From contig NZ_JAQUVZ010000015.1 in assembly GCF_028693135.1 (NCBI RefSeq), positions 1 through 64,000 of the forward strand: a stretch of DNA of 64,000 bases. Reading direction: 5' to 3'. Position numbers and translations under genes: made by a program. Below the pieces are notes generated by a model, which was not told where the DNA came from, searched no databases, and saw only the letters and a program-made list of their open reading frames with translations. This DNA is from Methanosarcina sp. (lineage in GTDB: Archaea > Halobacteriota > Methanosarcinia > Methanosarcinales > Methanosarcinaceae). This document shows positions 1 through 64,000 of this stretch, one piece after another (within the stretch, counting starts at the first letter, position 1; each line of letters opens with the position of its first letter).

Positions 1-446
1 TCGACCAGCACATCCCGATTTTCAAGCAGTACAACCAGCCATACGTAATCCACAACTGTGCTGATGCCGTGCACTTCGAGACCCAGATCAGGAAGTTCGG
101 AACCTCCCTGTACAGCTACGCCTACTACGAGAAATCAAAGGAAAAGGGATCCCAGAACTATGCAGACCTCATCCCCAAGTATGGAGACATCTGCTGTATG
201 ATGGGAGAAGTAAACCCTGTTGAGTTCATGGACGGCTCTGCAGCCGGCGTGCAGAAAGTCAAGGACGACACCAGGAACCTGCTCCAAAACGTGATGCCTG
301 TGCTCAAGGAGAACGGTTACCAGTCCAAGTATATCTTGTCCACTGGCTGTGAAATCCCACCAGGAGGACCACTGTCCACTGTCCAGGCAATGGTGAACAC
401 CGTAAAGGAACTTGGCCCGGACCTCCAGAAGAATATAATGGGATAA
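1..446 (+). CDS. Corrinoid/UroD-type methyltransferase fusion, C-terminal part (Mts-like), partial
   Basis: The reading frame is open from the left edge, so only the last ~148 residues are present. They match the C-terminal methyltransferase half of the complete fusion at 6808-8703 almost block for block. Both putative zinc-binding elements are visible: an H-N-C-A-D-A motif near the start and T-G-C-E-I-P-P near the end, the His-X-Cys...Cys signature of the MtaA/MtbA/UroD-like family. Known relatives in Methanosarcina (MtsD/F/H) combine a corrinoid domain and a methyltransferase domain and act in methylsulfide metabolism in the cytoplasm. A strong hairpin terminator follows. Assignment to a particular Mts isozyme is inference; the presence of an N-terminal corrinoid domain cannot be seen here and is assumed from the homologue. 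The ATPase and chaperonin operon lies directly downstream. Confidence 0.85.
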   Translation, partial: DQHIPIFKQYNQPYVIHNCADAVHFETQIRKFGTSLYSYAYYEKSKEKGSQNYADLIPKYGDICCMMGEVNPVEFMDGSAAGVQKVKDDTRNLLQNVMPVLKENGYQSKYILSTGCEIPPGGPLSTVQAMVNTVKELGPDLQKNIMG

Positions 447-456
447 AATCTCCTTA

Positions 457-490
457 ATGGGGTGAGATCGTCTCTCCCCATTTTTCTTTA
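457..490 (+). terminator. Hairpin terminator after the first Mts-like gene
   Basis: An ATGGGG...CCCCAT stem at 457-481, extended inward by a near-perfect TGAGA/TCTCT pairing around a TCG loop, is followed directly by TTTTTCTTT. It sits 11 bases after the stop codon. Confidence 0.7.
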
Positions 491-980
491 AAGCTTTAAG
501 AAAATCACATTTAATAGCCCAAAAGCAATAACTAAAAAGCCAGAAACACTCCATAAGAATTCAGAAATAAAAAACAGAAAAACCTCCAGAATCAAGAAAA
601 TAAACAGAAAAAACAGATTTTAACCTCCAAACAGATTTTAACCTCCATAAAGAAGTGAGAATAAACTTCTGATTTCCACACTTTTAAAATAACACCAGGT
701 ACTCCCGTATAATCGAGAGCTTCATGGTGAAAGACCTCCAATTAAGCAAGCTCTGAAGAAATACGAAGGGTGAAGATTATTCACCCTTCTCCTAATCAGG
801 GGACGCCGGAAAATGTAAGCCGTGTTATCTTTTTTTGAAAAACGGTTTGATGCCTTAGAAGAATCGGATTTAACCAATTTATAGGCTAAAAAGATGAGAG
901 AAGTATCCGGGCTATGGGAAATAATTGGGACCCGGAAAAAGGGAGAAAATGGGCCATAGAAATTGCAGAGGAGGAATTTA
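491..980 (+). other. Leader and intergenic region before the ATPase gene
   Basis: No gene is seen. A 16-17 bp direct repeat (ACAGATTTTAACCTCCA) occurs twice at about 613-646. A perfect 9-bp hairpin (GAAGGGTGA / TCACCCTTC, 7-nt loop) lies at 765-789 without a following T-run, so it is more likely a leader structure than a terminator. A clear GAGGAGG ribosome binding site ends the stretch at about 967-975. Confidence 0.5.
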
Positions 981-2915
981 ATGTATTTGGGACTGGGCAT
1001 TGATACTGGTGGGACATATACCGATGCCGCTATTATGGATATGTCAAATGGAACCGTGATCGAGTCGAATAAAGCGCTTACAACTTATCCTGACCTTATA
1101 AGGGGAATAAAGAATTCAATTGAAGGACTGACCCAGGATTGCCTGAAAAGGATAAAATTCGTTTCTGTGTCTACAACCCTTGCTACCAATACTACTCTTG
1201 AGGGCAAAGGCTATCCTGCGGGGCTAATTCTTATAGGGCACACTATCCCGAAAAAACTTGCCAGCCGTTATGTAATATCAATAGGAGGCGGGCACGATTC
1301 CGATGGAAACGAAATTGCTCCTCTTGAAGACCTGGAAATCGTAAAAGAATTTGTCAGGCAGGTAAAGAACAAAGTGGCTGCTTTTGCAGTTTCCGGTTAT
1401 TTCGGAGTCAGGAACCCGGAACATGAACTCAGGGTCAAGGAAGCAATTCAGGAAATAACTGACATGCCTGTTGTTTGCGGGCACGAACTTTCCATGAGCC
1501 TTGGAGCTTACGAAAGGGCTGTGACAGCTCTCCTGAACGCTGAACTGATCCCGGTAAGCAAGCAGTTCATCGAATCCATCCAGGCAGTAATTGAAGAAAA
1601 AGAAATAAAGGCAACCCTGATGATGATGAAATGCGACGGGTCCCTGGTCCGCATAGAAGAAGCCCTGCAAAAGCCTGTAGAATCAATATTCTCCGGACCC
1701 GCTGCAAGCCTTGTGGGAGCTGCCCACCTGACAGGCCTGCACACCTGCGTGACAATGGACGTGGGAGGCACAAGCACGGATATAGCCATGATTTCCAGAG
1801 GCATACCCGAGATCAGCGACACGGGAGCAAAAGTCGGGGGCTGGAAAACAATGGTAAAAGCCATCAGGATGGACACCTCGGCTCTTGGGGGAGACAGCCT
1901 GGTCTGGATTAAAAGAAAAACCTACCTGGGGCCCACAAGAGTGGTCCCTCTCTGCCTGGCAGCTTCAGAGTTCCCGGATATTCTGGAGAAACTCGAAAAA
2001 AGCGATGTTCCAGGCGAACGCATTATGGATGAGATTATACAGCCAACTTCGTTTTTCATAAGGACTGGGGTGAACTCTCCTGAGCTTCTTAGCGGGGAAC
2101 TTGAAGAAGATGAGAAGGCAATAATCGAACATCTCGGGACAGAGCCTCTTTCGGTATTCGAGATCTCGGAAAGAACTGGAAAACACCCTCTTATGTTTGC
2201 AGGAACCCTAAAAACCCTCATCCGAAAGAGACATGTAAGCCAGATAGGGTTTACCCCAACCGATGCCCTGCACGTGCTCGGAGAATATGTAAAATGGGAC
2301 GGGAGAGCTTCCTTCATAGGCGCTAAAATCCTTGGAAAGACTCTTAAAAAAGGAGCAGAAGAGTTTTCAGCCCAGGTTAAAGCTGAAGTCGTAAGAAAAC
2401 TTACTCTAGAATTGATTTCTTTCTTTGCGGAGGACATGAAGAAAGAAGACGTTGAAAAGATGATAGGAAAGGAAGCTTTTCTGAAATTCCATATAAAGGT
2501 CCCTGTAGTCCTGGTAGGTGCGCCTGTAAGAGCCTATCTGAAAGAACTGAATGAAGCTGTGGACGCAGACATAAGGATTCCTGTATTCCACGATGTAGGA
2601 AATGCCGTGGGCGCCCTTGTAGGAAAAGTCGTCCACAGGACAGAGATCCTTATCCGTCCTTCGGCAGCAGGAAAAGCAGAATATTCGGTATTCTCCAGGC
2701 TTGGAAAAGAGATCTTTGAGGATTACGGAGAAGCCCTGGACTACGGGCTTAAGCTAAGCCACAGGTTGATTTCTGAGTACATGGACGGATACGGCCTGGA
2801 GATGGACAACGTGGATTTCGACCTACGACAGAATGACGTGGGAAACAGGGGGAAAGCTCCGCTGGAGACCCGCCTGGTCGGAGTCGGGGTAGGAACGACC
2901 GGAAAGCTGGCATAA
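981..2915 (+). CDS. Hydantoinase/oxoprolinase-family ASKHA ATPase
   Basis: About 644 residues. The N-terminus carries the phosphate-binding G-I-D-T-G-G-T-Y-T-D motif and a second D-V-G-G-T-S-T-D-I-A motif lies near residue 260, both typical of the hydantoinase A/oxoprolinase branch of the actin-like ATPase superfamily. ATG at 981 is chosen because a strong GAGGAGG lies seven bases upstream; the open frame reaches further but without support. No HyuB partner is present, so hydantoin hydrolysis is doubtful. The gene is 85 bp from a divergent chaperonin gene and lies between two corrinoid methyltransferase genes. RamA, the known reductive activator of these corrinoid proteins, is also an ASKHA protein, so a role in corrinoid protein activation or assembly is a reasonable inference but unproven. 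I recall a similar gene pair beside mtsF in M. acetivorans. Confidence 0.8.
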   Translation: MYLGLGIDTGGTYTDAAIMDMSNGTVIESNKALTTYPDLIRGIKNSIEGLTQDCLKRIKFVSVSTTLATNTTLEGKGYPAGLILIGHTIPKKLASRYVISIGGGHDSDGNEIAPLEDLEIVKEFVRQVKNKVAAFAVSGYFGVRNPEHELRVKEAIQEITDMPVVCGHELSMSLGAYERAVTALLNAELIPVSKQFIESIQAVIEEKEIKATLMMMKCDGSLVRIEEALQKPVESIFSGPAASLVGAAHLTGLHTCVTMDVGGTSTDIAMISRGIPEISDTGAKVGGWKTMVKAIRMDTSALGGDSLVWIKRKTYLGPTRVVPLCLAASEFPDILEKLEKSDVPGERIMDEIIQPTSFFIRTGVNSPELLSGELEEDEKAIIEHLGTEPLSVFEISERTGKHPLMFAGTLKTLIRKRHVSQIGFTPTDALHVLGEYVKWDGRASFIGAKILGKTLKKGAEEFSAQVKAEVVRKLTLELISFFAEDMKKEDVEKMIGKEAFLKFHIKVPVVLVGAPVRAYLKELNEAVDADIRIPVFHDVGNAVGALVGKVVHRTEILIRPSAAGKAEYSVFSRLGKEIFEDYGEALDYGLKLSHRLISEYMDGYGLEMDNVDFDLRQNDVGNRGKAPLETRLVGVGVGTTGKLA

Positions 2916-2999
2916 GATAGAATGTAAAAACGGCAGGCACCAGCAGGCCATAAACAGCAGAAACAAAACAGCAGGAACAGCAGCAAATGAGGAGAGGAC

Positions 3000-4607
3000 A
3001 TGGCAAGCGAATTAAAAACACAGGGCAGCATGAGCCCGGAAAGCCAGGACGGAATGGCAAAACTGGCCCGGACGATAAGGGATAAGATTCTCATCGACGA
3101 GCCGATAAAAGAAGAAGAGCTTATCGACCAGCTTGAAAGGGCAGCCACAGAAATTGACGAGCTGCTGGGCTCCTCCCTTGGGCCAAAGGGGATGAACAAA
3201 ATAATATTAAACCCCGTGGGGGATATTTTCGTTACGAGCGACGGGAAAGTCATCTTAAAAGAAATGGATGTGCTTCACCCGATAGTAACTTCATTAAAGA
3301 AACTTGCGGAATCAATGGACAAAGCCTGCGGAGATGGCACAAAGACAGCTGTGATTTTTGCAAGCAACCTGATTAAAAACGCTGTCGGACTCATCAGGGC
3401 AGGGGTTCACCCGACAATCATTATAGAGGGTTACGAACTTGCCATGCAAAAAGCGTATGAGATGCTGCAGTACAGCATAAAGCAGGCCTCAGAAGAGGAC
3501 ATACGCACAACAATAATGTGCTCGGCAACAGGAAAAGGGATTGAAAGGCAGCAGGCAGAAGCTGTGACGGACATCGTCCTTCAAGTCATAAGCCACCTTA
3601 ACGAAAAGCAGGCTGGAAGGCTCGACCTGAACAGGAACGTCAAAATCCTAAAAAAGAGAGGCGGGCCGGAGATCGTTGCAATAGAAGGCCTGATTCTTGA
3701 TGAAAACCCGGCAAGAGTGGATATGCCTGCTGAATTCGAAAGCCCTGCGGTCCTGATTACGAATTATGACCTCAAGATAAAAAGCGGATACCTAAACCCC
3801 CAGCATAACCTCAAAATGGATTCTGTACAGACTTCCCTTCTTTTTGAAGATAGAAGAAAGGAAATGTGCGGGAAAATCGCTAGAAAAATTATTGATTCGG
3901 GAGCTAACGTGCTCTTTTCTGAAGGGGATATAGATCCGTATATAGAGACTTTGCTAAGGGACAGTAACATACTGGCTTTCAAGAAGCTGAAGATGAAAGA
4001 CCTTGAGAAGCTTGCGGAAGCAACAGGTACAACCCTGATGGCACAACAGGACGAAATTAACCCGCAGGATCTGGGCAGAGCAGACAGTATAAAGGTAGAA
4101 AAGAAAAACGGAGAAAACTTCGTTTTCATCACCGTTAAAGAGAAAGCAATAGCCACCATCCTGATCTGGGAACCTGTAAAATACGGGCTTGACAAGGTAG
4201 AAGAAGCCGTTGATGATGCCCTCAATAATGCGGCGTTCCTCCTGAAGAACAAAGGGATAGTAAACGGGGGAGGGGCGATAGAGTTTGAACTGGCACATAT
4301 GATCCGGCTGTTTGCAGCAACACAGACTGGAAAGAAGCAGCTGGCAGTCCAGGCATATGCTGATTCCCTCGAAAAGATCCCCACGATTCTTGCCAGAAAT
4401 ATGGGAATGAATGCAATTGATGCAATGGCGCAGATGAGAAATTCATATTCAAGAGGAATAGAAGCCAGGATAGACCTTTCAAGAAAAGTGACCGAAAAGG
4501 GACCGAAAGTCTACGATTCGGCAACGGTAAAGAAACTCGCCATTATAGCAGGTACGGAGACTGCAAGAAACGTGCTCAGAATAGATGAAATAGTCCCGAA
4601 GAGATGA
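3000..4607 (+). CDS. Divergent group II chaperonin (thermosome-like) subunit
   Basis: 535 residues, the usual thermosome size. Recognisable family blocks are L-G-P-K-G-M-N-K near residue 60, S-D-G-K-V-I-L-K-E-M-D near 80, the ATPase loop G-D-G-T-K-T-A-V near 112, and V-N-G-G-G-A-I-E-F-E near 422. The canonical loop is GDGTTT, so one threonine is replaced by lysine. The C-terminus ends in V-P-K-R without the Gly-Gly-Met tail of housekeeping thermosomes, and the N-terminus is extended by a charged segment. The start at 3000 has GAGGAGAGGAC just upstream. It is almost certainly co-transcribed with the ASKHA ATPase gene. M. acetivorans is known to have extra, divergent Hsp60-type subunits besides the housekeeping ones; this looks like one. 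A dedicated role in folding corrinoid fusion proteins is inferred from context only. Confidence 0.88.
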   Translation: MASELKTQGSMSPESQDGMAKLARTIRDKILIDEPIKEEELIDQLERAATEIDELLGSSLGPKGMNKIILNPVGDIFVTSDGKVILKEMDVLHPIVTSLKKLAESMDKACGDGTKTAVIFASNLIKNAVGLIRAGVHPTIIIEGYELAMQKAYEMLQYSIKQASEEDIRTTIMCSATGKGIERQQAEAVTDIVLQVISHLNEKQAGRLDLNRNVKILKKRGGPEIVAIEGLILDENPARVDMPAEFESPAVLITNYDLKIKSGYLNPQHNLKMDSVQTSLLFEDRRKEMCGKIARKIIDSGANVLFSEGDIDPYIETLLRDSNILAFKKLKMKDLEKLAEATGTTLMAQQDEINPQDLGRADSIKVEKKNGENFVFITVKEKAIATILIWEPVKYGLDKVEEAVDDALNNAAFLLKNKGIVNGGGAIEFELAHMIRLFAATQTGKKQLAVQAYADSLEKIPTILARNMGMNAIDAMAQMRNSYSRGIEARIDLSRKVTEKGPKVYDSATVKKLAIIAGTETARNVLRIDEIVPKR

Positions 4608-4608
4608 G

Positions 4609-4731
4609 ATCACGCTGATGATAATGTCCCACCAGTATCCGTGGCATTGTTATCGTTTCCCCAAAAAGTGAGTTAGACTTGCAATACTTTTCCGGGAGGA
4701 TACAGATTTGCCATTTTATGTGCCTCTCGAA
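4609..4731 (+). repeat. Intergenic element, copy 1 of 2, with conserved hairpin
   Basis: This ~120-bp stretch just after the chaperonin stop matches 9074-9190 after the second Mts gene. Shared blocks are ATCACGCTGATGA, an arm pair GATGATAATG / CATTGTTATC, CCAAAAAGTGA, and CAGATTTGCCATTTTA followed by GTGCCT. The arms pair in both copies, with a C-G pair in copy 2 replaced by a U-G pair here, which suggests selection on an RNA stem. Confidence 0.65.
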
Positions 4732-4947
4732 AAGAAAAGTATAGAGCCAGAAAAACCCTCTCGGAAGGAGGCTCCGTGATCCCCTGTTTTAATCTTTTTT
4801 GTTATCGAAGGCAAACCCTCCTGAGACGGCGAGGAGGAATATAGCCCATAAAAATCGAAGTGGTCTGAAAAAATGTACATCTGGAAAAAACAGGCCCCAT
4901 GCAAAATTAAAGCCTTTTGTAAAACCAGAGCCCTTCTCGAGAAGACT

Positions 4948-5125
4948 CGAATTATGTTATATAGAGTTAGTCCCAAAATTGGGTAGATTACCGGAACCTG
5001 GATAATTAGCATAATTGTTGTTGCCGTGGAATCCTGCCGATCCTGGAAATTGCAAAAAATAGAAATCCATCTGCATTCGGAACTGTCCTGTCTATGGCGG
5101 TTCTTAATCGTTGAGGTATAAAAAG
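4948..5125 (+). promoter_or_regulatory. Promoter region of the Msr-type regulator gene
   Basis: Two TATA-like elements are visible. CGAATTATGTTATATA at 4948-4963 is identical to a 16-mer upstream of the RamA-like gene (13609-13624). A second, GAGGTATAAAAAGG at about 5114-5127, lies 65-75 bases before the chosen start at 5190. Which one is used cannot be told from sequence; the nearer one would give a leader of about 40-50 nt. Confidence 0.45.
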
Positions 5126-5189
5126 GGATTTACTGTGTGAGGAATTAATTCAAATAGTGATTCTGGGAATAAGGTTGGAAGTTGATATT

Positions 5190-5963
5190 ATGAGTGGACT
5201 TATAGATTTGATTTTTTTTTCGGAGAAAAGGAAGGAAATTTTGATCCTGTTGACAAAAGGACCGAAAAGAGCCGATGAAATAAAAAACAGCCTTAATGGC
5301 GATACATTTTCAATAATGCCGCAGCTAAAAAAGTTGAAAGATATGGATGTTATTGTCCAGGAAAGAAACATCTATAAACTCTCGGACATCGGGAAAATAA
5401 TTGGGGAAAAAATACTGCCTCTGACGGAGCTCCTTCAGGTTTTTGAGGGAAATGACCATTACTGGTCAAAGCATGACAGAAGGCCGATACCCGAGTTTCT
5501 GATGAATAAACTGCACATGCTTGGAAAATGCAAACTGGATGAACCTGATCTGGATCACCTCTTCGAATTCCCGGAGGATCTGAAAGAAATGGTATTCAGG
5601 TCCGAGAGACTCAGAAGTTTTTACTCATTTTTTTGTCCCGAATGTCCTGCAATTCAGGCAACCTGTGCAAACAATGGAGCAAAAGTGGACCTTATTCTGG
5701 ATGAAAAGGTCTACAACCGACTAAAGAACGACTTTAAGGACACATACGGATCACTGCTTGAAAACGATGTTTCACTCTACATTTATAGGGGAAAAATAAA
5801 ACCGTCCTCCTTCATAATTTCAGATGAATTTATGATGCTGAAACTCTTCGGAAAGGAAGGACAGTTTGACCACAGAAAAATCATGAGTTTCAATAAAAGC
5901 TCCATTGAATGGGGAAACGAACTTGCTGATTACTACATAGGACTTTCGGAAAAAGTAAATTAA
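5190..5963 (+). CDS. Msr-type winged-helix transcriptional regulator
   Basis: 257 residues when started at ATG 5190; an upstream GTG at 5157 is in frame but the M-S-G-L-I-D-L-I-F-F-S-E-K-R opening is typical of this Methanosarcina family. The first ~85 residues are an ArsR-like winged helix (E-K-R-K-E-I-L, then P-K-R-A-D-E-I-K-N-S-L, then M-P-Q-L-K-K-L-K-D-M-D-V-I). The remainder, with C-P-E-C-P-A near residue 150, matches the archaeal regulator type with a C-terminal effector domain (DUF1724-like). Known Msr proteins sit next to and control methanol and methylsulfide methyltransferase genes in M. acetivorans. Here the gene lies between the chaperonin gene and a complete mts-like gene 844 bp downstream, so it probably controls the latter. 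No ligand can be deduced. Confidence 0.85.
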   Translation: MSGLIDLIFFSEKRKEILILLTKGPKRADEIKNSLNGDTFSIMPQLKKLKDMDVIVQERNIYKLSDIGKIIGEKILPLTELLQVFEGNDHYWSKHDRRPIPEFLMNKLHMLGKCKLDEPDLDHLFEFPEDLKEMVFRSERLRSFYSFFCPECPAIQATCANNGAKVDLILDEKVYNRLKNDFKDTYGSLLENDVSLYIYRGKIKPSSFIISDEFMMLKLFGKEGQFDHRKIMSFNKSSIEWGNELADYYIGLSEKVN

Positions 5964-5971
5964 GCAAAAAA

Positions 5972-5993
5972 GGAGGTGCATATTTACACCTCC
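5972..5993 (+). terminator. Hairpin after the regulator gene
   Basis: A perfect GGAGGTG / CACCTCC stem around an 8-nt loop begins nine bases after the stop codon. It is followed by AAAATCT rather than a T-run, so it may stabilise the transcript end rather than terminate strongly. Confidence 0.45.
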
Positions 5994-6807
5994 AAAATCT
6001 GAGTATTTGTGCCTCCGCCAACCATTCCAAATACATAGTTTTTACTTAAGTGCAGGTGACTTTTAGATATTAGTGATAAAATATTGAAAAGTGAGTACAT
6101 CTGCCTCCTTTGCCCATATTCGCCTACTTTGCCCATATTCGAGAACCACACCCCTATTTGCGGTTCACAGTAACTGACCCCCAGACCCTAAAAACAATAC
6201 CCTCGAATATTTCGAGGTATAATTATTTTTGAAGGCATCTATTTTTTTGAACCTGATTATTCAGCGAGAAAAGCTTTTCTCATCCCCTCCCCGAAAGTTC
6301 TCATTTACTAATTTTCTGTTTCCCCAAAATGCTCTGATTAAACAATTTTCCTGCTTTCCCTAAAAGCCCCTTTTACAAATTTTTCTGCCTATCCTGAAAA
6401 GGCTCCTTTGCCAGAGAGTAAAGTATCCTGAAAAGGATACACCTGAAATATTAAACATACCCGTAAAACAGGAAAGCCAAAAAAATAAGAGCACGATTAA
6501 AAATTTGCAGTTTCTACAAAAACAGCATCGGCTATGCTATATATTATTGAATAATAATACCTGAATGTAAACAACCATAGCAGAAACATGACCATCCGGA
6601 GATGTAAACGCGGCTATTTAGAGACTTGCTGACGAAATATCATCATGTTGGAGAAATAGCTACTGGATAGGCATCAGGTACTGGATAAGCATCAGAAAGT
6701 CTATGGAAAAATAAAGGACAGGGAAACCTTAGAAAACCCTGCCCAGAGCAGAAAAAACAGGATACCAGGATCTGGTACATCTAATCCTGAAAAATGGAGG
6801 TTTAAAT
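5994..6807 (+). promoter_or_regulatory. Long upstream region of the second Mts-like gene
   Basis: There is no gene in these 814 bp. A likely TATA box, CTATATATT at 6537-6545, would give a transcript leader of about 240 nt; long leaders are known for Methanosarcina methyltransferase genes. Upstream of it are a tandem 20-bp repeat GCCTMCTTTGCCCATATTCG at 6103-6141, a palindrome CCTCGAA-TAT-TTCGAGG at 6201-6217 next to GAGGTATAATT, and an inverted repeat GTATCC...GGATAC at 6423-6440. These are plausible binding sites for the adjacent regulator, but that is inference. Confidence 0.5.
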
Positions 6808-8703
6808 ATGGCAAAAGAAGAAATTCTTAACGGTTTAACAGATGCTGTCGTCGAAGGAGACGACGACCTTGCAGAAGAATTCGCACAAAAGGCTCTTGAC
6901 GAAGGAGTCGACGCATATGAAGCAATCATTGATGGTCTCGCAAAGGGCATGAATGTAGTCAGTGACATGTACGAGAAGGGAGAAGCCTTCGTCCCCAGCC
7001 TTCTGCTCGCTGCTGATGCAATGTATGCAGGAATGGAAATCCTTACCCCTTACATAAAGACTGACGCAACCACGGTCCCACGGAACGTCGTCGTTGGTAC
7101 TGTTGAAGGTGACGTGCACGACATCGGGAAGAACCTTGTCAAGACAATGATCACCGCCGCAGGCTACAACGCAATTGACCTCGGTGTCGATGTCCCACTC
7201 GATAAATTTGTTGAAACTGCAAAGGAAAAGAAGGCAGTTGCAATCTCCATGAGCACCCTGATGACCACCACCATGGGCGGCATGGAAACTGTTATCGAAC
7301 AGCTTCAGGAAGAAGGTCTCAGAGACTCCCTTGTCGTCATGGTCGGCGGTGCACCCATTTCCAGGGAATACGCAGAATCCATCGGAGCAGATGGCACAGC
7401 CGGGGACGCAAGCGGAGCAGTCGAAACACTTACCTCCCTCTTCAGCGCACTTCCTGCCGATACATGGAGCGAATCCTCAGTCTCAGCAAGCAAGATGAAG
7501 TACAAGGAAATCCTCGCACAGAAGGGCACCAGGGAAGATATCGACGTTGGGCTCCTCACCGCAGAGAAGATCCTCGCAGATTACGACTCCGTTGTACCCA
7601 AGTTCAACGAGACCATGACCAAGAAGGAAAGGTTTGTTTCCGCTTTCCAGGACAAGAAGGTCGACAGGCTCCCGGTCGCACCCCTCATCTGCGGTCTCTC
7701 CAGGAAGTTTGTACCCTGCTCCTACGCAGACTACTCCACCAAGGCAGAAATGTATGCAGCCAGTGCAGTCGCAGGTACCAAGTACTTCAACATTGACAAC
7801 TTCGTTGGCCTTACTGACCTCTGTGTGGTCGCAGGTGACTTCGGTGCAACCATCAGAGTCCCTGAAGAAGACACTCCTGCAGCAGTCGGACACCTTGAAG
7901 ACTACGAAACCATGGAAGTCCCTGAAATCAAGGAAGGCACCCGTGCATACAACCTTATCCAGGGCAACAAGCTCGCGACCGAGAAGGCAAAGGCAATTGA
8001 TGCACCCATCACAGCCCTTTTCGAAGGCCCGATGGTAGCCCTGACCCAGATCATGGGAGCAACCCGTGTCCTCTCCGACCTCAGGACCAACCCCGACGTT
8101 GTCCAGAAGGCCCTTGATAAAACCACCGAATACTGTAAGGAAATGGCAAAGATGATGTTCGAGGAAGCCCAGCCTGACAACCTCTGTCTGGTAACTCTCT
8201 GGACTAACAACATCATTCTCGGAGCAGACGAATATATGAAGACCGAAGGAAAGGCCATGCAGAACGTCTTCGCCCCGCTCTACAAGGAGTACAACAAGCC
8301 CATGGTTGTCCACAACTGTGCAGATGCCCCTCACTGGGACCTCATCAAAAAATGGGACACCAAGTACTACAGCTACACCTTCTATCCCGAGCAGGTAAAC
8401 AAAGGCTCCAAGGACCACAAGTACCTCATTGAGAACTACGGCAAAGATGTCATGTTCGGCGGAGAAGTTAGCCCAATTGCATTCATGGACAACAGCCCCG
8501 CAAACATCGAAAAGATCAGGACCGAAACCATTGCCCTCCAGGAAAGCGTCCTGAACACTCTCAAGGAGAACGGAATGCAGTCCAAGTACGTGATTGCAAC
8601 CGGTTGTGAAGTCCCACCAAGAGGCCCGTGCGACACCGTCACTGCCCAGTCTTACACTGTAGCAGAAACCGGTCCGGAACTCTACAAAAAGATCATGGGA
8701 TAA
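6808..8703 (+). CDS. Methylsulfide-type corrinoid protein/methyltransferase fusion (Mts-like)
   Basis: 631 residues, full length. Residues 1-~215 form a corrinoid-binding protein: a helical cap, then V-E-G-D-V-H-D-I-G-K-N with the D-X-H-X-X-G motif that places histidine under cobalt, and a Rossmann-type B12 fold with S-M-S-T-L-M and G-G-A-P-I blocks. Residues ~250-631 are a UroD/MtaA-like methyltransferase with zinc ligand motifs H-N-C-A-D near 500 and T-G-C-E-V-P-P near 600. Fusions of this type are MtsD/MtsF/MtsH in M. acetivorans, which function in dimethylsulfide/methanethiol metabolism. The start has GGAGG eight bases upstream. GC-rich, highly biased codon use (GCA, CTC, AAG) suggests high expression. 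Preceded by an Msr regulator, followed by a strong terminator. Which isozyme it is cannot be decided here. Confidence 0.9.
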   Translation: MAKEEILNGLTDAVVEGDDDLAEEFAQKALDEGVDAYEAIIDGLAKGMNVVSDMYEKGEAFVPSLLLAADAMYAGMEILTPYIKTDATTVPRNVVVGTVEGDVHDIGKNLVKTMITAAGYNAIDLGVDVPLDKFVETAKEKKAVAISMSTLMTTTMGGMETVIEQLQEEGLRDSLVVMVGGAPISREYAESIGADGTAGDASGAVETLTSLFSALPADTWSESSVSASKMKYKEILAQKGTREDIDVGLLTAEKILADYDSVVPKFNETMTKKERFVSAFQDKKVDRLPVAPLICGLSRKFVPCSYADYSTKAEMYAASAVAGTKYFNIDNFVGLTDLCVVAGDFGATIRVPEEDTPAAVGHLEDYETMEVPEIKEGTRAYNLIQGNKLATEKAKAIDAPITALFEGPMVALTQIMGATRVLSDLRTNPDVVQKALDKTTEYCKEMAKMMFEEAQPDNLCLVTLWTNNIILGADEYMKTEGKAMQNVFAPLYKEYNKPMVVHNCADAPHWDLIKKWDTKYYSYTFYPEQVNKGSKDHKYLIENYGKDVMFGGEVSPIAFMDNSPANIEKIRTETIALQESVLNTLKENGMQSKYVIATGCEVPPRGPCDTVTAQSYTVAETGPELYKKIMG

Positions 8704-8753
8704 ACCCACTGATATCACCCAATCAAAAAAGGCAATGTAAAAATTGCTGTTTG

Positions 8754-8787
8754 AGAGGACGGATATTTTTGTCCGTCCTCTTTTTTA
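8754..8787 (+). terminator. Terminator of the second Mts-like gene
   Basis: A perfect 10-bp stem AGAGGACGGA / TCCGTCCTCT with an 8-nt loop is followed by TTTTTT. It lies ~50 bases after the stop codon. Confidence 0.8.
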
Positions 8788-8885
8788 TGAAACTTGATGT
8801 ATTTACAGAAGCTTTCGGGTTTTATTAAGAAGGGCACTTGTATAAATTAAATTAATTCTGCAGATGTCGAAAAATAAATCCAGCA

Positions 8886-9003
8886 AAATCTCCACACATA
8901 AAGTCAAAAATCCACAAATAAAATCAAAGCTCCATACATTAAAAAAATCTCCACACATAAAATCAAAGCTCCATACATTAAAAAAATCCACACATAAAGT
9001 CAA
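8886..9003 (+). repeat. Imperfect tandem repeat, A/T-rich
   Basis: Units built from TCCACACATAAARTCAAA and GCTCCATACATTAAAAAAAT alternate two to three times. Unit lengths differ and there is no spacer/repeat regularity, so this is not a CRISPR array. Function unknown. Confidence 0.6.
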
Positions 9004-9073
9004 CCCTGTAGAATTCAGAAAAAATAGAATTCAATGGGATCTTAACACGAAATCCTGAATTACAAGGTAAAAA

Positions 9074-9190
9074 ATCACGCTGATGACAATGTCCATCCCT
9101 CTCAAAAGGCATTGTTATCCCCTCTCCAAAAAAGTGAATAGACCAGAAAAACTTCCCTAAGCACAGATTTGCCATTTTAACGTGCCTTCG
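9074..9190 (+). repeat. Intergenic element, copy 2 of 2, with conserved hairpin
   Basis: This copy aligns with 4609-4731. The stem is GATGACAATG / CATTGTTATC around about 18 nt, and the downstream block CAGATTTGCCATTTTA is conserved. It lies 370 bp after the mts-like gene, in the long gap before the CoM methyltransferase gene. Confidence 0.65.
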
Positions 9191-9834
9191 GAGAAGTAAA
9201 GTCTACATCCACGAAAAACCGGTTCAATGCTCTCAGCCTCAAACCTCCAGGCAGGAGAGGGCAATGAACCGGAAAAATAAGAACAAATCAGGACAAACGC
9301 ACTGTTTCAGGCTCTTTTGCCATTTTAAGAGCTGAAAAAGTGCTGCTAATCCTGAGAAACCTCCAAAAAAAGTTCCAACATATTGGCATGCCCCTGGAAC
9401 TGCCGGAATCCTCCGAGCAGGAAAAGGGGCAGAAATCCGGTTGTTGATAATTGTTGATAATAGAACATCAACGTTATCCGTCAGTCCAGGGATCTTTTTT
9501 CTCATGTTCTGTTTCCTGGCAGGTTTTCGTTCTATCCGCTTCAAAATTGGTATAAATCCATGAATCTATTTTTACTCCATGAATCTCTTTTCTACAAGCT
9601 TTGTTTTGTGAAATTTCCTGAATATATTTTCTACAAGCTTTGTTGCCACGCAATAAAAAGAGATAGCTAAGGCGCGATTTGTCTTCAGAAAAAGTATTTT
9701 TAGATGGATTTATATAATTTGTATACAGATATTTTAACTGAAAAATATAAAAGTGATCCCGCCTGTAATTAATAATCAGAAGAAGTCAACTATAAGGCTT
9801 AATGTAACAAAAGGATTTTTAATGGCAGGTTAAA
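9191..9834 (+). promoter_or_regulatory. Leader and promoter region of the CoM methyltransferase gene
   Basis: No gene is seen. TTGTTGATAA is repeated directly at about 9440-9459. An 18-bp direct repeat TTTTCTACAAGCTTTGTT lies at about 9588-9605 and 9627-9644, preceded by two copies of TCCATGAATCT. The best TATA box is TTATATAAT at 9710-9718, which would give a leader of roughly 95 nt. Confidence 0.45.
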
Positions 9835-10896
9835 ATGGCAGATCCGGACCTGAGAGACCGTTTCCTGAATACCCTGAAAGGAAAAGCTGTGGATAAAGTG
9901 CCGGCTCTTTCGGTTACCCAGACCGGGACCGTGGAACTCATGAAAAAGAGCGGAGCAGCCTGGCCTGAGGCTCATTTTGATGCGGAAAAAATGGCAGACC
10001 TTGCCCTTTCAGCTCATACCTTTGCAGGCCTTGAAGCCGTTCGCTACCCCTTCTGCCTCACTGTCCTATCCGAAGCTCTGAGCTGCAAGATTAACCCGGG
10101 CAGATTGGACATTCAGCCGTCTCCAGGCTCTAACCCTTTTGCAGAAAACCCGGAAACGCTGGAACTTCCCTCAGACTTTGCGGAGAGGGGAAGAATTCCA
10201 CTTATTGCTAATGTGACATCTATTTTGAGAAAAAAAGCAGGTGAAGAGGTCCCTCTCATAGCAGGAATGGAAGGCCCGGCATCCCTGGCTTCAAGATTGG
10301 TTGGTACGTATAATTTCCTTACCTGGACACTTAGAAAGCCCGAAACGTTAAAAGAATTCATTAAAGTCACAGGAGCAGTCTGTTCCAGATACACAGAAGT
10401 GCTTTACGAAGCCGGGGCAGATGCTGTCTGCATAGTTGATGGGATAGCAGGGCCTGACACGCTTGATCCCAAAGACTTTGAGATTTTTATGAGGCCCGAA
10501 TATGAAAAATTATGCAGAGCCGGAAAAGGAATAAAACTCATACATATCTGTGGGAACTCAACCCCCATCCTCAAATCTATTTCAGAATGTGGTTTTCAGG
10601 GGATCAGTATAGAAGAAAAAGTAACCGACCTGCGTGCTGCAAAAAAACTTGTAGGAAGCAAAACAAAACTGATAGGAAACCTTGCTTCATCAGGAGTCAT
10701 GCTTAACGGGACCTGTGAAGAGATAAAAAAAGAGGCAACGAAATGCCTGGAAGAGGGAATTGATATACTTGCTCCCGGGTGCGGAATTGCCCCGAAGACC
10801 CCGATTAAAAATATAAAGGCACTTGTTGAAGCGAGAGATGAGTATTACATCAAGCTTGAAAGATATGGGTGTTCACGGTACATAGCTGATGTTTGA
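9835..10896 (+). CDS. Methylcobamide:coenzyme M methyltransferase (MtaA/MtbA family)
   Basis: 353 residues, the usual size for MtaA/MtbA. It is a single-domain UroD-fold protein with the catalytic zinc signature H-I-C-G-N-S near residue 238 and A-P-G-C-G-I-A-P-K-T-P near 315 (His-X-Cys...Cys). Enzymes of this family transfer the methyl group from a methylated corrinoid protein to coenzyme M, giving methyl-CoM for methanogenesis in the cytoplasm. Its place next to the Mts-like fusions suggests it serves them, although Mts proteins may themselves methylate CoM. I recall a similar gene near mtsF in M. acetivorans. The ribosome binding site is weak (GGCAGG). The stop is followed by repeat debris and then by the IscB element. 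Confidence 0.88.
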   Translation: MADPDLRDRFLNTLKGKAVDKVPALSVTQTGTVELMKKSGAAWPEAHFDAEKMADLALSAHTFAGLEAVRYPFCLTVLSEALSCKINPGRLDIQPSPGSNPFAENPETLELPSDFAERGRIPLIANVTSILRKKAGEEVPLIAGMEGPASLASRLVGTYNFLTWTLRKPETLKEFIKVTGAVCSRYTEVLYEAGADAVCIVDGIAGPDTLDPKDFEIFMRPEYEKLCRAGKGIKLIHICGNSTPILKSISECGFQGISIEEKVTDLRAAKKLVGSKTKLIGNLASSGVMLNGTCEEIKKEATKCLEEGIDILAPGCGIAPKTPIKNIKALVEARDEYYIKLERYGCSRYIADV

Positions 10897-10937
10897 ATAA
10901 AAAGCAACTGATTCGAAATAACAAATCTGAGTTCTGG

Positions 10938-11006
10938 CCCATACAACCTCTTTCACTATACCAAACCTTTCTTGTCACGCTCGACGCAGGAGAGCGGCCT
11001 TTCCCG
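10938..11006 (+). repeat. Dispersed repeat, copy 1
   Basis: A 27-bp identical core (10972-10998, containing CACGCTCGACGCAGGAGAGC) recurs at 37937-37963, and the ~35 bp to its left are also alignable with 37901-37936. The core can form a CGCTC / GAGCG hairpin. It probably marks old mobile element debris next to the IscB insertion. Confidence 0.6.
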
Positions 11007-11107
11007 CTAAAGAATGATTCAAATATAATATCAAAGATTTTTGTTGCCAGGAATGATTATTTGGGGAAATGGAACTATAGAATAATTCCCTAAATAAAAA
11101 TTTGAAG

Positions 11108-11200
11108 TTATATTTTTATCATTCCCAGGTCGTAGGTCTCGGATGAAAGGTCCCAGACACGGGCAATATCCAGTTTCATCTGGTTATCCTGAATAGCCAT
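11108..11200 (-). pseudogene. Possible 5' fragment of a SAM methyltransferase gene
   Basis: A 30-codon frame begins M-A-I-Q-D-N-Q-M-K-L-D and continues A-R-V-W-D-L-S-S-E-T-Y-D, which resembles the first residues of class I SAM methyltransferases (W-D-x-S-S-E-x-Y-D). It ends after L-G-M-I-K-I at a stop, with nothing recognisable downstream. It could be the remnant of a gene broken near the IscB element, or chance. Confidence 0.3.
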
Positions 11201-11387
11201 ATCTTGATTCCTATGTTTGTGTTTTCAACTTGAGGTAATAGTCCCCCATTTTGCCCCAATCAGATTAGCTCCCTGAAGGTTTTTGGTAGACTGAATAGCG
11301 CTACTAAAAATCACTATTCCGGGAAGAAATCTTCTGCTCTTCTTTTGTATTCCCGGGTTTAGTTTATAAAATTGTATTCATTTTACC

Positions 11388-12671
11388 TCAGCAGGAGACC
11401 CCTTCCTCGACATTTCCGGCTTGCCGGAAATGGCAGGTGGGGGAGGAATGCGTCATCTGTACCATCTGAACTAATGTTGTACTCCTCGCACTCAGTCTCC
11501 TACATTTTTTCTTAACATTAACACTATCTGAAATTTTGTTTCCGAATATATCTGAGATTGAAAAATACCCGGATGACCGTTTGCCACGAATGAACCCGAT
11601 CCCTTTTTCCGTATTTACAAGATCGAATTTCCTGAGCCCAAACAGCTTTCCGGTAGGTATTTTCTTCTCTGATCTCTTCCCTCTCCGCTGCTGATAATCT
11701 CCCACAGGAACGTTTCTTTTTAGAAAAACCGAATCTTCTACCTCTACTTTCTGATCGTCCCTGCAACAGATAGCAACAGCATCAAAGTAATGTGTTTTTA
11801 ACAACTTTAAGACCTGCTCTCTCCTGTACTTTGTTTCGTACCCGAAAGTCTCTGCAAAATTCCAGCCGGATTTCCGGATTTGGGATTTGAGAATCCCAAT
11901 TTCAGTTGCATGTTTTGTTTTTGACTTGTTACCTGAGAGTTTGAATTCTTCATTGTGCAGGGCTTTGTGACAGGTTTCACAAAGCGTAATCAGGTTTTCC
12001 GGTGCATCTGATCCCTTCTGTGACCTGAAAACAATGTGATGGCAATGTAGCCGGGAATCCTTTGACTTTCCCATGCAATGCTGGCAGGTGTAGCCGTCCC
12101 GATCCAGAACGTAAGCTTTGACATTGTAGAAGCCTTTAAGGTCCCCTTCCTGATACCCAACCCCGGAAACCTCCGGATTTGTTATTTTGTGAATATCAAA
12201 GGAAGCAAGCTCTACCTTCCACCCGGTTACAGGAAGCAGGGATTCCACAAACCTTTTTTCCCGGAAATGAGACTCAAGTTTGCTTTTGATGGAAGAAGCT
12301 AATCTCCCTTCTCTCCTTGAATTTCCCCGGTTAGCAAATCTTGAGGGTCTGTACCTTGTTTTTCTACCTCTTCTGGTTCTCCGGTACATCTTCCGTTGTT
12401 GCATCTTTTTTGAAATGTTTTCTCTAAGGTAGATTTCGGACTGATACAACACTTTTCCGTTAGCAATGGCTGCACAGCCCACTACCTTAGAGCCGGTATC
12501 CATCCCTGCAGTTACAGGTTGAGTATATCCACTGCTTCCGAAAAGTAACTTGATTGTGAATGGAGTATTTCGGACCACTTTTGCCTTGCCTGCTTGCAGT
12601 AGCTTTCTGGCTTTTGAAGGTTTACAGGGCATAAGTGGTTTTTTGTTTTGATTGATTACGAAAACTAACAT
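11388..12671 (-). CDS. iscB: IscB-type RNA-guided HNH/RuvC endonuclease
   Basis: 427 residues. All IscB landmarks are in order: the N-terminal P-L-M-P domain (residues 12-15, then C-K-P-S-K-A-R-K-L-L), RuvC-I with G-M-D-T-G-S-K-V near Asp58, an Arg-rich bridge helix (R-R-T-R-R-G-R-K-T-R-Y-R) near 95, RuvC-II E/D in V-E-L-A-S-F-D near 153, a complete HNH domain with C-x-x-C pairs and C-H-H-I-V-F...N-L-I-T-L-C near 195-240, and RuvC-III H-Y-F-D-A-V-A near 293. IscB is the ancestor-like relative of Cas9 and cuts DNA using an omega RNA. The structured RNA lies directly upstream (12712-12993). The last ~30 residues run through a perfect hairpin at 11411-11432 and are probably translated element end. 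No TnpA transposase is present, so the element is non-autonomous or domesticated. Confidence 0.93.
   Translation of the reverse strand: MLVFVINQNKKPLMPCKPSKARKLLQAGKAKVVRNTPFTIKLLFGSSGYTQPVTAGMDTGSKVVGCAAIANGKVLYQSEIYLRENISKKMQQRKMYRRTRRGRKTRYRPSRFANRGNSRREGRLASSIKSKLESHFREKRFVESLLPVTGWKVELASFDIHKITNPEVSGVGYQEGDLKGFYNVKAYVLDRDGYTCQHCMGKSKDSRLHCHHIVFRSQKGSDAPENLITLCETCHKALHNEEFKLSGNKSKTKHATEIGILKSQIRKSGWNFAETFGYETKYRREQVLKLLKTHYFDAVAICCRDDQKVEVEDSVFLKRNVPVGDYQQRRGKRSEKKIPTGKLFGLRKFDLVNTEKGIGFIRGKRSSGYFSISDIFGNKISDSVNVKKKCRRLSARSTTLVQMVQMTHSSPTCHFRQAGNVEEGVSC
11411..11432. repeat. Right-end hairpin of the IscB element
   Basis: A perfect palindrome CATTTCCGGC-TT-GCCGGAAATG lies inside the last codons of iscB. 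Subterminal palindromes of this kind are typical of the ends of IS200/IS605-family elements that carry iscB or tnpB. Confidence 0.55.
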
Positions 12672-12711
12672 ATAGTTTTCCTCCGAAAAGTTATGCGTAT
12701 CCGAATTGTGG

Positions 12712-12993
12712 AGTCAATTCCGGAATCCGTCTTCCTCTCGATCTGATATGGAAAGGTTTAACGATGCAAGCACTGTCCCTACCTCTCAGGACTGTTTAAC
12801 CGGCATCCTTAGAGCCTTAAACTGAGGCGGCATTCAAGGGTAACTATTTCTTTCCTATCGTTTACCGATTTTCCATTGCTCCTTATCGGTGATCTGGTCA
12901 ACCAGGGCTTGTTAGACAAGCCCCTTCCTCAAAAACCTGAGCCGTTAGGTGAAGGTTTTAGGGAGGGGTAATTGACTTATAGCCTGGGTCTAT
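12712..12993 (-). ncRNA. HEARO / omega RNA of IscB, with candidate guide
   Basis: Read on the minus strand, directly upstream of iscB. The two ends pair: AGTCAATT (12977 to 12970) with AATTGACT (12719 to 12712), a perfect 8-bp closing stem 250 nt apart. Inside are CCCCTCCC-type and AAAACCT arms pairing with AGGTTTT and GAAGGGG, a perfect hairpin GGGCTTGT-CTA-ACAAGCCC, ACCGAT/ATCGGT, and smaller stems. This matches the position and size of the known HEARO (omega) RNA. In IscB systems the guide is at the 5' end and derives from the DNA flanking the element, so the bases just beyond the closing stem, about 12978-12993 (ATAGACCCAGGCTATA on the minus strand), are the best guide candidate. Its exact limits are inferred. 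Confidence 0.8.
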
Positions 12994-13030
12994 TAGGCCT
13001 ACAAAAATGACAGCAATGTTTTCACTAAAA

Positions 13031-13051
13031 GGTTGCTGATTTTTAGTAACC
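13031..13051 (-). terminator. Hairpin at the end of the small membrane protein gene
   Basis: On the minus strand, GGTTACT / AGCAACC (one G-U pair) forms a stem overlapping the stop codon and is followed by TTTT. Confidence 0.4.
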
Positions 13052-13210
13052 ACGTAGTTCTTGTCTACTTGCAGCTATTGCTCCAAATAATAATGCTATA
13101 AAAACTGAATCGCGGAATGTCGAGAATGTCAAATTTTTTATTTTTGAAAAATATAGAATTGCTGCTGCAAATGTTATTATAAATGTGAAGACTCCTAACA
13201 TTACATTCAT
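13043..13210 (-). CDS. Small predicted membrane protein
   Basis: A 55-codon frame starts M-N-V-M-L-G-V-F-T-F-I-I-T-F and has two hydrophobic stretches (residues ~4-20 and ~36-48) separated by a K-I-K-N-L and F-R-D containing polar stretch, ending R-Q-E-L-R-G-Y. A perfect palindrome ATATGTT-A-AACATAT overlaps the probable TATA region 10-24 bases upstream, and a hairpin with a T-run overlaps the stop. These signals favour a real gene over chance, but there is no clear ribosome binding site and no recognised family. The omega RNA guide flank lies immediately beyond its 3' end, so the IscB element seems to have inserted just downstream of it. Confidence 0.45.
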   Translation of the reverse strand: MNVMLGVFTFIITFAAAILYFSKIKNLTFSTFRDSVFIALLFGAIAASRQELRGY

Positions 13211-13275
13211 CTTGATTCAATATGTTAAACATATAAATTAATATTTTCTGTGAAGCTTCCTTTCCTAATTTTGAC

Positions 13276-13306
13276 AGCAACATTTTAGCCTAAATGTTGC
13301 TTTTTT
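13276..13306 (+). terminator. Strong hairpin terminator without an obvious upstream gene
   Basis: A perfect 10-bp stem AGCAACATTT / AAATGTTGCT with a 6-nt loop is followed by TTTTT on the plus strand. No plus-strand gene ends here; it may end an antisense transcript across the small minus-strand gene or be left over from rearrangement. Confidence 0.55.
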
Positions 13307-13801
13307 CTCGTTTTCAAGCTTGTATCCTGCAGTTTTTCATACCTGTCACATGGATTATAGCAACATTGTGATATTTTGTTGCCATATAACTTCAGGCAAA
13401 AAAGTCTATACAAATGCATTTTAGACTTGCTGGATTAAAAACCGATTTTCGGGGAGAAGAGACTATTTTTCAGGCAGTAGTGACATTTTACACAGTGTTT
13501 GGCTCCCTCAATAATATCATAGCTTCTGTAAATTGATACACCTCAAAAATCAATGCCCCCTCAAAAATCAATGCCTTTACTGAAATCAGGACCCTTTATG
13601 ATAAGCCCCGAATTATGTTATATACATTTAAGACTAAATTTTAGTTAAAAACGAATTGAATAATAGTGAAAACGCTGCGCAGCTCATTTCACTACCTGGA
13701 GTATATCCAGTTCATTACAGCCTGATACAGCGGATAGGCTCCAATTAATTTTTTTTAATTTTCAATCACGGAATGTGAATAGTGCAAGTGGAGTAAGAAA
13801 A
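13307..13801 (+). promoter_or_regulatory. Promoter and leader of the RamA-like gene
   Basis: CGAATTATGTTATATA at 13609-13624 is identical to a 16-mer before the Msr regulator gene and contains a TATA-like core; a start ~25 bp later would give a leader of about 150 nt. Just upstream, CCTCAAAAATCAATGCC is repeated directly at about 13541-13575. No gene is seen in this stretch. Confidence 0.45.
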
Positions 13802-15466
13802 ATGTATGGGATCGCACTTGACCTGGGAACCAGCGGCTTTAGAGCGCAGCTTATAGACCTGGAAACAAAAAAAGTTGTAAGAACTGCCATGACAATGAGA
13901 CACCCCCTGCCAGGGGGCAATGTGATCGACCATCTGGATTTTGCCCTTGAAGTAGGGGAAGATATTGCAAACAGTATCATACTTGACGCAGTAAAGAAGG
14001 TCATTGAAACCCTGGATGTAGATCCGGTTAGCATTCAGAAACTGGTTGTATGCGGAAACCCTATCCAGCTTTCACTCTTCCAGAACTCGGAGATAAGGGA
14101 CCTTGCCTTTGCCGGAAAAAACATGCAGAAAAGGCTTGGAGTCGAGAATGTGGACAGGAGTGCCAGAGTCTTTCCGGCATCCGAACTTTTCAAGGATGTC
14201 CTGGACCTGCCGAATTGTGAAATAACTGTGCCTCCGGCTATCGCCCATGAGATAGGAGCCGACGCCCTGGCCATGATGATCGAAACGGATTTCCTGAACC
14301 AGAAAGAAGTCTCCATTGTCACTGACTATGGTACGAATGCGGAAATGGCAATAAAAGTAGGGGACAGGATCATCACCGGCAGTGCAGCCGCAGGACCCGC
14401 CATTGAAGGGCAGGGCATTAGCTGCGGAATGATTGCAAGCCCGGGTGCGATTTCAGACGTGAACCCTGAAGGTGAATACTGGCGGCTGACAGTCCTGAAT
14501 GAAAAGATGGATGGAAGGCCCGGGGCTCTGATAAACCCTGTTACCGGCGAGACTGTGGAGAACGGAGAAATCGAGGCAGTGGGTATTACCGGAACGGGTG
14601 TAATTGCAGTTATTGCCGTTTCAATGGAAACAGGCCTTATGGAACAGCCTCCAAGACTACCCAATGGAAGGCTGATCCTTGGTAACGGCATAGAAATTAC
14701 AGACGGAGATATTGCAGAAGCCGGAAAAGCCATAGGGGCAATCAGGGCATCCCAGCTAACTCTCCTGCTTGAAGCAGGAGTGCCTTTTGAAAAACTTGAA
14801 AATGTATATATGTCAGGAGCTTCCGGAACATATGTGGACAGCAGGAAAGCCAGGAAAATCGGCTCCTGCCCGGATTTCTCAAGAAAAACCGTACAGTTCG
14901 GAAACACTTCAATCGCTCTTGCCAGGGAAATCCTCCTGGATGAGTCCAGGCTCGAGGAAGTAATTGCCCTTGCAGGAACGATAAAAGCCGACCACCTGAT
15001 GATGGCGACCAGTGAGACCTTCAAGAACATCTACACATGCGAGCTTTCCTACTGGACCGAAGGCATGAGTATGAAGTTGTACAAAAAGTTTTTTAAAATG
15101 TACAAGTGCCCTCCTCTCCCGGAACCCGTAGAGAATGCAGTGATGGAAAAAAGGGTTGTCAAAGACATTGAAGAAACAGGAAACGTTCCTGTAGAGATTG
15201 TCGAAGATGTGGGGATCACTATAGAGGTTCGTGTAGAAGGCTGCATCCAATGCGGTCGCTGTAACGAAGAGTGCCCGGAAAATGCCCTTGTAACCATCGA
15301 GAGAAACGGCAGTTTCTTTGCAAGCTGCAGGACTCAGGACTGCCTGGGGACAAGCTGCAGGCGCTGTGTCCGGGCCTGCCCTATAAAAGCAATAGATTTC
15401 AAGAATATCGCAATTCAGCCCACAAACGAGCTTCAGAAAAGCGGAATGACCAGCGGAATCTACTGA
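13802..15466 (+). CDS. RamA-like reductive activator of corrinoid methyltransferases
   Basis: About 554 residues from ATG 13802, chosen because GGAG precedes it and Y-G-I-A-L-D-L-G-T-S-G follows at once. The main body is the ASKHA-type activase domain, with D-L-G-T-S-G near residue 8, T-D-Y-G-T-N-A-E-M-A near 180 and a Gly-rich M-S-G-A-S-G-T-Y near 340. The C-terminus is a ferredoxin-like region with two [4Fe-4S] motifs: C-I-Q-C-G-R-C-N-E-E-C-P near 477 and C-L-G-T-S-C-R-R-C-V-R-A-C-P near 513. RamA couples ATP hydrolysis to reduction of inactive Co(II) corrinoid to Co(I), letting methyltransferases enter the catalytic cycle. Most RamA studies concern methylamine proteins; this copy sits in an Mts island and probably serves those fusions. 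It is followed by a Cys-rich gene 41 bp downstream. Confidence 0.9.
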   Translation: MYGIALDLGTSGFRAQLIDLETKKVVRTAMTMRHPLPGGNVIDHLDFALEVGEDIANSIILDAVKKVIETLDVDPVSIQKLVVCGNPIQLSLFQNSEIRDLAFAGKNMQKRLGVENVDRSARVFPASELFKDVLDLPNCEITVPPAIAHEIGADALAMMIETDFLNQKEVSIVTDYGTNAEMAIKVGDRIITGSAAAGPAIEGQGISCGMIASPGAISDVNPEGEYWRLTVLNEKMDGRPGALINPVTGETVENGEIEAVGITGTGVIAVIAVSMETGLMEQPPRLPNGRLILGNGIEITDGDIAEAGKAIGAIRASQLTLLLEAGVPFEKLENVYMSGASGTYVDSRKARKIGSCPDFSRKTVQFGNTSIALAREILLDESRLEEVIALAGTIKADHLMMATSETFKNIYTCELSYWTEGMSMKLYKKFFKMYKCPPLPEPVENAVMEKRVVKDIEETGNVPVEIVEDVGITIEVRVEGCIQCGRCNEECPENALVTIERNGSFFASCRTQDCLGTSCRRCVRACPIKAIDFKNIAIQPTNELQKSGMTSGIY

Positions 15467-15507
15467 AAAGCGAATCTCTAAAAAAATAACTGGACAGGGT
15501 GCGAAAA

Positions 15508-15858
15508 ATGACAAAAATAAGTGTATCTTCCTGCATGTGCGGTTTTAGCCATACGATAATGGGAAGGGTTGAAGGAGATAAGATCATCATAAAGATCGAA
15601 ACTCCCTGTGAAAAATTCAGAGAGCTCACCTGCCTGGAATTCCCTCTTGAGGAAATGCTCGAGAATCAAAGTACTCTCGCCCTGGAGATGGAAAGACAAA
15701 CGGACTGCTCCCTTGAATGCACCAGGGAATGCGCCATGGACTGCACGCGGGGATGCCTGATTCCCCATGCAGTGCTTAATGTATGCAGTATGGAAAGAGA
15801 GCTTGCAGAAATGCCGATTCTTGAAAGTGAAGAATACACGATTTCAGAGCTGCAGTGA
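15508..15858 (+). CDS. Small Cys-rich protein paired with the RamA-like activator
   Basis: About 116 residues from ATG 15508 (CAGGGTG lies ahead). It opens T-K-I-S-V-S-S-C-M-C-G-F and has a dense cysteine block near residues 67-85: D-C-S-L-E-C-T-R-E-C-A-M-D-C-T-R-G-C, spaced C-x3-C-x3-C-x3-C-x3-C. That spacing suggests metal or iron-sulfur binding along a helix. No membrane segment or signal peptide. I do not recognise a named function. Its placement 41 bp after the RamA-like gene points to co-transcription and a supporting role in corrinoid reduction, perhaps electron transfer, which is inference. An imperfect GC-rich hairpin follows the stop. Confidence 0.8.
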   Translation: MTKISVSSCMCGFSHTIMGRVEGDKIIIKIETPCEKFRELTCLEFPLEEMLENQSTLALEMERQTDCSLECTRECAMDCTRGCLIPHAVLNVCSMERELAEMPILESEEYTISELQ

Positions 15859-15975
15859 CTGGGGAGGAGGGGGCTTTTCAAAGGATTAATCCCCTCTTCC
15901 TCACTTAATTCAAATACTTAATAATAATACTTACATTATCGATTTTTAAAAAGCTCTGGATTGGCACCTATTACC

Positions 15976-17052
15976 TCATTCATATCTTCCGTATTTTTCT
16001 GCTGCATCTACCATTGCCATCACTTTAACAGGTGCTGCATTGACCGGAAATTCGCATCCAGGTGAGAGAATAAACCCACTTGGAGAGTTTATACCTTCTT
16101 CGATGTTCTGCCTGCATAGTTCCATAACTTCGTCATATGAACTACTAAGGAAAAGTGGAGGGTTTATATTGCCACAGATAACATCATGGTTTCCAAATGC
16201 CTTGATCTGATCTTTAATAGGTGTTTCCGGCCCAAAAAGCCAGATATATTTTCCAGACCAGCCCATATCTTCTCTTAATTTTGCATAATATGGAAGATTT
16301 AAATTCTGATCAGCACATGGATGCATGAGTACGGCATTTATCCCCAGTTCTTTTGCGTGTGTATGAACCTTTTTCATATACGGATATGCGAATTCCTCGA
16401 ACATCTGCGGAGAAATCATGTTATTTGATTCAGATGGCCCCCCATCAAAAGGAATCAGGCTTTCTGAACCATACTTATTTGCAAAATAATCCAAGGCATT
16501 GATGAACAGGTCACTTACCTTATCGAGTAACAGATGGACAGCTTTTGGCTCCATTAGAAGCCATGTCAAAAACTCAGAGGTATCCGCAACAACCGAAGCC
16601 GCAGTAAAATTACTACCTATTTGCATAGTAACTGGCATTCCGAGTTCAGAACACCTGGCTGCGACTCTATCTGCTATTTTATATCCACCAGGCAATTCTC
16701 TGTCAAAATCTGGAACTTCAAGTTTTTCGATGTCCTCTATGGTTACCACAGGATGTTTTTTTACAAAAGGTGCACCCTGCCCTTTCCCATAGGGAAAACC
16801 TATCTCTCCGCCAAACTCCCATGCCCCACATGAGGCATATCCATACATTGGAGTTTGTTCATAACCATGAAGTCGCATCGATGCAAACTGCGCCTCGAAA
16901 CATTTGTCCCCATCCGCATAAAAATCTCCAAGAGATATGCCTGTAATTTGTGAAGAATAACCCTCTATAAATGGAATCACTGGTATACGATCAGGTTTTT
17001 GGCCTGAAATAACAGCCGCCATACGTTCTGATGATGTCATCCTGGATACCAT
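15976..17052 (-). CDS. Lone UroD/MtaA-family methyltransferase
   Basis: 358 residues. Start at 17052 is supported by AAGGAGA on the minus strand; an in-frame ATG four codons later (M-T-S-S-E-R-M) resembles the usual family start. The UroD fold is recognisable, with E-R-M-A-A-V-I-S-G-Q-K-P-D-R-I-P-V near the N-terminus. Likely zinc ligands are in M-H-P-C-A-D-Q near residue 244 and L-S-P-G-C-E-F-P near 330, as in corrinoid-dependent methyltransferases; true uroporphyrinogen decarboxylases lack these cysteines. It is probably a methyltransferase acting on a corrinoid protein or CoM. No corrinoid partner lies next to it. It faces the RamA-like/Cys-rich pair and follows an ABC exporter 178 bp upstream in the same direction. 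Its A/T-richer codon use differs from the mts-like genes. Confidence 0.8.
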   Translation of the reverse strand: MVSRMTSSERMAAVISGQKPDRIPVIPFIEGYSSQITGISLGDFYADGDKCFEAQFASMRLHGYEQTPMYGYASCGAWEFGGEIGFPYGKGQGAPFVKKHPVVTIEDIEKLEVPDFDRELPGGYKIADRVAARCSELGMPVTMQIGSNFTAASVVADTSEFLTWLLMEPKAVHLLLDKVSDLFINALDYFANKYGSESLIPFDGGPSESNNMISPQMFEEFAYPYMKKVHTHAKELGINAVLMHPCADQNLNLPYYAKLREDMGWSGKYIWLFGPETPIKDQIKAFGNHDVICGNINPPLFLSSSYDEVMELCRQNIEEGINSPSGFILSPGCEFPVNAAPVKVMAMVDAAEKYGRYE

Positions 17053-17230
17053 TGTAGAAATCTTCTCCTTGATTAATATTTATTTAAAAGTATGTAACTT
17101 AAAACATAAGTATATGTTGATATTGTAGCAAGTCAAACAGAAAAATCCAAAAATCTCGTATAACCAGCGTAAAATTCACAGAGAATGGAAAGAAAATCAA
17201 TACACTTCCGACTTAAAAACAAAAATAAAT

Positions 17231-17995
17231 TTAGATCGTCTCTGCCCTCTGGAAGAAATAACTGCTGGCGCAGACCATCAGAACCGACAGTGTTAAAAGA
17301 ATACATACATCCAGCACAATTGAGAATTCACAATGACCGATCAATACTCCCCGCAAAGCATCCACACCATATGTCAGCGGATCAAAGTAAGACAGAATCC
17401 TTAGAGGAGCAGGCAAATTTGAAACCGGAAATAAAGCCCCGGATAAAAGGAAGAGGGGGAATGCAATAAAATTAATAACTGTGCTAAACCCGTGAAAATC
17501 CTTCAGTACGGAGGACAAAATCAATCCTATATTTATAAAGATCATCGATATGAGAACCATTATCACGACAGAGGATAGAATTGCAGGAAGATAAGGCAGC
17601 CTGAAACCAAGTAACACCGACATCATCATAATAATTAATGCCTGAATGATTGATGTGGTGGCACTTCCGGAGATCATCCCGAGAACAATAGAGACTCTGC
17701 TTGCAGGAGTCACCATAACCTCTTTTAAAAATCCGAACTGCTTGTCCATTATGACACTCATACCTGCATAAGCAGCCGTAAAAAGAAGGGTCATCCCGAT
17801 AATACCAGGCACAAGATACTGAAAATATCCTATTGATTCAGGCAGACCCGGAAATTCCACTCTTCTAAAGCCCATACCCTGAAAGATCAGCATAAAAGCT
17901 GGCATGCCAATAGCACCCGCTATTCTGGATCGTGCCCTGAAATACTTTATTATCTCACGCCGCCAGAGGACATATACAACTCTTCCCTGAATCAT
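17231..17995 (-). CDS. ABC-2 type transporter permease
   Basis: 254 residues with about six hydrophobic segments and an N-terminal cytoplasmic R-R-E-I-I-K-Y-F-R-A-R-S-R motif, typical of ABC-2 (DrrB-like) permeases. The G-A-L-F-P-V-S-N-L-P motif near residue 190 is characteristic of the family. The start overlaps the end of the ATPase gene by four bases (ATGA), a strong sign of translational coupling. Together the two would form an efflux pump in the cytoplasmic membrane. Substrate unknown. Because they follow a peptide/nickel-type importer in the same orientation, they might export a ligand that the importer later recovers; this is speculation. Confidence 0.87.
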   Translation of the reverse strand: MIQGRVVYVLWRREIIKYFRARSRIAGAIGMPAFMLIFQGMGFRRVEFPGLPESIGYFQYLVPGIIGMTLLFTAAYAGMSVIMDKQFGFLKEVMVTPASRVSIVLGMISGSATTSIIQALIIMMMSVLLGFRLPYLPAILSSVVIMVLISMIFINIGLILSSVLKDFHGFSTVINFIAFPLFLLSGALFPVSNLPAPLRILSYFDPLTYGVDALRGVLIGHCEFSIVLDVCILLTLSVLMVCASSYFFQRAETI

Positions 17996-18984
17996 CGGAG
18001 CATCCTCCTTCTCATCCGATCACGTCTAGCTGACTGCCTGCTGCCTTCCTGTTCTCGTATTATTGAACCTGTCAGGCGGAGAAAAACATCTTCAAGGCTT
18101 GGTTTGCTGAAATTTATCGAACTGATCCCGATACCCAGATTGCCGGCAGTTTGAAAAATATAAGGAATATTTTTCCCATAATCCGATAGAATAACATCAA
18201 GCGTTTTTCCGTTAGGAACAATTTCCTTCACCCATTCCTTCTCCCCAAGTGCAGCAGCAATGAGCTCAACCCTCCCTTCAATAGTCAGGCTGACACAATC
18301 CCCCCTAAGACAGTTCTTCAGACCTGATGGAGTATCAAGTGCAATTATCTTCCCATGATCAATTATCGCAATGCGGTCACAGAGGTAATCGGCCTCTTCC
18401 ATATAATGGGTAGTCAGAATTACAGACGTCCCGTAATTTCGGTTCAGGTTTCTGATATGGCCCCATATTGATCTCCGGGTCTGTGCATCAAGCCCGAGAG
18501 TAGGCTCATCCAGAAACAAAACCTTCGGATAATGAATAAGCCCCCTTGCAATTTCAAGCCGCCTCTTCATCCCACCGGAATAATTTTCAACAAGAATATC
18601 AGCTTTATCAGCCAGACCCACAACATCAAGCACTTCCCGGATTCTTTTTTTCCGCTCATCTGAACCGATGTTGTACATCATGGCGTGAAATTCAAGATTT
18701 TCCCTCCCGGTAAGTCCTATATCAAGCGAAGGGTCCTGAAATATTATTCCGATACTATTCCTGACCTCACCGGGATCTCTTCTAAGGTCATATCCTGCGA
18801 TTTCAGCATCACCTGCAGTAGGAAGAAGAAGAGTGGTCAGCATATTGAGAATAGTCGTCTTTCCCGCACCATTAGGGCCTAAAAGCCCGAAAAGCTCTCC
18901 GGGTTCAACCGAAAATGAGACGCTGTCCACAGCAGTAAATTCCCCGAATTTTTTTGTTAGCTCTTTAATAATTATTGCACTCAT
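17992..18984 (-). CDS. ABC-2 exporter ATPase subunit (DrrA-like)
   Basis: About 330 residues from ATG 18984; the open frame extends six codons upstream to a TTG without better support. Visible are Walker A G-P-N-G-A-G-K-T-T, Q-loop I-I-F-Q-D-P-S, signature Y-S-G-G-M-K-R-R, Walker B V-L-F-L-D-E-P-T and the H-loop L-T-T-H-Y-M-E-E-A. A C-terminal ~100-residue extension with an N-F-S-K-P-S-L-E-D-V-F-L motif is typical of daunorubicin-resistance-like ATPases. It couples with the permease gene by a 4-bp overlap. Confidence 0.9.
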   Translation of the reverse strand: MSAIIIKELTKKFGEFTAVDSVSFSVEPGELFGLLGPNGAGKTTILNMLTTLLLPTAGDAEIAGYDLRRDPGEVRNSIGIIFQDPSLDIGLTGRENLEFHAMMYNIGSDERKKRIREVLDVVGLADKADILVENYSGGMKRRLEIARGLIHYPKVLFLDEPTLGLDAQTRRSIWGHIRNLNRNYGTSVILTTHYMEEADYLCDRIAIIDHGKIIALDTPSGLKNCLRGDCVSLTIEGRVELIAAALGEKEWVKEIVPNGKTLDVILSDYGKNIPYIFQTAGNLGIGISSINFSKPSLEDVFLRLTGSIIREQEGSRQSARRDRMRRRMLR

Positions 18985-19145
18985 GTTAAACAGGACCTTC
19001 AAACCTAAACAAAACCTTCAAAACGGGATTTTTGAACAATTATCAGAAATTCACATATCAGAAACTCATATATCAGAAATTCACCTTTCATTGACAAAAA
19101 TAAACAGTGTAGATTTATGAATTGTAAAAACAAGATCCATAGGGC

Positions 19146-20867
19146 TTAATGATTATGACAGCACAGCCCTATTCTTGAACCCACAAGCCTTTTTGTATAC
19201 TCATCCGAAGGTGAAAGCATAACATCGTGGGAATTACCCATCTCTACAATCTTTCCGGAATTCATAACGGCTATTCTGTCAGCAATCTTCAGTGTCAGGG
19301 AGAGATCATGTGAAATATATATCATTGAAAACCCTCTCCTGTTCTGAAGGCCCTTTAAAAGACGCAATACATTTGCAGAGGTTGAAACATCCAGAGCCGA
19401 AGTTATCTCATCGGCAATAAGAAGTTTTGGCTCCATAACCATTGCTCTGGCAAGTGCAACCCTCTGCCTCTGCCCACCGCTGAGTTCCCCGCAATATTTT
19501 CCGAGGAAATTATCAGTAGTGGGAAGACGAACAAGTTCAAGGGCATTTTTAACCATTTGCAGTCTATCTCCATTGGACCCGATCTTATTGATATAAAGAG
19601 GCTCTTTGATTGCATCAAGCACGGTAAACCTGTTGCTGGTTGAACTGAATGGATCCTGGAATACTATCTGAACGCCGTTGACCCTGTTTCCATAGTTTCC
19701 CCCGCTGACATTCCCATCCATAAACAATACCTCTCCGCATTCGGGCCTTATTACATTTGCAAGGATATGTGCAAGGGTTGACTTGCCTGAACCGGTCTGA
19801 CCAACAACTGCAAGAACCTCCCCTTCCATCACTTCCAGATTAACATTATCAACTGCCTTAAGATATTCTCCATTTGGCAGAAGATACCTGAAACTCAAGT
19901 TTTTTGCCTCCAAGAGGCCTGCTATGCCACCTCTATGGCATGCAATTTCCCGCCCGCCTCCTACCGGCATAAGAACCGGGGAAGCTTTATTGCATATATC
20001 GATTTTCTGTGTACATCTTGGGCTGAAAGAGCAACCCTTAAACTCATCCCCTGCCGGAACATCCCCGGGAATTCCCCATAAATCTTTATAAACGAAAATA
20101 TCCGGTGTCGAATGGACAAGGCCCCTCGTATAAGGATGACGGGGAGATACGAGAATATCCCTTACAGGTCCGGTTTCCACAACCCTTCCTGAATACATAA
20201 CAGCAATCCGAGACGCCACAGAAGACACAAAAGTGATATCATGAGAGATCATTAACATCGTATAACCGTTCTTCTTCTGAAGGTCAACCAGAAGATCCCT
20301 GATCTCCTTTCGGGTAAATGCGTCAAGGGCAGAAGTAACTTCATCAAGAATCAGTAATTTAGGATCGCATGAAAGAGCCATTGCCAGAAGAACCCTCTGC
20401 CTCATACCCCCTGAGAGCTGATGCGGATATGAATCCATCCATTTCGGATCAAGGCCGACAGTCCGGAATAGATCAGCACATTTACTTCGGGCGTTTTCAG
20501 GGCTGATATCAAGATGTTTTATCATTGGTTCCGTTACCTGAACGCCTACTTTCATAACAGGATTCATCACATCCAGGCCGTTCTGAAAAACTATTGCAAT
20601 ATCCTTCCATCTGAACCTGTCCATCCCGGATTCGGGCAAAGAAGAGATTACCTCATCCCGGTAAAGAATTTCACCGGAAATGGCTGTATTTTCCGGCAAA
20701 AGCCCCATGATCCCAAGTGCAACAGTGGTCTTGCCACTTCCGGATTCTCCGACAATGCCCAGAATTTCTCCTTCTTCAATTTCAAAAGAAATGCCGTCAA
20801 CAGCCCTGACAGTGTTAATGTCAGTCAGATAGTGGCATTTAAGATAATTAATTTTAAGCAAACTCAT
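19146..20867 (-). CDS. Peptide/nickel-type ABC importer ATPase, fused DppD-DppF
   Basis: 573 residues holding two complete ABC domains in one chain. Domain 1 (~1-270) has G-E-S-G-S-G-K-T-T, L-S-G-G-M-R-Q-R and L-L-I-L-D-E-V-T-S-A-L-D, then the C-terminal oligopeptide-transporter element with C-S-F-S-P-R-C-T-Q-K-I-D-I-C. Domain 2 (~318-573) has G-Q-T-G-S-G-K-S-T, L-S-G-G-Q-R-Q-R and L-L-I-A-D-E-I-T-S-A-L-D. In many organisms these are two genes (DppD/DppF or NikD/NikE); the fusion gives a built-in heterodimer. Starts two bases after the permease gene stop. The C-S-F...C motif may bind an iron-sulfur cluster, as proposed for some family members. Confidence 0.92.
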   Translation of the reverse strand: MSLLKINYLKCHYLTDINTVRAVDGISFEIEEGEILGIVGESGSGKTTVALGIMGLLPENTAISGEILYRDEVISSLPESGMDRFRWKDIAIVFQNGLDVMNPVMKVGVQVTEPMIKHLDISPENARSKCADLFRTVGLDPKWMDSYPHQLSGGMRQRVLLAMALSCDPKLLILDEVTSALDAFTRKEIRDLLVDLQKKNGYTMLMISHDITFVSSVASRIAVMYSGRVVETGPVRDILVSPRHPYTRGLVHSTPDIFVYKDLWGIPGDVPAGDEFKGCSFSPRCTQKIDICNKASPVLMPVGGGREIACHRGGIAGLLEAKNLSFRYLLPNGEYLKAVDNVNLEVMEGEVLAVVGQTGSGKSTLAHILANVIRPECGEVLFMDGNVSGGNYGNRVNGVQIVFQDPFSSTSNRFTVLDAIKEPLYINKIGSNGDRLQMVKNALELVRLPTTDNFLGKYCGELSGGQRQRVALARAMVMEPKLLIADEITSALDVSTSANVLRLLKGLQNRRGFSMIYISHDLSLTLKIADRIAVMNSGKIVEMGNSHDVMLSPSDEYTKRLVGSRIGLCCHNH

Positions 20868-20869
20868 AA

Positions 20870-21829
20870 TCAGAAACCTTTCTTTATCTTTAATTTCGGA
20901 TCAAGTATTCTCTCCATATCCCTGCTTATGAATGCCAGACAGAGCAGGAGGAAAATGAGCATAAACAAAGGAGGCAGTAGCCACCATTGCCAGTAAGGTG
21001 TAAAATATATTGACCTGAAACCGGTTGCATGATTAAGCATCATCCCCCAGCTCTTGGAAGTAGGATCTCCGAGGCCCAGAAAGGCAAGCCCTGCTTCAGC
21101 TATAATTGCATGGGAAGATATGCCGATAACAAGCACAAGCAGAACAGGCATAACTTCAGGAAATATATGCCTCCAGAGCAGGTAAAATGGTTTTGCACCG
21201 TAATTTCGGGCGGCAATAATGTAGTTGTTCTGCTTTAATGACAGCGTCTGGGAACGTGCAATACGTGCAGGTTTGGCCCAGCTGAAAAGAACAAGTATGA
21301 AAATTACGTTAAGAATACTTGGTCCGAGAAAAGCAGATATTACAATCAGAAGAGGAAAACTTGGAAGAGCCATTGTCACATCAATTATTCTCATCAGGCC
21401 CTGATCAATGCGCCCTCCCATATATCCAGCCAGTATTCCGACAGCTCCTCCCCCAAAACCGGACAAAAAGGCTACTGCAAACCCTATTGTAAGACTCATT
21501 CTTGCACCGTAACATATCTGTGACCAGATATCCATACCAAGTTCATCAGTTCCGAGTATGTGTCCGGGACCCGGGGATTCAAGTGAATCCCCTGTGATCT
21601 TCTGAGGAGGATAAATTGTTATCACAGGAGCAAAAACTGCCATTAAAATGATACAGAGAATGCCAAGGATACCAATTTTACCTTCAGTACTGAACCTGGA
21701 GAATGGCTTAGCTATAGTCCTGAACCTGGAGAATGTCCTGGCTATACTGCTGACAATGCTGTTAATATGTAAAGCCTGAATAAAAGAGAGTATTCCGGCA
21801 TTTCCAGAGGCAGCAATATCCTTTATCAT
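20870..21829 (-). CDS. Peptide/nickel-type ABC importer permease (DppC-like)
   Basis: 319 residues with an N-terminal membrane segment and five further segments. The family EAA loop A-A-R-N-Y-G-A-K-P-F-Y-L-L-W-R-H-I-F-P lies near residue 205, and G-T-D-E-L-G-M-D-I-W-S-Q near 93 is the classical DppC/NikC signature. It overlaps the preceding permease gene by four bases and is followed two bases later by the fused ATPase. The first ~40 residues contain a short internal duplication (F-S-R-F repeated), visible also in the DNA near 21700-21740. Confidence 0.92.
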   Translation of the reverse strand: MIKDIAASGNAGILSFIQALHINSIVSSIARTFSRFRTIAKPFSRFSTEGKIGILGILCIILMAVFAPVITIYPPQKITGDSLESPGPGHILGTDELGMDIWSQICYGARMSLTIGFAVAFLSGFGGGAVGILAGYMGGRIDQGLMRIIDVTMALPSFPLLIVISAFLGPSILNVIFILVLFSWAKPARIARSQTLSLKQNNYIIAARNYGAKPFYLLWRHIFPEVMPVLLVLVIGISSHAIIAEAGLAFLGLGDPTSKSWGMMLNHATGFRSIYFTPYWQWWLLPPLFMLIFLLLCLAFISRDMERILDPKLKIKKGF

Positions 21830-22809
21830 ATCACAACTCTCGGATCAAGTTTCCCGTATATTTTGTCAACCAGCAGATTGCAGATAAGTATGGAGACTGC
21901 AATTATCAGGAGAATACCCTGAATAAGAGGATAATCCCGGCCGACTACAGCACTTCTGAGCGTCATCCCTATGCCGGGATAAGAAAAAACACTCTCAACA
22001 AGTACAACACCACCCATCATTATACCGATCATAAAACCTGTTCTTGTTACTACCGGAAGCAGTGCATTTCGGAGTGCATGCCGGATCCATACGGTTTTTT
22101 CACCCAGGCCTTTGGCCCGGGCAGTCCTGATATAATCCTTTGTGGTCACTGTAATCAGAGTATTTCTGGTGAGCAGGTACACACCCGTCAGCTGTGAAAG
22201 TGATAGAGTCACAACAGGCAAAAAGGCATGACACAATATATCCCATGCCTGTTCTGCCGGACCATTATAGTTTGCGAAGGGAGTAATAGCACCTGCAAGC
22301 GGGAAAAGCCTGAGATATGCGCTAAAAATCAGAAGAAGGATCAGGCCGAGCAGAAATGAGGGAATTTCTGCAAAGGCAATCATACCCGTCATCATAATTC
22401 TGTCACTCCCCTTTTTCCGGTTCATTGCCGAAAGTGTTCCGAGAACCACACCGGAGATTGTACTGATTACGATAGCACCCACGACAATTAACATAGTCCA
22501 GGGGAGATGAAGCATTATTACATCACTGACCGGCATTTTGTAATAAATACTCCTGCCCAGGTCGCCCGTAATCAGATTTTTCATATATACTAAAAACTGT
22601 TCATAAAGCGGCCTGTCAAGTCCGTAATAGTTCATGTAATAAAGACGCTGCTCCTCTGTCATTACGATAATTTCTTCCCCGACCTCATCTGCGGAAGTGG
22701 TTGAGAACGGATCTCCGGGCATCATTCTTGGAAGGAAAAAATTTATGGCAAGAATTACAAAAAGGGTCGATAAAAACCTGAAAATAAACGAATTCCTGTC
22801 CTTTACCAT
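21826..22809 (-). CDS. Peptide/nickel-type ABC importer permease (DppB-like)
   Basis: 327 residues with six predicted membrane spans. The N-terminal F-L-P-R-M-M-P-G-D-P and central R-T-A-R-A-K-G-L-G-E-K-T-V-W-I-R-H-A-L-R-N-A-style EAA loop are DppB/NikB hallmarks. Second permease of the importer. Follows the methyltransferase gene by 27 bp and overlaps the DppC-like gene by four bases, so the whole block is one transcription unit. Confidence 0.92.
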   Translation of the reverse strand: MVKDRNSFIFRFLSTLFVILAINFFLPRMMPGDPFSTTSADEVGEEIIVMTEEQRLYYMNYYGLDRPLYEQFLVYMKNLITGDLGRSIYYKMPVSDVIMLHLPWTMLIVVGAIVISTISGVVLGTLSAMNRKKGSDRIMMTGMIAFAEIPSFLLGLILLLIFSAYLRLFPLAGAITPFANYNGPAEQAWDILCHAFLPVVTLSLSQLTGVYLLTRNTLITVTTKDYIRTARAKGLGEKTVWIRHALRNALLPVVTRTGFMIGIMMGGVVLVESVFSYPGIGMTLRSAVVGRDYPLIQGILLIIAVSILICNLLVDKIYGKLDPRVVI

Positions 22810-22836
22810 CCAATCATCTGCCCCTTTACCACCCGA

Positions 22837-23697
22837 TCATCTGCCGTTAACTTCCCAAACCATCATCCCGGTATATACATCCGACTCGGAACGATAGATT
22901 CCATCCGAAGAGGCATTCTGATAATAATCCATTATTTTTTCCTTTGTTTCGTCATCAAAATCCCGGCCTCTTCCAATGAACCCTATTGCCTGTTCTGCCG
23001 CTTCTTTCCAGTTTGTTTCGTCCTTCCATTCGGAATGGTTAATCCTGACTGAAGGCCTGTAGCCTGAGAGGTAAAGATACATGAATGGGTAAATTATGCC
23101 GTTCATGTTATTCTCGGATTTTTCCCCGAGTATCGAACTCCGGATATCACGATACGCCTTATCCTCAACTCTTCTAAGGAAGTTACTGTAATAACAGAGA
23201 TTTTTTGAGCAGGCCATCATCATATTAAAGTTTTCAACATCCTTTATTCCGGGGGTCATGGAGGCAATTACAAGGTCGAATTCGTTCCGGAATCCAAGCT
23301 CATCTATGTCTGCCGTCCACCAGGAGCATTCAATGACATCTACCGGAAGAGACTCATTTTTTATGGCATCTTTTAGTCTGTTGAGCATTCCGGACGAGAT
23401 ATCAAGCGCAGTCACCTCTGCTCCGAGCCTTGAAAGAGGAAGAGAAAGGGTACCGGGTCCGCACCCGATATCCAGGACTCTGGAACCTTCCGGATTAAAC
23501 CCGGTTTCTTCAAGAAATTCGAGAATCTCATCGGTTCTCTTCTTTCGTTTATCTTTTTCAATGTTATTGGCATAGTTATCGGAACGTTTGTTCCAGAAAT
23601 CTGCCATCCTGCCCTCATCATGGACCAGCCCGTTTCCCGTGGCTTTATTCCAGCATTCGATCAGGCTATTAATATCATCTTTTTTCTGCAATTCCAT
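22837..23697 (-). CDS. Class I SAM-dependent methyltransferase in the importer operon
   Basis: About 286 residues when started at M-E-L-Q-K-K-D (23697), which overlaps the binding-protein gene by 23 bp; an upstream ATG at 23736 would overlap by 62 bp and is less likely. SAM motif I is [11 protein letters not shown] near residue 70, followed by V-T-A-L-D-I-S motif II and [10 protein letters not shown] motif IV. No substrate domain is recognised. A methyltransferase between binding protein and permeases of a Nik/Dpp-type importer is unusual; it may modify the imported ligand, for example a metallophore or peptide, but this is inference. Confidence 0.85.
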
Positions 23698-25372
23698 CCC
23701 TCTCAAGATACGAAAGAATACTGTGTGTTCTTGCATGATGATCGTACATATTCATCCAACCATCGTATTTTGAAATGCGCCATACATCATACGAGGTAGT
23801 ATAATAGAGCGGGATTGCAGGCACATCATTTGCAAGCACGGTCTGCATGTCGTATACAATTTCTTTCCGTTTCTCATCGTCAAGTTCCTGCAGTTCCTGA
23901 GTACCAAAAGCATTCAGGGTATCATTGTGGTAACCATACACTGCTGCACCGGATGACACACTGTTTGATGAATGTGAATCCGTATCACAGTACCTTGTAC
24001 GAAGATAATCTGCATCCTGTCCCCAGCCTCCAAAGCCGCTTATCAGGAGTTCAAAGTCTCCGTTCTTCAGGTTTGTATCACGGGACTTGCTCTCAAGGGC
24101 TTTTACCTGAACGTCAACCCCCACTTCACTCAGCCTCTCTTTTATGAGTTCCCCGATACGAACTTCGCCACTGCCAAGGGACAATACATATGACAGTTTT
24201 TCCCCGTTTTTATCACGTATTCCATCCCCATCCGTATCAATCCATCCGGCCTCTTCAAGCAATGCTCCGGCCTTATCCGGATCATAGCTATATTCCGGCT
24301 GGTCGGGATTATACCATATGTGATCTTCTGGGAGTATGCCCATTTCACCGGGTTTTCCTGCACCTCTTGCGATCTTTTCCACCAGTTCCTCACGGTCAAT
24401 GGCATAAGCAAAGGTCTGCCTTATTCTGCTGTCATTAAGCTCCGGACATTCTTTCATGTTGAAATAAAACTGGTAACCCCAGAAAGCTGGCTGCTGGACT
24501 ACTCTTACATCAGGGTCTGATGTGAACCGATCAAGAATATCAGGGGATATACTTGTGAAATCTATTTGCCCCTGTTCAAAAGCTATTAATGAATCACTGA
24601 CCGGAATAAATTCAACGGACTTAACAGCAGTATCCGGTCCCCAGAAATTGTCGTTTGTTACAAACCTGTATGATCCGTGCTCTTTATTGTACTCATCAAG
24701 AAGGAACGGGCCAGTACCGATGACTGCCTGCGGATCAAGGAAACTGGAAGGGTCCGAGACATTTTTGTAGATATGCTCAGGTATGACATTAAAACCCGTG
24801 AGCTTGTAAAGGAATGTTGAAACAGGCTGGACCAGCACGAATTTGACGGTATTGGGATCCACGACCTGGACATTATCTATAACCCCGGACTCAATTCCAC
24901 CTGAGATAGGTACATTCTCCTGCTCATAATCGAAAGTGAATTTGACATCATTTGCTGTGAAAGGTTCCCCATCGCTCCAGGTGACACCTTTGCGGAGATG
25001 AAATGTATATTCTGTTCCATCTGCACTGACATCCCAGCTTTCAGCCAGCCAGGGAATTATACCGACTTCATCTCTTTCTAACAGACTGTCAAAGATCATT
25101 CCAACCTTTGATGAGCCAGGGCCCCTCGGATATATCGTAAATGGCTGGGGATAGCCATAATCTCCACCGCTAAGATAAGCAACATCCGCATGCTGTGATC
25201 CTTCAGCAGCATTCTCAGTCAGTGTCTCCTCAGCCAGGGCTTCTTCAGCCGGCATCCCCTTAGCCGATATTTCCTCAGCTTGGGAACTGTCCTGACTAAC
25301 GCAGCCTGCCGTCATTAAGATCAGAGCTGTCAGGAAAACAGAAAATAATACTAATAATTTTTTTTTCTCCAT
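23675..25372 (-). CDS. Peptide/nickel-type ABC importer substrate-binding lipoprotein
   Basis: 565 residues. A hydrophobic signal with lipobox L-M-T-A-G-C (Cys at ~23) is followed by a 40-residue Ala/Glu-rich linker, then a full SBP family 5 domain with [17 protein letters not shown] and [12 protein letters not shown]. It would be tethered on the outer face of the membrane. First gene of the operon: a probable TATA box is at 25461-25468 and AGGGTG precedes the ATG. Ligand cannot be read from sequence; peptides, nickel and nickel-chelates are all known for this family. Confidence 0.92.
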
Positions 25373-25460
25373 TACAGAACACCCTTTTTTGTGAATTACC
25401 TACTAATCACCTGATAATCTGAATAAAAGACATTAACAACACACAACGATATTACCTAAA

Positions 25461-25468
25461 CATATAAG
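25461..25468 (-). promoter_or_regulatory. Probable TATA box of the importer operon
   Basis: CTTATATG on the minus strand lies 89-96 bases before the ATG of the binding protein, giving a leader of about 65 nt. Confidence 0.4.
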
Positions 25469-25660
25469 AGTGTTACTAAATGAGCTTAAACTAAAAAAAA
25501 AGTAGAAAAAATTCCATCTCAAAACAATTTTGAATTTTACAATTGGGTGACATCTTCATTCAATTTTATTGTTGATTTATACTCATCCAGCTTTAAAATT
25601 CGGAACTTTTGGTCCCAAAATAGGGATACTTTACCAGAGGTTATTCCGAATAAAAAATAT

Positions 25661-25743
25661 TGAGGGGTATAATTCGAAAATTTTGAGGTATAATTCGAAA
25701 AGAGAAGAATATAATTAGAAAAGTGAAGGTATAATTCGAAAAA
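25661..25743. repeat. Four imperfect repeats of GAGGTATAATTCGAAAA
   Basis: Copies start at about 25661, 25684, 25707 and 25725, spaced 18-23 bp. Each resembles an archaeal promoter core (TATAATT). A related single copy, GAGGCATAATTTGAAAA, is found at about 32636, and GAGGTATAATT at 6214-6224. Function unknown. Confidence 0.65.
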
Positions 25744-25999
25744 AAGATTCATTTGGATTCGGTTAAGGTTTAAAATGTCAAAAAGTGTTATTTATTATGT
25801 TATATATATAGAAATTATGTTGGAAAATCGCTATACTTAGTATTCAAAATTGTGCATGAAATTCATTAACCAATGCCAAAAGAAAAGAGATTAATTTTCA
25901 TTGATCACCATAGCTTATTTTCGTTTCCGGCTGAAATCCCCCATATATTTCGTTTCTACAATTAGAAAGAATGGTTTACCTGTTATAGACGGTATTCTC

Positions 26000-26021
26000 G
26001 CGGCGCTCAATGGAGCGCCGC
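26000..26021 (-). terminator. GC-rich hairpin after the PKD surface protein gene
   Basis: A perfect GCGGCGCTC-AATG-GAGCGCCGC stem-loop lies 67 bp beyond the stop codon of the minus-strand gene, in otherwise A/T-rich DNA. No clear T-run follows. Confidence 0.5.
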
Positions 26022-26087
26022 TATTATCCTGAGAATTGCAGCATTTTGCTGAGAAAACATACTTTTTTATCAGTGGCTGAATAGTTA

Positions 26088-29000
26088 CTATTTATTTTCT
26101 TTTGTTTGCCGATAGACCATGTACGCTCCGACAATGAGGAGCAACAACAGAAACGGAAACATGAAGCCTATACGACTGGAGGTTCCAGATACGTCATTTT
26201 CCTCAGAACCAGTCTCCGGGAGCTTCTCTTGTTCGTCATAGATGGATTTTTCAGAACCAGAAACTTGAGATTCTCCTGTAATCTCCTTTTCTCCCAAAAG
26301 ATCCGGATCAGAATCTCCCGGAGCACTTCCATCCTCAACTGTCGAAGAAGCAGGACGGATCGTAGCCGAGCCGGTCCCACTGCCTCCATTACGCGGAATA
26401 GAGATTTTCTCGGCTGTTATGGAGAACGGGGAAAAACCTGGGGTTTCTGCACGGAAATAGTAATAGTCATCATCCGAACCGGTTTCCCAGGTATTAAGAG
26501 ACTGCCATTCCCCATCATGGTACCTGTTTAGCCGGACAGTGCCCTGAACAACTGTTTCCATCCAGGCTCTGGTAACTCTGAAATCAATAAACTTTGAGTC
26601 GGAACCAGTCTCATTCATAACCGTGTGGTTGCTGCAGTAAATGTTTATGTGCTGGTAAACATCCCCTTCGGGGTCTTCTGAAACCTCAGACGCCCTAACT
26701 TTCAGGACTTCGACAAAGACCGAAACATTTCCGGCTGAAGAAGCATTGAAAGAGACTCCGAGAATGCTGTTGTCACCGGTATTGTCAGGGTCCTCCGTGA
26801 AATCAAAGGTCACAGATTCGTTTTCCTCGACCTTCCTGATCGGCAGCACTACAGTGTTATTGATGTTTTCTTTGTCCTCCGTGGAATCCGTGATAAGGAA
26901 ATTCCATGTATGGTTTATAGCAGCACTGCCGTTTGAAACCCTGGTTGTTACGGTATACTTGCCCGCAAAAAGGCTGCTATTTTCGACACTTGTGTAATCG
27001 TTCCTGAACTGCTCGTTCTCCCAGAGGACTTTGGGAGAGAGTAAAAGAGACGCATACGCACTATTTTCCGTATTCCCTTCCGAGAACTCGTTCCCGTTCA
27101 CATACCAGGTAAAGTCACAAAGCATGTGGGTCGAGATGTTGAACTCCTGGACAGGGTCTCTCACGTGCAGCAGTTTCAGAGCTTTCGGGTTATAGTCAGC
27201 AATCGGGGTGACTATGACCTCGTTTTCACCTTCAACAGGTATGGATACCAAATCTTCTGCTGACACGTTCCCTTCAATTTCGAAGAGCCCGAAGTCCGAA
27301 TAAAGCGGAGCTTTCAGGGTGTAAACCAGCTGCTTGGGCTCCCCTGCAAAACAGTTTCCCCAGACCCATTTATTGAGGGAGGAGTCGAATTCCGCACCTG
27401 CGTTGTCTATGGGAACCAGGGTCCAGCCGGCAGGGAGATCTTCCACTACGATAAGGTCCCTGAGGTCCCAGGCGCTTTCGATGGAAAGGTTTGCAGTAAA
27501 TTCCTCACCGGGATAAACGCTGGCCTTTGACAGAGTCCTTTTTGAAATGACCGGATGTGCCAGGACGTTGATGCAGCCCTCCACAACCCTCGTATTGTTT
27601 CCATAAGCATTGGAAACATACAGGCTCACATTGTAGCTTCCCGGAGTTACATAGGTATGAACAGGGCTTTCCTCAGTGTAATCTACCTGCCCGTCCCCAT
27701 CAACGTCCCATTCCCGAGAAACGGCATTGTAAGACTCATCAGTGAACCTGACAGTCAAAGGCGCTGGCCCTGTCATAAGGCTTGCCGAAAAGTTTGCTGC
27801 AGGAAGGAAGGGCTGTATTGTGACATTGATGAAGTCTTCAACGGTCTTATTTACCGTTGTCCCGTTTCCGCTTGCACCCAGAGTGACGGTATAAAGGCCG
27901 CGTTCCTCGTAGATGTGCACAGGATTCCTTTCATTTGAGCCGCCCCCGTCCCCGAAGTCCCATTCAACTGATTCGGCATAGCTTGAATTATCCATAAACT
28001 GCACAGTCAGTGGATAAGGGCCAGTGGTCACGCTTGCGCCAAAATCAGGGATTGGGAGAAGGGTGACGTTGACGTAATTTTTAACTGTCTTTGTTACGGA
28101 AGTCTCGTTGCCGGTTGCAGTCAGGGAAACCGAATACAGGCCAGCAGCAGAGTATGTATGGATCGGATTGAGTTCATTTGAGCTATCCCCATCACCGAAA
28201 TTCCATTTAAGGGTTTCAGCATACTGAGACTCATCAGTGAACTGAACTGTCAACGGGTAAAGTCCTTCAGTAATGTTTGCACTGAAAGCAGGAACAGGAG
28301 GAATGGCCACATTGATGTAACGATCAATGGTTTTAGTCACTGAAGTTCCATTTCCGGTTGCTGTAAGGGAAACAGTGTACAGACCAGCTTCAGAATAGGT
28401 ATGAATGGGATTCAGGCCAGTTGAACTACTTCCATCTCCGAAGTTCCATTCAACAGACTCAGCATACTGAGACTCATCAGTGAACTGGACGGATAAAGGA
28501 AAGGTACCATCAGTAACATTCGCACTGAAGTCAGGAACAGGAGGAATTGTAACATTAATACAGTCTTCAACGGTTTTTGTAACGGATGTTCCATTTCCTG
28601 TTGCTGTAAGGAAAACAGTATACAAACCAGCTTCCGAATAAGTATGAACAGGATTCAGGCCAGTTGAACTGCTTCCGTCTCCGAAGTTCCATTCAACAGA
28701 CTCAGCGTACTGTGATTCGTCAGTGAACTGAACTGTCAATGGGAAGGTACCTTCAGTAATGTTTGCACTGAAAGCAGGAACAGGAGGAGTAGTCACATTG
28801 ATGTAACGATCAATGGTTTTAGTCACTGAAGTTCCATTTCCGGTTGCTGTAAGGGAAACAGTGTACAGACCAGCTTCAGAATAGGTATGAACAGGATTCA
28901 GTTCAATTGAACTACTTCCATCTCCGAATTTCCATTCAACAGACTCAACGTACTGTGATTCGTCAGTGAACTGGACGGATAAAGGAAAGGTACCATCAGT

Positions 29001-31568
29001 AACATTCGCACTGAAGTCAGGAACAGGAGGAATTGTAACATTAATACAGTCTTCAACGGTTTTTGTAACGGATGTTCCATTTCCTGTTGCTGTAAGGAAA
29101 ACAGTATACAAACCAGCTTCCGAATAAGTATGAACAGGATTCAGGCCAGTTGAACTGCTTCCATCTCCGAAGTTCCATTCAACAGACTCAGCGTACTGTG
29201 ATTCGTCAGTGAACTGGACTGTCAATGGGAAGGTACCTTCAGTAATGTTTGCACTGAAAGCAGGAACAGGAGGAGTAGTCACATTGATGTAACCAATCAC
29301 GGTTTTTGAAACTGAACTCCTATTTCCGATTGTAATTAACGAAACACTGTATAATCCAGCTTCAGAATAGGTATGGACAGGATTTATGGCAGTTGAACTG
29401 TTTCCATCTCCGAAATTCCATTCTACGGTTTCAGCGTACTGTGATTCGTCAGTGAACTGGATGGATAGAGGAAAGGTACCTTCAGTGACATTCGCACTGA
29501 AGTCAGGAACAGGAGGAGTTGTAACATTAATACAGTCTTCAACGGTTTTTGTAACGGATGTTCCATTTCCGGTTGCTGTAAGGGAAACAGTGTACAGACC
29601 AGCTTCCGAATAAGTATGAACGGGATTCAGGCCGGTTGAACTGCTTCCGTCTCCGAAATTCCATTCTACGGTTTCAGCGTACTGTGATTCATCAGTGAAC
29701 TGGACGGATAGAGGGAAGGTACCTTCAGTGACATTCGCACTGAAGTCAGGAACAGGAGGAGTTGTAACATTAATACAGTCTTCAACGGTTTTTGTAACGG
29801 ATGTTCCATTTCCAGTTGCTGTAAGGGATACAGTATACAGACCAGCTTCTAAATAGGTATGAATGGGATTCAGGCCAGTTGAATTGCTTCCGTCTCCGAA
29901 GTTCCATTCAACGGTTTCAACGTACTGAGACTCATCAGTGAACTGGACTGTTAACGGGAAAGTACCTTCAGTGATGTTGGTACTGAAATCGGGAATTGGC
30001 AACGCTTGCACGAATATATAATCTTCCCGGACAGATGTATCGGAACTGCCTACCGAATTATTCACTGTTAGTGATACAGTATGATATCCGGGCTCAAAAT
30101 ATGTGTGTGTGGAGTTTTGAAGCTCCGAACTGTTTCCGTCTCCGAAGTCCCAGTGCCAGGATGCTGCATTTTCGGACAGGTCATAGAAACTCACAGTAAG
30201 CGGCTGGATTCCCAGAGTCACATTGGAGTCAAAATTTGCCACAGGAAGAGGGACCAGAGGAGCAGTCCATTCGATACTTGCCTGATTTGACGTGACGGTC
30301 TCGCCTGCGGTGTTCACAAAGCTTGCTTCTATAAAGTCAGTACCCGTGGAAGTCCCGGAATAGCTGAAATTAGCCCGCCCGGCTGCGTCCGTTGTAGCAG
30401 AGCCGCTCTGGCCTGCATTCGGGCCTGAAACGACCATGAAACTGACCACTTTTCCCTCGAAGGGATTTCCGTCATCGTCCTGCACCACAGAGGTGAGGGT
30501 ATATTGAGACCCGACAGAACCGTTTCCTGAAGCAGGGGACAGGAGAATCCCTTCGCCTACCATCGCAGTGGTTGATTTCAGGAAAAAATATGAAAAGAAT
30601 ATGTTGTCATCATTAGAAGGGTTCTTAGTAAAGACCGAAATGTCGGTATCCCCGTTGTTTACGAAAGGTAGAAGGTTGTAGAGTTCGTCATCAGTCCGTG
30701 GATTGCTCGGGCCTGCTAATGGGTTAGAAGGATTTTCAATGCTGTCGTCCAATCCTCCTACAGTCAAAAGCGCGCCGTTACCACCGTATCCATCATCTTC
30801 CCCTCCGGCCGAACTGGTAACCCTTACTCCGTTTACATCAACATTACTGACCTGGCCACCCCCGCTAGCCTGGTAACTGTAAGATATGCCAAGTCCCATA
30901 TTAACCATTAAATTCGCATTACCTTTATTGATGGGGTCCCCAAGCTTGATGCTGAAGGTATCCCCTGTTGGGTCCTGACAACCAAACAGCAGTATGACTG
31001 TATTATCTTCCACCTGGTTAGGGTCCTCAAATATTACTACTAAAACTTCTCCGTCAGAAGAAGATGCGCTGGTTTCTGTAATGGTGAAGTCAATCCTCCC
31101 TGCCGGGGCTACATCAACTACAGGTTTAACAAACGATGTAACATCTGCCCAATAGTTATGGCAGGTCGAACTGGTTGCAGTATTATTCCACACGACTGTA
31201 TTCCCATTAATCAGAACACTTCCTTCAGGAATATGACGACCCCACGCTCCAGCAGCGATAAGATAAGCACTTTTTACAGTAGCGCCCGTGGGTTTTTCCA
31301 CCTGAATAATACCACTGCCGTCGGTGCCTAACCCGTCCACGGAGACACTTATTTTCCCGGTTTCCGTGACCATGGGTTGCAAAGAAGTGCTTGAAGAGCT
31401 TCCTCCAACAAGTGTGTGGGGAGTGTTTAGAGTCAAATCATTTTCCAGGGCAATGCCCGGGGTCATTTCATTTTCTGCACTTACCTGCAAAGGCAGTGAA
31501 GAGAACAAAATAAAAGCTGCAAATAAAATAGAAATAGCTTTTACAAGAGTTCCGGATTCGGATTTCAT
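26088..31568 (-). CDS. Giant PKD-repeat cell-surface protein
   Basis: 1826 residues. N-terminal signal segment (residues ~7-31, I-S-I-L-F-A-A-F-I-L-F), a ~300-residue N-terminal domain (G-A-W-G-R-H-I-P-E-G region), one Ig-like (Big_1-type) domain at ~345-435, then 11 PKD domains of about 81 residues from ~443 to ~1335, each with W-x-F-G-D-G and N-P-x-H-T-Y. After these come a surface region with a D-D-Y-Y-Y-F-R-A-E-T-P-G-F-S-P-F motif, as seen in PGF-pre-PGF-type domains, a Ser/Gly/Glu linker, and a C-terminal membrane helix ending Y-R-Q-T-K-E-N-K. It should be displayed outside the cell, anchored by the last helix, perhaps for adhesion. Middle PKD repeats are nearly identical at DNA level in a 486-bp, two-domain unit, a sign of recent duplication. 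AGGTGTG precedes the start. Confidence 0.9.
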   Translation of the reverse strand: MKSESGTLVKAISILFAAFILFSSLPLQVSAENEMTPGIALENDLTLNTPHTLVGGSSSSTSLQPMVTETGKISVSVDGLGTDGSGIIQVEKPTGATVKSAYLIAAGAWGRHIPEGSVLINGNTVVWNNTATSSTCHNYWADVTSFVKPVVDVAPAGRIDFTITETSASSSDGEVLVVIFEDPNQVEDNTVILLFGCQDPTGDTFSIKLGDPINKGNANLMVNMGLGISYSYQASGGGQVSNVDVNGVRVTSSAGGEDDGYGGNGALLTVGGLDDSIENPSNPLAGPSNPRTDDELYNLLPFVNNGDTDISVFTKNPSNDDNIFFSYFFLKSTTAMVGEGILLSPASGNGSVGSQYTLTSVVQDDDGNPFEGKVVSFMVVSGPNAGQSGSATTDAAGRANFSYSGTSTGTDFIEASFVNTAGETVTSNQASIEWTAPLVPLPVANFDSNVTLGIQPLTVSFYDLSENAASWHWDFGDGNSSELQNSTHTYFEPGYHTVSLTVNNSVGSSDTSVREDYIFVQALPIPDFSTNITEGTFPLTVQFTDESQYVETVEWNFGDGSNSTGLNPIHTYLEAGLYTVSLTATGNGTSVTKTVEDCINVTTPPVPDFSANVTEGTFPLSVQFTDESQYAETVEWNFGDGSSSTGLNPVHTYSEAGLYTVSLTATGNGTSVTKTVEDCINVTTPPVPDFSANVTEGTFPLSIQFTDESQYAETVEWNFGDGNSSTAINPVHTYSEAGLYSVSLITIGNRSSVSKTVIGYINVTTPPVPAFSANITEGTFPLTVQFTDESQYAESVEWNFGDGSSSTGLNPVHTYSEAGLYTVFLTATGNGTSVTKTVEDCINVTIPPVPDFSANVTDGTFPLSVQFTDESQYVESVEWKFGDGSSSIELNPVHTYSEAGLYTVSLTATGNGTSVTKTIDRYINVTTPPVPAFSANITEGTFPLTVQFTDESQYAESVEWNFGDGSSSTGLNPVHTYSEAGLYTVFLTATGNGTSVTKTVEDCINVTIPPVPDFSANVTDGTFPLSVQFTDESQYAESVEWNFGDGSSSTGLNPIHTYSEAGLYTVSLTATGNGTSVTKTIDRYINVAIPPVPAFSANITEGLYPLTVQFTDESQYAETLKWNFGDGDSSNELNPIHTYSAAGLYSVSLTATGNETSVTKTVKNYVNVTLLPIPDFGASVTTGPYPLTVQFMDNSSYAESVEWDFGDGGGSNERNPVHIYEERGLYTVTLGASGNGTTVNKTVEDFINVTIQPFLPAANFSASLMTGPAPLTVRFTDESYNAVSREWDVDGDGQVDYTEESPVHTYVTPGSYNVSLYVSNAYGNNTRVVEGCINVLAHPVISKRTLSKASVYPGEEFTANLSIESAWDLRDLIVVEDLPAGWTLVPIDNAGAEFDSSLNKWVWGNCFAGEPKQLVYTLKAPLYSDFGLFEIEGNVSAEDLVSIPVEGENEVIVTPIADYNPKALKLLHVRDPVQEFNISTHMLCDFTWYVNGNEFSEGNTENSAYASLLLSPKVLWENEQFRNDYTSVENSSLFAGKYTVTTRVSNGSAAINHTWNFLITDSTEDKENINNTVVLPIRKVEENESVTFDFTEDPDNTGDNSILGVSFNASSAGNVSVFVEVLKVRASEVSEDPEGDVYQHINIYCSNHTVMNETGSDSKFIDFRVTRAWMETVVQGTVRLNRYHDGEWQSLNTWETGSDDDYYYFRAETPGFSPFSITAEKISIPRNGGSGTGSATIRPASSTVEDGSAPGDSDPDLLGEKEITGESQVSGSEKSIYDEQEKLPETGSEENDVSGTSSRIGFMFPFLLLLLIVGAYMVYRQTKENK

Positions 31569-32199
31569 TTTTCACACCTAAAATCGTTTTCAAGGTTCAT
31601 TTTTACGGTTAAAGAGCAATGTGTGGCTAACTGACGAAAGGGGAGAGTAAAAATGTAACAACATGGTTATAAAAACAAACATAACTTGTTATAAATAAGT
31701 AAGAAAGTAAAAGAGTTAATATTATAAAAGAGTAACGTTAAAAGCAAATGAATAAAAATGAGAAATAAGGATGCATAAGGCATTATTTAGGAGAATAAAA
31801 ATGCTTAGACTCATCCGACAAACTTTTGATGAAAGTTGACACAGATGATACTGATATTCTCATATGGAAAGAACTTAAAGGTATATCTTGCCTTTATGAA
31901 AAATAGTGGACAAACCGACAAGATAATTCCTGCATTTTTCTACACTTGTATACCATCTGAAAAATGAAGGAAAGTAATAAAAAAAATAGTTAGCTTAATC
32001 ATTTTTAGACAAAAGAGAATGGAAGATATTAAGGAGGGTATTTAAAAAATTTAACCGAGTACATGAAATTAATTGCCCTCTATGGCAGCTTTAGAAATGA
32101 AAAATACTTGGTAAGCGACTCAATTTTACTGATTCATGAAGTGAACTTCCAAAATAAGAGTTACCGGAAAGCACATTGCATTAGAAAAAGAATTAAAGT
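31569..32199. other. A/T-rich upstream region of the surface protein gene
   Basis: No coding region is supported. The stretch holds the upstream region of the minus-strand surface protein gene, with TATA-like AACTTGTTATAAAT near 31680-31700, and the 3' flank of the tRNA gene. Confidence 0.4.
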
Positions 32200-32308
32200 G
32201 CCCGGAGCGTGACTCGAACACGCGACCTCCAGATATCTCAGGAGATTAAAGACGCCTCATATAAGGTCCCTATGAGTCTGGCGCCCCAACCGACTAGGCT
32301 ATCCGGGC
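32200..32308 (-). tRNA. tRNA-Met (CAU) with a 36-nt intron
   Basis: On the minus strand the arms fold cleanly: acceptor GCCCGGA/TCCGGGC, D-stem GCC/GGC, anticodon stem CCAGA/TCTGG, T-stem GCGTG/CACGC with TTCGAGT loop. The anticodon loop reads C-T-C-A-T-A, anticodon CAU at 32274-32272. An intron of 36 nt (32270-32235) interrupts it between positions 37 and 38. The splice sites form a canonical bulge-helix-bulge: central helix CTCA/TGAG, bulges TAG and ATA, each cut after its second base, and an intron-side GGA/TCC helix. Elongator tRNA-Met is the likely identity; tRNA-Ile with a modified CAU anticodon is the alternative. Confidence 0.9.
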
Positions 32309-32969
32309 TTGCAACACACAAATGGACAAAGATATATTAAAGGGTAACGATCGGAATAGAGAAAAATTGGGTGTTTCATAATTTTTTTTACAAGAAATGC
32401 GGCAGAAGAATAAAACAGACAGAACAGCAGGTATTAAGGGGATGGAAAGAGCACCAGTAAGCACGTTATGTTAGGGGTAACATAATAGGGTAATATATAA
32501 TAAAAGGGATTATTGAGGTATGGTCAGTATAACGAATATATATATAATTTAAAAGACATAATAAATATATTTCACATAAATTTTTAAAAACGAGGGAAAC
32601 CAGGGAAAGTCACCCATGTTGGGTTTCCATCAATTGAGGCATAATTTGAAAATGCCGTATATTTATAAATCTGCATAAATATATATAAAACATATAATTA
32701 TAATGAAAAATCGATATAAAAATCGGATAAGAAAAGACGCCCTGAGATTCCAGGTCCAGACAGTAGAGCCACTGAAACTACGAGACCTCAAAGCTGGATC
32801 TGTCAGGGGCCCACTCTCAAAAGAGGGACATCGTCCCTGATTCGATTTAAACATTATCAACGAACTTCTGAACCAGTATGAACCTGATCAATTAATTCTT
32901 AAAAAATTCATCGAAGATAACAATTCAGCTTATTGAAACTTTAAAATACACCCCAGATGAGGAATTTCC
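32309..32969 (+). promoter_or_regulatory. Upstream region of the fwd operon
   Basis: The region is A/T-rich with several TATA-like stretches (for example ATATATATATAATTT near 32538 and ATATATATAAAACAT near 32680). It includes a GAGGCATAATTTGAAAA motif near 32636 and, nearer the operon, a less A/T-rich segment with a small interrupted frame (32703-32936). A GGGAC-ATC-GTCCC hairpin is at about 32825-32837. GAGGA precedes fwdD. Confidence 0.4.
32703..32936 (+). pseudogene. Small reading frame interrupted by TGA, upstream of fwdD
   Basis: ATG at 32703 opens a 45-residue frame (starts M-K-N-R-Y-K-N-R-I-R-K, ends L-S-K-E-G-H-R-P) closed by TGA at 32838-32840. The same frame continues for 31 residues with protein-like composition (I-I-N-E-L-L-N-Q-Y-E-P-D-Q-L-I-L-K-K-F) to TGA at 32934. 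It could be a decayed gene, a 45-residue leader peptide, or chance. No selenocysteine system is known in Methanosarcina, so read-through is unlikely. Confidence 0.3.
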
Positions 32970-33353
32970 ATGAAAATAAAAGCAAATCTCATATCCGGAA
33001 GGACCGCCAACCAGGGCGCACATCTGGAAGCAAAAACACACAAAGGTTATTTTGATGCCTGTGCTTACTGCGAACTGAACTCCGCAGACCTTGAGAAGCT
33101 GGGTGCCTCCGAGGGGGACAGCCTGAAGGTTACCACCGAGTTTGGGGAAGTGGTGGTATTTGCAAAGGCAAATGGAGGAAATCCAGATGGCCTTGCCTTT
33201 ATCCCTATGGGCCCCTGGGCAAATGCAGTGCTGAGCCCTGACACCCATGGCTGCGGAATGCCAGGATTCAAAGGCGTCCCTGCGGAAATTGAGGTCACGG
33301 ATGAAAAGCCTCTGGACATGAAGTCCCTGATGAAGAAGTATTTGGAAGATTAA
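32970..33353 (+). CDS. fwdD: Formylmethanofuran dehydrogenase subunit D
   Basis: 127 residues. A small beta-barrel of the molybdopterin dinucleotide-binding type, with L-G-A-S-E-G-D-S-L-K-V-T-T near residue 45 and F-I-P-M-G-P-W-A-N-A near 76, which are FwdD/FmdD hallmarks. With FwdB it encloses the tungsto- or molybdopterin cofactor. The complex reduces CO2 and methanofuran to formylmethanofuran in the cytoplasm, the first step of CO2 reduction, and runs in reverse during methylotrophic growth. First gene of the operon; fwdB follows after 72 bp. The D-B-A-C order is that of the fwd rather than the fmdEFACDB type. Confidence 0.93.
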   Translation: MKIKANLISGRTANQGAHLEAKTHKGYFDACAYCELNSADLEKLGASEGDSLKVTTEFGEVVVFAKANGGNPDGLAFIPMGPWANAVLSPDTHGCGMPGFKGVPAEIEVTDEKPLDMKSLMKKYLED

Positions 33354-33425
33354 AGGTCCCCTGAAACAAAAAAATCACATTTTCATCCAGGTCCGGAGAA
33401 ACTGGAAAAAATCGGAGGAAAAAAT

Positions 33426-34730
33426 ATGCCAGTAATTAAAGACGCAGTATGTTCCCTCTGCGGGTCCCTCTGCGACGATATCACAGTCACTGTTGAAGAT
33501 AATAAGATTACAAAAATCGAAAATGCCTGCATTCTCGGGCACAGCAAGTTTGTCGGCATGTTCGAGCATGACAGAATAGAAACCCCGATGATCAGAAAAG
33601 ATGGGGAACTTGTGCCTGTCTCCTATGAGGAGGCAATCGAGGCTGCCGCAAAAATCCTGGTAAATTCCAAGAGGACACTTTCCTACGGCTGGTGCTCTAC
33701 CTCCTGTGAAGCGATCAGTGGAGCAATTAAGCTTGCCGAAGAAACCGGTTCACTTATAGATTCTACAGCAAACGTCTGCCACGGGCCATCAGCCCTTGCT
33801 GCCCAGGAGAAAGGCTCTCCTTCAGCCTCCCTTGGAGTAATAAAGAACAGGGCAGATGTAATCGTCTTCTGGGGCTGCAACCCTGTACATGCACACCCCA
33901 GACATATGTCCCGTTACTCAAGCTTTTCAAAAGGCTTATTTACCGAGAAAGGGCGGAAAGCCAGGACGATGACAGTTATTGATGTCAGAAAAACCGACAC
34001 TGCAAAACTCGCTGATAAGTATGTGGAAATTGAACAGGGCTCAGACCTGCTCCTTGTAACTGCTCTCCGCTCAATCGTAAACGGGCATGAGGATGTTGTA
34101 CCGGAAACCATTGCAGGTGTTCCTAAAGCTGAAATCATTGAGCTTGCAGAAACCCTGAAAAACGGAAAGTTTGTCTGTATTTTCTTCGGTATGGGAGTCA
34201 CCCAGTCCCGCTCAAAGTACAAGAACGGAGATGCCATGGCTTCCCTCATTTCAGACCTGAACCAGCACACAAAAGCCGTAATGATAGGAATGCGCGGGCA
34301 CTATAACGTTACAGGTTTCGGACAGGTAGCAACCTGGGAGACAGGCTTCCCAATGGCAATTGACTTTGCAAAAGGATATCCCTATTACAACCCCGGAGAA
34401 ACCGGAGCAAACGATCTGCTTGTGCGTGAGGAGCCGGACGCTGCAATTATAGCTGCAGCTGATGCAGGGGCACACTTCCCCCAAAAAGCAGTCAGGCATC
34501 TTGCAAGAATCCCTGTAATCCAGATTGACCCATATGCCAACCCTACAACCGAACTTGCAGATGTGGTGATTCCATCGGCAATTGTGGGAATCGAAGCAGA
34601 GGGTACAGCTTACCGCATGGACGCAATTTCCCTCCACATGAAGAAATTGATTGATTCAAAATTCAAGACCGACGAAGAAATCGTAAAAGACCTGACTGTA
34701 AAGGTCAGGGAACTGAAGAGAGGTGCATAA
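33426..34730 (+). CDS. fwdB: Formylmethanofuran dehydrogenase subunit B (catalytic)
   Basis: 434 residues. The N-terminal [4Fe-4S] ligands are in V-C-S-L-C-G-S-L-C-D-D with a further Cys near residue 37 (N-A-C-I-L-G). The metal-ligating cysteine is in N-V-C-H-G-P-S near residue 119, where some relatives carry selenocysteine; here it is TGC, an ordinary cysteine. The rest is the molybdopterin oxidoreductase fold that holds W or Mo and reduces CO2 to formate. The stop at 34730 is one base before the fwdA ATG. Tungsten use is inferred from operon type, not from residues. Confidence 0.95.
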   Translation: MPVIKDAVCSLCGSLCDDITVTVEDNKITKIENACILGHSKFVGMFEHDRIETPMIRKDGELVPVSYEEAIEAAAKILVNSKRTLSYGWCSTSCEAISGAIKLAEETGSLIDSTANVCHGPSALAAQEKGSPSASLGVIKNRADVIVFWGCNPVHAHPRHMSRYSSFSKGLFTEKGRKARTMTVIDVRKTDTAKLADKYVEIEQGSDLLLVTALRSIVNGHEDVVPETIAGVPKAEIIELAETLKNGKFVCIFFGMGVTQSRSKYKNGDAMASLISDLNQHTKAVMIGMRGHYNVTGFGQVATWETGFPMAIDFAKGYPYYNPGETGANDLLVREEPDAAIIAAADAGAHFPQKAVRHLARIPVIQIDPYANPTTELADVVIPSAIVGIEAEGTAYRMDAISLHMKKLIDSKFKTDEEIVKDLTVKVRELKRGA

Positions 34731-34731
34731 G

Positions 34732-36450
34732 ATGTCGGAAATCCTGATTAAAAACGCCAGCGTCTGTGATCCTGCGCAGGGTATTAACTGCGAGACTATG
34801 GACATCTGCATAAGAGACGGCAAGATAGTAGACAGCGTCTCTGAAAACGCGAAGGTTATCGATGCAGAAGGCAAGCTTACCATGGCCGGGGGCTTTGACG
34901 GGCATACCCACAGCGCCGGAAAAATTAACGTAGGCCGCTTCATCAATCCAAATGATGCAAGGAAAAACCTCGTACCCGGACTTTCGGGCCAGGTTGCACG
35001 CACAGAAAAGACGAGAGCGCAGGTAGGGTACAACACTCCCAATACTTACGCAATCGGGTACAGGTATGCAAAACTCGGGTACACAACTATCTGTGAGGCT
35101 GCAATTCCTCTGCTTGCTGCAAGGCACACCCATGAGGAATTTAAGGAAATACCCATCCTTGACAAAATGGGCCTCTCCCTCTTCGGAAGCAACTGGCAGG
35201 TTATGGAATACATCAGGGACAAAGAACCTGAAAAACTCGCAGCTTATATTGCATGGGGCCTGAAAGCCTCAAGAGGATATGGAGTAAAGATCGTAAACCC
35301 GGGCGGTGGGGAAGCCTGGGGCTGGGGCAAGAACGTGAGCGGACTCTATGACCCCGTCCCGAACTTTGATGTAACCCCTGCAGAGATCCTCATGGGGCTT
35401 GCAGAAGCTAATGAGCGCCTGCAGCTCCCTCACTCCGTACATGTGCACTGCAACAACCTGGGAAAGCCTGGTAACTATGCAACCACCATAGAGACCATGA
35501 AGCTTTTTGAAAAGGTAAAGCCAAGCAGGGACAGGCAGTCTCTTCACGTTACTCACGTGCAGTTCAACGCCTATGCAGGCACTTCCTGGAGGGACTTTGA
35601 GACAGGAGCCCCAATGGTTTCAGATTACATTAACGGGGCAAACCATCTGACTTTCGACCTTGGACAGGTCATCTTTGGCCCTGCAGTGACCATGACTGCA
35701 GACGGACCGGTAGAATACGCAAACTCAAGGATGCTGCACGAGAAGTGGAGCAACCAGGACATCGAACTTGAAGATGCTTCCGGGGTTGTGCCCCTGTTCT
35801 ATTCCCCCAAGAGCTTCGTAAATGCAGTCCAGTGGGCAATCGGGCTTGAGCTTGCTCTGCTCGTAAAAGACCCCTGGAAAATCATGTTCACAACCGACAG
35901 CCCTAACGGCGGCTCTTTCGTGAACTATCCTGAAGCCTTTACCTACCTGATGAGTGCAAAAAGGAGAGAAGAGGTCATCTCAGGCTTTTCCAAGATGGCT
36001 CTTGACAGAATGGTGCTGCCCGGAATTGACAGAGAACTGGACTTCTACGAGCTTGCTGTCATGACCCGGAGTGCCCAGTCAAAGATATACAGCAGACCGG
36101 AGAAAGGAAACCTGAAAGCAGGATCAGATGCAGATATTGCAATTTATGACATCCTCCCAGGCCAGATTGACCCGGCTACTGAGTACCAAAAAGTAAAGAA
36201 AGCTTTCTCAGGTGCCGCGTATACCCTCAAAGACGGAGTTGTCGTTGTAAAAGACGGAGAAATCGAAGCCACTCCTAAAGGCAGGATCTACTGGGTGAAT
36301 GCAAAGGTCCCCGAAAACATAGACAGCCCCATGCAGAAAGATCTGGACCTCAAGTTTAAGAAGTACTACACGGTGAGCAAATCCAACTATATGGTTGAGG
36401 ATATGTACCTCGAGAACCCTGTTGAAATCGGCACAGAAGGGGTGTTCTAA
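34732..36450 (+). CDS. fwdA: Formylmethanofuran dehydrogenase subunit A (amidohydrolase)
   Basis: About 572 residues from ATG 34732, with GAGGTG overlapping the fwdB end. An amidohydrolase fold: G-G-F-D-G-H-T-H-S-A-G near residue 60 gives the HxH metal ligands, a Lys region G-V-K-I-V-N-P-G-G near 186, H-V-H-C-N-N near 239, and the catalytic Asp in F-T-T-D-S-P-N-G near 388. In the known complex structure FwdA condenses formate, delivered by a tunnel from FwdB, with methanofuran. The stop codon directly precedes the fwdC start. Confidence 0.95.
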   Translation: MSEILIKNASVCDPAQGINCETMDICIRDGKIVDSVSENAKVIDAEGKLTMAGGFDGHTHSAGKINVGRFINPNDARKNLVPGLSGQVARTEKTRAQVGYNTPNTYAIGYRYAKLGYTTICEAAIPLLAARHTHEEFKEIPILDKMGLSLFGSNWQVMEYIRDKEPEKLAAYIAWGLKASRGYGVKIVNPGGGEAWGWGKNVSGLYDPVPNFDVTPAEILMGLAEANERLQLPHSVHVHCNNLGKPGNYATTIETMKLFEKVKPSRDRQSLHVTHVQFNAYAGTSWRDFETGAPMVSDYINGANHLTFDLGQVIFGPAVTMTADGPVEYANSRMLHEKWSNQDIELEDASGVVPLFYSPKSFVNAVQWAIGLELALLVKDPWKIMFTTDSPNGGSFVNYPEAFTYLMSAKRREEVISGFSKMALDRMVLPGIDRELDFYELAVMTRSAQSKIYSRPEKGNLKAGSDADIAIYDILPGQIDPATEYQKVKKAFSGAAYTLKDGVVVVKDGEIEATPKGRIYWVNAKVPENIDSPMQKDLDLKFKKYYTVSKSNYMVEDMYLENPVEIGTEGVF

Positions 36451-37209
36451 ATGCAGGTTGTAAAACTTTCCCTCAAAAAAGCAAATAAAATCCCCATTGA
36501 AGCCGATAATGTAAACCCTGACAACTTTGCAGGCAAGACCGCAGAAGAGATAAAGGCGATTTCGGTCTGGCACGGAAACGGACAGTTCCCCCTCGGGGAC
36601 CTCTTCAATGTAGAGGTCGAAGGCAGCGACTCCGTGGAAAACACAATGATTGTTTTCGAAGGCGATGTCTCCAGGGTAAAACGCATCGGGCAAAACATGA
36701 GCGCCGGAGAGATCGAGATCAACGGCAACGTGGATATGCACTGCGGCTTTGGTATGAAGGGTGGAAAGGTTGTAATCAACGGCGATGCTGACAGCTGGCT
36801 CGGCTGCGAGATGACAGGTGGAGAAATTATTCTCAACGGAAACGCTTCCTATTATGTAGGTTCAGGTTACCGCGGAGAGGCCTGCGGCATGCGCGGAGGA
36901 AAGATTACCATCAATGGCAATACAAAGGACTACCTCGGAGAACACATGTGCGGAGGAGAGATCCTCGTAAAAGGCAATGTAGGGCTCCTTCCCGCAATCT
37001 CAAACAACGGCGGAAAAGTAGTCATTGAAGGCAACGCAACCATGCCTGCAAGCGAAATGAAGAACGGTACGGTCATCATCAAAGGTGAGGTATCCGATCT
37101 GCTCCCCTCCTACAAAGAAGAAGGGACGGAAGAAGTAGAAGGCGTTACATACCGCAAGTTCGTAGGCGATGTTAACGTCGGCGGAAAAGGCGTTTTGCTT
37201 ATAAAGTGA
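36451..37209 (+). CDS. fwdC: Formylmethanofuran dehydrogenase subunit C
   Basis: 252 residues, mostly a right-handed beta-helix made of G-x-x-x-G repeats (G-E-I-E-I-N-G-N, G-K-V-V-I-N-G-D, G-E-I-I-L-N-G-N and so on), like the C-terminal domain of glutamate synthase. It is a structural subunit that joins FwdA and FwdB. It starts immediately after the fwdA stop. The polyferredoxin-type subunits E, F and G are not in this operon and must be encoded elsewhere. Confidence 0.95.
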   Translation: MQVVKLSLKKANKIPIEADNVNPDNFAGKTAEEIKAISVWHGNGQFPLGDLFNVEVEGSDSVENTMIVFEGDVSRVKRIGQNMSAGEIEINGNVDMHCGFGMKGGKVVINGDADSWLGCEMTGGEIILNGNASYYVGSGYRGEACGMRGGKITINGNTKDYLGEHMCGGEILVKGNVGLLPAISNNGGKVVIEGNATMPASEMKNGTVIIKGEVSDLLPSYKEEGTEEVEGVTYRKFVGDVNVGGKGVLLIK

Positions 37210-37230
37210 ACGATTTGAAGTACTTGAAGT

Positions 37231-37267
37231 GAACTACCCATCAGTGAAGTAACGGGCTTCCTGCTTC
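37231..37267. mobile_element. Solo IS200/IS605-type (IS1341-like) element end
   Basis: GAACTACCC ... ACGGGCTTCCTGCTTC is the familiar pattern of archaeal tnpB-type element ends. A second, more degenerate relative (CATCCCGCCACTAAAGTAAC then GGCATTCTGCCTTC) is at 37443-37483. No tnpA, tnpB or iscB is left nearby. Confidence 0.5.
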
Positions 37268-37810
37268 ATACCTCGAACTACCGTTCATAAGTCCACAGGC
37301 TCTACCCTCTGTTCCAGAGGTGAAGAAAGATCAAATTGGTTCTGGTTTCCCTGGCTTGGTTATCGCTTAGGAATTCAGTACATAGAATAGGACAGAATAG
37401 TATTTAGAGGTTAGCAGATAGCGAAAATATGGGACGTTGACGGCATTCATCCCGCCACTAAAGTAACAGGCATTCTGCCTTCGACTTTCGTAAATGTATG
37501 GCTGAAGTAAATGTATGGCGGATAAGAAATCGAAGTAAACAGACTCCGCAGAGTTTTTTCTTATCCGCTTTATTGCTTTTTTATACTCCCTGGTTAATTA
37601 GTTGGTATTATTCCGAAATGCCCTTTTGTTGCATCTCCTTTTCCTTATTTCCACGCGTTGCGCCACCCGAGTTTCGCTTCGGGATCTCAGGAAATCGGAG
37701 ATTTTCTGGGAGTTGCACTGCAAGTGCAACAGCACGAGGTCCTTTTCGCTGCGCTCAAGAGGACTACTTGATGGATTTTTAGCAGTGAACTTTGCTCAGG
37801 GGACTAAATT

Positions 37811-37860
37811 ATGGATGTTTATGGATATTTATGGATGTTTATGGATGTTTATGGATGTTA
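37811..37860 (+). repeat. Tandem repeat, five units of ATGGATGTTT
   Basis: Five consecutive 10-bp units with single-base differences in units 2 and 5. Unit length is not a multiple of three, so it is not a coding repeat. Confidence 0.8.
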
Positions 37861-37900
37861 ATACTGAACTGCGCTCAAGAGGACGAAATTAGATATTTCT

Positions 37901-37970
37901 GACCCGTGCAACCTTATTCGCTGTACCGTGTCGTTTTTGTCACGCTCGACGCAGGAGAGCGGCTTTCAGA
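37901..37970 (+). repeat. Dispersed repeat, copy 2
   Basis: It shares a 27-bp identical core (37937-37963) and a diverged left flank with 10938-11006, next to the IscB element. Confidence 0.6.
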
Positions 37971-38489
37971 TAAAAAAAGAAGAGAAGAGAAGAGAAGATA
38001 AAACAAAAAAGGAGAAGAAGATAGAAAAGAAGGAAACTTGAAAGTTAAATTGCTGATGATGTCCTTGAGTTAGAAAGAGAGCACAACAGGTCAAAGCGAC
38101 AGAAATTTCAGTCTCATTTCTCGTTCAAATCTTCGGTCTGATTTCTATTTAAAATCTGTATTGTTTTCTGCTTTTTTTGCAGAGCCGCCAGACAGGCTGG
38201 CGGAGGCGCTTATATCTATATGTGAATTAAAATAAGGTTTCTGGGGTTAGGGAAAATATTCTTAGGACAGGGGAGAAGGTTCAGATTTCTGTTTCTCCTG
38301 GTAGCAGGAGGAATTCGTCGGTTACTATTTTGCGTTGCAGGCCAGACAGGTTCAGCCCTTCAAGGAGTAGAACAGAAAAACAAAAGATTTCATCTTTGAA
38401 GATTCAAAATATCAACCGATAAATCCGGAACCGCCAACTTTATGAAAAAAAGGAAAAAAGCTGAAAGGTGTCAGCTCTACTGAAAGAAA

Positions 38490-39071
38490 TCAGTATCCTG
38501 TTGCTTCTGCAAGCTGCCTTATAGGAGCTTCTTCAGCAGTATTTCCGAAAACTACTATCACATAGTTTTCATTGCTCCAGATATAGGAGTATCTGGAAAC
38601 GGTTTTTCCTCCGGCTGTAATGTACTCGGTAATTTTCACAGCGGAGTGTCCGTTAAAGGACTCATCCGTAAAACGGGAGCCACTGTTTAGTGGGGGGAAA
38701 GAAGACTTGTATGCAGTGATGAAATTATTTGCAGCTTCCTTATCTTCAAGCCCGATCACATCTATGTGATATTCAGTTTTGTTAGAGTCTTTGTAGATCC
38801 CTTCGGATCCTTCAAGGATCCCTGAGACATTTTCAGCTTTATAACCACTTTTAATCTCATCTGTGGAAAGAGGAATGGTATCAATGTACTCAAAGCCTGC
38901 TGGAAGGGTTTCAAGCGTGCTTATTCCAGCTACATCTTCATCAGAAATTGCGTTTGTTTCCGGATTGCCCGAATCTGTCCCGTTAACTGCAGGGGTGTTG
39001 TTATCCACGCAGCCTGAAAACGCGATCATCAAAACCGCAAACACAGATATTAAAGCTATACTTTTTTTCAT
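38490..39071 (-). CDS. Predicted lipoprotein of unknown function
   Basis: 193 residues. Signal peptide with lipobox A-F-S-G-C (Cys ~21), a Thr/Asn/Gly-rich linker, then a ~140-residue globular domain with Y-H-I-D-V-I-G-L-E-D-K-E-A-A and Y-S-Y-I-W-S-N-E-N-Y-V-I-V-V-F-G-N, a pattern suggesting an alternating beta fold. It would be anchored outside the cell. No family is recognised. It follows the S-layer gene in the same direction, 174 bp after a good terminator, so it is probably transcribed separately. Confidence 0.8.
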   Translation of the reverse strand: MKKSIALISVFAVLMIAFSGCVDNNTPAVNGTDSGNPETNAISDEDVAGISTLETLPAGFEYIDTIPLSTDEIKSGYKAENVSGILEGSEGIYKDSNKTEYHIDVIGLEDKEAANNFITAYKSSFPPLNSGSRFTDESFNGHSAVKITEYITAGGKTVSRYSYIWSNENYVIVVFGNTAEEAPIRQLAEATGY

Positions 39072-39213
39072 AAAATTTCACCTTGATCTGTAAAACCCTG
39101 AAAAACATGGTTTAAAGAATCAGGATTTCAGAATTAAAAGGAATCGTCAGAACTAGGAAATCTGCAAATAAAAAGTTATCTGCAAAAAAAAACCAAAAAA
39201 GAATTGAAAGAGA

Positions 39214-39234
39214 GAAGGGTTAAGAAAACCCTTC
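39214..39234 (-). terminator. Terminator of the S-layer gene
   Basis: A perfect GAAGGGTT / AACCCTTC stem with a 5-nt loop lies 12 bp after the stop codon; on the minus strand a pyrimidine-rich tract with TTTTTT follows. Confidence 0.7.
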
Positions 39235-39245
39235 ACTCAGAAAAT

Positions 39246-41267
39246 TTAGTTGTTTCTCCTGACGAGGTATACAACTGCAAGGAGACCGACAAGGCCAAGG
39301 ACAACTCCGAATCCAGGAGTGTCTGCTGGTGCTTCTTCGGTTGTTGTTTCGCCGGTATCATTTGTACCTTCGGTTGCAGTAACTTCGCCTTCGGCTGGAG
39401 TTACTCCTTCGGCTGGGGTTGTTGCCTCAGTCATATTATCATCTGAAGGAGTCTCGGTCCCGGTTGGAGTTTCTGTTACAACTACGCCTTCGTCTCCGAT
39501 GGTCTTCTCAACGTATGGGTAGTACCTGAGAGCGCTAGAAGCGGTGTCAGCGATCTTGAAGTACATGCCCTCGCCGATTTCTTCATCGGAGTCTCTGGTC
39601 AGAGTGAATGTGTTGTCATTGGTGATAGAAAGGGTGTCACCGTTGATGTTCACATTGTTGAGTTCTCCGAATTCGTCGTCAGACTCGATGGTCATTGCGT
39701 TTGCGTAGTCAATGAGCCAGAGACCTTCGATCTGGGCAATACTGTCGACTGCGCCCTGGAAGACCTGGTTGACATGGACTCTGAGGACAACGACATTGTC
39801 TTCGCCCTGGATATCATCAAGTTCGACTTCCCAGGTGTTGGTGCCAGTGTCGACCGAGATGATTTCATCATCTACGAATTCCCCGTCCTTGGTTAATTCG
39901 AGCCAGACTTTCTTCCCGTCAACATCGACCTGCTTGGCTTCAATAGAGTAGCCTTCGCCGAGGTCAAGGAGTTCGCCGGTTCTGATGGTGTATTTGTCGT
40001 CGCTGTCAAGGATGAGCTTTGCAAGCTTGTCAGCTTTGTCAGCGTTGAGTGGGATGTATTCTTCTGCAAAGAAGCCGATAACAGGGTACTGATCCCAGCC
40101 TTCGGATGGCGCAGAATACTCGTAGTCAACGTTCTCGATGGTGGTCGCATACTCGAGACCGTTTTCACCAATCACGTTTCCGTTAACATTAGAGACTTTG
40201 AGGGTTTCTGTGGCGACGTCGTCATTGAGGTCATAGTAGAAACCTGCAAAGTTGGTTGCATTCCAGGTGAAGTCATCTGTTCCAGATGCGACCTGTCCTC
40301 TGATTTCATAGGTGCCGGGCTCTGTGATTTCCTTCATGACATAGAACCTGAGCTGGTTGGAGCTGGTGTCAGCGGTCTTGAAGTACATTCCCTTAGCGAT
40401 TAAGTCTGAATCATCCCTGTTCAGGGTAAAGGTGTCTGCATTGGTGATGGTAAGTGTGTCACCATTGATGGAAACGTCATCGAGGTTATCGAATTCATCG
40501 TCAGACTCAATGGTCATTGCGTTTGCATAGTCAATGAGCCAGACACCTTCGATCTGGGCAATACTGTCGACTGCGCCCTGGAAGACCTGGTTTACATGGA
40601 CTCTGAGGACAATGACATTGTCTTCGCCCTGGATGTCATCAAGTTCGACTTCCCAGGTGTTGTCTACAGCGTTAGCAGATGTAACTGAGATGATTTCGTC
40701 GTCTACAAATTCTCCGTCCTTGGTTAATTCGAGCCAGACTTTTGCACCGTCAACATCGACCTGCTTGGCTTCGATAGAGTAGCCTTCGCCGAGGTCAAGG
40801 AGTTCGCCGGTTCTGATGGTGTACTTGTCATCGCTGTCAAGTACAAGCTTTGCAAGCTTGTCAGCTTTGTCGGGGTTGAGTGGGATGTACTTGTCTGCAA
40901 AGAAACCGAGGAGGCTGTAGTTGCTCCATCCAGCAGCTGCATTTTCATACGTGTATTTAACAGGCTGAATGGTTGTCTTATAGACAATACCGCCTTCTCC
41001 AATGACATTGCCAGTAGTGTCGGCTTTGTCTACAATGGAAAGGGTTTCGGTTGTCACGTCATCGTCAATGTCATAGTAGAATGCTGCAAACTGAGTTGCA
41101 TCTACTGTAAGGGTAGTACCGTCACCATATGTATCAATAATGGTGTCGATATTAGAGCCATTCCACACTGGACCACGGATCTCAATTACGTCTGCTGCAC
41201 TTGCGGCGGATGCAAATACAGTGAGAAGCATGAGAGCAGCCAGTGATAATGCTGCAAATCTCTTCAT
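39246..41267 (-). CDS. Major S-layer protein with duplicated domain
   Basis: 673 residues. Signal peptide M-K-R-F-A-A-L-S-L-A-A-L to A-S-A-A-D, then two homologous ~280-residue S-layer duplication domains (DUF1608/TIGR01567 type), each opening with E-I-R-G and containing Y-I-P-L-N and G-E-L-L-D-L-G-E-G-Y-S-I-E-A-K-Q-V-D; many stretches are identical between the copies. An acidic Thr/Glu linker (~595-645) leads to T-P-G-F-G-V-V-L-G-L-V-G-L and a basic tail, a PGF-CTERM sorting signal for archaeosortase. It forms the crystalline cell envelope and closely resembles MA0829, the S-layer protein of M. acetivorans. GGAGG precedes the ATG, a TATA-like element (41438-41445) predicts a leader of ~145 nt, and codon use is strongly biased, consistent with high expression. 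Confidence 0.95.
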   Translation of the reverse strand: MKRFAALSLAALMLLTVFASAASAADVIEIRGPVWNGSNIDTIIDTYGDGTTLTVDATQFAAFYYDIDDDVTTETLSIVDKADTTGNVIGEGGIVYKTTIQPVKYTYENAAAGWSNYSLLGFFADKYIPLNPDKADKLAKLVLDSDDKYTIRTGELLDLGEGYSIEAKQVDVDGAKVWLELTKDGEFVDDEIISVTSANAVDNTWEVELDDIQGEDNVIVLRVHVNQVFQGAVDSIAQIEGVWLIDYANAMTIESDDEFDNLDDVSINGDTLTITNADTFTLNRDDSDLIAKGMYFKTADTSSNQLRFYVMKEITEPGTYEIRGQVASGTDDFTWNATNFAGFYYDLNDDVATETLKVSNVNGNVIGENGLEYATTIENVDYEYSAPSEGWDQYPVIGFFAEEYIPLNADKADKLAKLILDSDDKYTIRTGELLDLGEGYSIEAKQVDVDGKKVWLELTKDGEFVDDEIISVDTGTNTWEVELDDIQGEDNVVVLRVHVNQVFQGAVDSIAQIEGLWLIDYANAMTIESDDEFGELNNVNINGDTLSITNDNTFTLTRDSDEEIGEGMYFKIADTASSALRYYPYVEKTIGDEGVVVTETPTGTETPSDDNMTEATTPAEGVTPAEGEVTATEGTNDTGETTTEEAPADTPGFGVVLGLVGLLAVVYLVRRNN

Positions 41268-42297
41268 ATTATTGTTTCCTCCATGTTTGTTAAGATATAT
41301 CGTATGTAAGAAGAAGTGTCGGGATCAAACACTTAAAGGGTTTCACCATTCTTCACCAAATCAGACGTAGTTATTTCGTCGATTGCCGAAGAGGACTTCA
41401 TTCCCTCCTTATCCCTCTAAATTGGATTACAAGTGTTCTATAAAATAATTGCATTATTAAATCTTTTGTGGTCTATTTCATGGGAATTAGAGAAGAAAAG
41501 CGCAAAACAACGATACAAATAACGGTAAATGTCGAAAGAACCCGAGCAGAATATTCGTCAGAGGTTAACAGAGAAGATGAATTAGAAATACTTATAATAT
41601 ACTATAGAAAAAAGGTAATGTGTTTAGAGAGATGTGACTAAATAATTTTAAACAATACTAATTTTAAAAACCCATTATGTAAACCCCCATTTATTCGATG
41701 TTGATCTATTTTGAAAACCTCTTAAATCAGGAAAAATGTTCGGTACTTCGTACATGCCACCCTTTTCTTAACAGCATAACCGGAGCAGAGCATAATTATT
41801 CCAACAATCGGAATACATTTTAGATAATACGTTGGCCGGCATCTTCCAGAAAGAAATTCTGCTTGAATACTCCACAATATAGCTGATTTAGACATGTACT
41901 CTGTTACTGAGCGCACCGGACGGCAGGATAAGTACCAGCTTAGAAATTAGTCAGGTAAAGCTGGCAAATTTAGATAATTCTGGGTTAAAAGGAAAATAAA
42001 CTTTTGAAACAATTCAGTTATTTATCACACCGACTTTTATTATTTTTATAACAATAAAAGTAAAACATTGTATATTTTACACGGTGTACAACATATTAAA
42101 CGGCATATTAGAAATTGACGATATAAGATAGGAAATATAAAATAAGTAGAATATATAACAGAAAAGAGTATAAAAAGAATCTAAAGAAAGTATTCCCTGA
42201 AGATAAGGCACTCAGATATAATACAGATACTATATAAGATCATATTTTATACCTGAACAATGCAACATAGGATTAAAAACAACATGGGGTATCAGCT
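41268..42297. promoter_or_regulatory. S-layer promoter and leader; intergenic region
   Basis: The minus-strand S-layer promoter is here: TTTTATAG at 41445-41438, then a long leader containing GAGGGATAAGGAGGG and the start-proximal GGAGG. The remaining ~800 bp to the next plus-strand gene are A/T-rich with no supported gene; TATA-like sequences near 42228-42250 (ACTATATAAGATC) may serve the downstream gene. Confidence 0.45.
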
Positions 42298-42873
42298 TTG
42301 GAATGCCAAGATATTATCCAGAATGTCCTCTGCAGGATTAAAGCCATCAAAGGCGTGGAAGATACATACATTTTGAATGAAGAAGATAAGGAAAAAATAT
42401 TTGCTCTCGAGAAAAAAGCCGAAGGTGCAGTCTTGATGGGCATGGGAGTCGGCGATAACCGGGGAATAAAAGAGGTTTTCAAACGCCAGGTAATCATAGC
42501 CTTTACAACCAATATGGACTACGTCTGGCCTGAAGGACCAAATGTAATTCTAATGCAGCATGGGGAAAAAGTAGGTGAGGATGTCTATGACCCCGAAAAA
42601 CTTGAAGAGTGTAAAAAGTGCAAGGATATGATGGTGATGGGAAATTTTGTAATTTACAGAAGTGCAGTGCCAAAGCCTCATATCGCAAAAAAAGAGCCGA
42701 TCACTGTTGTACTCCCCCCCCAGGGTTGTAAAGAAGTAGATTGTGTGAGCAACGTGGCTAATACCGTACTTGCGTCCCCTTCCACCCCTTCAGACGAGTA
42801 CATCAGATCTGTAATGGGCCTCGAGCCGCTGGTAGGGCAAGGGACTTTTATCATCGGATTCGACATCTGCTGA
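42298..42873 (+). CDS. Conserved-looking hypothetical Cys-containing protein
   Basis: 191 residues starting at TTG 42298 with GGGGT upstream; no in-frame ATG lies near. No signal peptide or membrane helix. Features are G-A-V-L-M-G-M-G-V-G-D-N near residue 42, a C-K-K-C pair near 102, and P-P-Q-G-C-K-E-V-D-C near 140, ending I-G-F-D-I-C. The paired cysteines could bind a metal or cluster. I do not recognise the family. It stands alone with long intergenic regions either side. Confidence 0.7.
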   Translation: MECQDIIQNVLCRIKAIKGVEDTYILNEEDKEKIFALEKKAEGAVLMGMGVGDNRGIKEVFKRQVIIAFTTNMDYVWPEGPNVILMQHGEKVGEDVYDPEKLEECKKCKDMMVMGNFVIYRSAVPKPHIAKKEPITVVLPPQGCKEVDCVSNVANTVLASPSTPSDEYIRSVMGLEPLVGQGTFIIGFDIC

Positions 42874-43327
42874 TCAACCGGGATCTGTAGATGGTCACAA
42901 AAGCAAATTAATGTCCGGAAAAACAATCAAGCACACTATACAGACATGCCGGAAAGATGGCTCATCCGTCATTATGCATGTACTATACTCAACGTTGTAT
43001 CTATAGATATTACTCAATGTCTTATCTATAGATATAATATAATACAATAACAAAAACAATACAACAGCTAAAATTGAGTGTGCTATACAATACAAAGGAA
43101 AATTCAACAAACGATCTATAGCATAAAGATCGAAAATTATCTTTTTTTAGAGAGATGCAGCAGCAGGTTTCAAATAAAGCAAATTTAGGAAGATTCAGAC
43201 TAACGAAAATTTAAAGAATCCGACTGAAGGGAATTCCATTACTTAGAAATCAGTCTCAAACCCCTTTTATCTGAAACTGCTGCCGAAATAAATAGCCGGG
43301 AATAAATGCCGGAAAGACGGAATAAAA
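42874..43327 (+). promoter_or_regulatory. Upstream region of elp3 with tandem palindromic repeat
   Basis: No gene is seen. Two adjacent 25-bp repeats (42986-43010 and 43011-43035) each contain the palindrome ATCTATAGAT; unit form is TACTCAAYGTYKTATCTATAGATAT. A partial third, GATCTATAG, is near 43111. They could be an operator or a promoter array. Confidence 0.45.
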
Positions 43328-44971
43328 ATGAAGGAAGCTGATTATAACAGGGCCTGCAGGAGTGTCCTTGAAAAAGTACTTGCCGGCGAAATAAAAGACG
43401 AAGCCCAGTTGAACAAAGTAAAAAAAGATGTGAGTAAGCTACATCATCTTGCCAGCCTGCCCAGAAATGGAGATATTATTATGCAGGGTACACCTGAGGA
43501 GCGGGCTCAAATAAAAGAGTTCCTCAGGCGAAAACCCGTAAGGACAATTTCCGGAGTTGCGGTAATTGCTGTAATGACCTCTCCTGCCCCATGCCCTCAC
43601 GGAGTTTGCCTGCCCTGCCCCGGCGGTCCCAATTCAGCATTTAAATCCCCTCAAAGCTACATGGGAAGAGAACCTGCAGCAATGAGAGCCATTCAACACG
43701 AGTTCGACCCTTACGCCCAGGTTCAGTCCAGGCTATCTCAGCTAAGGGAAATAGGCCACGATGTGGAGAAGGTGGAGCTGATAGTTATGGGAGGCACATT
43801 TTCAGCACGCAGCCTCGACTATCAGGAATGGTTTAGTAAACGCTGCCTTGAAGCAATGAACGATCTCACAGGCACTGAATGGAGGGATAATGCATGGAAA
43901 ATCGGAAAATCAGTCCCTTACATTCCACTTGAAGAAGTTCAGAAAGCTAACGAAATAGCTGAGATCCGTAACGTAGGAATAACATTTGAGACACGTCCCG
44001 ACTGGGCAAAAGAAGAACATGTGGATGAGTTCCTCAGGCTTGGAGGAACAAAGGTTGAACTTGGAGTTCAGAATGTTTATGACTTTGTCTTAACCAGAAT
44101 GCAGAGAGGACATGGAGTTGCAGAAATTGTCAGAGCCAACCGGGTTTTAAGAGACAGCGCATTTAAGGTAGGCTTCCATATGATGCCCCACCTCCCTGGA
44201 GCAGATTCTGAACTCGATCTGAGAGGGTTTAAAAAGCTCTTTGAAGATCCGCGTTTCATGCCGGATTACCTCAAAATCTATCCAACCCTTGTGACTGAAG
44301 GCACAGCTCTACACAGGATGTGGGAGGCCGGAGAATATCAGGCACTTTCCGACGAAGAGGCTGCAGAACTTGTTGCAGACATAAAAGCTATCCTGCCTAA
44401 ATGGGTAAGACTCCAGCGCGTCCAGCGTGACATTCCCGCCAATCAAATCTTTGCGGGCGTCAGAAAGAGTAACCTCCGACAGCTTGCAGAGGAAAAACTC
44501 AGGGAAAAAGGAGGAAAATGCCACTGTATACGCTGCAGGGAAGTTGGGCACAATAGCCTAAAAGGGAGAGAGATAAACGAGAAAGATGTAGAGCTTACCA
44601 TAGAAACTTACGAAGCCTGTAACGGCACAGAACATTTCATTGCTTTTGAGGACCTTTCGGCAGATGTCCTGATAGGTTTTACGCGTTTGCGCTTTCCGGC
44701 TGCCCCCCACCGCCAGGAACTGCAGGACTCCGCCCTTATAAGAGAACTGCATGTTTACGGCTCCATGGTACCCGTAGGAAAAGGAGCAAGACAAAAGGAA
44801 TGGCAGCACCGGGGCTATGGAAAAGAACTTATTGAGCACGCTGAAAAAACTGCATATGAGTCAGGCTACGGGAAACTTGCAATAATAAGTGGAATAGGTG
44901 CCAGGGAATACTACAGAAAACTCGGGTATACTCTCGACGGATTTTATATGTCAAAAACTCTGAAGGGCTAA
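43328..44971 (+). CDS. elp3: Elp3-type tRNA U34 modification enzyme (radical SAM / GNAT)
   Basis: 547 residues, typical for archaeal Elp3. The radical SAM cluster motif is C-P-H-G-V-C-L-P-C-P-G-G near residue 92 (C-x4-C-x2-C), followed by M-G-G-T-F-S-A-R near 155 and G-V-Q-N near 240. A zinc-like C-x-C-x2-C (K-C-H-C-I-R-C) is near 397. The C-terminal ~110 residues are the GNAT acetyltransferase domain (R-G-Y-G-K-E-L-I-E-H-A-E-K and Y-Y-R-K-L-G-Y). It adds a carboxymethyl-type group to wobble uridine using acetyl-CoA and SAM. Monocistronic, with long flanking gaps. Confidence 0.95.
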   Translation: MKEADYNRACRSVLEKVLAGEIKDEAQLNKVKKDVSKLHHLASLPRNGDIIMQGTPEERAQIKEFLRRKPVRTISGVAVIAVMTSPAPCPHGVCLPCPGGPNSAFKSPQSYMGREPAAMRAIQHEFDPYAQVQSRLSQLREIGHDVEKVELIVMGGTFSARSLDYQEWFSKRCLEAMNDLTGTEWRDNAWKIGKSVPYIPLEEVQKANEIAEIRNVGITFETRPDWAKEEHVDEFLRLGGTKVELGVQNVYDFVLTRMQRGHGVAEIVRANRVLRDSAFKVGFHMMPHLPGADSELDLRGFKKLFEDPRFMPDYLKIYPTLVTEGTALHRMWEAGEYQALSDEEAAELVADIKAILPKWVRLQRVQRDIPANQIFAGVRKSNLRQLAEEKLREKGGKCHCIRCREVGHNSLKGREINEKDVELTIETYEACNGTEHFIAFEDLSADVLIGFTRLRFPAAPHRQELQDSALIRELHVYGSMVPVGKGARQKEWQHRGYGKELIEHAEKTAYESGYGKLAIISGIGAREYYRKLGYTLDGFYMSKTLKG

Positions 44972-46465
44972 AAAATTGTTCTTTCCACTAATACACCTTA
45001 AATTGAGTTTTCCAACCCGATAATTTACACACCCTTTCGGGTTCTGGAACCTCCCCAAATTTAAGGGAGTCCTTAAAAGTCCTGCTTGAAATTGCTCTCA
45101 GAGAGACTTTTTGACACTATATTTGCTTTTTTAGCACCTATCGAATTATACTACCAGGAACGCCAGCTCAAGTACCTGCAGCATTCTCCACCCCACTCTT
45201 TCGATCTCAAGAGCCTGCTTCCTCCCCAACTGTTTTTTTTCAACTCCAATTTAAACTCCTTTTAGATTCCGTCTCATCTTTAAGTTACCTTTCATGCCAA
45301 ATATTAATTGCCTGACCACTTGCTCCTGACAATTCATTTCAGATTTGGGGTTCAGGAAAAAGGGAGAGAAGAGGAATGTATATAAAAATAGATAGTTAAA
45401 AACATATTAATAAATATTATTAATATAAAATTGATACATTTTAAGATTAGTGATTGAGTTGAAGGGGGATCGGTTTGGGTCTAGAGGATCTAGAAAGATA
45501 GAGGAAAGGGGCTAAAACTTCAATAAGCAAGCCAATAAAAAAAAGCGAATAAAATTAGTTATCATGAGTTTTCCTTTATACAAAACCATTTATATATTAA
45601 AGATATAAGGTTGACTAAATATAATTAATGTAAAAATATAAATAGTACTGTGTAAATAAAGTAAGTAAACTGAATAATAATATTAAAGCGCAAGTTAAAA
45701 TTTCTGCGTGAGTATATTTAATAAAAAAGGGAGTAGAGGGGCCATTATAAAAAGAATCCAGTTTAAGCATTAATTTTGATAATTAATAAAATTTATATAT
45801 AATATAAAAGATATAATAACGAGCGAGTATTTTGTCTGAAGTATCTAAAAGATATGGAAAAAGGGACTGCAACAAAGACCTGTTTAACTGAAATCCCTAT
45901 CCATCGCATTCGAATCAACATGTTTCACAGGGAAGATTTGCAGAAAAATGTTAAATAGTATGTTATAATATCGTATACATTCCTTTACGAATTGTACAAA
46001 AATATTTGCATCCTGTACGAAAAAAATAAAAATCTCAAATTTTGGTTTCGGGAAAAATACTCTTTAATTAAGGAAAAAGAGTGCTGGTCAATTAGAAGTA
46101 AATTTGCAATAGATATACTTAAAAAACCTGAGAACTAAAAAAATATAAAAACTGAAGCATGCGGTTATTAAGAGATCTAATTTCAGGAATAAATTTGTGA
46201 TTAAAATAAAATTAAAAAAACATTCATAAAAAAATAAATATTATGAATCATTAACATAATAAAAAACGTAATATATAAAATCCGAAAAACCACTCAGGTT
46301 TTTGAATTTAAAAGATAAAAACAAACTTTTAATTAAACCTAAGAAACCTAAAAAACCCTAAATTAAACATAAGAAACCCTAAATTAAACATAAGAAACCC
46401 TAAATTAAACCCTAAATTAAACCCTAAAACAAACTCTAAAAAACCTGGAAAGAGCGGTGATAAAA
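44972..46465. other. Long A/T-rich intergenic region
   Basis: Nearly 1.5 kb without a supported gene. The first ~400 bp are mixed composition, the rest about 75-80% A+T. The right end carries a CCCTAAATTAAA-type tandem repeat (46350-46440). No tRNA, rRNA or known RNA was recognised. Confidence 0.5.
46350..46440. repeat. Degenerate tandem repeat of AAACCCTAAATTAAAC
   Basis: Units of TAAGAAACCCTAAATTAAACA and shorter AAACCCTAAATT repeat five or six times directly before the DUF1699-like gene and run up to its ribosome binding site. Confidence 0.7.
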
Positions 46466-46861
46466 ATGAAAATTAGAGTTGTAAGCTCAAAAGAAGAAAT
46501 TGACACTTTAAACCTCAATGAGGAAATTGTCCATCTCGCATTCAGACCATCCAACAAGGACATATTTAAACTCATTCTGAAGTGTCCAGAAGTAAAAGCG
46601 ATCCACATCCCTAGCTCATACAAGAGAACGATTTCCAGTTCTGCACAGATGTATCTATCGATGCAGAACATTGCTTTGCTTGAAGGCGATGTGTGGGGCC
46701 ACAGAAAAGACATCAACGAATATTCCGAAGTATCCCAACATGTATTTGACCGTATAAAAGAACTGAAAGAAGAAGGTCTTTCTGACGAAGACACTATAGA
46801 AAAACTTGTAAGGGAAACAAGGCTCAGCCCAGAGTTTGTAACCTTTATCATATCAAATTGA
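46466..46861 (+). CDS. DUF1699-like Methanosarcina protein
   Basis: 131 residues from ATG 46466 (M-K-I-R-V-V-S-S-K-E-E); an alternative start lies three codons upstream. Features are L-A-F-R-P-S-N-K-D-I-F, I-H-I-P-S-S-Y-K-R-T-I-S near residue 53 and a helical C-terminus, I-K-E-L-K-E-E-G-L-S-D-E-D-T-I. It resembles the DUF1699 family, found mainly in Methanosarcina, of unknown function. No membrane segment. It is followed by a clear terminator hairpin, so it is transcribed alone. Confidence 0.75.
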   Translation: MKIRVVSSKEEIDTLNLNEEIVHLAFRPSNKDIFKLILKCPEVKAIHIPSSYKRTISSSAQMYLSMQNIALLEGDVWGHRKDINEYSEVSQHVFDRIKELKEEGLSDEDTIEKLVRETRLSPEFVTFIISN

Positions 46862-46878
46862 AATAAAATTCTAAAAAA

Positions 46879-46900
46879 ACCGATCAGAATCCTGATCGGT
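46879..46900 (+). terminator. Terminator after the DUF1699-like gene
   Basis: A perfect ACCGATCAG / CTGATCGGT stem with a 4-nt loop begins 15 bp after the stop, followed by CTTCATTCT. Confidence 0.6.
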
Positions 46901-47500
46901 CTTCATTCTCCCGCAAAATTCTTTGCATAAACTTTTTTTAAATTTATATACATAGGTTCTGAACCAACTCTTATAAGTTCCAGATCTGATTCAGGAAAAA
47001 TGTATTGGAAAACGTGTCTCTCGGAATTAATGAATTAAAGAGTTCCAGTCACCAGCAAGCTTTTAAAGAAAACTATCCTTCTGAATAAAAATGTCTTTTA
47101 AAAATAACAATTAGATGTAATTAGATATTTTCCCTTACAGGAACCCTATTTCATACATCAGCACATCTTAGCCTGCCAGTGACACAAGAATAGTATTGAT
47201 GTCGGAATATTATTGAGCCTGATATGCATTACTTTTGTCAGCACACGACCTGTCACATCTTTACTCTTTCCAGAAACTTACCCTAAACCCACATACCTGT
47301 CGTCGGTATTCATTACCTGTGCCGCCGACATTCATAATCTGTTGTCTGCGTGCATTTATCTGTGCTACCGACATTCATTATCTGTTTCTCGTCTGCATCA
47401 TCTTTGCTATTCGAAAGAAAATAGAAAATAAACCAGGACATTGCCCTTATGTTTTAATAAAAAGTTTAAATAAAATAGAGAAAAACAGGAGACGGATTTT
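46901..47500. other. Intergenic region with imperfect repeat
   Basis: No supported gene. Around 47285-47400 the phrases ATTCATTACCTGTGCCGCCGAC, ATTCATAATCTG, ATTTATCTGTGCTACCGAC and ATTCATTATCTG form an imperfect ~40-bp tandem repeat. GGAGACGG precedes the next gene. Confidence 0.4.
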
Positions 47501-48004
47501 ATGACCGATTTTGAACATGTGCTTGTAAACTCATTTAACGCATACATTGAGGAAAAAGGCATAAGAGCCATCTCCTATCGGCTTAAGCAGCACAGGTTTA
47601 CTTCTCAGTTCCTTGACGTGCTTGTAGATTCCCTTGACCCGGACCTGTACCTGGGAATCGAATGTAAAAGTATCTCTGTGGAGAAAGGAGCAAATGCACT
47701 TTACTTCACCCAGCATTTTACTGTAGACAAAAAAGGCATCCATCAAATAGACAGGATTTCAGACTACCTTAATAGATCGGGAAGAAGGGGATTCCTTGCA
47801 GTGGAGCTTCGCCTCGGGACAGGCCACGACAGGGAAGCATATATGGTCCCCTGGGAAGAACTGGAAAAGAGTTATCATACAAAAAATCTAAAATTAACAG
47901 TACAGGAAATCCGAAATTTTCCGGAAATGAAAAGAGATGGAAAAAATTACATTATAAACCCTAAAGAATGGGGGAGAAAAAATCGCTGGGAAAAAGACAG
48001 TTAA
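47501..48004 (+). CDS. Hjc-like PD-(D/E)xK nuclease domain protein
   Basis: 167 residues. The N-terminal half has the restriction-like fold landmarks: E5 in an F-E-H-V-L-V-N helix, F-L-D-V-L-V-D-S near 38 and L-G-I-E-C-K-S near 52 (the D...ExK triad), then F-T-Q-H-F-T-V. This fits the archaeal Holliday junction resolvase family, although true Hjc is shorter (~130 residues) and this one has a longer, basic C-terminus. Holliday junction cleavage is plausible, other nuclease roles equally so. It lies 32 bp before a RecJ-like gene, suggesting a shared DNA repair role. Confidence 0.7.
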   Translation: MTDFEHVLVNSFNAYIEEKGIRAISYRLKQHRFTSQFLDVLVDSLDPDLYLGIECKSISVEKGANALYFTQHFTVDKKGIHQIDRISDYLNRSGRRGFLAVELRLGTGHDREAYMVPWEELEKSYHTKNLKLTVQEIRNFPEMKRDGKNYIINPKEWGRKNRWEKDS

Positions 48005-48036
48005 ACTGAAGCTAGCAGAGAATCTCGGAGAAATTA

Positions 48037-49431
48037 ATGACTGAAATTATGGAAGCATTTAGAAAAGAAGCAGGAAGATGTGCCGAAGAGATAAGAAAAC
48101 ACAGGTCAGTGCACGTAGTATCTCATATAGATGCAGACGGACTGACTTCTGCGGGGATTATCTGCACAGCTCTTGAACGGGGAAATATCGAATATACAGC
48201 ACGTTTTGTAAAGCAACTCGATGAAAAAGTCCTTGACACTATCGCAAACGAAAACCCTGAGTTTGTAATTTTTACGGACCTCGGGAGCGGGATGTGCGAA
48301 CATATAAAATCCCGCGGGATCAATGCTGTTGTCTCAGACCATCACCAGCCTCAGGGTACTCTGGAGTTTCACCTCAACCCACACCTTTTTGGGGCAAACG
48401 GTTCTTACGAGCTGAGCGGTTCGGGAACAACTTACCTTCTGGCTTCAGCCCTCGGAAATAACATAGACCTTTCCCCACTTGCCATAGTAGGGGCTGTAGG
48501 GGATATGCAACACCTGAAAATGGGGCAGCTTGTAGGGATTAACAGGGAGATTCTGGAGGAAGGAGTAAGGGGAGGGCACCTCGAGTTCAAAAAAGACCTG
48601 ACTCTTTTCGGAAAGCAGACCCGCCCAATCTACAAACTTCTACAGTACTCTTCTGACCCTTACCTTCCCGGACTTACCGGAAATGAAGAAGCTTGCATAG
48701 AATTCCTTCATTCCCTGAATATTCGCTACAGCCAGGATGAGCGCTGGAGACGCTGGATAGACCTCGAGGTTTCGGAAAAACAAAAAATGGTCTCAGGGCT
48801 TTTCCAGTACTGCCTTAAATCAGGGATACCGGCATACAAGATTGAGCGCCTTATAGGCGAGGTGTATGTCCTTCTCAAAGAAAGGGAAGGTACGGAAATG
48901 AGAGACGCATCAGAGTTTTCCACTCTTCTCAATGCTACTGCCCGGTATGACCATGCTGACATCGGGCTTGCAGTCTGTATGGGAGACAGGGAAAACGCCT
49001 ACGAAGATGCCAAAAAACTGCTTGCCGAACACAGGCAAAACCTCGTTAACGGGCTTATGTACGTGAAAGAGAATGGGGTTACTCAGCTTGAGAACATCCA
49101 GTACTTTGATGCAGGTTCTCAGATAAAGGAAACCATTGTAGGAATAATTGCAGGAATGAGTTCCACAATAGTTAAAAACAGAAATCTTCCGATTATTGCC
49201 TTTGCAAAAACAGAGGGAGGAATTAAGGTCTCGGCAAGAGGAACACAGGACCTGATCCGCAGAGGAGTAAACCTATCTGAAGCAATGTCAACTGTCTCCG
49301 CAGAAGTCGGGGGGGCAGGCGGAGGACACGATATTGCCGCAGGGGCAACCATTCCTGAGAACGTAAAAGAAGAGTTTGCCCGAAAACTTGACCTGTTCAT
49401 AGGAGAACAGCTTCGACGGAAAGCAAATTAA
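48037..49431 (+). CDS. Archaeal RecJ-like DHH phosphoesterase
   Basis: 464 residues. DHH-family motifs: V-S-H-I-D-A-D-G-L-T-S-A near residue 28, F-T-D-L-G-S-G near 79, V-S-D-H-H-Q-P near 101, and the DHHA1 glycine-rich motif V-G-G-A-G-G-G-H near 425 that binds nucleic acid. Archaeal RecJ homologues (GAN-like) are 5'-3' or 3'-5' exonucleases associated with replication and repair. The start follows a short gap after the Hjc-like gene in the same direction. Manganese dependence is known for the family. Confidence 0.88.
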   Translation: MTEIMEAFRKEAGRCAEEIRKHRSVHVVSHIDADGLTSAGIICTALERGNIEYTARFVKQLDEKVLDTIANENPEFVIFTDLGSGMCEHIKSRGINAVVSDHHQPQGTLEFHLNPHLFGANGSYELSGSGTTYLLASALGNNIDLSPLAIVGAVGDMQHLKMGQLVGINREILEEGVRGGHLEFKKDLTLFGKQTRPIYKLLQYSSDPYLPGLTGNEEACIEFLHSLNIRYSQDERWRRWIDLEVSEKQKMVSGLFQYCLKSGIPAYKIERLIGEVYVLLKEREGTEMRDASEFSTLLNATARYDHADIGLAVCMGDRENAYEDAKKLLAEHRQNLVNGLMYVKENGVTQLENIQYFDAGSQIKETIVGIIAGMSSTIVKNRNLPIIAFAKTEGGIKVSARGTQDLIRRGVNLSEAMSTVSAEVGGAGGGHDIAAGATIPENVKEEFARKLDLFIGEQLRRKAN

Positions 49432-49548
49432 AAATAATGGAGACAGCCCTCCGGAAATCACACCGGAAAGCCGGATTCTACGAAAAACAAGTTCAAGGCT
49501 CAGTGAATGAAGGAAAGGAGTTTCCGGAACAGATGTTACAAGCAGATT

Positions 49549-50307
49549 TCAGACCAGGTCATCAATCCGGCTCATTTCCTTGAAAGAAATTAACCTTGAC
49601 ATTGCACTTGTGTCTATGGGAATTCCATACTCCTGCACAACAGCCATAGGATTTGTTCCTCCAATGACAACTATTCCAAGGTGGTCTCTCTCAATAGGGA
49701 CATCCAGAACCCTTGTGTTTGGTTCTCCCACTTCCAGAATTCCGCTGAAGCCTGCGTCCAGAAGGTCAGAAAGGCTGCTTTCAATCGCATCCCTTGCAAC
49801 CATGGGAGCTTCCCTCAGGTTTGCGAGAACTTTACCGGAACCTGTTCTGAGCATTTCAGATACGGAAGTGATTCCCTGAGACATCAGGACTTCCAGGGGA
49901 TCTACAGTTGTACTTACATATGTCAGCACATCGGTAAAACGTACAGGGGACCCGTTTCGGATCTGGACAACCCCGCCAAGCTTCGGATTTACAGGAATTC
50001 CTGCTTTTAGTAGAACTCCGTCAATAGTTATACTGCAAACCGTCCCGATTCCTACCTTTCCTTTATCAATTGTCAGGTTTCCGATAGATTCCCCTTCGGA
50101 AATTACTTTTACGTAAGGGGTCACGGAAAGTCCGCTTGAGATAACCATCTTGAAGATCCCGAGCACATCGTCCAGGTCTTTTTTATCGATAAGCGAGAGA
50201 TTAAGTATGACGTCTCCATCCATTTTCTTCGGATCAAATGTAGTCCTGTACATGAGATCTCTGATTCGGGATGATGTAAACTGAATACGGTATCCATTTT
50301 TTTGCAT
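49549..50307 (-). CDS. nrpRII: NrpR domain protein without a DNA-binding domain (NrpRII-like)
   Basis: 252 residues when started at 50307, where AGGAGGG precedes the ATG; the open frame runs 75 codons further upstream without any support. The whole protein is one NrpR (DUF128) domain, with [13 protein letters not shown] near 92, G-G-V-V-Q-I-R near 116 and [10 protein letters not shown] near 218. NrpR represses nitrogen fixation and assimilation genes and is released by 2-oxoglutarate. Methanosarcina is known to split the function into NrpRI, with a winged helix, and NrpRII, without one. This protein lacks any helix-turn-helix and fits NrpRII; it must work with NrpRI. Confidence 0.8.
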
Positions 50308-50528
50308 TTCAACCCTCCTGTAATTGAAAGTATTTAAACCTATTATAAGTTGTGTATTAGTATGGAGAAAAAACATCCTCCCGATTGGCATCAACCCTCT
50401 GTCTGTAAGTCCCCTTCCTTGAAGGCTACAATAAAAAAGATAAAAATGAAGGTTTCTCACAGGATTCTTCGGAAAAAAATGTATTAGAATGAGGGATCGT
50501 GTACATCGTGAAAAACTCGAGAGCCTTT

Positions 50529-51269
50529 TCACAGCACTCCCGCTAAGAAGCCCATAAAGTCCTGCGGAGCCGTTAAGAATCTCAGTTTATCAGCTCTATG
50601 CACAAGATCATACATGTTTTCCCCGGAAACAAGCCCGAGTTCATCAAAGTTCAGTGGTTTGCTATAACGAATGGGCGGAATATCCCTGTAGAGGGGGTTT
50701 TTACCAAAGCCATCTTTAAGAAGGAAATAGGCAGCTCCAGAAAGTCGTTTTATAGGCTCATAGACCGAAGAGAAATCACGGCAAACCCAATTTGCCATCT
50801 CAAGAGTCTTTTCTGAAGCGTTTATTGTTACATGCCCGTACCCGGGAGGAACAAGCACCATATCTCCTTTTTCTGCTTTGATGACTGCCACATCCAGAAC
50901 AATGTCCTCTTCTCCAGGCTCCACTTTCTGCAGCAGATAAGTTGCAGAACCTTCAAGCACCTGGTAAATCTCAGGATAGGAGACATCTGTTCCAGGAACC
51001 TGCGGATGGTAATGACCTACGGTTTTAATGAATTCCGACCCAAGCATTCCGGGAGGGATTCTTGTAATATCATATCTGAGGTGGTGGGATTTAATAGTCT
51101 CAAGATCAGAATCATTTTTGGCAAGATCCCGGAACATATAATACATGTCCCTATTTCTCTCATCTGCCCTTTCAAACCATTCCCTATCAAACACTACATC
51201 TTCCATGTCGTGGAATTTTCTTACATCCGCAACAGTGACTTTATCCCCAAACTTCAGTGTAACTGCCAT
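50529..51269 (-). CDS. pgiA: Cupin-type glucose-6-phosphate isomerase
   Basis: 246 residues. The cupin metal site is visible: T-V-G-H-Y-H-P near residue 86, E-I-Y-Q-V-L-E-G near 100 and [10 protein letters not shown] near 141, together the His-His-Glu-His ligands of archaeal PGI. It interconverts glucose-6-phosphate and fructose-6-phosphate in gluconeogenesis and glycogen metabolism, and is unrelated to the classical enzyme. The length is somewhat larger than the Pyrococcus enzyme (~190) because of a C-terminal extension, as in other Methanosarcina. It is separated from the NrpR gene by 221 bp. Confidence 0.88.
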
Positions 51270-51494
51270 TGAATTCCCCTTTATATCAGAGCATACAGAT
51301 AACGTTCAATACCACAGCGAGCCTTTTCATTTACATACAAGATTTACATACAAGATTTTGCCATAAAAGCTAGCAGTGAATCAGTAAGGACAAAATCCAG
51401 AAAGGCAATATCGTAGAAGTTATTAACTAACAATATATACCGGTTACTGACATTTCTACTTTTTGGCGAGACCCTATAGGAAAACTGCACTGTT

Positions 51495-52244
51495 TCACAT
51501 ATTCAAAGCCTTTTCAATCATTTTAGGGTAAGTAAGTTCAATAATAGTTTTCAGATTTACTATATCCTCCCGGTTATATTTAAGAAGCAGGTCCAGAGCT
51601 TCCCTGTCACCCTTCTCATAATGTCTCCAGAGCCGGACCGCATCAAATCCGTCCATCCCATCCGTATCTTCACTTCTGCAGATTCCAAGCAGCTTCTCGA
51701 TATTTTTGAGACCCCCACTGTACCCGATACGCCTGAGCGGATACATCAGGTCGATATGGAGCTGCTTGAATTCGATTTCGGGAAATTCGGATTTTATGAA
51801 AGGAATATCAAAGCGAGCTCCGTTAAAGGACACAAGGAGCTTGTATTTTGAAAATTCCTCCACTATGTCACCAAGGTTGATACCCCTTACATACATTTTG
51901 GACTCATTCCCGTCATAGATTCCAACAACGGTTATCCTGTCCCTGCTGGGGGAAAGCCCTGTGGTTTCGATATCAAAGAAAGCGACAGAGTCGGAAAACA
52001 AAGAATAAGTCCTCCAGTGTTCTGCAGAAGGCAGACGCTGTGAAAAAAAGAAGCAGTCTCTTTCATCCAGATGCTTAGAAGATATCTTTATTTCGTCGCA
52101 TATTCTGGTTTTCCTTAAAGAAGGAATTGAGATACTGTCTTCCATTTCCAGGAACTCGTCCCAGGTATTTATTCCTGAAGCCCAGATTTTCTGCTCGAGG
52201 GCTTTTCCTACGCCCGGAATGTGAATATATGTGTTCTTTAGCAT
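51495..52244 (-). CDS. RNase H-like (DEDD) exonuclease-type protein with HhH motif
   Basis: 249 residues. The N-terminus has a helix-hairpin-helix-like I-P-G-V-G-K-A-L-E-Q-K-I-W. From ~87 the DEDD fold follows: A-F-F-D-I-E-T-T-G-L-S near 90, V-S-F-N-G-A-R-F-D-I-P near 139, H-I-D-L-M-Y-P near 164 and Y-N-R-E-D-I-V-N-L near 225 (D-E, D, D with Tyr). This is the YprB-like RNase_H_2 family, known to be 3'-5' exonuclease-like; function in archaea is unknown. Diverges from mdh. Confidence 0.82.
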   Translation of the reverse strand: MLKNTYIHIPGVGKALEQKIWASGINTWDEFLEMEDSISIPSLRKTRICDEIKISSKHLDERDCFFFSQRLPSAEHWRTYSLFSDSVAFFDIETTGLSPSRDRITVVGIYDGNESKMYVRGINLGDIVEEFSKYKLLVSFNGARFDIPFIKSEFPEIEFKQLHIDLMYPLRRIGYSGGLKNIEKLLGICRSEDTDGMDGFDAVRLWRHYEKGDREALDLLLKYNREDIVNLKTIIELTYPKMIEKALNM

Positions 52245-52721
52245 TTTTCCCCTGAACCATTGGAGGTGATCTTTAATAAAAATACTGCATGAGGACTGAA
52301 AGTGATATAGAACACAGAAAGTTGATTTTAAGAACTGTGGACCATGCAGTGAAAGATCAGAAAAGATAAACTGCTCGCTAAACAGACGTTAATCCGGACA
52401 AATTAGTTTTGACATGTATTTAAGAGTCAACCTTGCCGTGCGGAATCGTTTTGGATCCACGCCAACAAGGTTAATATACTTAGTGAGTAATAATAGAAAG
52501 TACTCTTTAATTCTTTGCGGGGGCAAAATATAAAGAGAGCTTATAGAGTTCAACTTAATAAGAATGGGGAAAAAAGGCAAGTTCAGGACTTCTAGAAAGC
52601 CAAAAAAATAAATACCAAGATATAGTTACCACCAGACAAATAAGAAATTCAGGATCGAGTTTTAAAGGCAGGAGTCAAGAAAGCCTTCTGAAAATTAATC
52701 TTTTATACGGGTGTGCAAGTA
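52245..52721. promoter_or_regulatory. Divergent promoter region with a long hairpin
   Basis: No gene is supported. A nested inverted repeat lies at 52429-52472: AACCTTG pairs with CAAGGTT, and CGTG-x-GGA inside pairs with TCC-ACG. A TATA-like TTAATATAC follows at 52471-52480. Confidence 0.5.
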
Positions 52722-53645
52722 ATGGCTAAAATTTCCGTAATTGGTGCAGGAAATGTAGGTGCGACCACAGTCCAGCGGTTAACAGAACTGGAACCTGGCG
52801 AAATTGTCATGACAGATATTGTGGAAGGACTACCACAGGGAAAAGCTCTTGACCTCATGCAGGCAGGGGCAATAAATGGGTATGATACGCAGGTAACAGG
52901 TACTAACGATTATGCAGACATTGCAGACTCTGACCTTGTGATCATTACAGCCGGGATTGCAAGAAAACCCGGAATGAGCAGGGAAGACCTTACTAAAACT
53001 AATTCAAAAATAATAGGAGAGGTCTCCCGAAATATTGGAAAGTATGCTCCAAATTCTATTGTTATAAATGTCACAAATCCGCTTGACATTATAACATACG
53101 AAGCTATGAAATCAACGGGTTTTGAGCCAAAAAAGGTCTTCGGGATGAGTGGCGTTCTTGATGCAGGCCGTTTTGCAAGCTTTATAGCAGAAGAATTGAA
53201 GTGTTCGAAAAAGGATGTCGAGGCAATGGTTATAGGAGGTCATGGAGACCTTATGGTTCCCCTCCCCCAATATACTACAGTCTCAGGAGTTCCACTTCCA
53301 GAACTGCTTCCAGATGATACAATTGCCAGGCTTGTAGAAAGGACAGTTAATGGAGGAGCCGAAATAGTAGGACTTCTCAAACAGGGGAGTGCATTTTATG
53401 CCCCGTCTGCAGCTATTGTGCGCATGGCAGAAGCCGTGATTAAAGATTCAAAACGCATTCTTCCGGCGTCTGCATATCTTGAAGGGCAGTATGGGCAGGA
53501 AGGAATTTATTTTGGAGTGCCCGTAAAACTGGGAGCAAATGGGATAGAAGAAATCCTGGAACTCAAACTTGATGAAAACCAGTATGAGACACTCAGAAAC
53601 TCCTCCGAAACAATAAGAAGGGGAATCTCACAGCTGGAGATATAA
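52722..53645 (+). CDS. mdh: Malate dehydrogenase
   Basis: 307 residues from ATG 52722; an in-frame GTG lies three codons upstream but M-A-K-I-S-V-I-G-A-G-N-V-G-A starts the Rossmann fold at once. Catalytic and binding features: I-T-A-G-I-A-R-K-P-G-M-S-R-E-D with substrate-loop arginines near 81-88, N-V-T-N-P-L-D near 120, and the catalytic V-I-G-G-H-G-D with His near 175. Belongs to the LDH-like MDH type common in archaea and oxidises malate to oxaloacetate with NAD(P). In Methanosarcina it supports the partial oxidative TCA branch. Followed by hairpins at 53714-53727 and 53754-53797. Confidence 0.93.
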   Translation: MAKISVIGAGNVGATTVQRLTELEPGEIVMTDIVEGLPQGKALDLMQAGAINGYDTQVTGTNDYADIADSDLVIITAGIARKPGMSREDLTKTNSKIIGEVSRNIGKYAPNSIVINVTNPLDIITYEAMKSTGFEPKKVFGMSGVLDAGRFASFIAEELKCSKKDVEAMVIGGHGDLMVPLPQYTTVSGVPLPELLPDDTIARLVERTVNGGAEIVGLLKQGSAFYAPSAAIVRMAEAVIKDSKRILPASAYLEGQYGQEGIYFGVPVKLGANGIEEILELKLDENQYETLRNSSETIRRGISQLEI

Positions 53646-53753
53646 AAATAAACCACAAAATAAACCTCTAGAGACTTGAACAGATCAGAACTGAAAGGTA
53701 AGTATTAACAAAAAACAGGTTCCTGTTAACGGAAAAATCAGTAAATTTTTTTC

Positions 53754-53797
53754 GGCAGGTAAAGATTTTTGATAATCAAAAATCTTAGAGGCCTGCC
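53754..53797. terminator. Long hairpin downstream of mdh
   Basis: An 11-bp perfect stem AAGATTTTTGA / TCAAAAATCTT is nested in an outer GGCAGG / CCTGCC pair. A smaller AACAGG-TT-CCTGTT hairpin is at 53715-53728. A T-tract precedes it on the plus strand, so on the minus strand it lacks a T-run. Confidence 0.55.
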
Positions 53798-54279
53798 CAA
53801 TTTTCCAGTTTAGTTCAGTTTTAACCGGCCTATAAAAAAATACAAAAATAAAATTACTCCTTCTTAATCAATCAGGATAAGAGCAGGTTAGTGACAGAGC
53901 AGGTTAGTGACGGCCCCTGCGAATAAATTCACAGGCATCTACGGTATTGCAACCGATGCTATACCGGCTGGGACAATTCAGAAAAGAATTTAATAGAGAA
54001 AAACCACCTTCACCCCTGATTAACTTAAACACGGAGTATTTATTACATAATGTAGATTAAAAATTATTTTACTCAGAAAAAGGTAATAGAGAATTCATTA
54101 ATCATAAACATTAAGGATAAGTAGAACTGAAAAATCTGGGAATAGATTAATTTAGAGAGAAAAAAGCCCGGTAAAACTGTAAGATATATAAGTATGTTTT
54201 TCATATAAGGTAGAGGAAGATATTTAAATAAATTTAGGATGCATAGATAACTTAAATTAATTAATAGAGCAGGGATATA
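53798..54279. other. Intergenic region before the PRC-barrel gene
   Basis: No gene is seen. A 16-bp direct repeat AGAGCAGGTTAGTGAC occurs in tandem at about 53881-53912. The right part is A/T-rich, with a TATA-like AGATATATAAG near 54182. Confidence 0.4.
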
Positions 54280-54537
54280 ATGCGCGCAGAACTCACATCA
54301 CTCTTTGGCCTAAACATATACACAAACAACGGTGTTTATGTAGGGAAGTTGCAGGACCTTGTAATTGATGTAGAGGAACAGAAAGTTACAGGACTTGCTG
54401 TTTCGGACATTAACAGGGAACTTTTTGATCTCAGCAGCAGAGGTATTATTATTCCCTACCGGTGGGTTATTACAGCAGCAGATATTATCATAATCAGAGA
54501 CGTTATCCAGAGATATAAAAAGAGGAAAGAAGACTGA
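54280..54537 (+). CDS. PRC-barrel domain protein
   Basis: 85 residues, the whole length a single PRC barrel: L-F-G-L-N-I-Y-T-N-N-G-V-Y-V-G-K-L-Q-D, then D-V-E-E-Q-K-V-T-G-L, S-S-R-G-I-I-I-P-Y-R-W and a charged tail. Stand-alone archaeal PRC proteins are widespread; some interact with the CdvB/ESCRT-like or FtsZ division systems. Function here is not known. Twenty bases before the Thg1-like gene, so probably co-transcribed with it. Confidence 0.87.
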   Translation: MRAELTSLFGLNIYTNNGVYVGKLQDLVIDVEEQKVTGLAVSDINRELFDLSSRGIIIPYRWVITAADIIIIRDVIQRYKKRKED

Positions 54538-54557
54538 ATTGTCTTTCGAAAAGGTAT

Positions 54558-55289
54558 ATGAAAAATCGGGAAATCTATGCTGAAATGCGCTGTATCCCGC
54601 CAGTGATCTTGCGCGCTGACGGCAGGAATTTCAAAAATACACTTTCAGGCCTGGGCTTTGAGAAACCCTATGATAAAACATTCGCCACAGCAATGGCGGA
54701 CACTGCCGAACTCTTCATTAAAAAAAGCGGTTTAAGCCCTCTTTTTGCCTATACTTTTTCAGATGAAATCAGTTTTCTGTTCACTGCCCTTCCTTTTGAC
54801 GGCCGGGTGGAAAAAATCGATTCTGTTGTGGCGAGCTTTTTGGGAAGTGCTCTTACGATAAAACTGCGGCTTGATGAACCCGTAGCTTTTGATTCCAGAC
54901 TGGTGGCTCTTCAAAAAGAGGAAATCCCTGAGTACTTTCACTGGAGGCAGCTGGAAGCCTGGCGCAACTTCGTGGCAGCCTGGGGATTCTATGCTCTCAG
55001 GAACGAAGGCGTGGGGAAAAATGAAGCTGCAAAGTGTCTGAAAGGAAAAAAAGAATGGGAAATCCATGAGATGCTTTTTGAAAGAGGAATCAATCTTGCG
55101 GCACTCCCTGCCTGGCAGAGGAGAGGAATTATTATATCAAACGAAGAATATGAAATCCAGGGCTTCAATCCGGTATCTGGCAAAGAGGAAAAATCCCTGC
55201 GAAAAAAAATAACTCAGAACTGGGAAATCCCTAAATTCAAATCAGAAGAAGGGATACCGTTTTTAGAGAAACTTATTAATAGAAACTGA
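54558..55289 (+). CDS. Thg1-like tRNA 5'-end (His) guanylyltransferase
   Basis: 243 residues. Palm-domain metal motif R-A-D-G-R-N-F near residue 19 and F-S-D-E-I-S-F near 67 give the two-metal catalytic acids, as in Thg1 polymerases, which add nucleotides in the 3'-5' direction. H-W-R-Q-L-E-A-W-R-N near 128 is the family's conserved block. Thg1 of M. acetivorans is known to contain a pyrrolysine encoded by an in-frame TAG; here the frame is uninterrupted, and TGG (Trp) codons lie in the conserved W-R-N-F-V-A-A-W region, one base from TAG. Trp at that site was reported active. Which Trp aligns with Pyl I cannot fix from memory. Confidence 0.9.
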   Translation: MKNREIYAEMRCIPPVILRADGRNFKNTLSGLGFEKPYDKTFATAMADTAELFIKKSGLSPLFAYTFSDEISFLFTALPFDGRVEKIDSVVASFLGSALTIKLRLDEPVAFDSRLVALQKEEIPEYFHWRQLEAWRNFVAAWGFYALRNEGVGKNEAAKCLKGKKEWEIHEMLFERGINLAALPAWQRRGIIISNEEYEIQGFNPVSGKEEKSLRKKITQNWEIPKFKSEEGIPFLEKLINRN

Positions 55290-55328
55290 AGTTTTTCAGA
55301 ATAAAAAAAGAAAAGGAATGTAGATGCA

Positions 55329-56282
55329 ATGGATAGACTTGAGCTTATAAGAAGAAATGTTCAGGAAATTGTAACCGAAGAAGAACTGGAAGGACTCCTT
55401 ATCAATAAAGAAGCTCCCCGCGCGTATGTAGGATACGAGCCGAGCGGAAAAATCCATATGGGACATGTCCTTACCGTAAACAAGTTAATAGATTTGCAAA
55501 AAGCAGGGTTCAAGATCACTGTCCTGCTTGCAGATGTACACGCTTATCTGAACAAGAAAGGCACTCTGGAAGAAGTCAGGAAGATTGCAGACTACAACAG
55601 GCGCTGTTTTATCGCTCTCGGGCTTGATGAAGTCCAAACTGATTTCGTTTACGGGTCAGACTTCCAGCTGGGAGCCGAGTACATGTTAAATGTGCTCAAA
55701 CTTTCAAGAACAGTTACCCTCAACAGGGCAAAGAGGAGCATGGACGAAGTAGGGCGTGCAATGGATGACCCGACAGTTTCCCAGATGGTATACCCCCTGA
55801 TGCAGGCTATTGACATTGCCATGCTTAAGGTGGATGTGGCGGTAGGGGGGATTGACCAGAGGAAAATCCACATGCTTGCCCGCGAAAATTTAAAAAGCCT
55901 CGGATTTGAAACCCCGATCTGTATTCACACTCCTATTCTCCTGGGGCTTGACGGAACCAAGATGGCTTCTTCAAAGGAGAATTATATTTCAGTAGATGAT
56001 ACGGAAGAAGAGATCTACAAGAAGTTTAAGAAAGCTTTCTGCAAGATCGGAGACGTAGAAGAAAACCCGATTCTTGCTCTTTTCCGCTATCATATCATCC
56101 CAAGATACGAAACAGTTGTCATTGAAAGGCCTGAGAAATTCGGTGGAAACCTAACATACCACAGTTATGCTGAGATGGAAAGTAACTTTATAGAAGAAAA
56201 AGTCCACCCAATGGACCTAAAAAATGCAGCTGCAAAATATATAAATGAGATTCTGGACCCAGTCCGAAAAGTTCTTATCTGA
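55329..56282 (+). CDS. tyrS: Tyrosyl-tRNA synthetase
   Basis: 317 residues, the short archaeal form without the bacterial S4 domain. The class I HIGH motif is present as H-M-G-H in S-G-K-I-H-M-G-H (near residue 42), the tyrosine pocket has Y-V-G-Y-E-P-S-G near 33, Y-P-L-M-Q-A-I-D near 155, and KMSKS appears as K-M-A-S-S near 216. Charges tRNA-Tyr. Last gene of a run with the PRC and Thg1-like genes, 39 bp after the latter. Confidence 0.96.
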   Translation: MDRLELIRRNVQEIVTEEELEGLLINKEAPRAYVGYEPSGKIHMGHVLTVNKLIDLQKAGFKITVLLADVHAYLNKKGTLEEVRKIADYNRRCFIALGLDEVQTDFVYGSDFQLGAEYMLNVLKLSRTVTLNRAKRSMDEVGRAMDDPTVSQMVYPLMQAIDIAMLKVDVAVGGIDQRKIHMLARENLKSLGFETPICIHTPILLGLDGTKMASSKENYISVDDTEEEIYKKFKKAFCKIGDVEENPILALFRYHIIPRYETVVIERPEKFGGNLTYHSYAEMESNFIEEKVHPMDLKNAAAKYINEILDPVRKVLI

Positions 56283-56457
56283 ATTCCGGGAGGTTAAAGC
56301 CCTTCCAGAAGAATTTAGAAAAATCCGGGGTAAAGGCACATTCTTACGGAGAGGGGGGACGTCACATAAAAAAACCTGAAGATCCTGGATAAAATGTTAT
56401 ATAGCTATAAAGCATAGAATCTTTGAAGAGTTAGTTTAGATATCCAGGGTGCTTTTT

Positions 56458-57630
56458 ATGAAATATGTTTACCAGGACTCTACGGAACTGCCTGTACAGA
56501 GGGATTTAATTGAAGATCTTAAATCACTCATAGATATAACTGCCCGAGTAATCCCTCTGGAGAATTCCATAATAGAACTCAAGTGCAAAAATAAAGAAGC
56601 GCTCCATGAATTGAACGACAGAATTACCGGAATGAATATTTTCGAGGAAAAACTAAGCGCACTGGCAAATCGATTAATAAAAGAAATAGGTACTGAAGAT
56701 TTAATATCCTGTACTGACGCAGTCCTGATAACCTGCAGCGAAAATCTCGGGCGAAAGCGTGAAATTCTCGAAATAGAGTCCAGAAAAATTGAAAGTGGAA
56801 TCGCCCAGGAGTGTCAAAAAATTGAGAGCAAGGTTCTTGAGGTTCTCACTCCTTTTTTGATCTCAGGAATATATGGAGCAGAAAAGAGATTTGAGATTTC
56901 CAACGGCATAAGCGGAGTTTCAGGGGAAATGGAAGGTTCGGTTTCAGGCCTGCAATATTATTATAGACTCTGGTTTACAGAAGAGCCTCTGACAGTAGAG
57001 AAGCTTATTGATAGCTTGAGCCTGCCAGGAAGGACAAGGACAGGAATCCTGCGAAAAGAAGAGAAAATAAAAATGCAGGACCTCTCCGAGTTTCTCGTAA
57101 GCTCCCTTGAATATGACAGCGAGAAAAATATCCGTCTTGTTATTGAAAATAAAAAAGCAAACCGGAAGTTCAGGATAGAAGGCGGTGGGCTCAAGTACTT
57201 TGTATATGAAGATGACAGAGAGATTACTGCCGACAAAGAACTTGGTGCTCTTATAGATATGAAGATTCTTGCGAAAATTCCGGAAAAGATCAAGAATTAC
57301 CTTCAGGCAAATATCCGGACTTATACCCTTTCAAAGGTCCTGCTTGATGAAGAGGATGCCGTCTCTACAAACCAGATTTTCGACTGCCTGAAAGTGATTG
57401 CCGAACAGTATGGTGTGGTCGTCCAGGAGTGTCTGGCAAAAGGGCTTAATAAAGAAGAAATTACCATCAAAATGGAAGAGGCCGATGGAACAAGAACGGA
57501 GAAGTATATTTCAAAGAATGAAATGTATACTCGTCTTTCAGATGTAGGAAGTGAGGGAGTTGAGATTGCTGAAATACTCGGCGTGGACAGTAGGGCTCAG
57601 ATTAAGGATAAAAAATACCTGATCGTCTAA
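56458..57630 (+). CDS. Hypothetical coiled-coil protein
   Basis: 390 residues from ATG 56458, with CCAGGGTG upstream; an in-frame GTG three codons earlier is less likely. Residues ~15-130 are highly charged with heptad-like spacing (K-N-K-E-A-L-H-E-L-N-D-R and E-I-E-S-R-K-I-E-S-G), suggesting coiled coil. The rest is mixed alpha/beta with L-K-Y-F-V-Y-E-D-D-R-E near residue 240. No signal peptide, membrane segment or known catalytic motif. A TATA-like GTTATATAGC lies at about 56397-56406, so it has its own promoter. I do not recognise the family. Confidence 0.75.
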   Translation: MKYVYQDSTELPVQRDLIEDLKSLIDITARVIPLENSIIELKCKNKEALHELNDRITGMNIFEEKLSALANRLIKEIGTEDLISCTDAVLITCSENLGRKREILEIESRKIESGIAQECQKIESKVLEVLTPFLISGIYGAEKRFEISNGISGVSGEMEGSVSGLQYYYRLWFTEEPLTVEKLIDSLSLPGRTRTGILRKEEKIKMQDLSEFLVSSLEYDSEKNIRLVIENKKANRKFRIEGGGLKYFVYEDDREITADKELGALIDMKILAKIPEKIKNYLQANIRTYTLSKVLLDEEDAVSTNQIFDCLKVIAEQYGVVVQECLAKGLNKEEITIKMEEADGTRTEKYISKNEMYTRLSDVGSEGVEIAEILGVDSRAQIKDKKYLIV

Positions 57631-58236
57631 GTATTTTTAAAAGTTATCGTTTTGGATTATTTTATTACAGATTATATTTGTCTTTTACATTTCTTTTTTA
57701 AATTTATTTTTCATACATCAATTCTTTAGATCTGTTCCCCTCCTTTTATCCCACAGATTTGTATAATACAACGTGTGAGCTGGAACGTCTGGAGAAGAAA
57801 GGAATAAAGGGGTTTCCGCCGTGGAATATTCACATTAATGAGCTGATATAATAGATTATTAAGAAAATCTTCCAGGACTTATTGCTGAAAATAAAATAAA
57901 CAGATAGAGATAAATTTATATTATGTTAGGTTTTGAAGTTGCAGAAAAACAAAAAATAAAGCCTCAAGAAGATAGAGGATTGAACTGCTTAAAGTTATAG
58001 GGAAGATAAGGAATTGAGAGTGTAGAGCCTTAAATATGAAGCAGAGAAGTAATGTATTGTACGAAGTAACCATCGTTCAATGTATGAATGTTTTGGATCA
58101 GGAGTTTACCGGAAAATTTATACCGAGATAAAAATAAGAAACTTAATTTCGATGAATTATATAGCTACTTGTTAGTAAGCTACTGATGTACCAAAAATTT
58201 CCATTCATAGACTTGCGGGGACGGAGGCTAATTAAA
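57631..58236. other. A/T-rich intergenic region
   Basis: No gene is supported in these 606 bp. A C-terminal-like reading frame ending near 57851 looks protein-like but has no start or homologue I recognise. GGAGG lies 12 bases before the next start. Confidence 0.4.
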
Positions 58237-60459
58237 ATGAAAATAAGTTTTTTTCATTATTTGATTTATGTGTTGATAATAACAATGCTAATTCCTGGAA
58301 TTATGCCTTTCATAGTTGTTGCAGCTGAGGACATACCTTCCGAAGATGACGGAAATTCAACTATTTTACTGCCTGACCTGGTAACTGAGGATCTTTCCTG
58401 GAGCCCGGATAATCCAGAAATCGGAGAACAGGTGACCCTCACTGCAAAAGTAAAAAACCAGGGAGAAGCAACATCAGGAACAACGAATCTGGTTTTTTAT
58501 AGTGACGGAAATAAGATCGGAGAAAACTCAGTCCCTGAAATAGAAGCTGGAAAGAGTGAAAAAATATCGATTTTGTGGACACCGGAAACTGACAGTGAAG
58601 CGGAAATAAGTGCAAAGGTGGATGAAGAAGCTTCAGTGGAAGAAAGCAATGAGGATAATAATATCATAACCGCGGGTCCTATAACTTTCAAAGGGGCAAA
58701 AACCCCTGACCTGATAATAGACACTCTTGACTGCCCTGCAACCCCCAACCCTGGAGAACATCAGGATATAACGATAAGTGTGAAGAACCAGGGAACAGCA
58801 GCTTCAGAAAAGACTACGATGACACTTTACATTAACGGAAGTGCTGTTGACTACTGGGATGTGCCCAAGTTATCTGGTGATGAAAGCAGTTATGCCTCAT
58901 ATACATGGATTCCGACAGCAGAAGGATCTGTAGAGCTCAGAGCAGTTGTTGATGAAGACGGCCTGGTAGCTGAAAGTAATGAAGAGAACAACGAAAAAAC
59001 GGTCACCGTAACAGTAGCAGAAGATTTTCTCCCGGATCTGATAATTGAAGACATCGTGCCTGAATCGGCAGCGGGGGAAGTAGGAAAAACCCTGAACCTT
59101 ACCCTGAAAGTAAAGAACCAGGGCACGGCATCCTCTGAGGAAGTTCAGGCAAAATATTATATTAACGGAACCGCCCCCACACAGGATGACATTCAGATTC
59201 CAGCTCTTGCAGAAGGTGCAGGGGCAGATGTTAGATTTTCTCTGGTCCCGGATAGAGAAGGACAAATGGAAGTAAAAGTAAATATCGACTCCGGAACAAA
59301 CGTTTATGAGAGTAATGAAGATAACAATGAATTCACAAAGATTATAGATGTAAAAACCATACTTCCGGACCTTATAATAGAGTCTCTTTCTTTAAACCCG
59401 GAAGCTCCCGAAATAGGGGATGACATCACTTTCACAGTGTCAATAAAGAACAACGGGATCAGAGACTCCGCAAGCAGCGAGCTAAAATATTATATCAGCG
59501 GGACCAATGTAACTCAGGACGGAAAAGTATCGATACCTGAAATTGCCGTAGGGGAAACAAAAACGGGTATTTTTCACTGGGTTCCTGAAGCAGAAGGAAA
59601 CGTAAATGTGAGACTGGTAGCAGATGACGGAAATACCATACTTGAGGACGACGAGACAAATAATGAACTGACTAAGACAGTAAGTATCTCCAAACAAACT
59701 ACTTCCGGCAGTGAAGAGAACTCTGATTCCATACCCAGCAGTGGCAGTGGCAGTAGCAGTAGTAGTAGCAAAAGCAGCATGGGAAGTGGCGTTTCCAAAG
59801 AGCCAGCTAAGAATGTAGAGGTCAAAGAACTTGCTACAAGGAACATAATGAGCGGCTACCATGTCAAATATGATTTCGTGCAAAACGTCACATGTATCAC
59901 ATATATCGAGTTTGATCCGCAGAAGAATTTTAAGAAAACGACAGCAACCGTAGAGGTCCTCAAGGGAAAATCCATTTTTGTTCAGAATCAGCCGTCTGGA
60001 AGAATATACAGGCAAGTAAATATATGGCTGGGAAATAAAGGAGCAGGGAGTGAGGATTCCCTTAAGAACAGCTATACGGGGTTCAAAGTTGACAGGGAAT
60101 GGATAAAAAACAACAGTGTTAACGAATCCAACATAACCCTCCTATGGTACGATAGCAAATGGGAGCCTCTGAGCACCGAAAAAACGAGTGAAGACAAAGA
60201 CTACGTTTATTTCAGGGCAAAAACGCCTGCATATTCATGCTTTGCAATAAGTGAATATACAGGAGAAGAATCAGATGAAGGATTACAGGAAACTCTGAGA
60301 AACTGGAACGGCGAAGGAAAGGCAATCATGAACAGCAGTGCAGAAAGAGAAGAAGGCATCGTAAAGAAGCCTATGGGAACGGCTAAAATACTTCTTGCTA
60401 TATCCCTGCCTCTGTTTATGATTATTGCAGAGTACTTTGTTCTGAAGAAAAAGATCTGA
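58237..60459 (+). CDS. CARDB-repeat surface protein
   Basis: 740 residues from ATG 58237, supported by ACGGAGG upstream and a following signal segment (M-K-I-S-F-F-H-Y-L-I-Y-V-L-I). Four CARDB (cell-adhesion related) domains of ~105 residues follow, each beginning L-P-D-L or D-L-I-I and containing V-K-N-Q-G and E-S-N-E-D-N-N. A low-complexity Ser/Gly linker (S-G-S-G-S-S-S-S-S-S) near 505 leads to a PGF-pre-PGF-type domain with I-Y-R-Q-V-N-I-W and Y-V-Y-F-R-A-K-T-P-A-Y-S, then a C-terminal membrane helix and K-K-K-I. The domain before the anchor is shared in type with the PKD giant protein at 26088-31568. Likely outside the cell, adhesive or structural. Confidence 0.88.
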   Translation: MKISFFHYLIYVLIITMLIPGIMPFIVVAAEDIPSEDDGNSTILLPDLVTEDLSWSPDNPEIGEQVTLTAKVKNQGEATSGTTNLVFYSDGNKIGENSVPEIEAGKSEKISILWTPETDSEAEISAKVDEEASVEESNEDNNIITAGPITFKGAKTPDLIIDTLDCPATPNPGEHQDITISVKNQGTAASEKTTMTLYINGSAVDYWDVPKLSGDESSYASYTWIPTAEGSVELRAVVDEDGLVAESNEENNEKTVTVTVAEDFLPDLIIEDIVPESAAGEVGKTLNLTLKVKNQGTASSEEVQAKYYINGTAPTQDDIQIPALAEGAGADVRFSLVPDREGQMEVKVNIDSGTNVYESNEDNNEFTKIIDVKTILPDLIIESLSLNPEAPEIGDDITFTVSIKNNGIRDSASSELKYYISGTNVTQDGKVSIPEIAVGETKTGIFHWVPEAEGNVNVRLVADDGNTILEDDETNNELTKTVSISKQTTSGSEENSDSIPSSGSGSSSSSSKSSMGSGVSKEPAKNVEVKELATRNIMSGYHVKYDFVQNVTCITYIEFDPQKNFKKTTATVEVLKGKSIFVQNQPSGRIYRQVNIWLGNKGAGSEDSLKNSYTGFKVDREWIKNNSVNESNITLLWYDSKWEPLSTEKTSEDKDYVYFRAKTPAYSCFAISEYTGEESDEGLQETLRNWNGEGKAIMNSSAEREEGIVKKPMGTAKILLAISLPLFMIIAEYFVLKKKI

Positions 60460-60959
60460 ACAGATTCCTTTTCTTCACCCCCTATTTTTTCATGCTCAAA
60501 ACACTCGTGAAATACCCCATCTGTCGGGTTGATGCTCTCCGAGAAAAGGGAATTCACACTGTGCCTCCACACCTTCAGAGTTAAATATACCGATTTTCAG
60601 ACCAGTTTTATTTCAACCAGAAGAGCCATACCAGACGTCGAGCAAAGCAGCATTAGAAGAGATACATCTTTTGTGGATTTCGTGGTCAGAGCTTTTATAA
60701 GCTGAGGGGCAAAAGCTATGGTTGTCAGGGCACCTGCAATATAACCGATCATACTGATTTTACTCTCCAGGATTATGATTCGATGCTAAGAAAAAGGGAT
60801 TTCAAGATTACTGAGTAATAAATTAATGATAGTGGATGTCCGGATTGTAATTAAAACGTATTAAGGAAACAGAACTCTGAGAACAGACTCTGAGAACAAA
60901 ACTCTGAGAACAGAACCCTGATATAAGTGTGCCCTCCTAAACCTTTATGGGAATACCAC
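60460..60959. other. Intergenic region with a gene remnant and a tandem repeat
   Basis: It holds the truncated SemiSWEET frame (60597-60752, minus) and a short tandem repeat at about 60869-60918 whose units read ACTCTGAGAACAGA, four imperfect copies. Otherwise A/T-rich. Confidence 0.5.
60597..60752 (-). pseudogene. Truncated SemiSWEET (PQ-loop) sugar transporter
   Basis: A 51-codon frame starts M-I-G-Y-I-A-G-A-L-T-T-I-A-F-A-P-Q-L-I-K and continues A-L-T-T-K-S-T-K-D-V-S-L-L-M, which is the first helix and PQ motif of SemiSWEET proteins. Complete proteins have about 85-95 residues and three helices; here the frame breaks after the second helix (...L-L-C-S-T-S-G-M-A-L-L-V-E-I-K) and stops, and nothing resembling the third helix follows. 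GGAGAG lies upstream of the ATG. Most likely a frameshifted, decaying gene. Confidence 0.65.
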
Positions 60960-61379
60960 ATGACAGAAAACTGCCTTTTTTGCAAGATAATTTCAGGGGA
61001 AATCCCTTCAAACCGGATATATGAGGATGATGCCGTTTACGCATTTCTTGACATTTACCCGGCAAGTGAGGGGCATACGCTCGTGACTCCTAAAAAACAT
61101 TTCAGCACCTTTACGGATATGAATGCAGAAGATGTTGCCCTGCTTTTTGAAGCTGCGAGAAAAGTTACGGCTGCAGTAGAGAAAGCATTTTCAGCAGAAG
61201 GGTCGAACGTCGGCATAAATAACGGGGAAGTAGCAGGACAGGAAGTCCCCCATGTGCATGTACACGTTATTCCAAGAAAAAAGGGGGATGGTGGACGAGG
61301 AATAAAATCAATCGTCTGGACTGAAACCGATACTACCAATCTGGAAGAAGTTGCGAAAAAGATAAGAAACGTCCTGTGA
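60960..61379 (+). CDS. HIT family nucleotide hydrolase/transferase
   Basis: 139 residues from ATG 60960 (M-T-E-N-C-L-F-C-K-I-I). The HIT motif H-V-H-V-H-V-I-P lies near residue 98, with I-P-S-N-R-I-Y-E-D-D near 17 and the C-x-x-C pair (C5, C8) of the HINT/Hint subgroup, which binds zinc with a later His. These hydrolyse adenosine phosphoramidates and related nucleotides. An in-frame start 11 codons upstream is possible but leads with no family sequence. Ends 195 bp before the TusA-like gene. Confidence 0.92.
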   Translation: MTENCLFCKIISGEIPSNRIYEDDAVYAFLDIYPASEGHTLVTPKKHFSTFTDMNAEDVALLFEAARKVTAAVEKAFSAEGSNVGINNGEVAGQEVPHVHVHVIPRKKGDGGRGIKSIVWTETDTTNLEEVAKKIRNVL

Positions 61380-61574
61380 GGAAAAAGAAAACTTTGAGTA
61401 AAAAATGACACCAGCAAAAGGCATGAGAATAACCAGAGAGAGAAGAGACAGCTCCTGGATAATATTTTTAATACGAAACGATAATATATTTTTTGGAATA
61501 TAGTGACTTTAGGGGAAGAAGGCATAGTTATCTTTAGAAACGTTCCATTTCTCTGATTTAGGGGGGTAAGAACA

Positions 61575-61802
61575 GTGGCAGAACTGGAAGTAGACGTAAG
61601 AGGGCAGACCTGCCCGGTCCCGCTTGTAGAGTGCAGAAAAGCATTCAAAAAAGCCTCACCGGGAGACCTTGTAATAGTAAAGGGCACGCATCCGGCATCA
61701 AAAAAAGAGATTCCCATGGCATGTGAGGCGATGGGACTAAAGGTGCTGGAGATTGAAGACAAAGAGGGAGGAAAAGAGTGGGAGATAAAGATCCGGAGGT
61801 AA
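61575..61802 (+). CDS. TusA/SirA-family sulfur carrier
   Basis: 75 residues from GTG 61575, supported by GGGGGG upstream. It is one complete TusA fold; the persulfide cysteine is in R-G-Q-T-C-P-V-P-L-V (C-P-x-P motif) near residue 13. TusA proteins carry sulfane sulfur from a desulfurase to acceptors. Followed 19 bp later by a DsrE-like gene and then IscS-like and IscU genes, so a sulfur relay unit is likely. Confidence 0.92.
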   Translation: MAELEVDVRGQTCPVPLVECRKAFKKASPGDLVIVKGTHPASKKEIPMACEAMGLKVLEIEDKEGGKEWEIKIRR

Positions 61803-61821
61803 GGCCGGAAAAGGAGGGGAA

Positions 61822-62241
61822 ATGGGGGAAAAGGCAGTTATTGTCCTGCACAGCGGGGATATGGACAAGGTATACAGTGCGCTTATAATTGCAAACGGGG
61901 CCCTGGCAATGGGAATGGAAGCCTCCATATTCATCACATTCTGGGGGCTCATGCGGCTTAAAAAAGGGGAGCTTGAGAAGGGGCCACTTTCCAAAATGAA
62001 CATGATGGGCCTGGGCAGGCAGATGATCAAAAAAAGGATGGATAAAGCCAATGTTGTCTCACTGGAAAGGCTGATGAGTGATTTCAAGGAACTTGGTGGA
62101 AAGATCATAGCCTGTGAAATGACCATGGAGATAATGGGCATAACAAAAGAAGATCTTCGAACGGAATGGGTGGACGAATGGGGAGCTGTTGGCACGTATA
62201 TCCAGGAAGCAAGGGATGCAAACATAACTCTCTTTATCTGA
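61822..62241 (+). CDS. DsrE/DsrF-like (peroxiredoxin-fold) sulfur relay protein
   Basis: 139 residues. DsrE/F/H-like alpha/beta fold with V-I-V-L-H-S-G-D-M-D-K-V-Y-S-A near the N-terminus, F-I-T-F-W-G-L-M near 37 and a cysteine in K-I-I-A-C-E-M-T-M near residue 98, where DsrE-family proteins hold a sulfur-carrying cysteine. Start is supported by AAGGAGGGG. Together with TusA it probably passes sulfane sulfur along a relay; the acceptor is not known. Confidence 0.88.
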   Translation: MGEKAVIVLHSGDMDKVYSALIIANGALAMGMEASIFITFWGLMRLKKGELEKGPLSKMNMMGLGRQMIKKRMDKANVVSLERLMSDFKELGGKIIACEMTMEIMGITKEDLRTEWVDEWGAVGTYIQEARDANITLFI

Positions 62242-62391
62242 TCCTGAAAAGGTTTCCGGACTTAGAATTGGCGTGTTAGTCCGGACCTTTTGGGTTTTGT
62301 TTCGATTCTTAAGCCTCAATACATCCATTTCAGCTGTAAATCTACTATAAATCGAGTTTAATCTGAGGAGGGGAAAGAAATATTTGAAAAT

Positions 62392-63546
62392 ATGATTTAT
62401 CTTGACAATGCTGCATGTACCCGACTGGATGAAAGGGTGCTTGAAGCAATGAAGCCTTACTTTTTTGATACTTATGCGGTAGCGACATCCGAGTTTGGAT
62501 ATTCTATGGGCATCGATGCAAAAGAGGGGCTGGAAAATTCCAGGGAAAGTATAGCTTCAAGGATTGGTGCGAATTCCGAAGAAATTGTGTTTACTTCGGG
62601 AGATACGGAATCAAGCAATATGGCACTTAAAGGATCAGCCCTGGCCCTTAAGGAGAAGAAAGGCAAGCATATTATCGTTTCGAAGATAGAAGATTTTCCT
62701 GTATTAAATACGGCAAAAGCCCTCCAGAAGCAGGGCTTTGATGTAACTTTTCTGGATGTGGATGCCGAAGGGTTTGCAGACCTTGAAGGGCTCAAAAAAG
62801 CAATTACAAAAGAAACTGTCCTTGTCTCGATCCAGTACGCCAATCAGGAAATAGGGACTGCCCAGGACCTTAAGGCTATTTCTGAGATATGTGAAGAAAA
62901 AGACGTACTCCTGCATACCGATGCTACCCACAGCTTTACCCGGCTTCCCCTCAATGTGAAGGAATTGCCCGTAGACCTGGTGACGTTGTCAGCCCATACA
63001 ATTCACGGGCCCAGAGGGATAGGTGCGCTCTATATCCGGAAAAATACCCCCATAACGAAATTCATGGACGGAGGCTTTCAGGAATTTAACATGAGAGCAG
63101 GCGTAGAGAATATTCCCGGAGCCGTAGGATTTGCAACAGCTGTGGAGCTTGTAACCGAGGAAGAAAACCGGCGCCTTGAAGCTATGAGGGACCGCGTAAT
63201 CGAAAAGGCCCTTTCAGAGATCACGGATGTCACCCTCAACGGAAGTCACACGAAACGCCTGCCTCAGAATGCAAACCTGACTTTTCACTACGTTGAAGGA
63301 GAGTCCATAACCCTGCATATGGACATGCGGGGCTTTGCTGTAAGCACTGGTTCTGCCTGTTTTTCCCGCTCCCTTGAAGCCAGCCACGTGATCAGGGGAA
63401 TCGGAGGAGACCACGAAAGGGCTCACGGCTCGGTGCGCTTTACTTTCGGGCGCTACAACCGTATGGAAGATGCGGATTCCGCAATTGAAGCTATGATTGA
63501 AATTGTGGCAAGGCTCAGAGAAATAAGTCCGCTTGCAAAAAAATGA
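62392..63546 (+). CDS. IscS-like protein lacking the PLP lysine
   Basis: 384 residues, full length for IscS, aligned along all blocks (N-terminal I-Y-L-D-N-A-A, I-V-F-T-S-G-D-T-E-S-S-N, V-E-G-E-S). The persulfide cysteine is kept at C323 in S-T-G-S-A-C-F-S. But the cofactor site is altered: T203 replaces the Schiff-base lysine (A-H-T-I-H-G-P; normally H-K-I-x-G-P), D101 replaces His104 of E. coli IscS, Q152 replaces Asn155, and H180 replaces Gln183; D177 and R225-like positions remain. Cysteine desulfurase activity by the normal route looks unlikely. It may work as a sulfur-binding or scaffold protein next to TusA, DsrE and IscU. The gene is intact and codon use is normal, so it is not a pseudogene. 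A GGAGGGG lies ~18 bp before the ATG. Confidence 0.88.
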   Translation: MIYLDNAACTRLDERVLEAMKPYFFDTYAVATSEFGYSMGIDAKEGLENSRESIASRIGANSEEIVFTSGDTESSNMALKGSALALKEKKGKHIIVSKIEDFPVLNTAKALQKQGFDVTFLDVDAEGFADLEGLKKAITKETVLVSIQYANQEIGTAQDLKAISEICEEKDVLLHTDATHSFTRLPLNVKELPVDLVTLSAHTIHGPRGIGALYIRKNTPITKFMDGGFQEFNMRAGVENIPGAVGFATAVELVTEEENRRLEAMRDRVIEKALSEITDVTLNGSHTKRLPQNANLTFHYVEGESITLHMDMRGFAVSTGSACFSRSLEASHVIRGIGGDHERAHGSVRFTFGRYNRMEDADSAIEAMIEIVARLREISPLAKK

Positions 63547-63619
63547 GATGAAAGAAAAAAAAAGAGAACACGTAGAAAAGGCAGGAAAAGAAAAGAGAAG
63601 GAAAGGAAGGGGAGAAAGG

Positions 63620-64000
63620 ATGATTAAAGTAGAAAAGAAAGGTGAGGGTATAAGGTTTCCTTATAGCGAAAAAGTGCTGGAGCATTTCAGAAACCCGCAT
63701 AATGTAGGGAAAATAGAGAATCCTGACGGAAAAGGCCTGGAAGGAAGTCCGGCATGTGGAGACATGGTTGCTGTATATATTAAAGTCGAACCCGAAACAA
63801 AGGTTATTGAAGACGTAAAATTCGAATCTTACGGGTGTGCTTCTAATATTGCTACAGGGTCCGTAATCACGGATCTTGCACGGGGAAAAACTCTGGATGA
63901 AGCAAAGAAAATAACATGGAAACAGGCTTCTGAAGAACTGGGGGGGCTTCCTCCGATTAAAGCCCACTGCTCCGTGCTTGCAGTTGAGGGTCTGCGTGCC
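63620..64000 (+). CDS. iscU: IscU-like iron-sulfur scaffold, partial
   Basis: The frame begins at ATG 63620 (GGGGAGAAAGG ahead) and is open to the window edge, so only ~127 residues are seen. Sequence matches IscU: Y-S-E-K-V-L-E-H-F-R-N-P-H-N-V-G, the first ligand S-P-A-C-G-D-M, the second Y-G-C-A-S-N, and the third A-H-C-S-V-L-A. These three cysteines assemble [2Fe-2S] and [4Fe-4S] clusters. Its partner here is the IscS-like protein 73 bp upstream, which lacks the PLP lysine, so sulfur may come from elsewhere. M. acetivorans is known to have three iscSU pairs. Confidence 0.9.
   Translation, partial: MIKVEKKGEGIRFPYSEKVLEHFRNPHNVGKIENPDGKGLEGSPACGDMVAVYIKVEPETKVIEDVKFESYGCASNIATGSVITDLARGKTLDEAKKITWKQASEELGGLPPIKAHCSVLAVEGLRA

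Follow-up and report, generated by a model that had tools for sequence, protein, structure and literature searches.

A conserved family of IscS-type proteins without the PLP lysine in archaea and bacteria, encoded together with TusA, DsrE and an IscU-MIP18 fusion

The 64,000 nucleotide stretch of Methanosarcina DNA analyzed here (the window) contains a gene for an IscS-type protein without the PLP lysine, which we call iscS*. The analysis added that this protein belongs to a strongly constrained family that crosses the border between archaea and bacteria, with a fixed signature of five residues and a four-gene operon comprising an IscU-MIP18 fusion. We tentatively propose, at odds that we judge to be close to even, that IscS* is a PLP-free pseudo-desulfurase: within a dedicated ISC-type system that works independently of cysteine, it may be the subunit for docking and persulfide relay. 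The wider proposal, to which we give a somewhat smaller chance, is a widespread Fe-S assembly system of strict anaerobes among archaea and bacteria, in which TusA/DsrE and a PLP-free IscS would replace cysteine desulfuration and feed IscU-MIP18, sometimes as the sole ISC-type machinery.

Results

Exchanged and retained residues of IscS*

The open reading frame of iscS* (62392 to 63546, plus strand) starts with ATG, is uninterrupted by stops and codes for 384 amino acids, at the very place where the initial annotation had located a full-length and otherwise conserved protein. The homology covers the full length (233 bits with PF00266) and extends to the level of the fold. The predicted structure (mean pLDDT 87.5, pTM 0.89) matches E. 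coli IscS and human Nfs1 with TM scores of 0.92-0.93, and with the A. fulgidus IscS structures 4eb5, 4eb7 and 4hvk included the range is 0.90-0.94, so the IscS fold is predicted to be intact. The loops 226-237 and 322-327 have pLDDT values below 50, and the loop of Cys323 is therefore predicted to be mobile. The window protein missed the curated equivalog cut-offs of TIGR03402 (435 versus 531 bits), TIGR02006 (383 versus 643 bits) and NF010611 (389 versus 548 bits); the Lys-bearing paralogue of the same genome scored 600 bits on TIGR03402, above the cut-off. This genome (89 contigs) encodes a canonical Lys-bearing IscS on contig C3, which is 46% identical to IscS*, and a SufS-type protein on contig C23.

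An alignment with E. coli IscS confirmed, residue for residue, the four exchanges at the PLP site that had been claimed before. The PLP-stacking H104 is replaced by Asp101 (62692 to 62694), N155 by Gln152 (62845 to 62847), Q183 by His180 (62929 to 62931) and the Schiff-base lysine K206 by Thr203 (62998 to 63000). As also claimed, the cysteine of the persulfide loop is kept (Cys323, canonical C328, 63358 to 63360, within GSACFSRSLE), and the same is true for D177 (canonical D180) and R349 (canonical R354). At the position of the canonical FGNPSS-H (GNPSS-H) loop stands the family motif YAVATSEFG (residues 28-36, 62473 to 62499), which is two residues longer. Judged by its sequence, window IscS* is the orthologue of M. 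acetivorans IscS1 (MA0808), because both have STGSACFS at residues 318-325 (Table 1 of PMC7585200).

Breadth and conservation of the family

One genome per species from 84,980 species was scanned for homologues using the peptide patterns MDGGFQE and VATSEFGY. Of the 193 relatives detected, the 80 best were aligned together with the window protein (81 sequences). Asp, Gln, His and the Cys-Phe-Ser of the loop are identical in 81/81 of this set, the position of Thr203 is occupied by Thr in 79 sequences and by Leu in two, and all rows have YAVATSEFG or a close variant. The initial annotation had recommended an alignment with the IscS of all Methanosarcina; in 20 Methanosarcina species IscS* is 84-92% identical, and D101, Q152, H180, T203 and C323 were invariant. 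The substitutions are thus not limited to one sequence, and an oddity of one species is ruled out by the homologues across archaea and bacteria.

The archaeal carriers belong to Methanosarcina, Methanolobus, Methanococcoides, Methanohalophilus, Methanomethylovorans, Methanothrix, Methanofastidiosum (Methanofastidiosa) and Altiarchaeales, and the bacterial carriers to Dehalococcoidia, Anaerolineae, Syntrophales, Atribacteria and Thermodesulfovibrionales. Individual taxon labels need care since many carriers are MAGs; two family members are located on records labelled as Dehalococcoidales chromosomes (CP070645 and CP070842). Profile searches revealed a gap in score between the full-length family (at least 665 bits) and ordinary IscS (at most 427 bits). 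Within the archaeal phylum IscS* was present in 55 of 393 genomes and 6 of 136 genera, all Methanosarcinaceae, plus one Methanothrix. A pattern-free profile search of one bacterial class detected IscS* in 8 of 294 genomes, some of the members being new. All eight carry the residue signature and the full operon, which speaks against a signature produced by the bias of the peptide patterns. The patchy distribution suggests horizontal transfer of the unit.

Selection on the cofactor site and phylogeny

Among 53 positions that are invariant in 23 Lys-bearing IscS proteins, 40 are kept in the IscS* family, seven are changed and fixed (N35V, H104D, N155Q, Q183H, K206T, I249A and L339I) and six are variable, including T243, the PLP-phosphate residue of the second subunit. 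The PLP contacts, which we take to be those established for E. coli IscS, were enriched among the positions with a fixed change (4 of 7 contacts versus 3 of 46 other positions; Fisher p=0.004 with positions treated as independent). Because PLP contacts are over-represented among the fixed changes and the other positions are mostly kept, the alignment points to a directed replacement of the cofactor site and not to general decay. The pairwise dN/dS values were 0.05-0.12 (NG86, nine pairs of the family).

In a mixture-model tree with 62 rows the Lys-less sequences formed one side of one branch with a support of 100/100 and have a compact crown on a long stem (0.83 changes per site). The A. fulgidus IscS was placed among the canonical sequences. 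Forcing it into the Lys-less group was 20 log units worse, but the AU test did not reject this arrangement (p=0.19); one common loss of the lysine in both lines is compatible with this test but not supported by it.

Organization of the operon

The gene iscS* is preceded by a tusA-like gene (61575 to 61802; GTG start, 75 amino acids, Cys13 in a CPxP motif, family motif GTHPASKKEIPMA) and a dsrE2-like gene (61822 to 62241; 139 amino acids, single conserved Cys98). The gene downstream (63620 to 64000, continuing beyond the window to C1:64285) encodes IscU fused in one open reading frame to a MIP18/FeS_assembly_P (DUF59) domain. All four genes are located on the plus strand. The initial annotation had named TusA, DsrE and IscU as neighbors, which agrees with the matches to PF01206 (72 bits, cut-off 28.6), PF13686 (129 bits) and PF01592, and had missed the fusion of IscU to PF01883. 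The dsrE2-like product reached 63 bits on NCBIfam NF047629 (cut-off 210). Cys13 of TusA is present in 71/71 operon homologues, Cys98 of DsrE in 70/72, and Cys46, Cys73 and Cys117 of IscU are conserved in 80/80. The fusion is in frame in 79/79 loci with a complete scaffold gene, and seven apparent stops precede the start codon. The MIP18 part of the window protein contains no cysteine.

Inspection of the loci of the best 80 of 193 relatives revealed the order tusA-dsrE-iscS*-iscU::MIP18 in 65 of 80, tusA-dsrE downstream in three and iscS*-iscU alone in eight; iscS* and iscU are adjacent in most loci, without other isc genes. No further neighbor family recurred across the 80 loci except for an artefact of overlapping frames. 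For the five domains, pairwise distances are correlated with r values of 0.65-0.83 in the whole set and of 0.56-0.76 when Methanosarcinaceae are left aside, which would be expected if the unit travels together. Three loci, one from Altiarchaeales and two from Dehalococcoidia (L100, L102 and L109), contain a canonical iscS-iscU pair about 2-3 kb from the iscS* operon, and the canonical IscU at these sites is without the MIP18 fusion. A HIT-domain protein (PF01230, 60960 to 61379) ahead of tusA is probably not part of the IscS* system, since it occurs at this place only in Methanosarcina and a few near relatives. Further upstream the window encodes a 757 amino acid protein with four CARDB repeats (58186 to 60459), probably a surface protein without relation to the operon.

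Binding of TusA to E. coli IscS requires W45, E49 and D52, which contact R27 and R31 of TusA (PMC2854127). The position of E49 is acidic in 81/81 IscS* sequences versus Glu in 5 of 22 canonical homologues; that of D52 is acidic in 66/81 and that of W45 is Ile in 78/81. The operon TusA has Arg at R27 and Arg or Lys at R31, each in 72/72. This pattern of residues is consistent with docking of TusA on IscS*.

Co-retention and natural losses

Among 112 Methanosarcinaceae genomes, which are related to each other, 80 contain both IscS* and DsrE, four only IscS*, none only DsrE and 28 neither of them. In Methanococcoides the tusA-dsrE pair is located at a separate locus (in genome G117 at C1:79875 versus C1:264607 for IscS*), and none of the ten genomes that are at least 97% complete has lost this separate pair. 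The complete genomes of three Methanococcoides (G117, G118 and G120) and one Methanohalophilus (G135) contain SufS and no canonical IscS, so that IscS* is their only IscS-type protein. A Methanothrix draft MAG (G195, locus L123, 95% complete) has IscS* with its operon and no other IscS or SufS; in the congeners tested canonical IscS is present, and IscS* is a possible replacement of canonical IscS/SufS in this organism. In 5 of 18 other carrier genomes only IscS* and a distant class-V aminotransferase were found; these five are drafts and include G195/G561.

Losses were also observed. One Methanosarcina genome (G004, 99% complete) is a natural knock-out without IscS*, operon TusA, DsrE and canonical IscS, and only a SufS-type protein is left. 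Two Methanosarcina MAGs from peat contain a degenerate dsrE remnant (40-43%) upstream of intact iscS*-iscU (L056, 3445-3828; L057, 4042-4455), and in one of them (G017) the match in the whole genome holds four stops. DsrE is hence not strictly required, given that IscS* and IscU are intact in two MAGs with decayed or missing dsrE, and the gene may be dispensable in these organisms.

Discussion

A possible function of IscS*

In the explanation that we favor, sulfane sulfur would travel bound to Cys98 (DsrE) and Cys13 (TusA), TusA would dock on IscS*, and the sulfur would move to Cys323 on the mobile loop. From there the IscU domain would receive it at its Cys site and build the cluster with the aid of the fused MIP18 domain. 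Several lines of evidence support this relay. The sequences document the loss of the lysine and of other PLP contacts, in a selective manner, with the Asp/Gln/His signature and the Cys loop kept throughout the 81 sequences of one clade under low dN/dS. The order of the operon and the cysteines of TusA, DsrE and IscU are conserved, and IscS* is co-retained with DsrE. The acidic E49 position together with R27/R31 of TusA, and the complete genomes in which IscS* is the sole IscS-type protein, argue in the same direction. That PLP is absent, what donates the sulfur, in which direction and order it moves and that a cluster is assembled are inferences.

The initial annotation had suggested that PLP-dependent desulfuration is lost, for which the sequence and the A. 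fulgidus precedent provide good support. Its idea of a sulfur carrier or scaffold for IscU also gained support, from an operon shared by archaea and bacteria, from the conserved cysteines and from purifying selection throughout the clade. The use of sulfide or sulfane sulfur, which it had added, is no more than plausible: no sulfur donor was found, and a characterized TusA is unreactive with sulfide or polysulfide (PMC4175335). Taken together, this earlier interpretation was partly supported and partly anticipated in print.

Some observations count against the relay. One studied DsrE/TusA pair moves thiosulfonate and was unreactive towards sulfide, polysulfide and glutathione persulfide (PMC4175335), the iscS* operon contains no rhodanese or other donor enzyme, and DsrE is decayed or missing in the two peat MAGs with intact IscS* and IscU. 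Moreover, if IscS* were only a relay, there would be no explanation for why D101, Q152 and H180 never vary. Sulfide is nevertheless plausible as the ultimate sulfur source by analogy, because in E. coli without IscS cluster assembly under anoxia is fed by H2S in an IscU-dependent manner (PMC13015791) and sulfide is the source in a different minimal system from archaea (PMC12192291).

Alternative explanations

It is possible, if rather doubtful in our view, that IscS* is a scaffold of the A. fulgidus type. Cys323 would then provide the fourth ligand for the cluster forming on IscU instead of carrying sulfur, free sulfide would be the source, and TusA and DsrE would serve another step or bring cluster sulfur independently. 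A. fulgidus IscS is reported to be without lysine and activity and to ligate the [2Fe-2S] cluster of IscU through its loop cysteine; the same role was proposed for IscS1 by Deere et al. (PMC7585200). The TM scores of the IscS* model to 4eb5, 4eb7 and 4hvk (0.90-0.94) and the H2S-fed assembly via IscU in anoxic E. coli without IscS (PMC13015791) would fit such a role, but it leaves the linkage and co-retention of TusA and DsrE unexplained. In addition, H104 and N155 are still present in A. fulgidus IscS and R354 is lost, the opposite of what is seen in IscS*; with such different patterns of pocket residues the two proteins need not work alike. Cluster ligation of this kind and the favored relay are not mutually exclusive.

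We consider it unlikely that the former PLP pocket has been rebuilt into an active site which binds another ligand or catalyzes a new step, e.g. generation or reduction of persulfide, by means of D101, Q152, H180 and T203 together with H202, H205, D177 and R349. The new residues are polar and the same in archaea and bacteria, and both H205 (canonical Tyr/His) and R349 (the canonical Arg for the substrate carboxylate) are kept. However, neither a ligand nor a reaction is indicated, and these residues could merely fill the vacated cavity as a structural network of hydrogen bonds.

A regulatory pseudoenzyme that forms a heterodimer with the active IscS of the cell, or competes with it, is very improbable: the genome of the window would offer a partner in the Lys-bearing IscS on contig C3, but no IscS-type protein besides IscS* is encoded in the four complete genomes of Methanococcoides and Methanohalophilus. 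Slightly less credit still is due to a remaining cysteine desulfurase with non-covalently bound PLP or PMP that needs no lysine. Asp177 at the pyridine nitrogen, Thr72 and His202 at the phosphate site and Arg349 are mostly kept, but the lysine, the stacking His, Asn, Gln and Thr243 of the second subunit are all replaced, and the Lys-less homologue from A. fulgidus is reported as inactive (PMC7585200). A sequencing error or a recently decayed gene has practically no chance and was rejected on the basis of the 81/81 conservation and the dN/dS of 0.05-0.12, even though one relative (G019) is interrupted by stops and loss does happen.

Relevance for anaerobic Fe-S assembly

Methanococcus maripaludis uses sulfide and not cysteine, and deletion of sufBC or iscSU2 in M. 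acetivorans had little effect (PMC10500019, PMC7585200). The IscS* operon is a concrete and genetically accessible candidate for the missing sulfur route to Fe-S clusters in methanogens and sulfidic anaerobes. That IscS* travels with carrier and Fe-S assembly genes suggests a route which does not start from cysteine. The replacements in the pocket, fixed across two domains, also represent a natural experiment in which a PLP enzyme may have been converted to a partner protein without PLP.

Comparison with known systems

In the literature searched, a published account of the cross-domain family and of the operon with IscU-MIP18 was not found, with the work of Garcia from 2022 outside its coverage. 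That work reportedly introduced the MIS system, consisting of MisS and MisU. The MIS (minimal ISC) system resembles the iscS* loci as a bare IscS-IscU pair in anaerobic archaea (PMC12192291, PMC12442378). It is described with a cysteine desulfurase, whereas the IscS* operon encodes a protein devoid of the PLP site, together with TusA, DsrE and the MIP18 fusion as additional components.

For one species, the central part of this finding was already known from the work of Deere et al. on M. acetivorans, the only relevant literature found for the locus tags MA0807-MA0809. These authors described IscS1 as lacking the PLP-binding residues including the essential lysine and compared it with the IscS of A. 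fulgidus, which is inactive (Deere 2020, PMC7585200). The recombinant protein formed inclusion bodies, and a table of the same paper marks IscS1 as detected in the proteome. IscS1 and IscU1 (MA0808/MA0807) correspond to the window in the motif STGSACFS at 318-325, in the missing PLP residues and lysine and in the long IscU1 (24.2 kDa). IscS1 is clustered with genes called unknown by Deere et al.; their text does not name the TusA and DsrE neighbors and covers neither homologues of this type outside Methanosarcina nor functional data on IscS1.

The A. fulgidus IscS (4eb5, 4eb7 and 4hvk) is the closest solved structure by sequence and shares with IscS* the IscS fold, the replaced lysine (Asp199), the kept loop cysteine and the IscU partner. 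It differs in the retained H104 and N155, in Ala, Asn, Asp and Leu at the positions of Q183, H205, K206 and R354 and in the lack of YAVATSEFG. Because the A. fulgidus protein is also without R354 (Leu), H205 (Asn) and Q183 (Ala), the two Lys-less lines appear to have taken different changes in the pocket. Finally, the tusA-dsrE2 clusters of sulfur oxidizers also contain TusA and DsrE2-type carriers side by side (PMC4175335). In these organisms they are linked to rhodanese, Dsr or Hdr and to sulfur oxidation, whereas in the strict anaerobes considered here their genes accompany those of IscS*/IscU.
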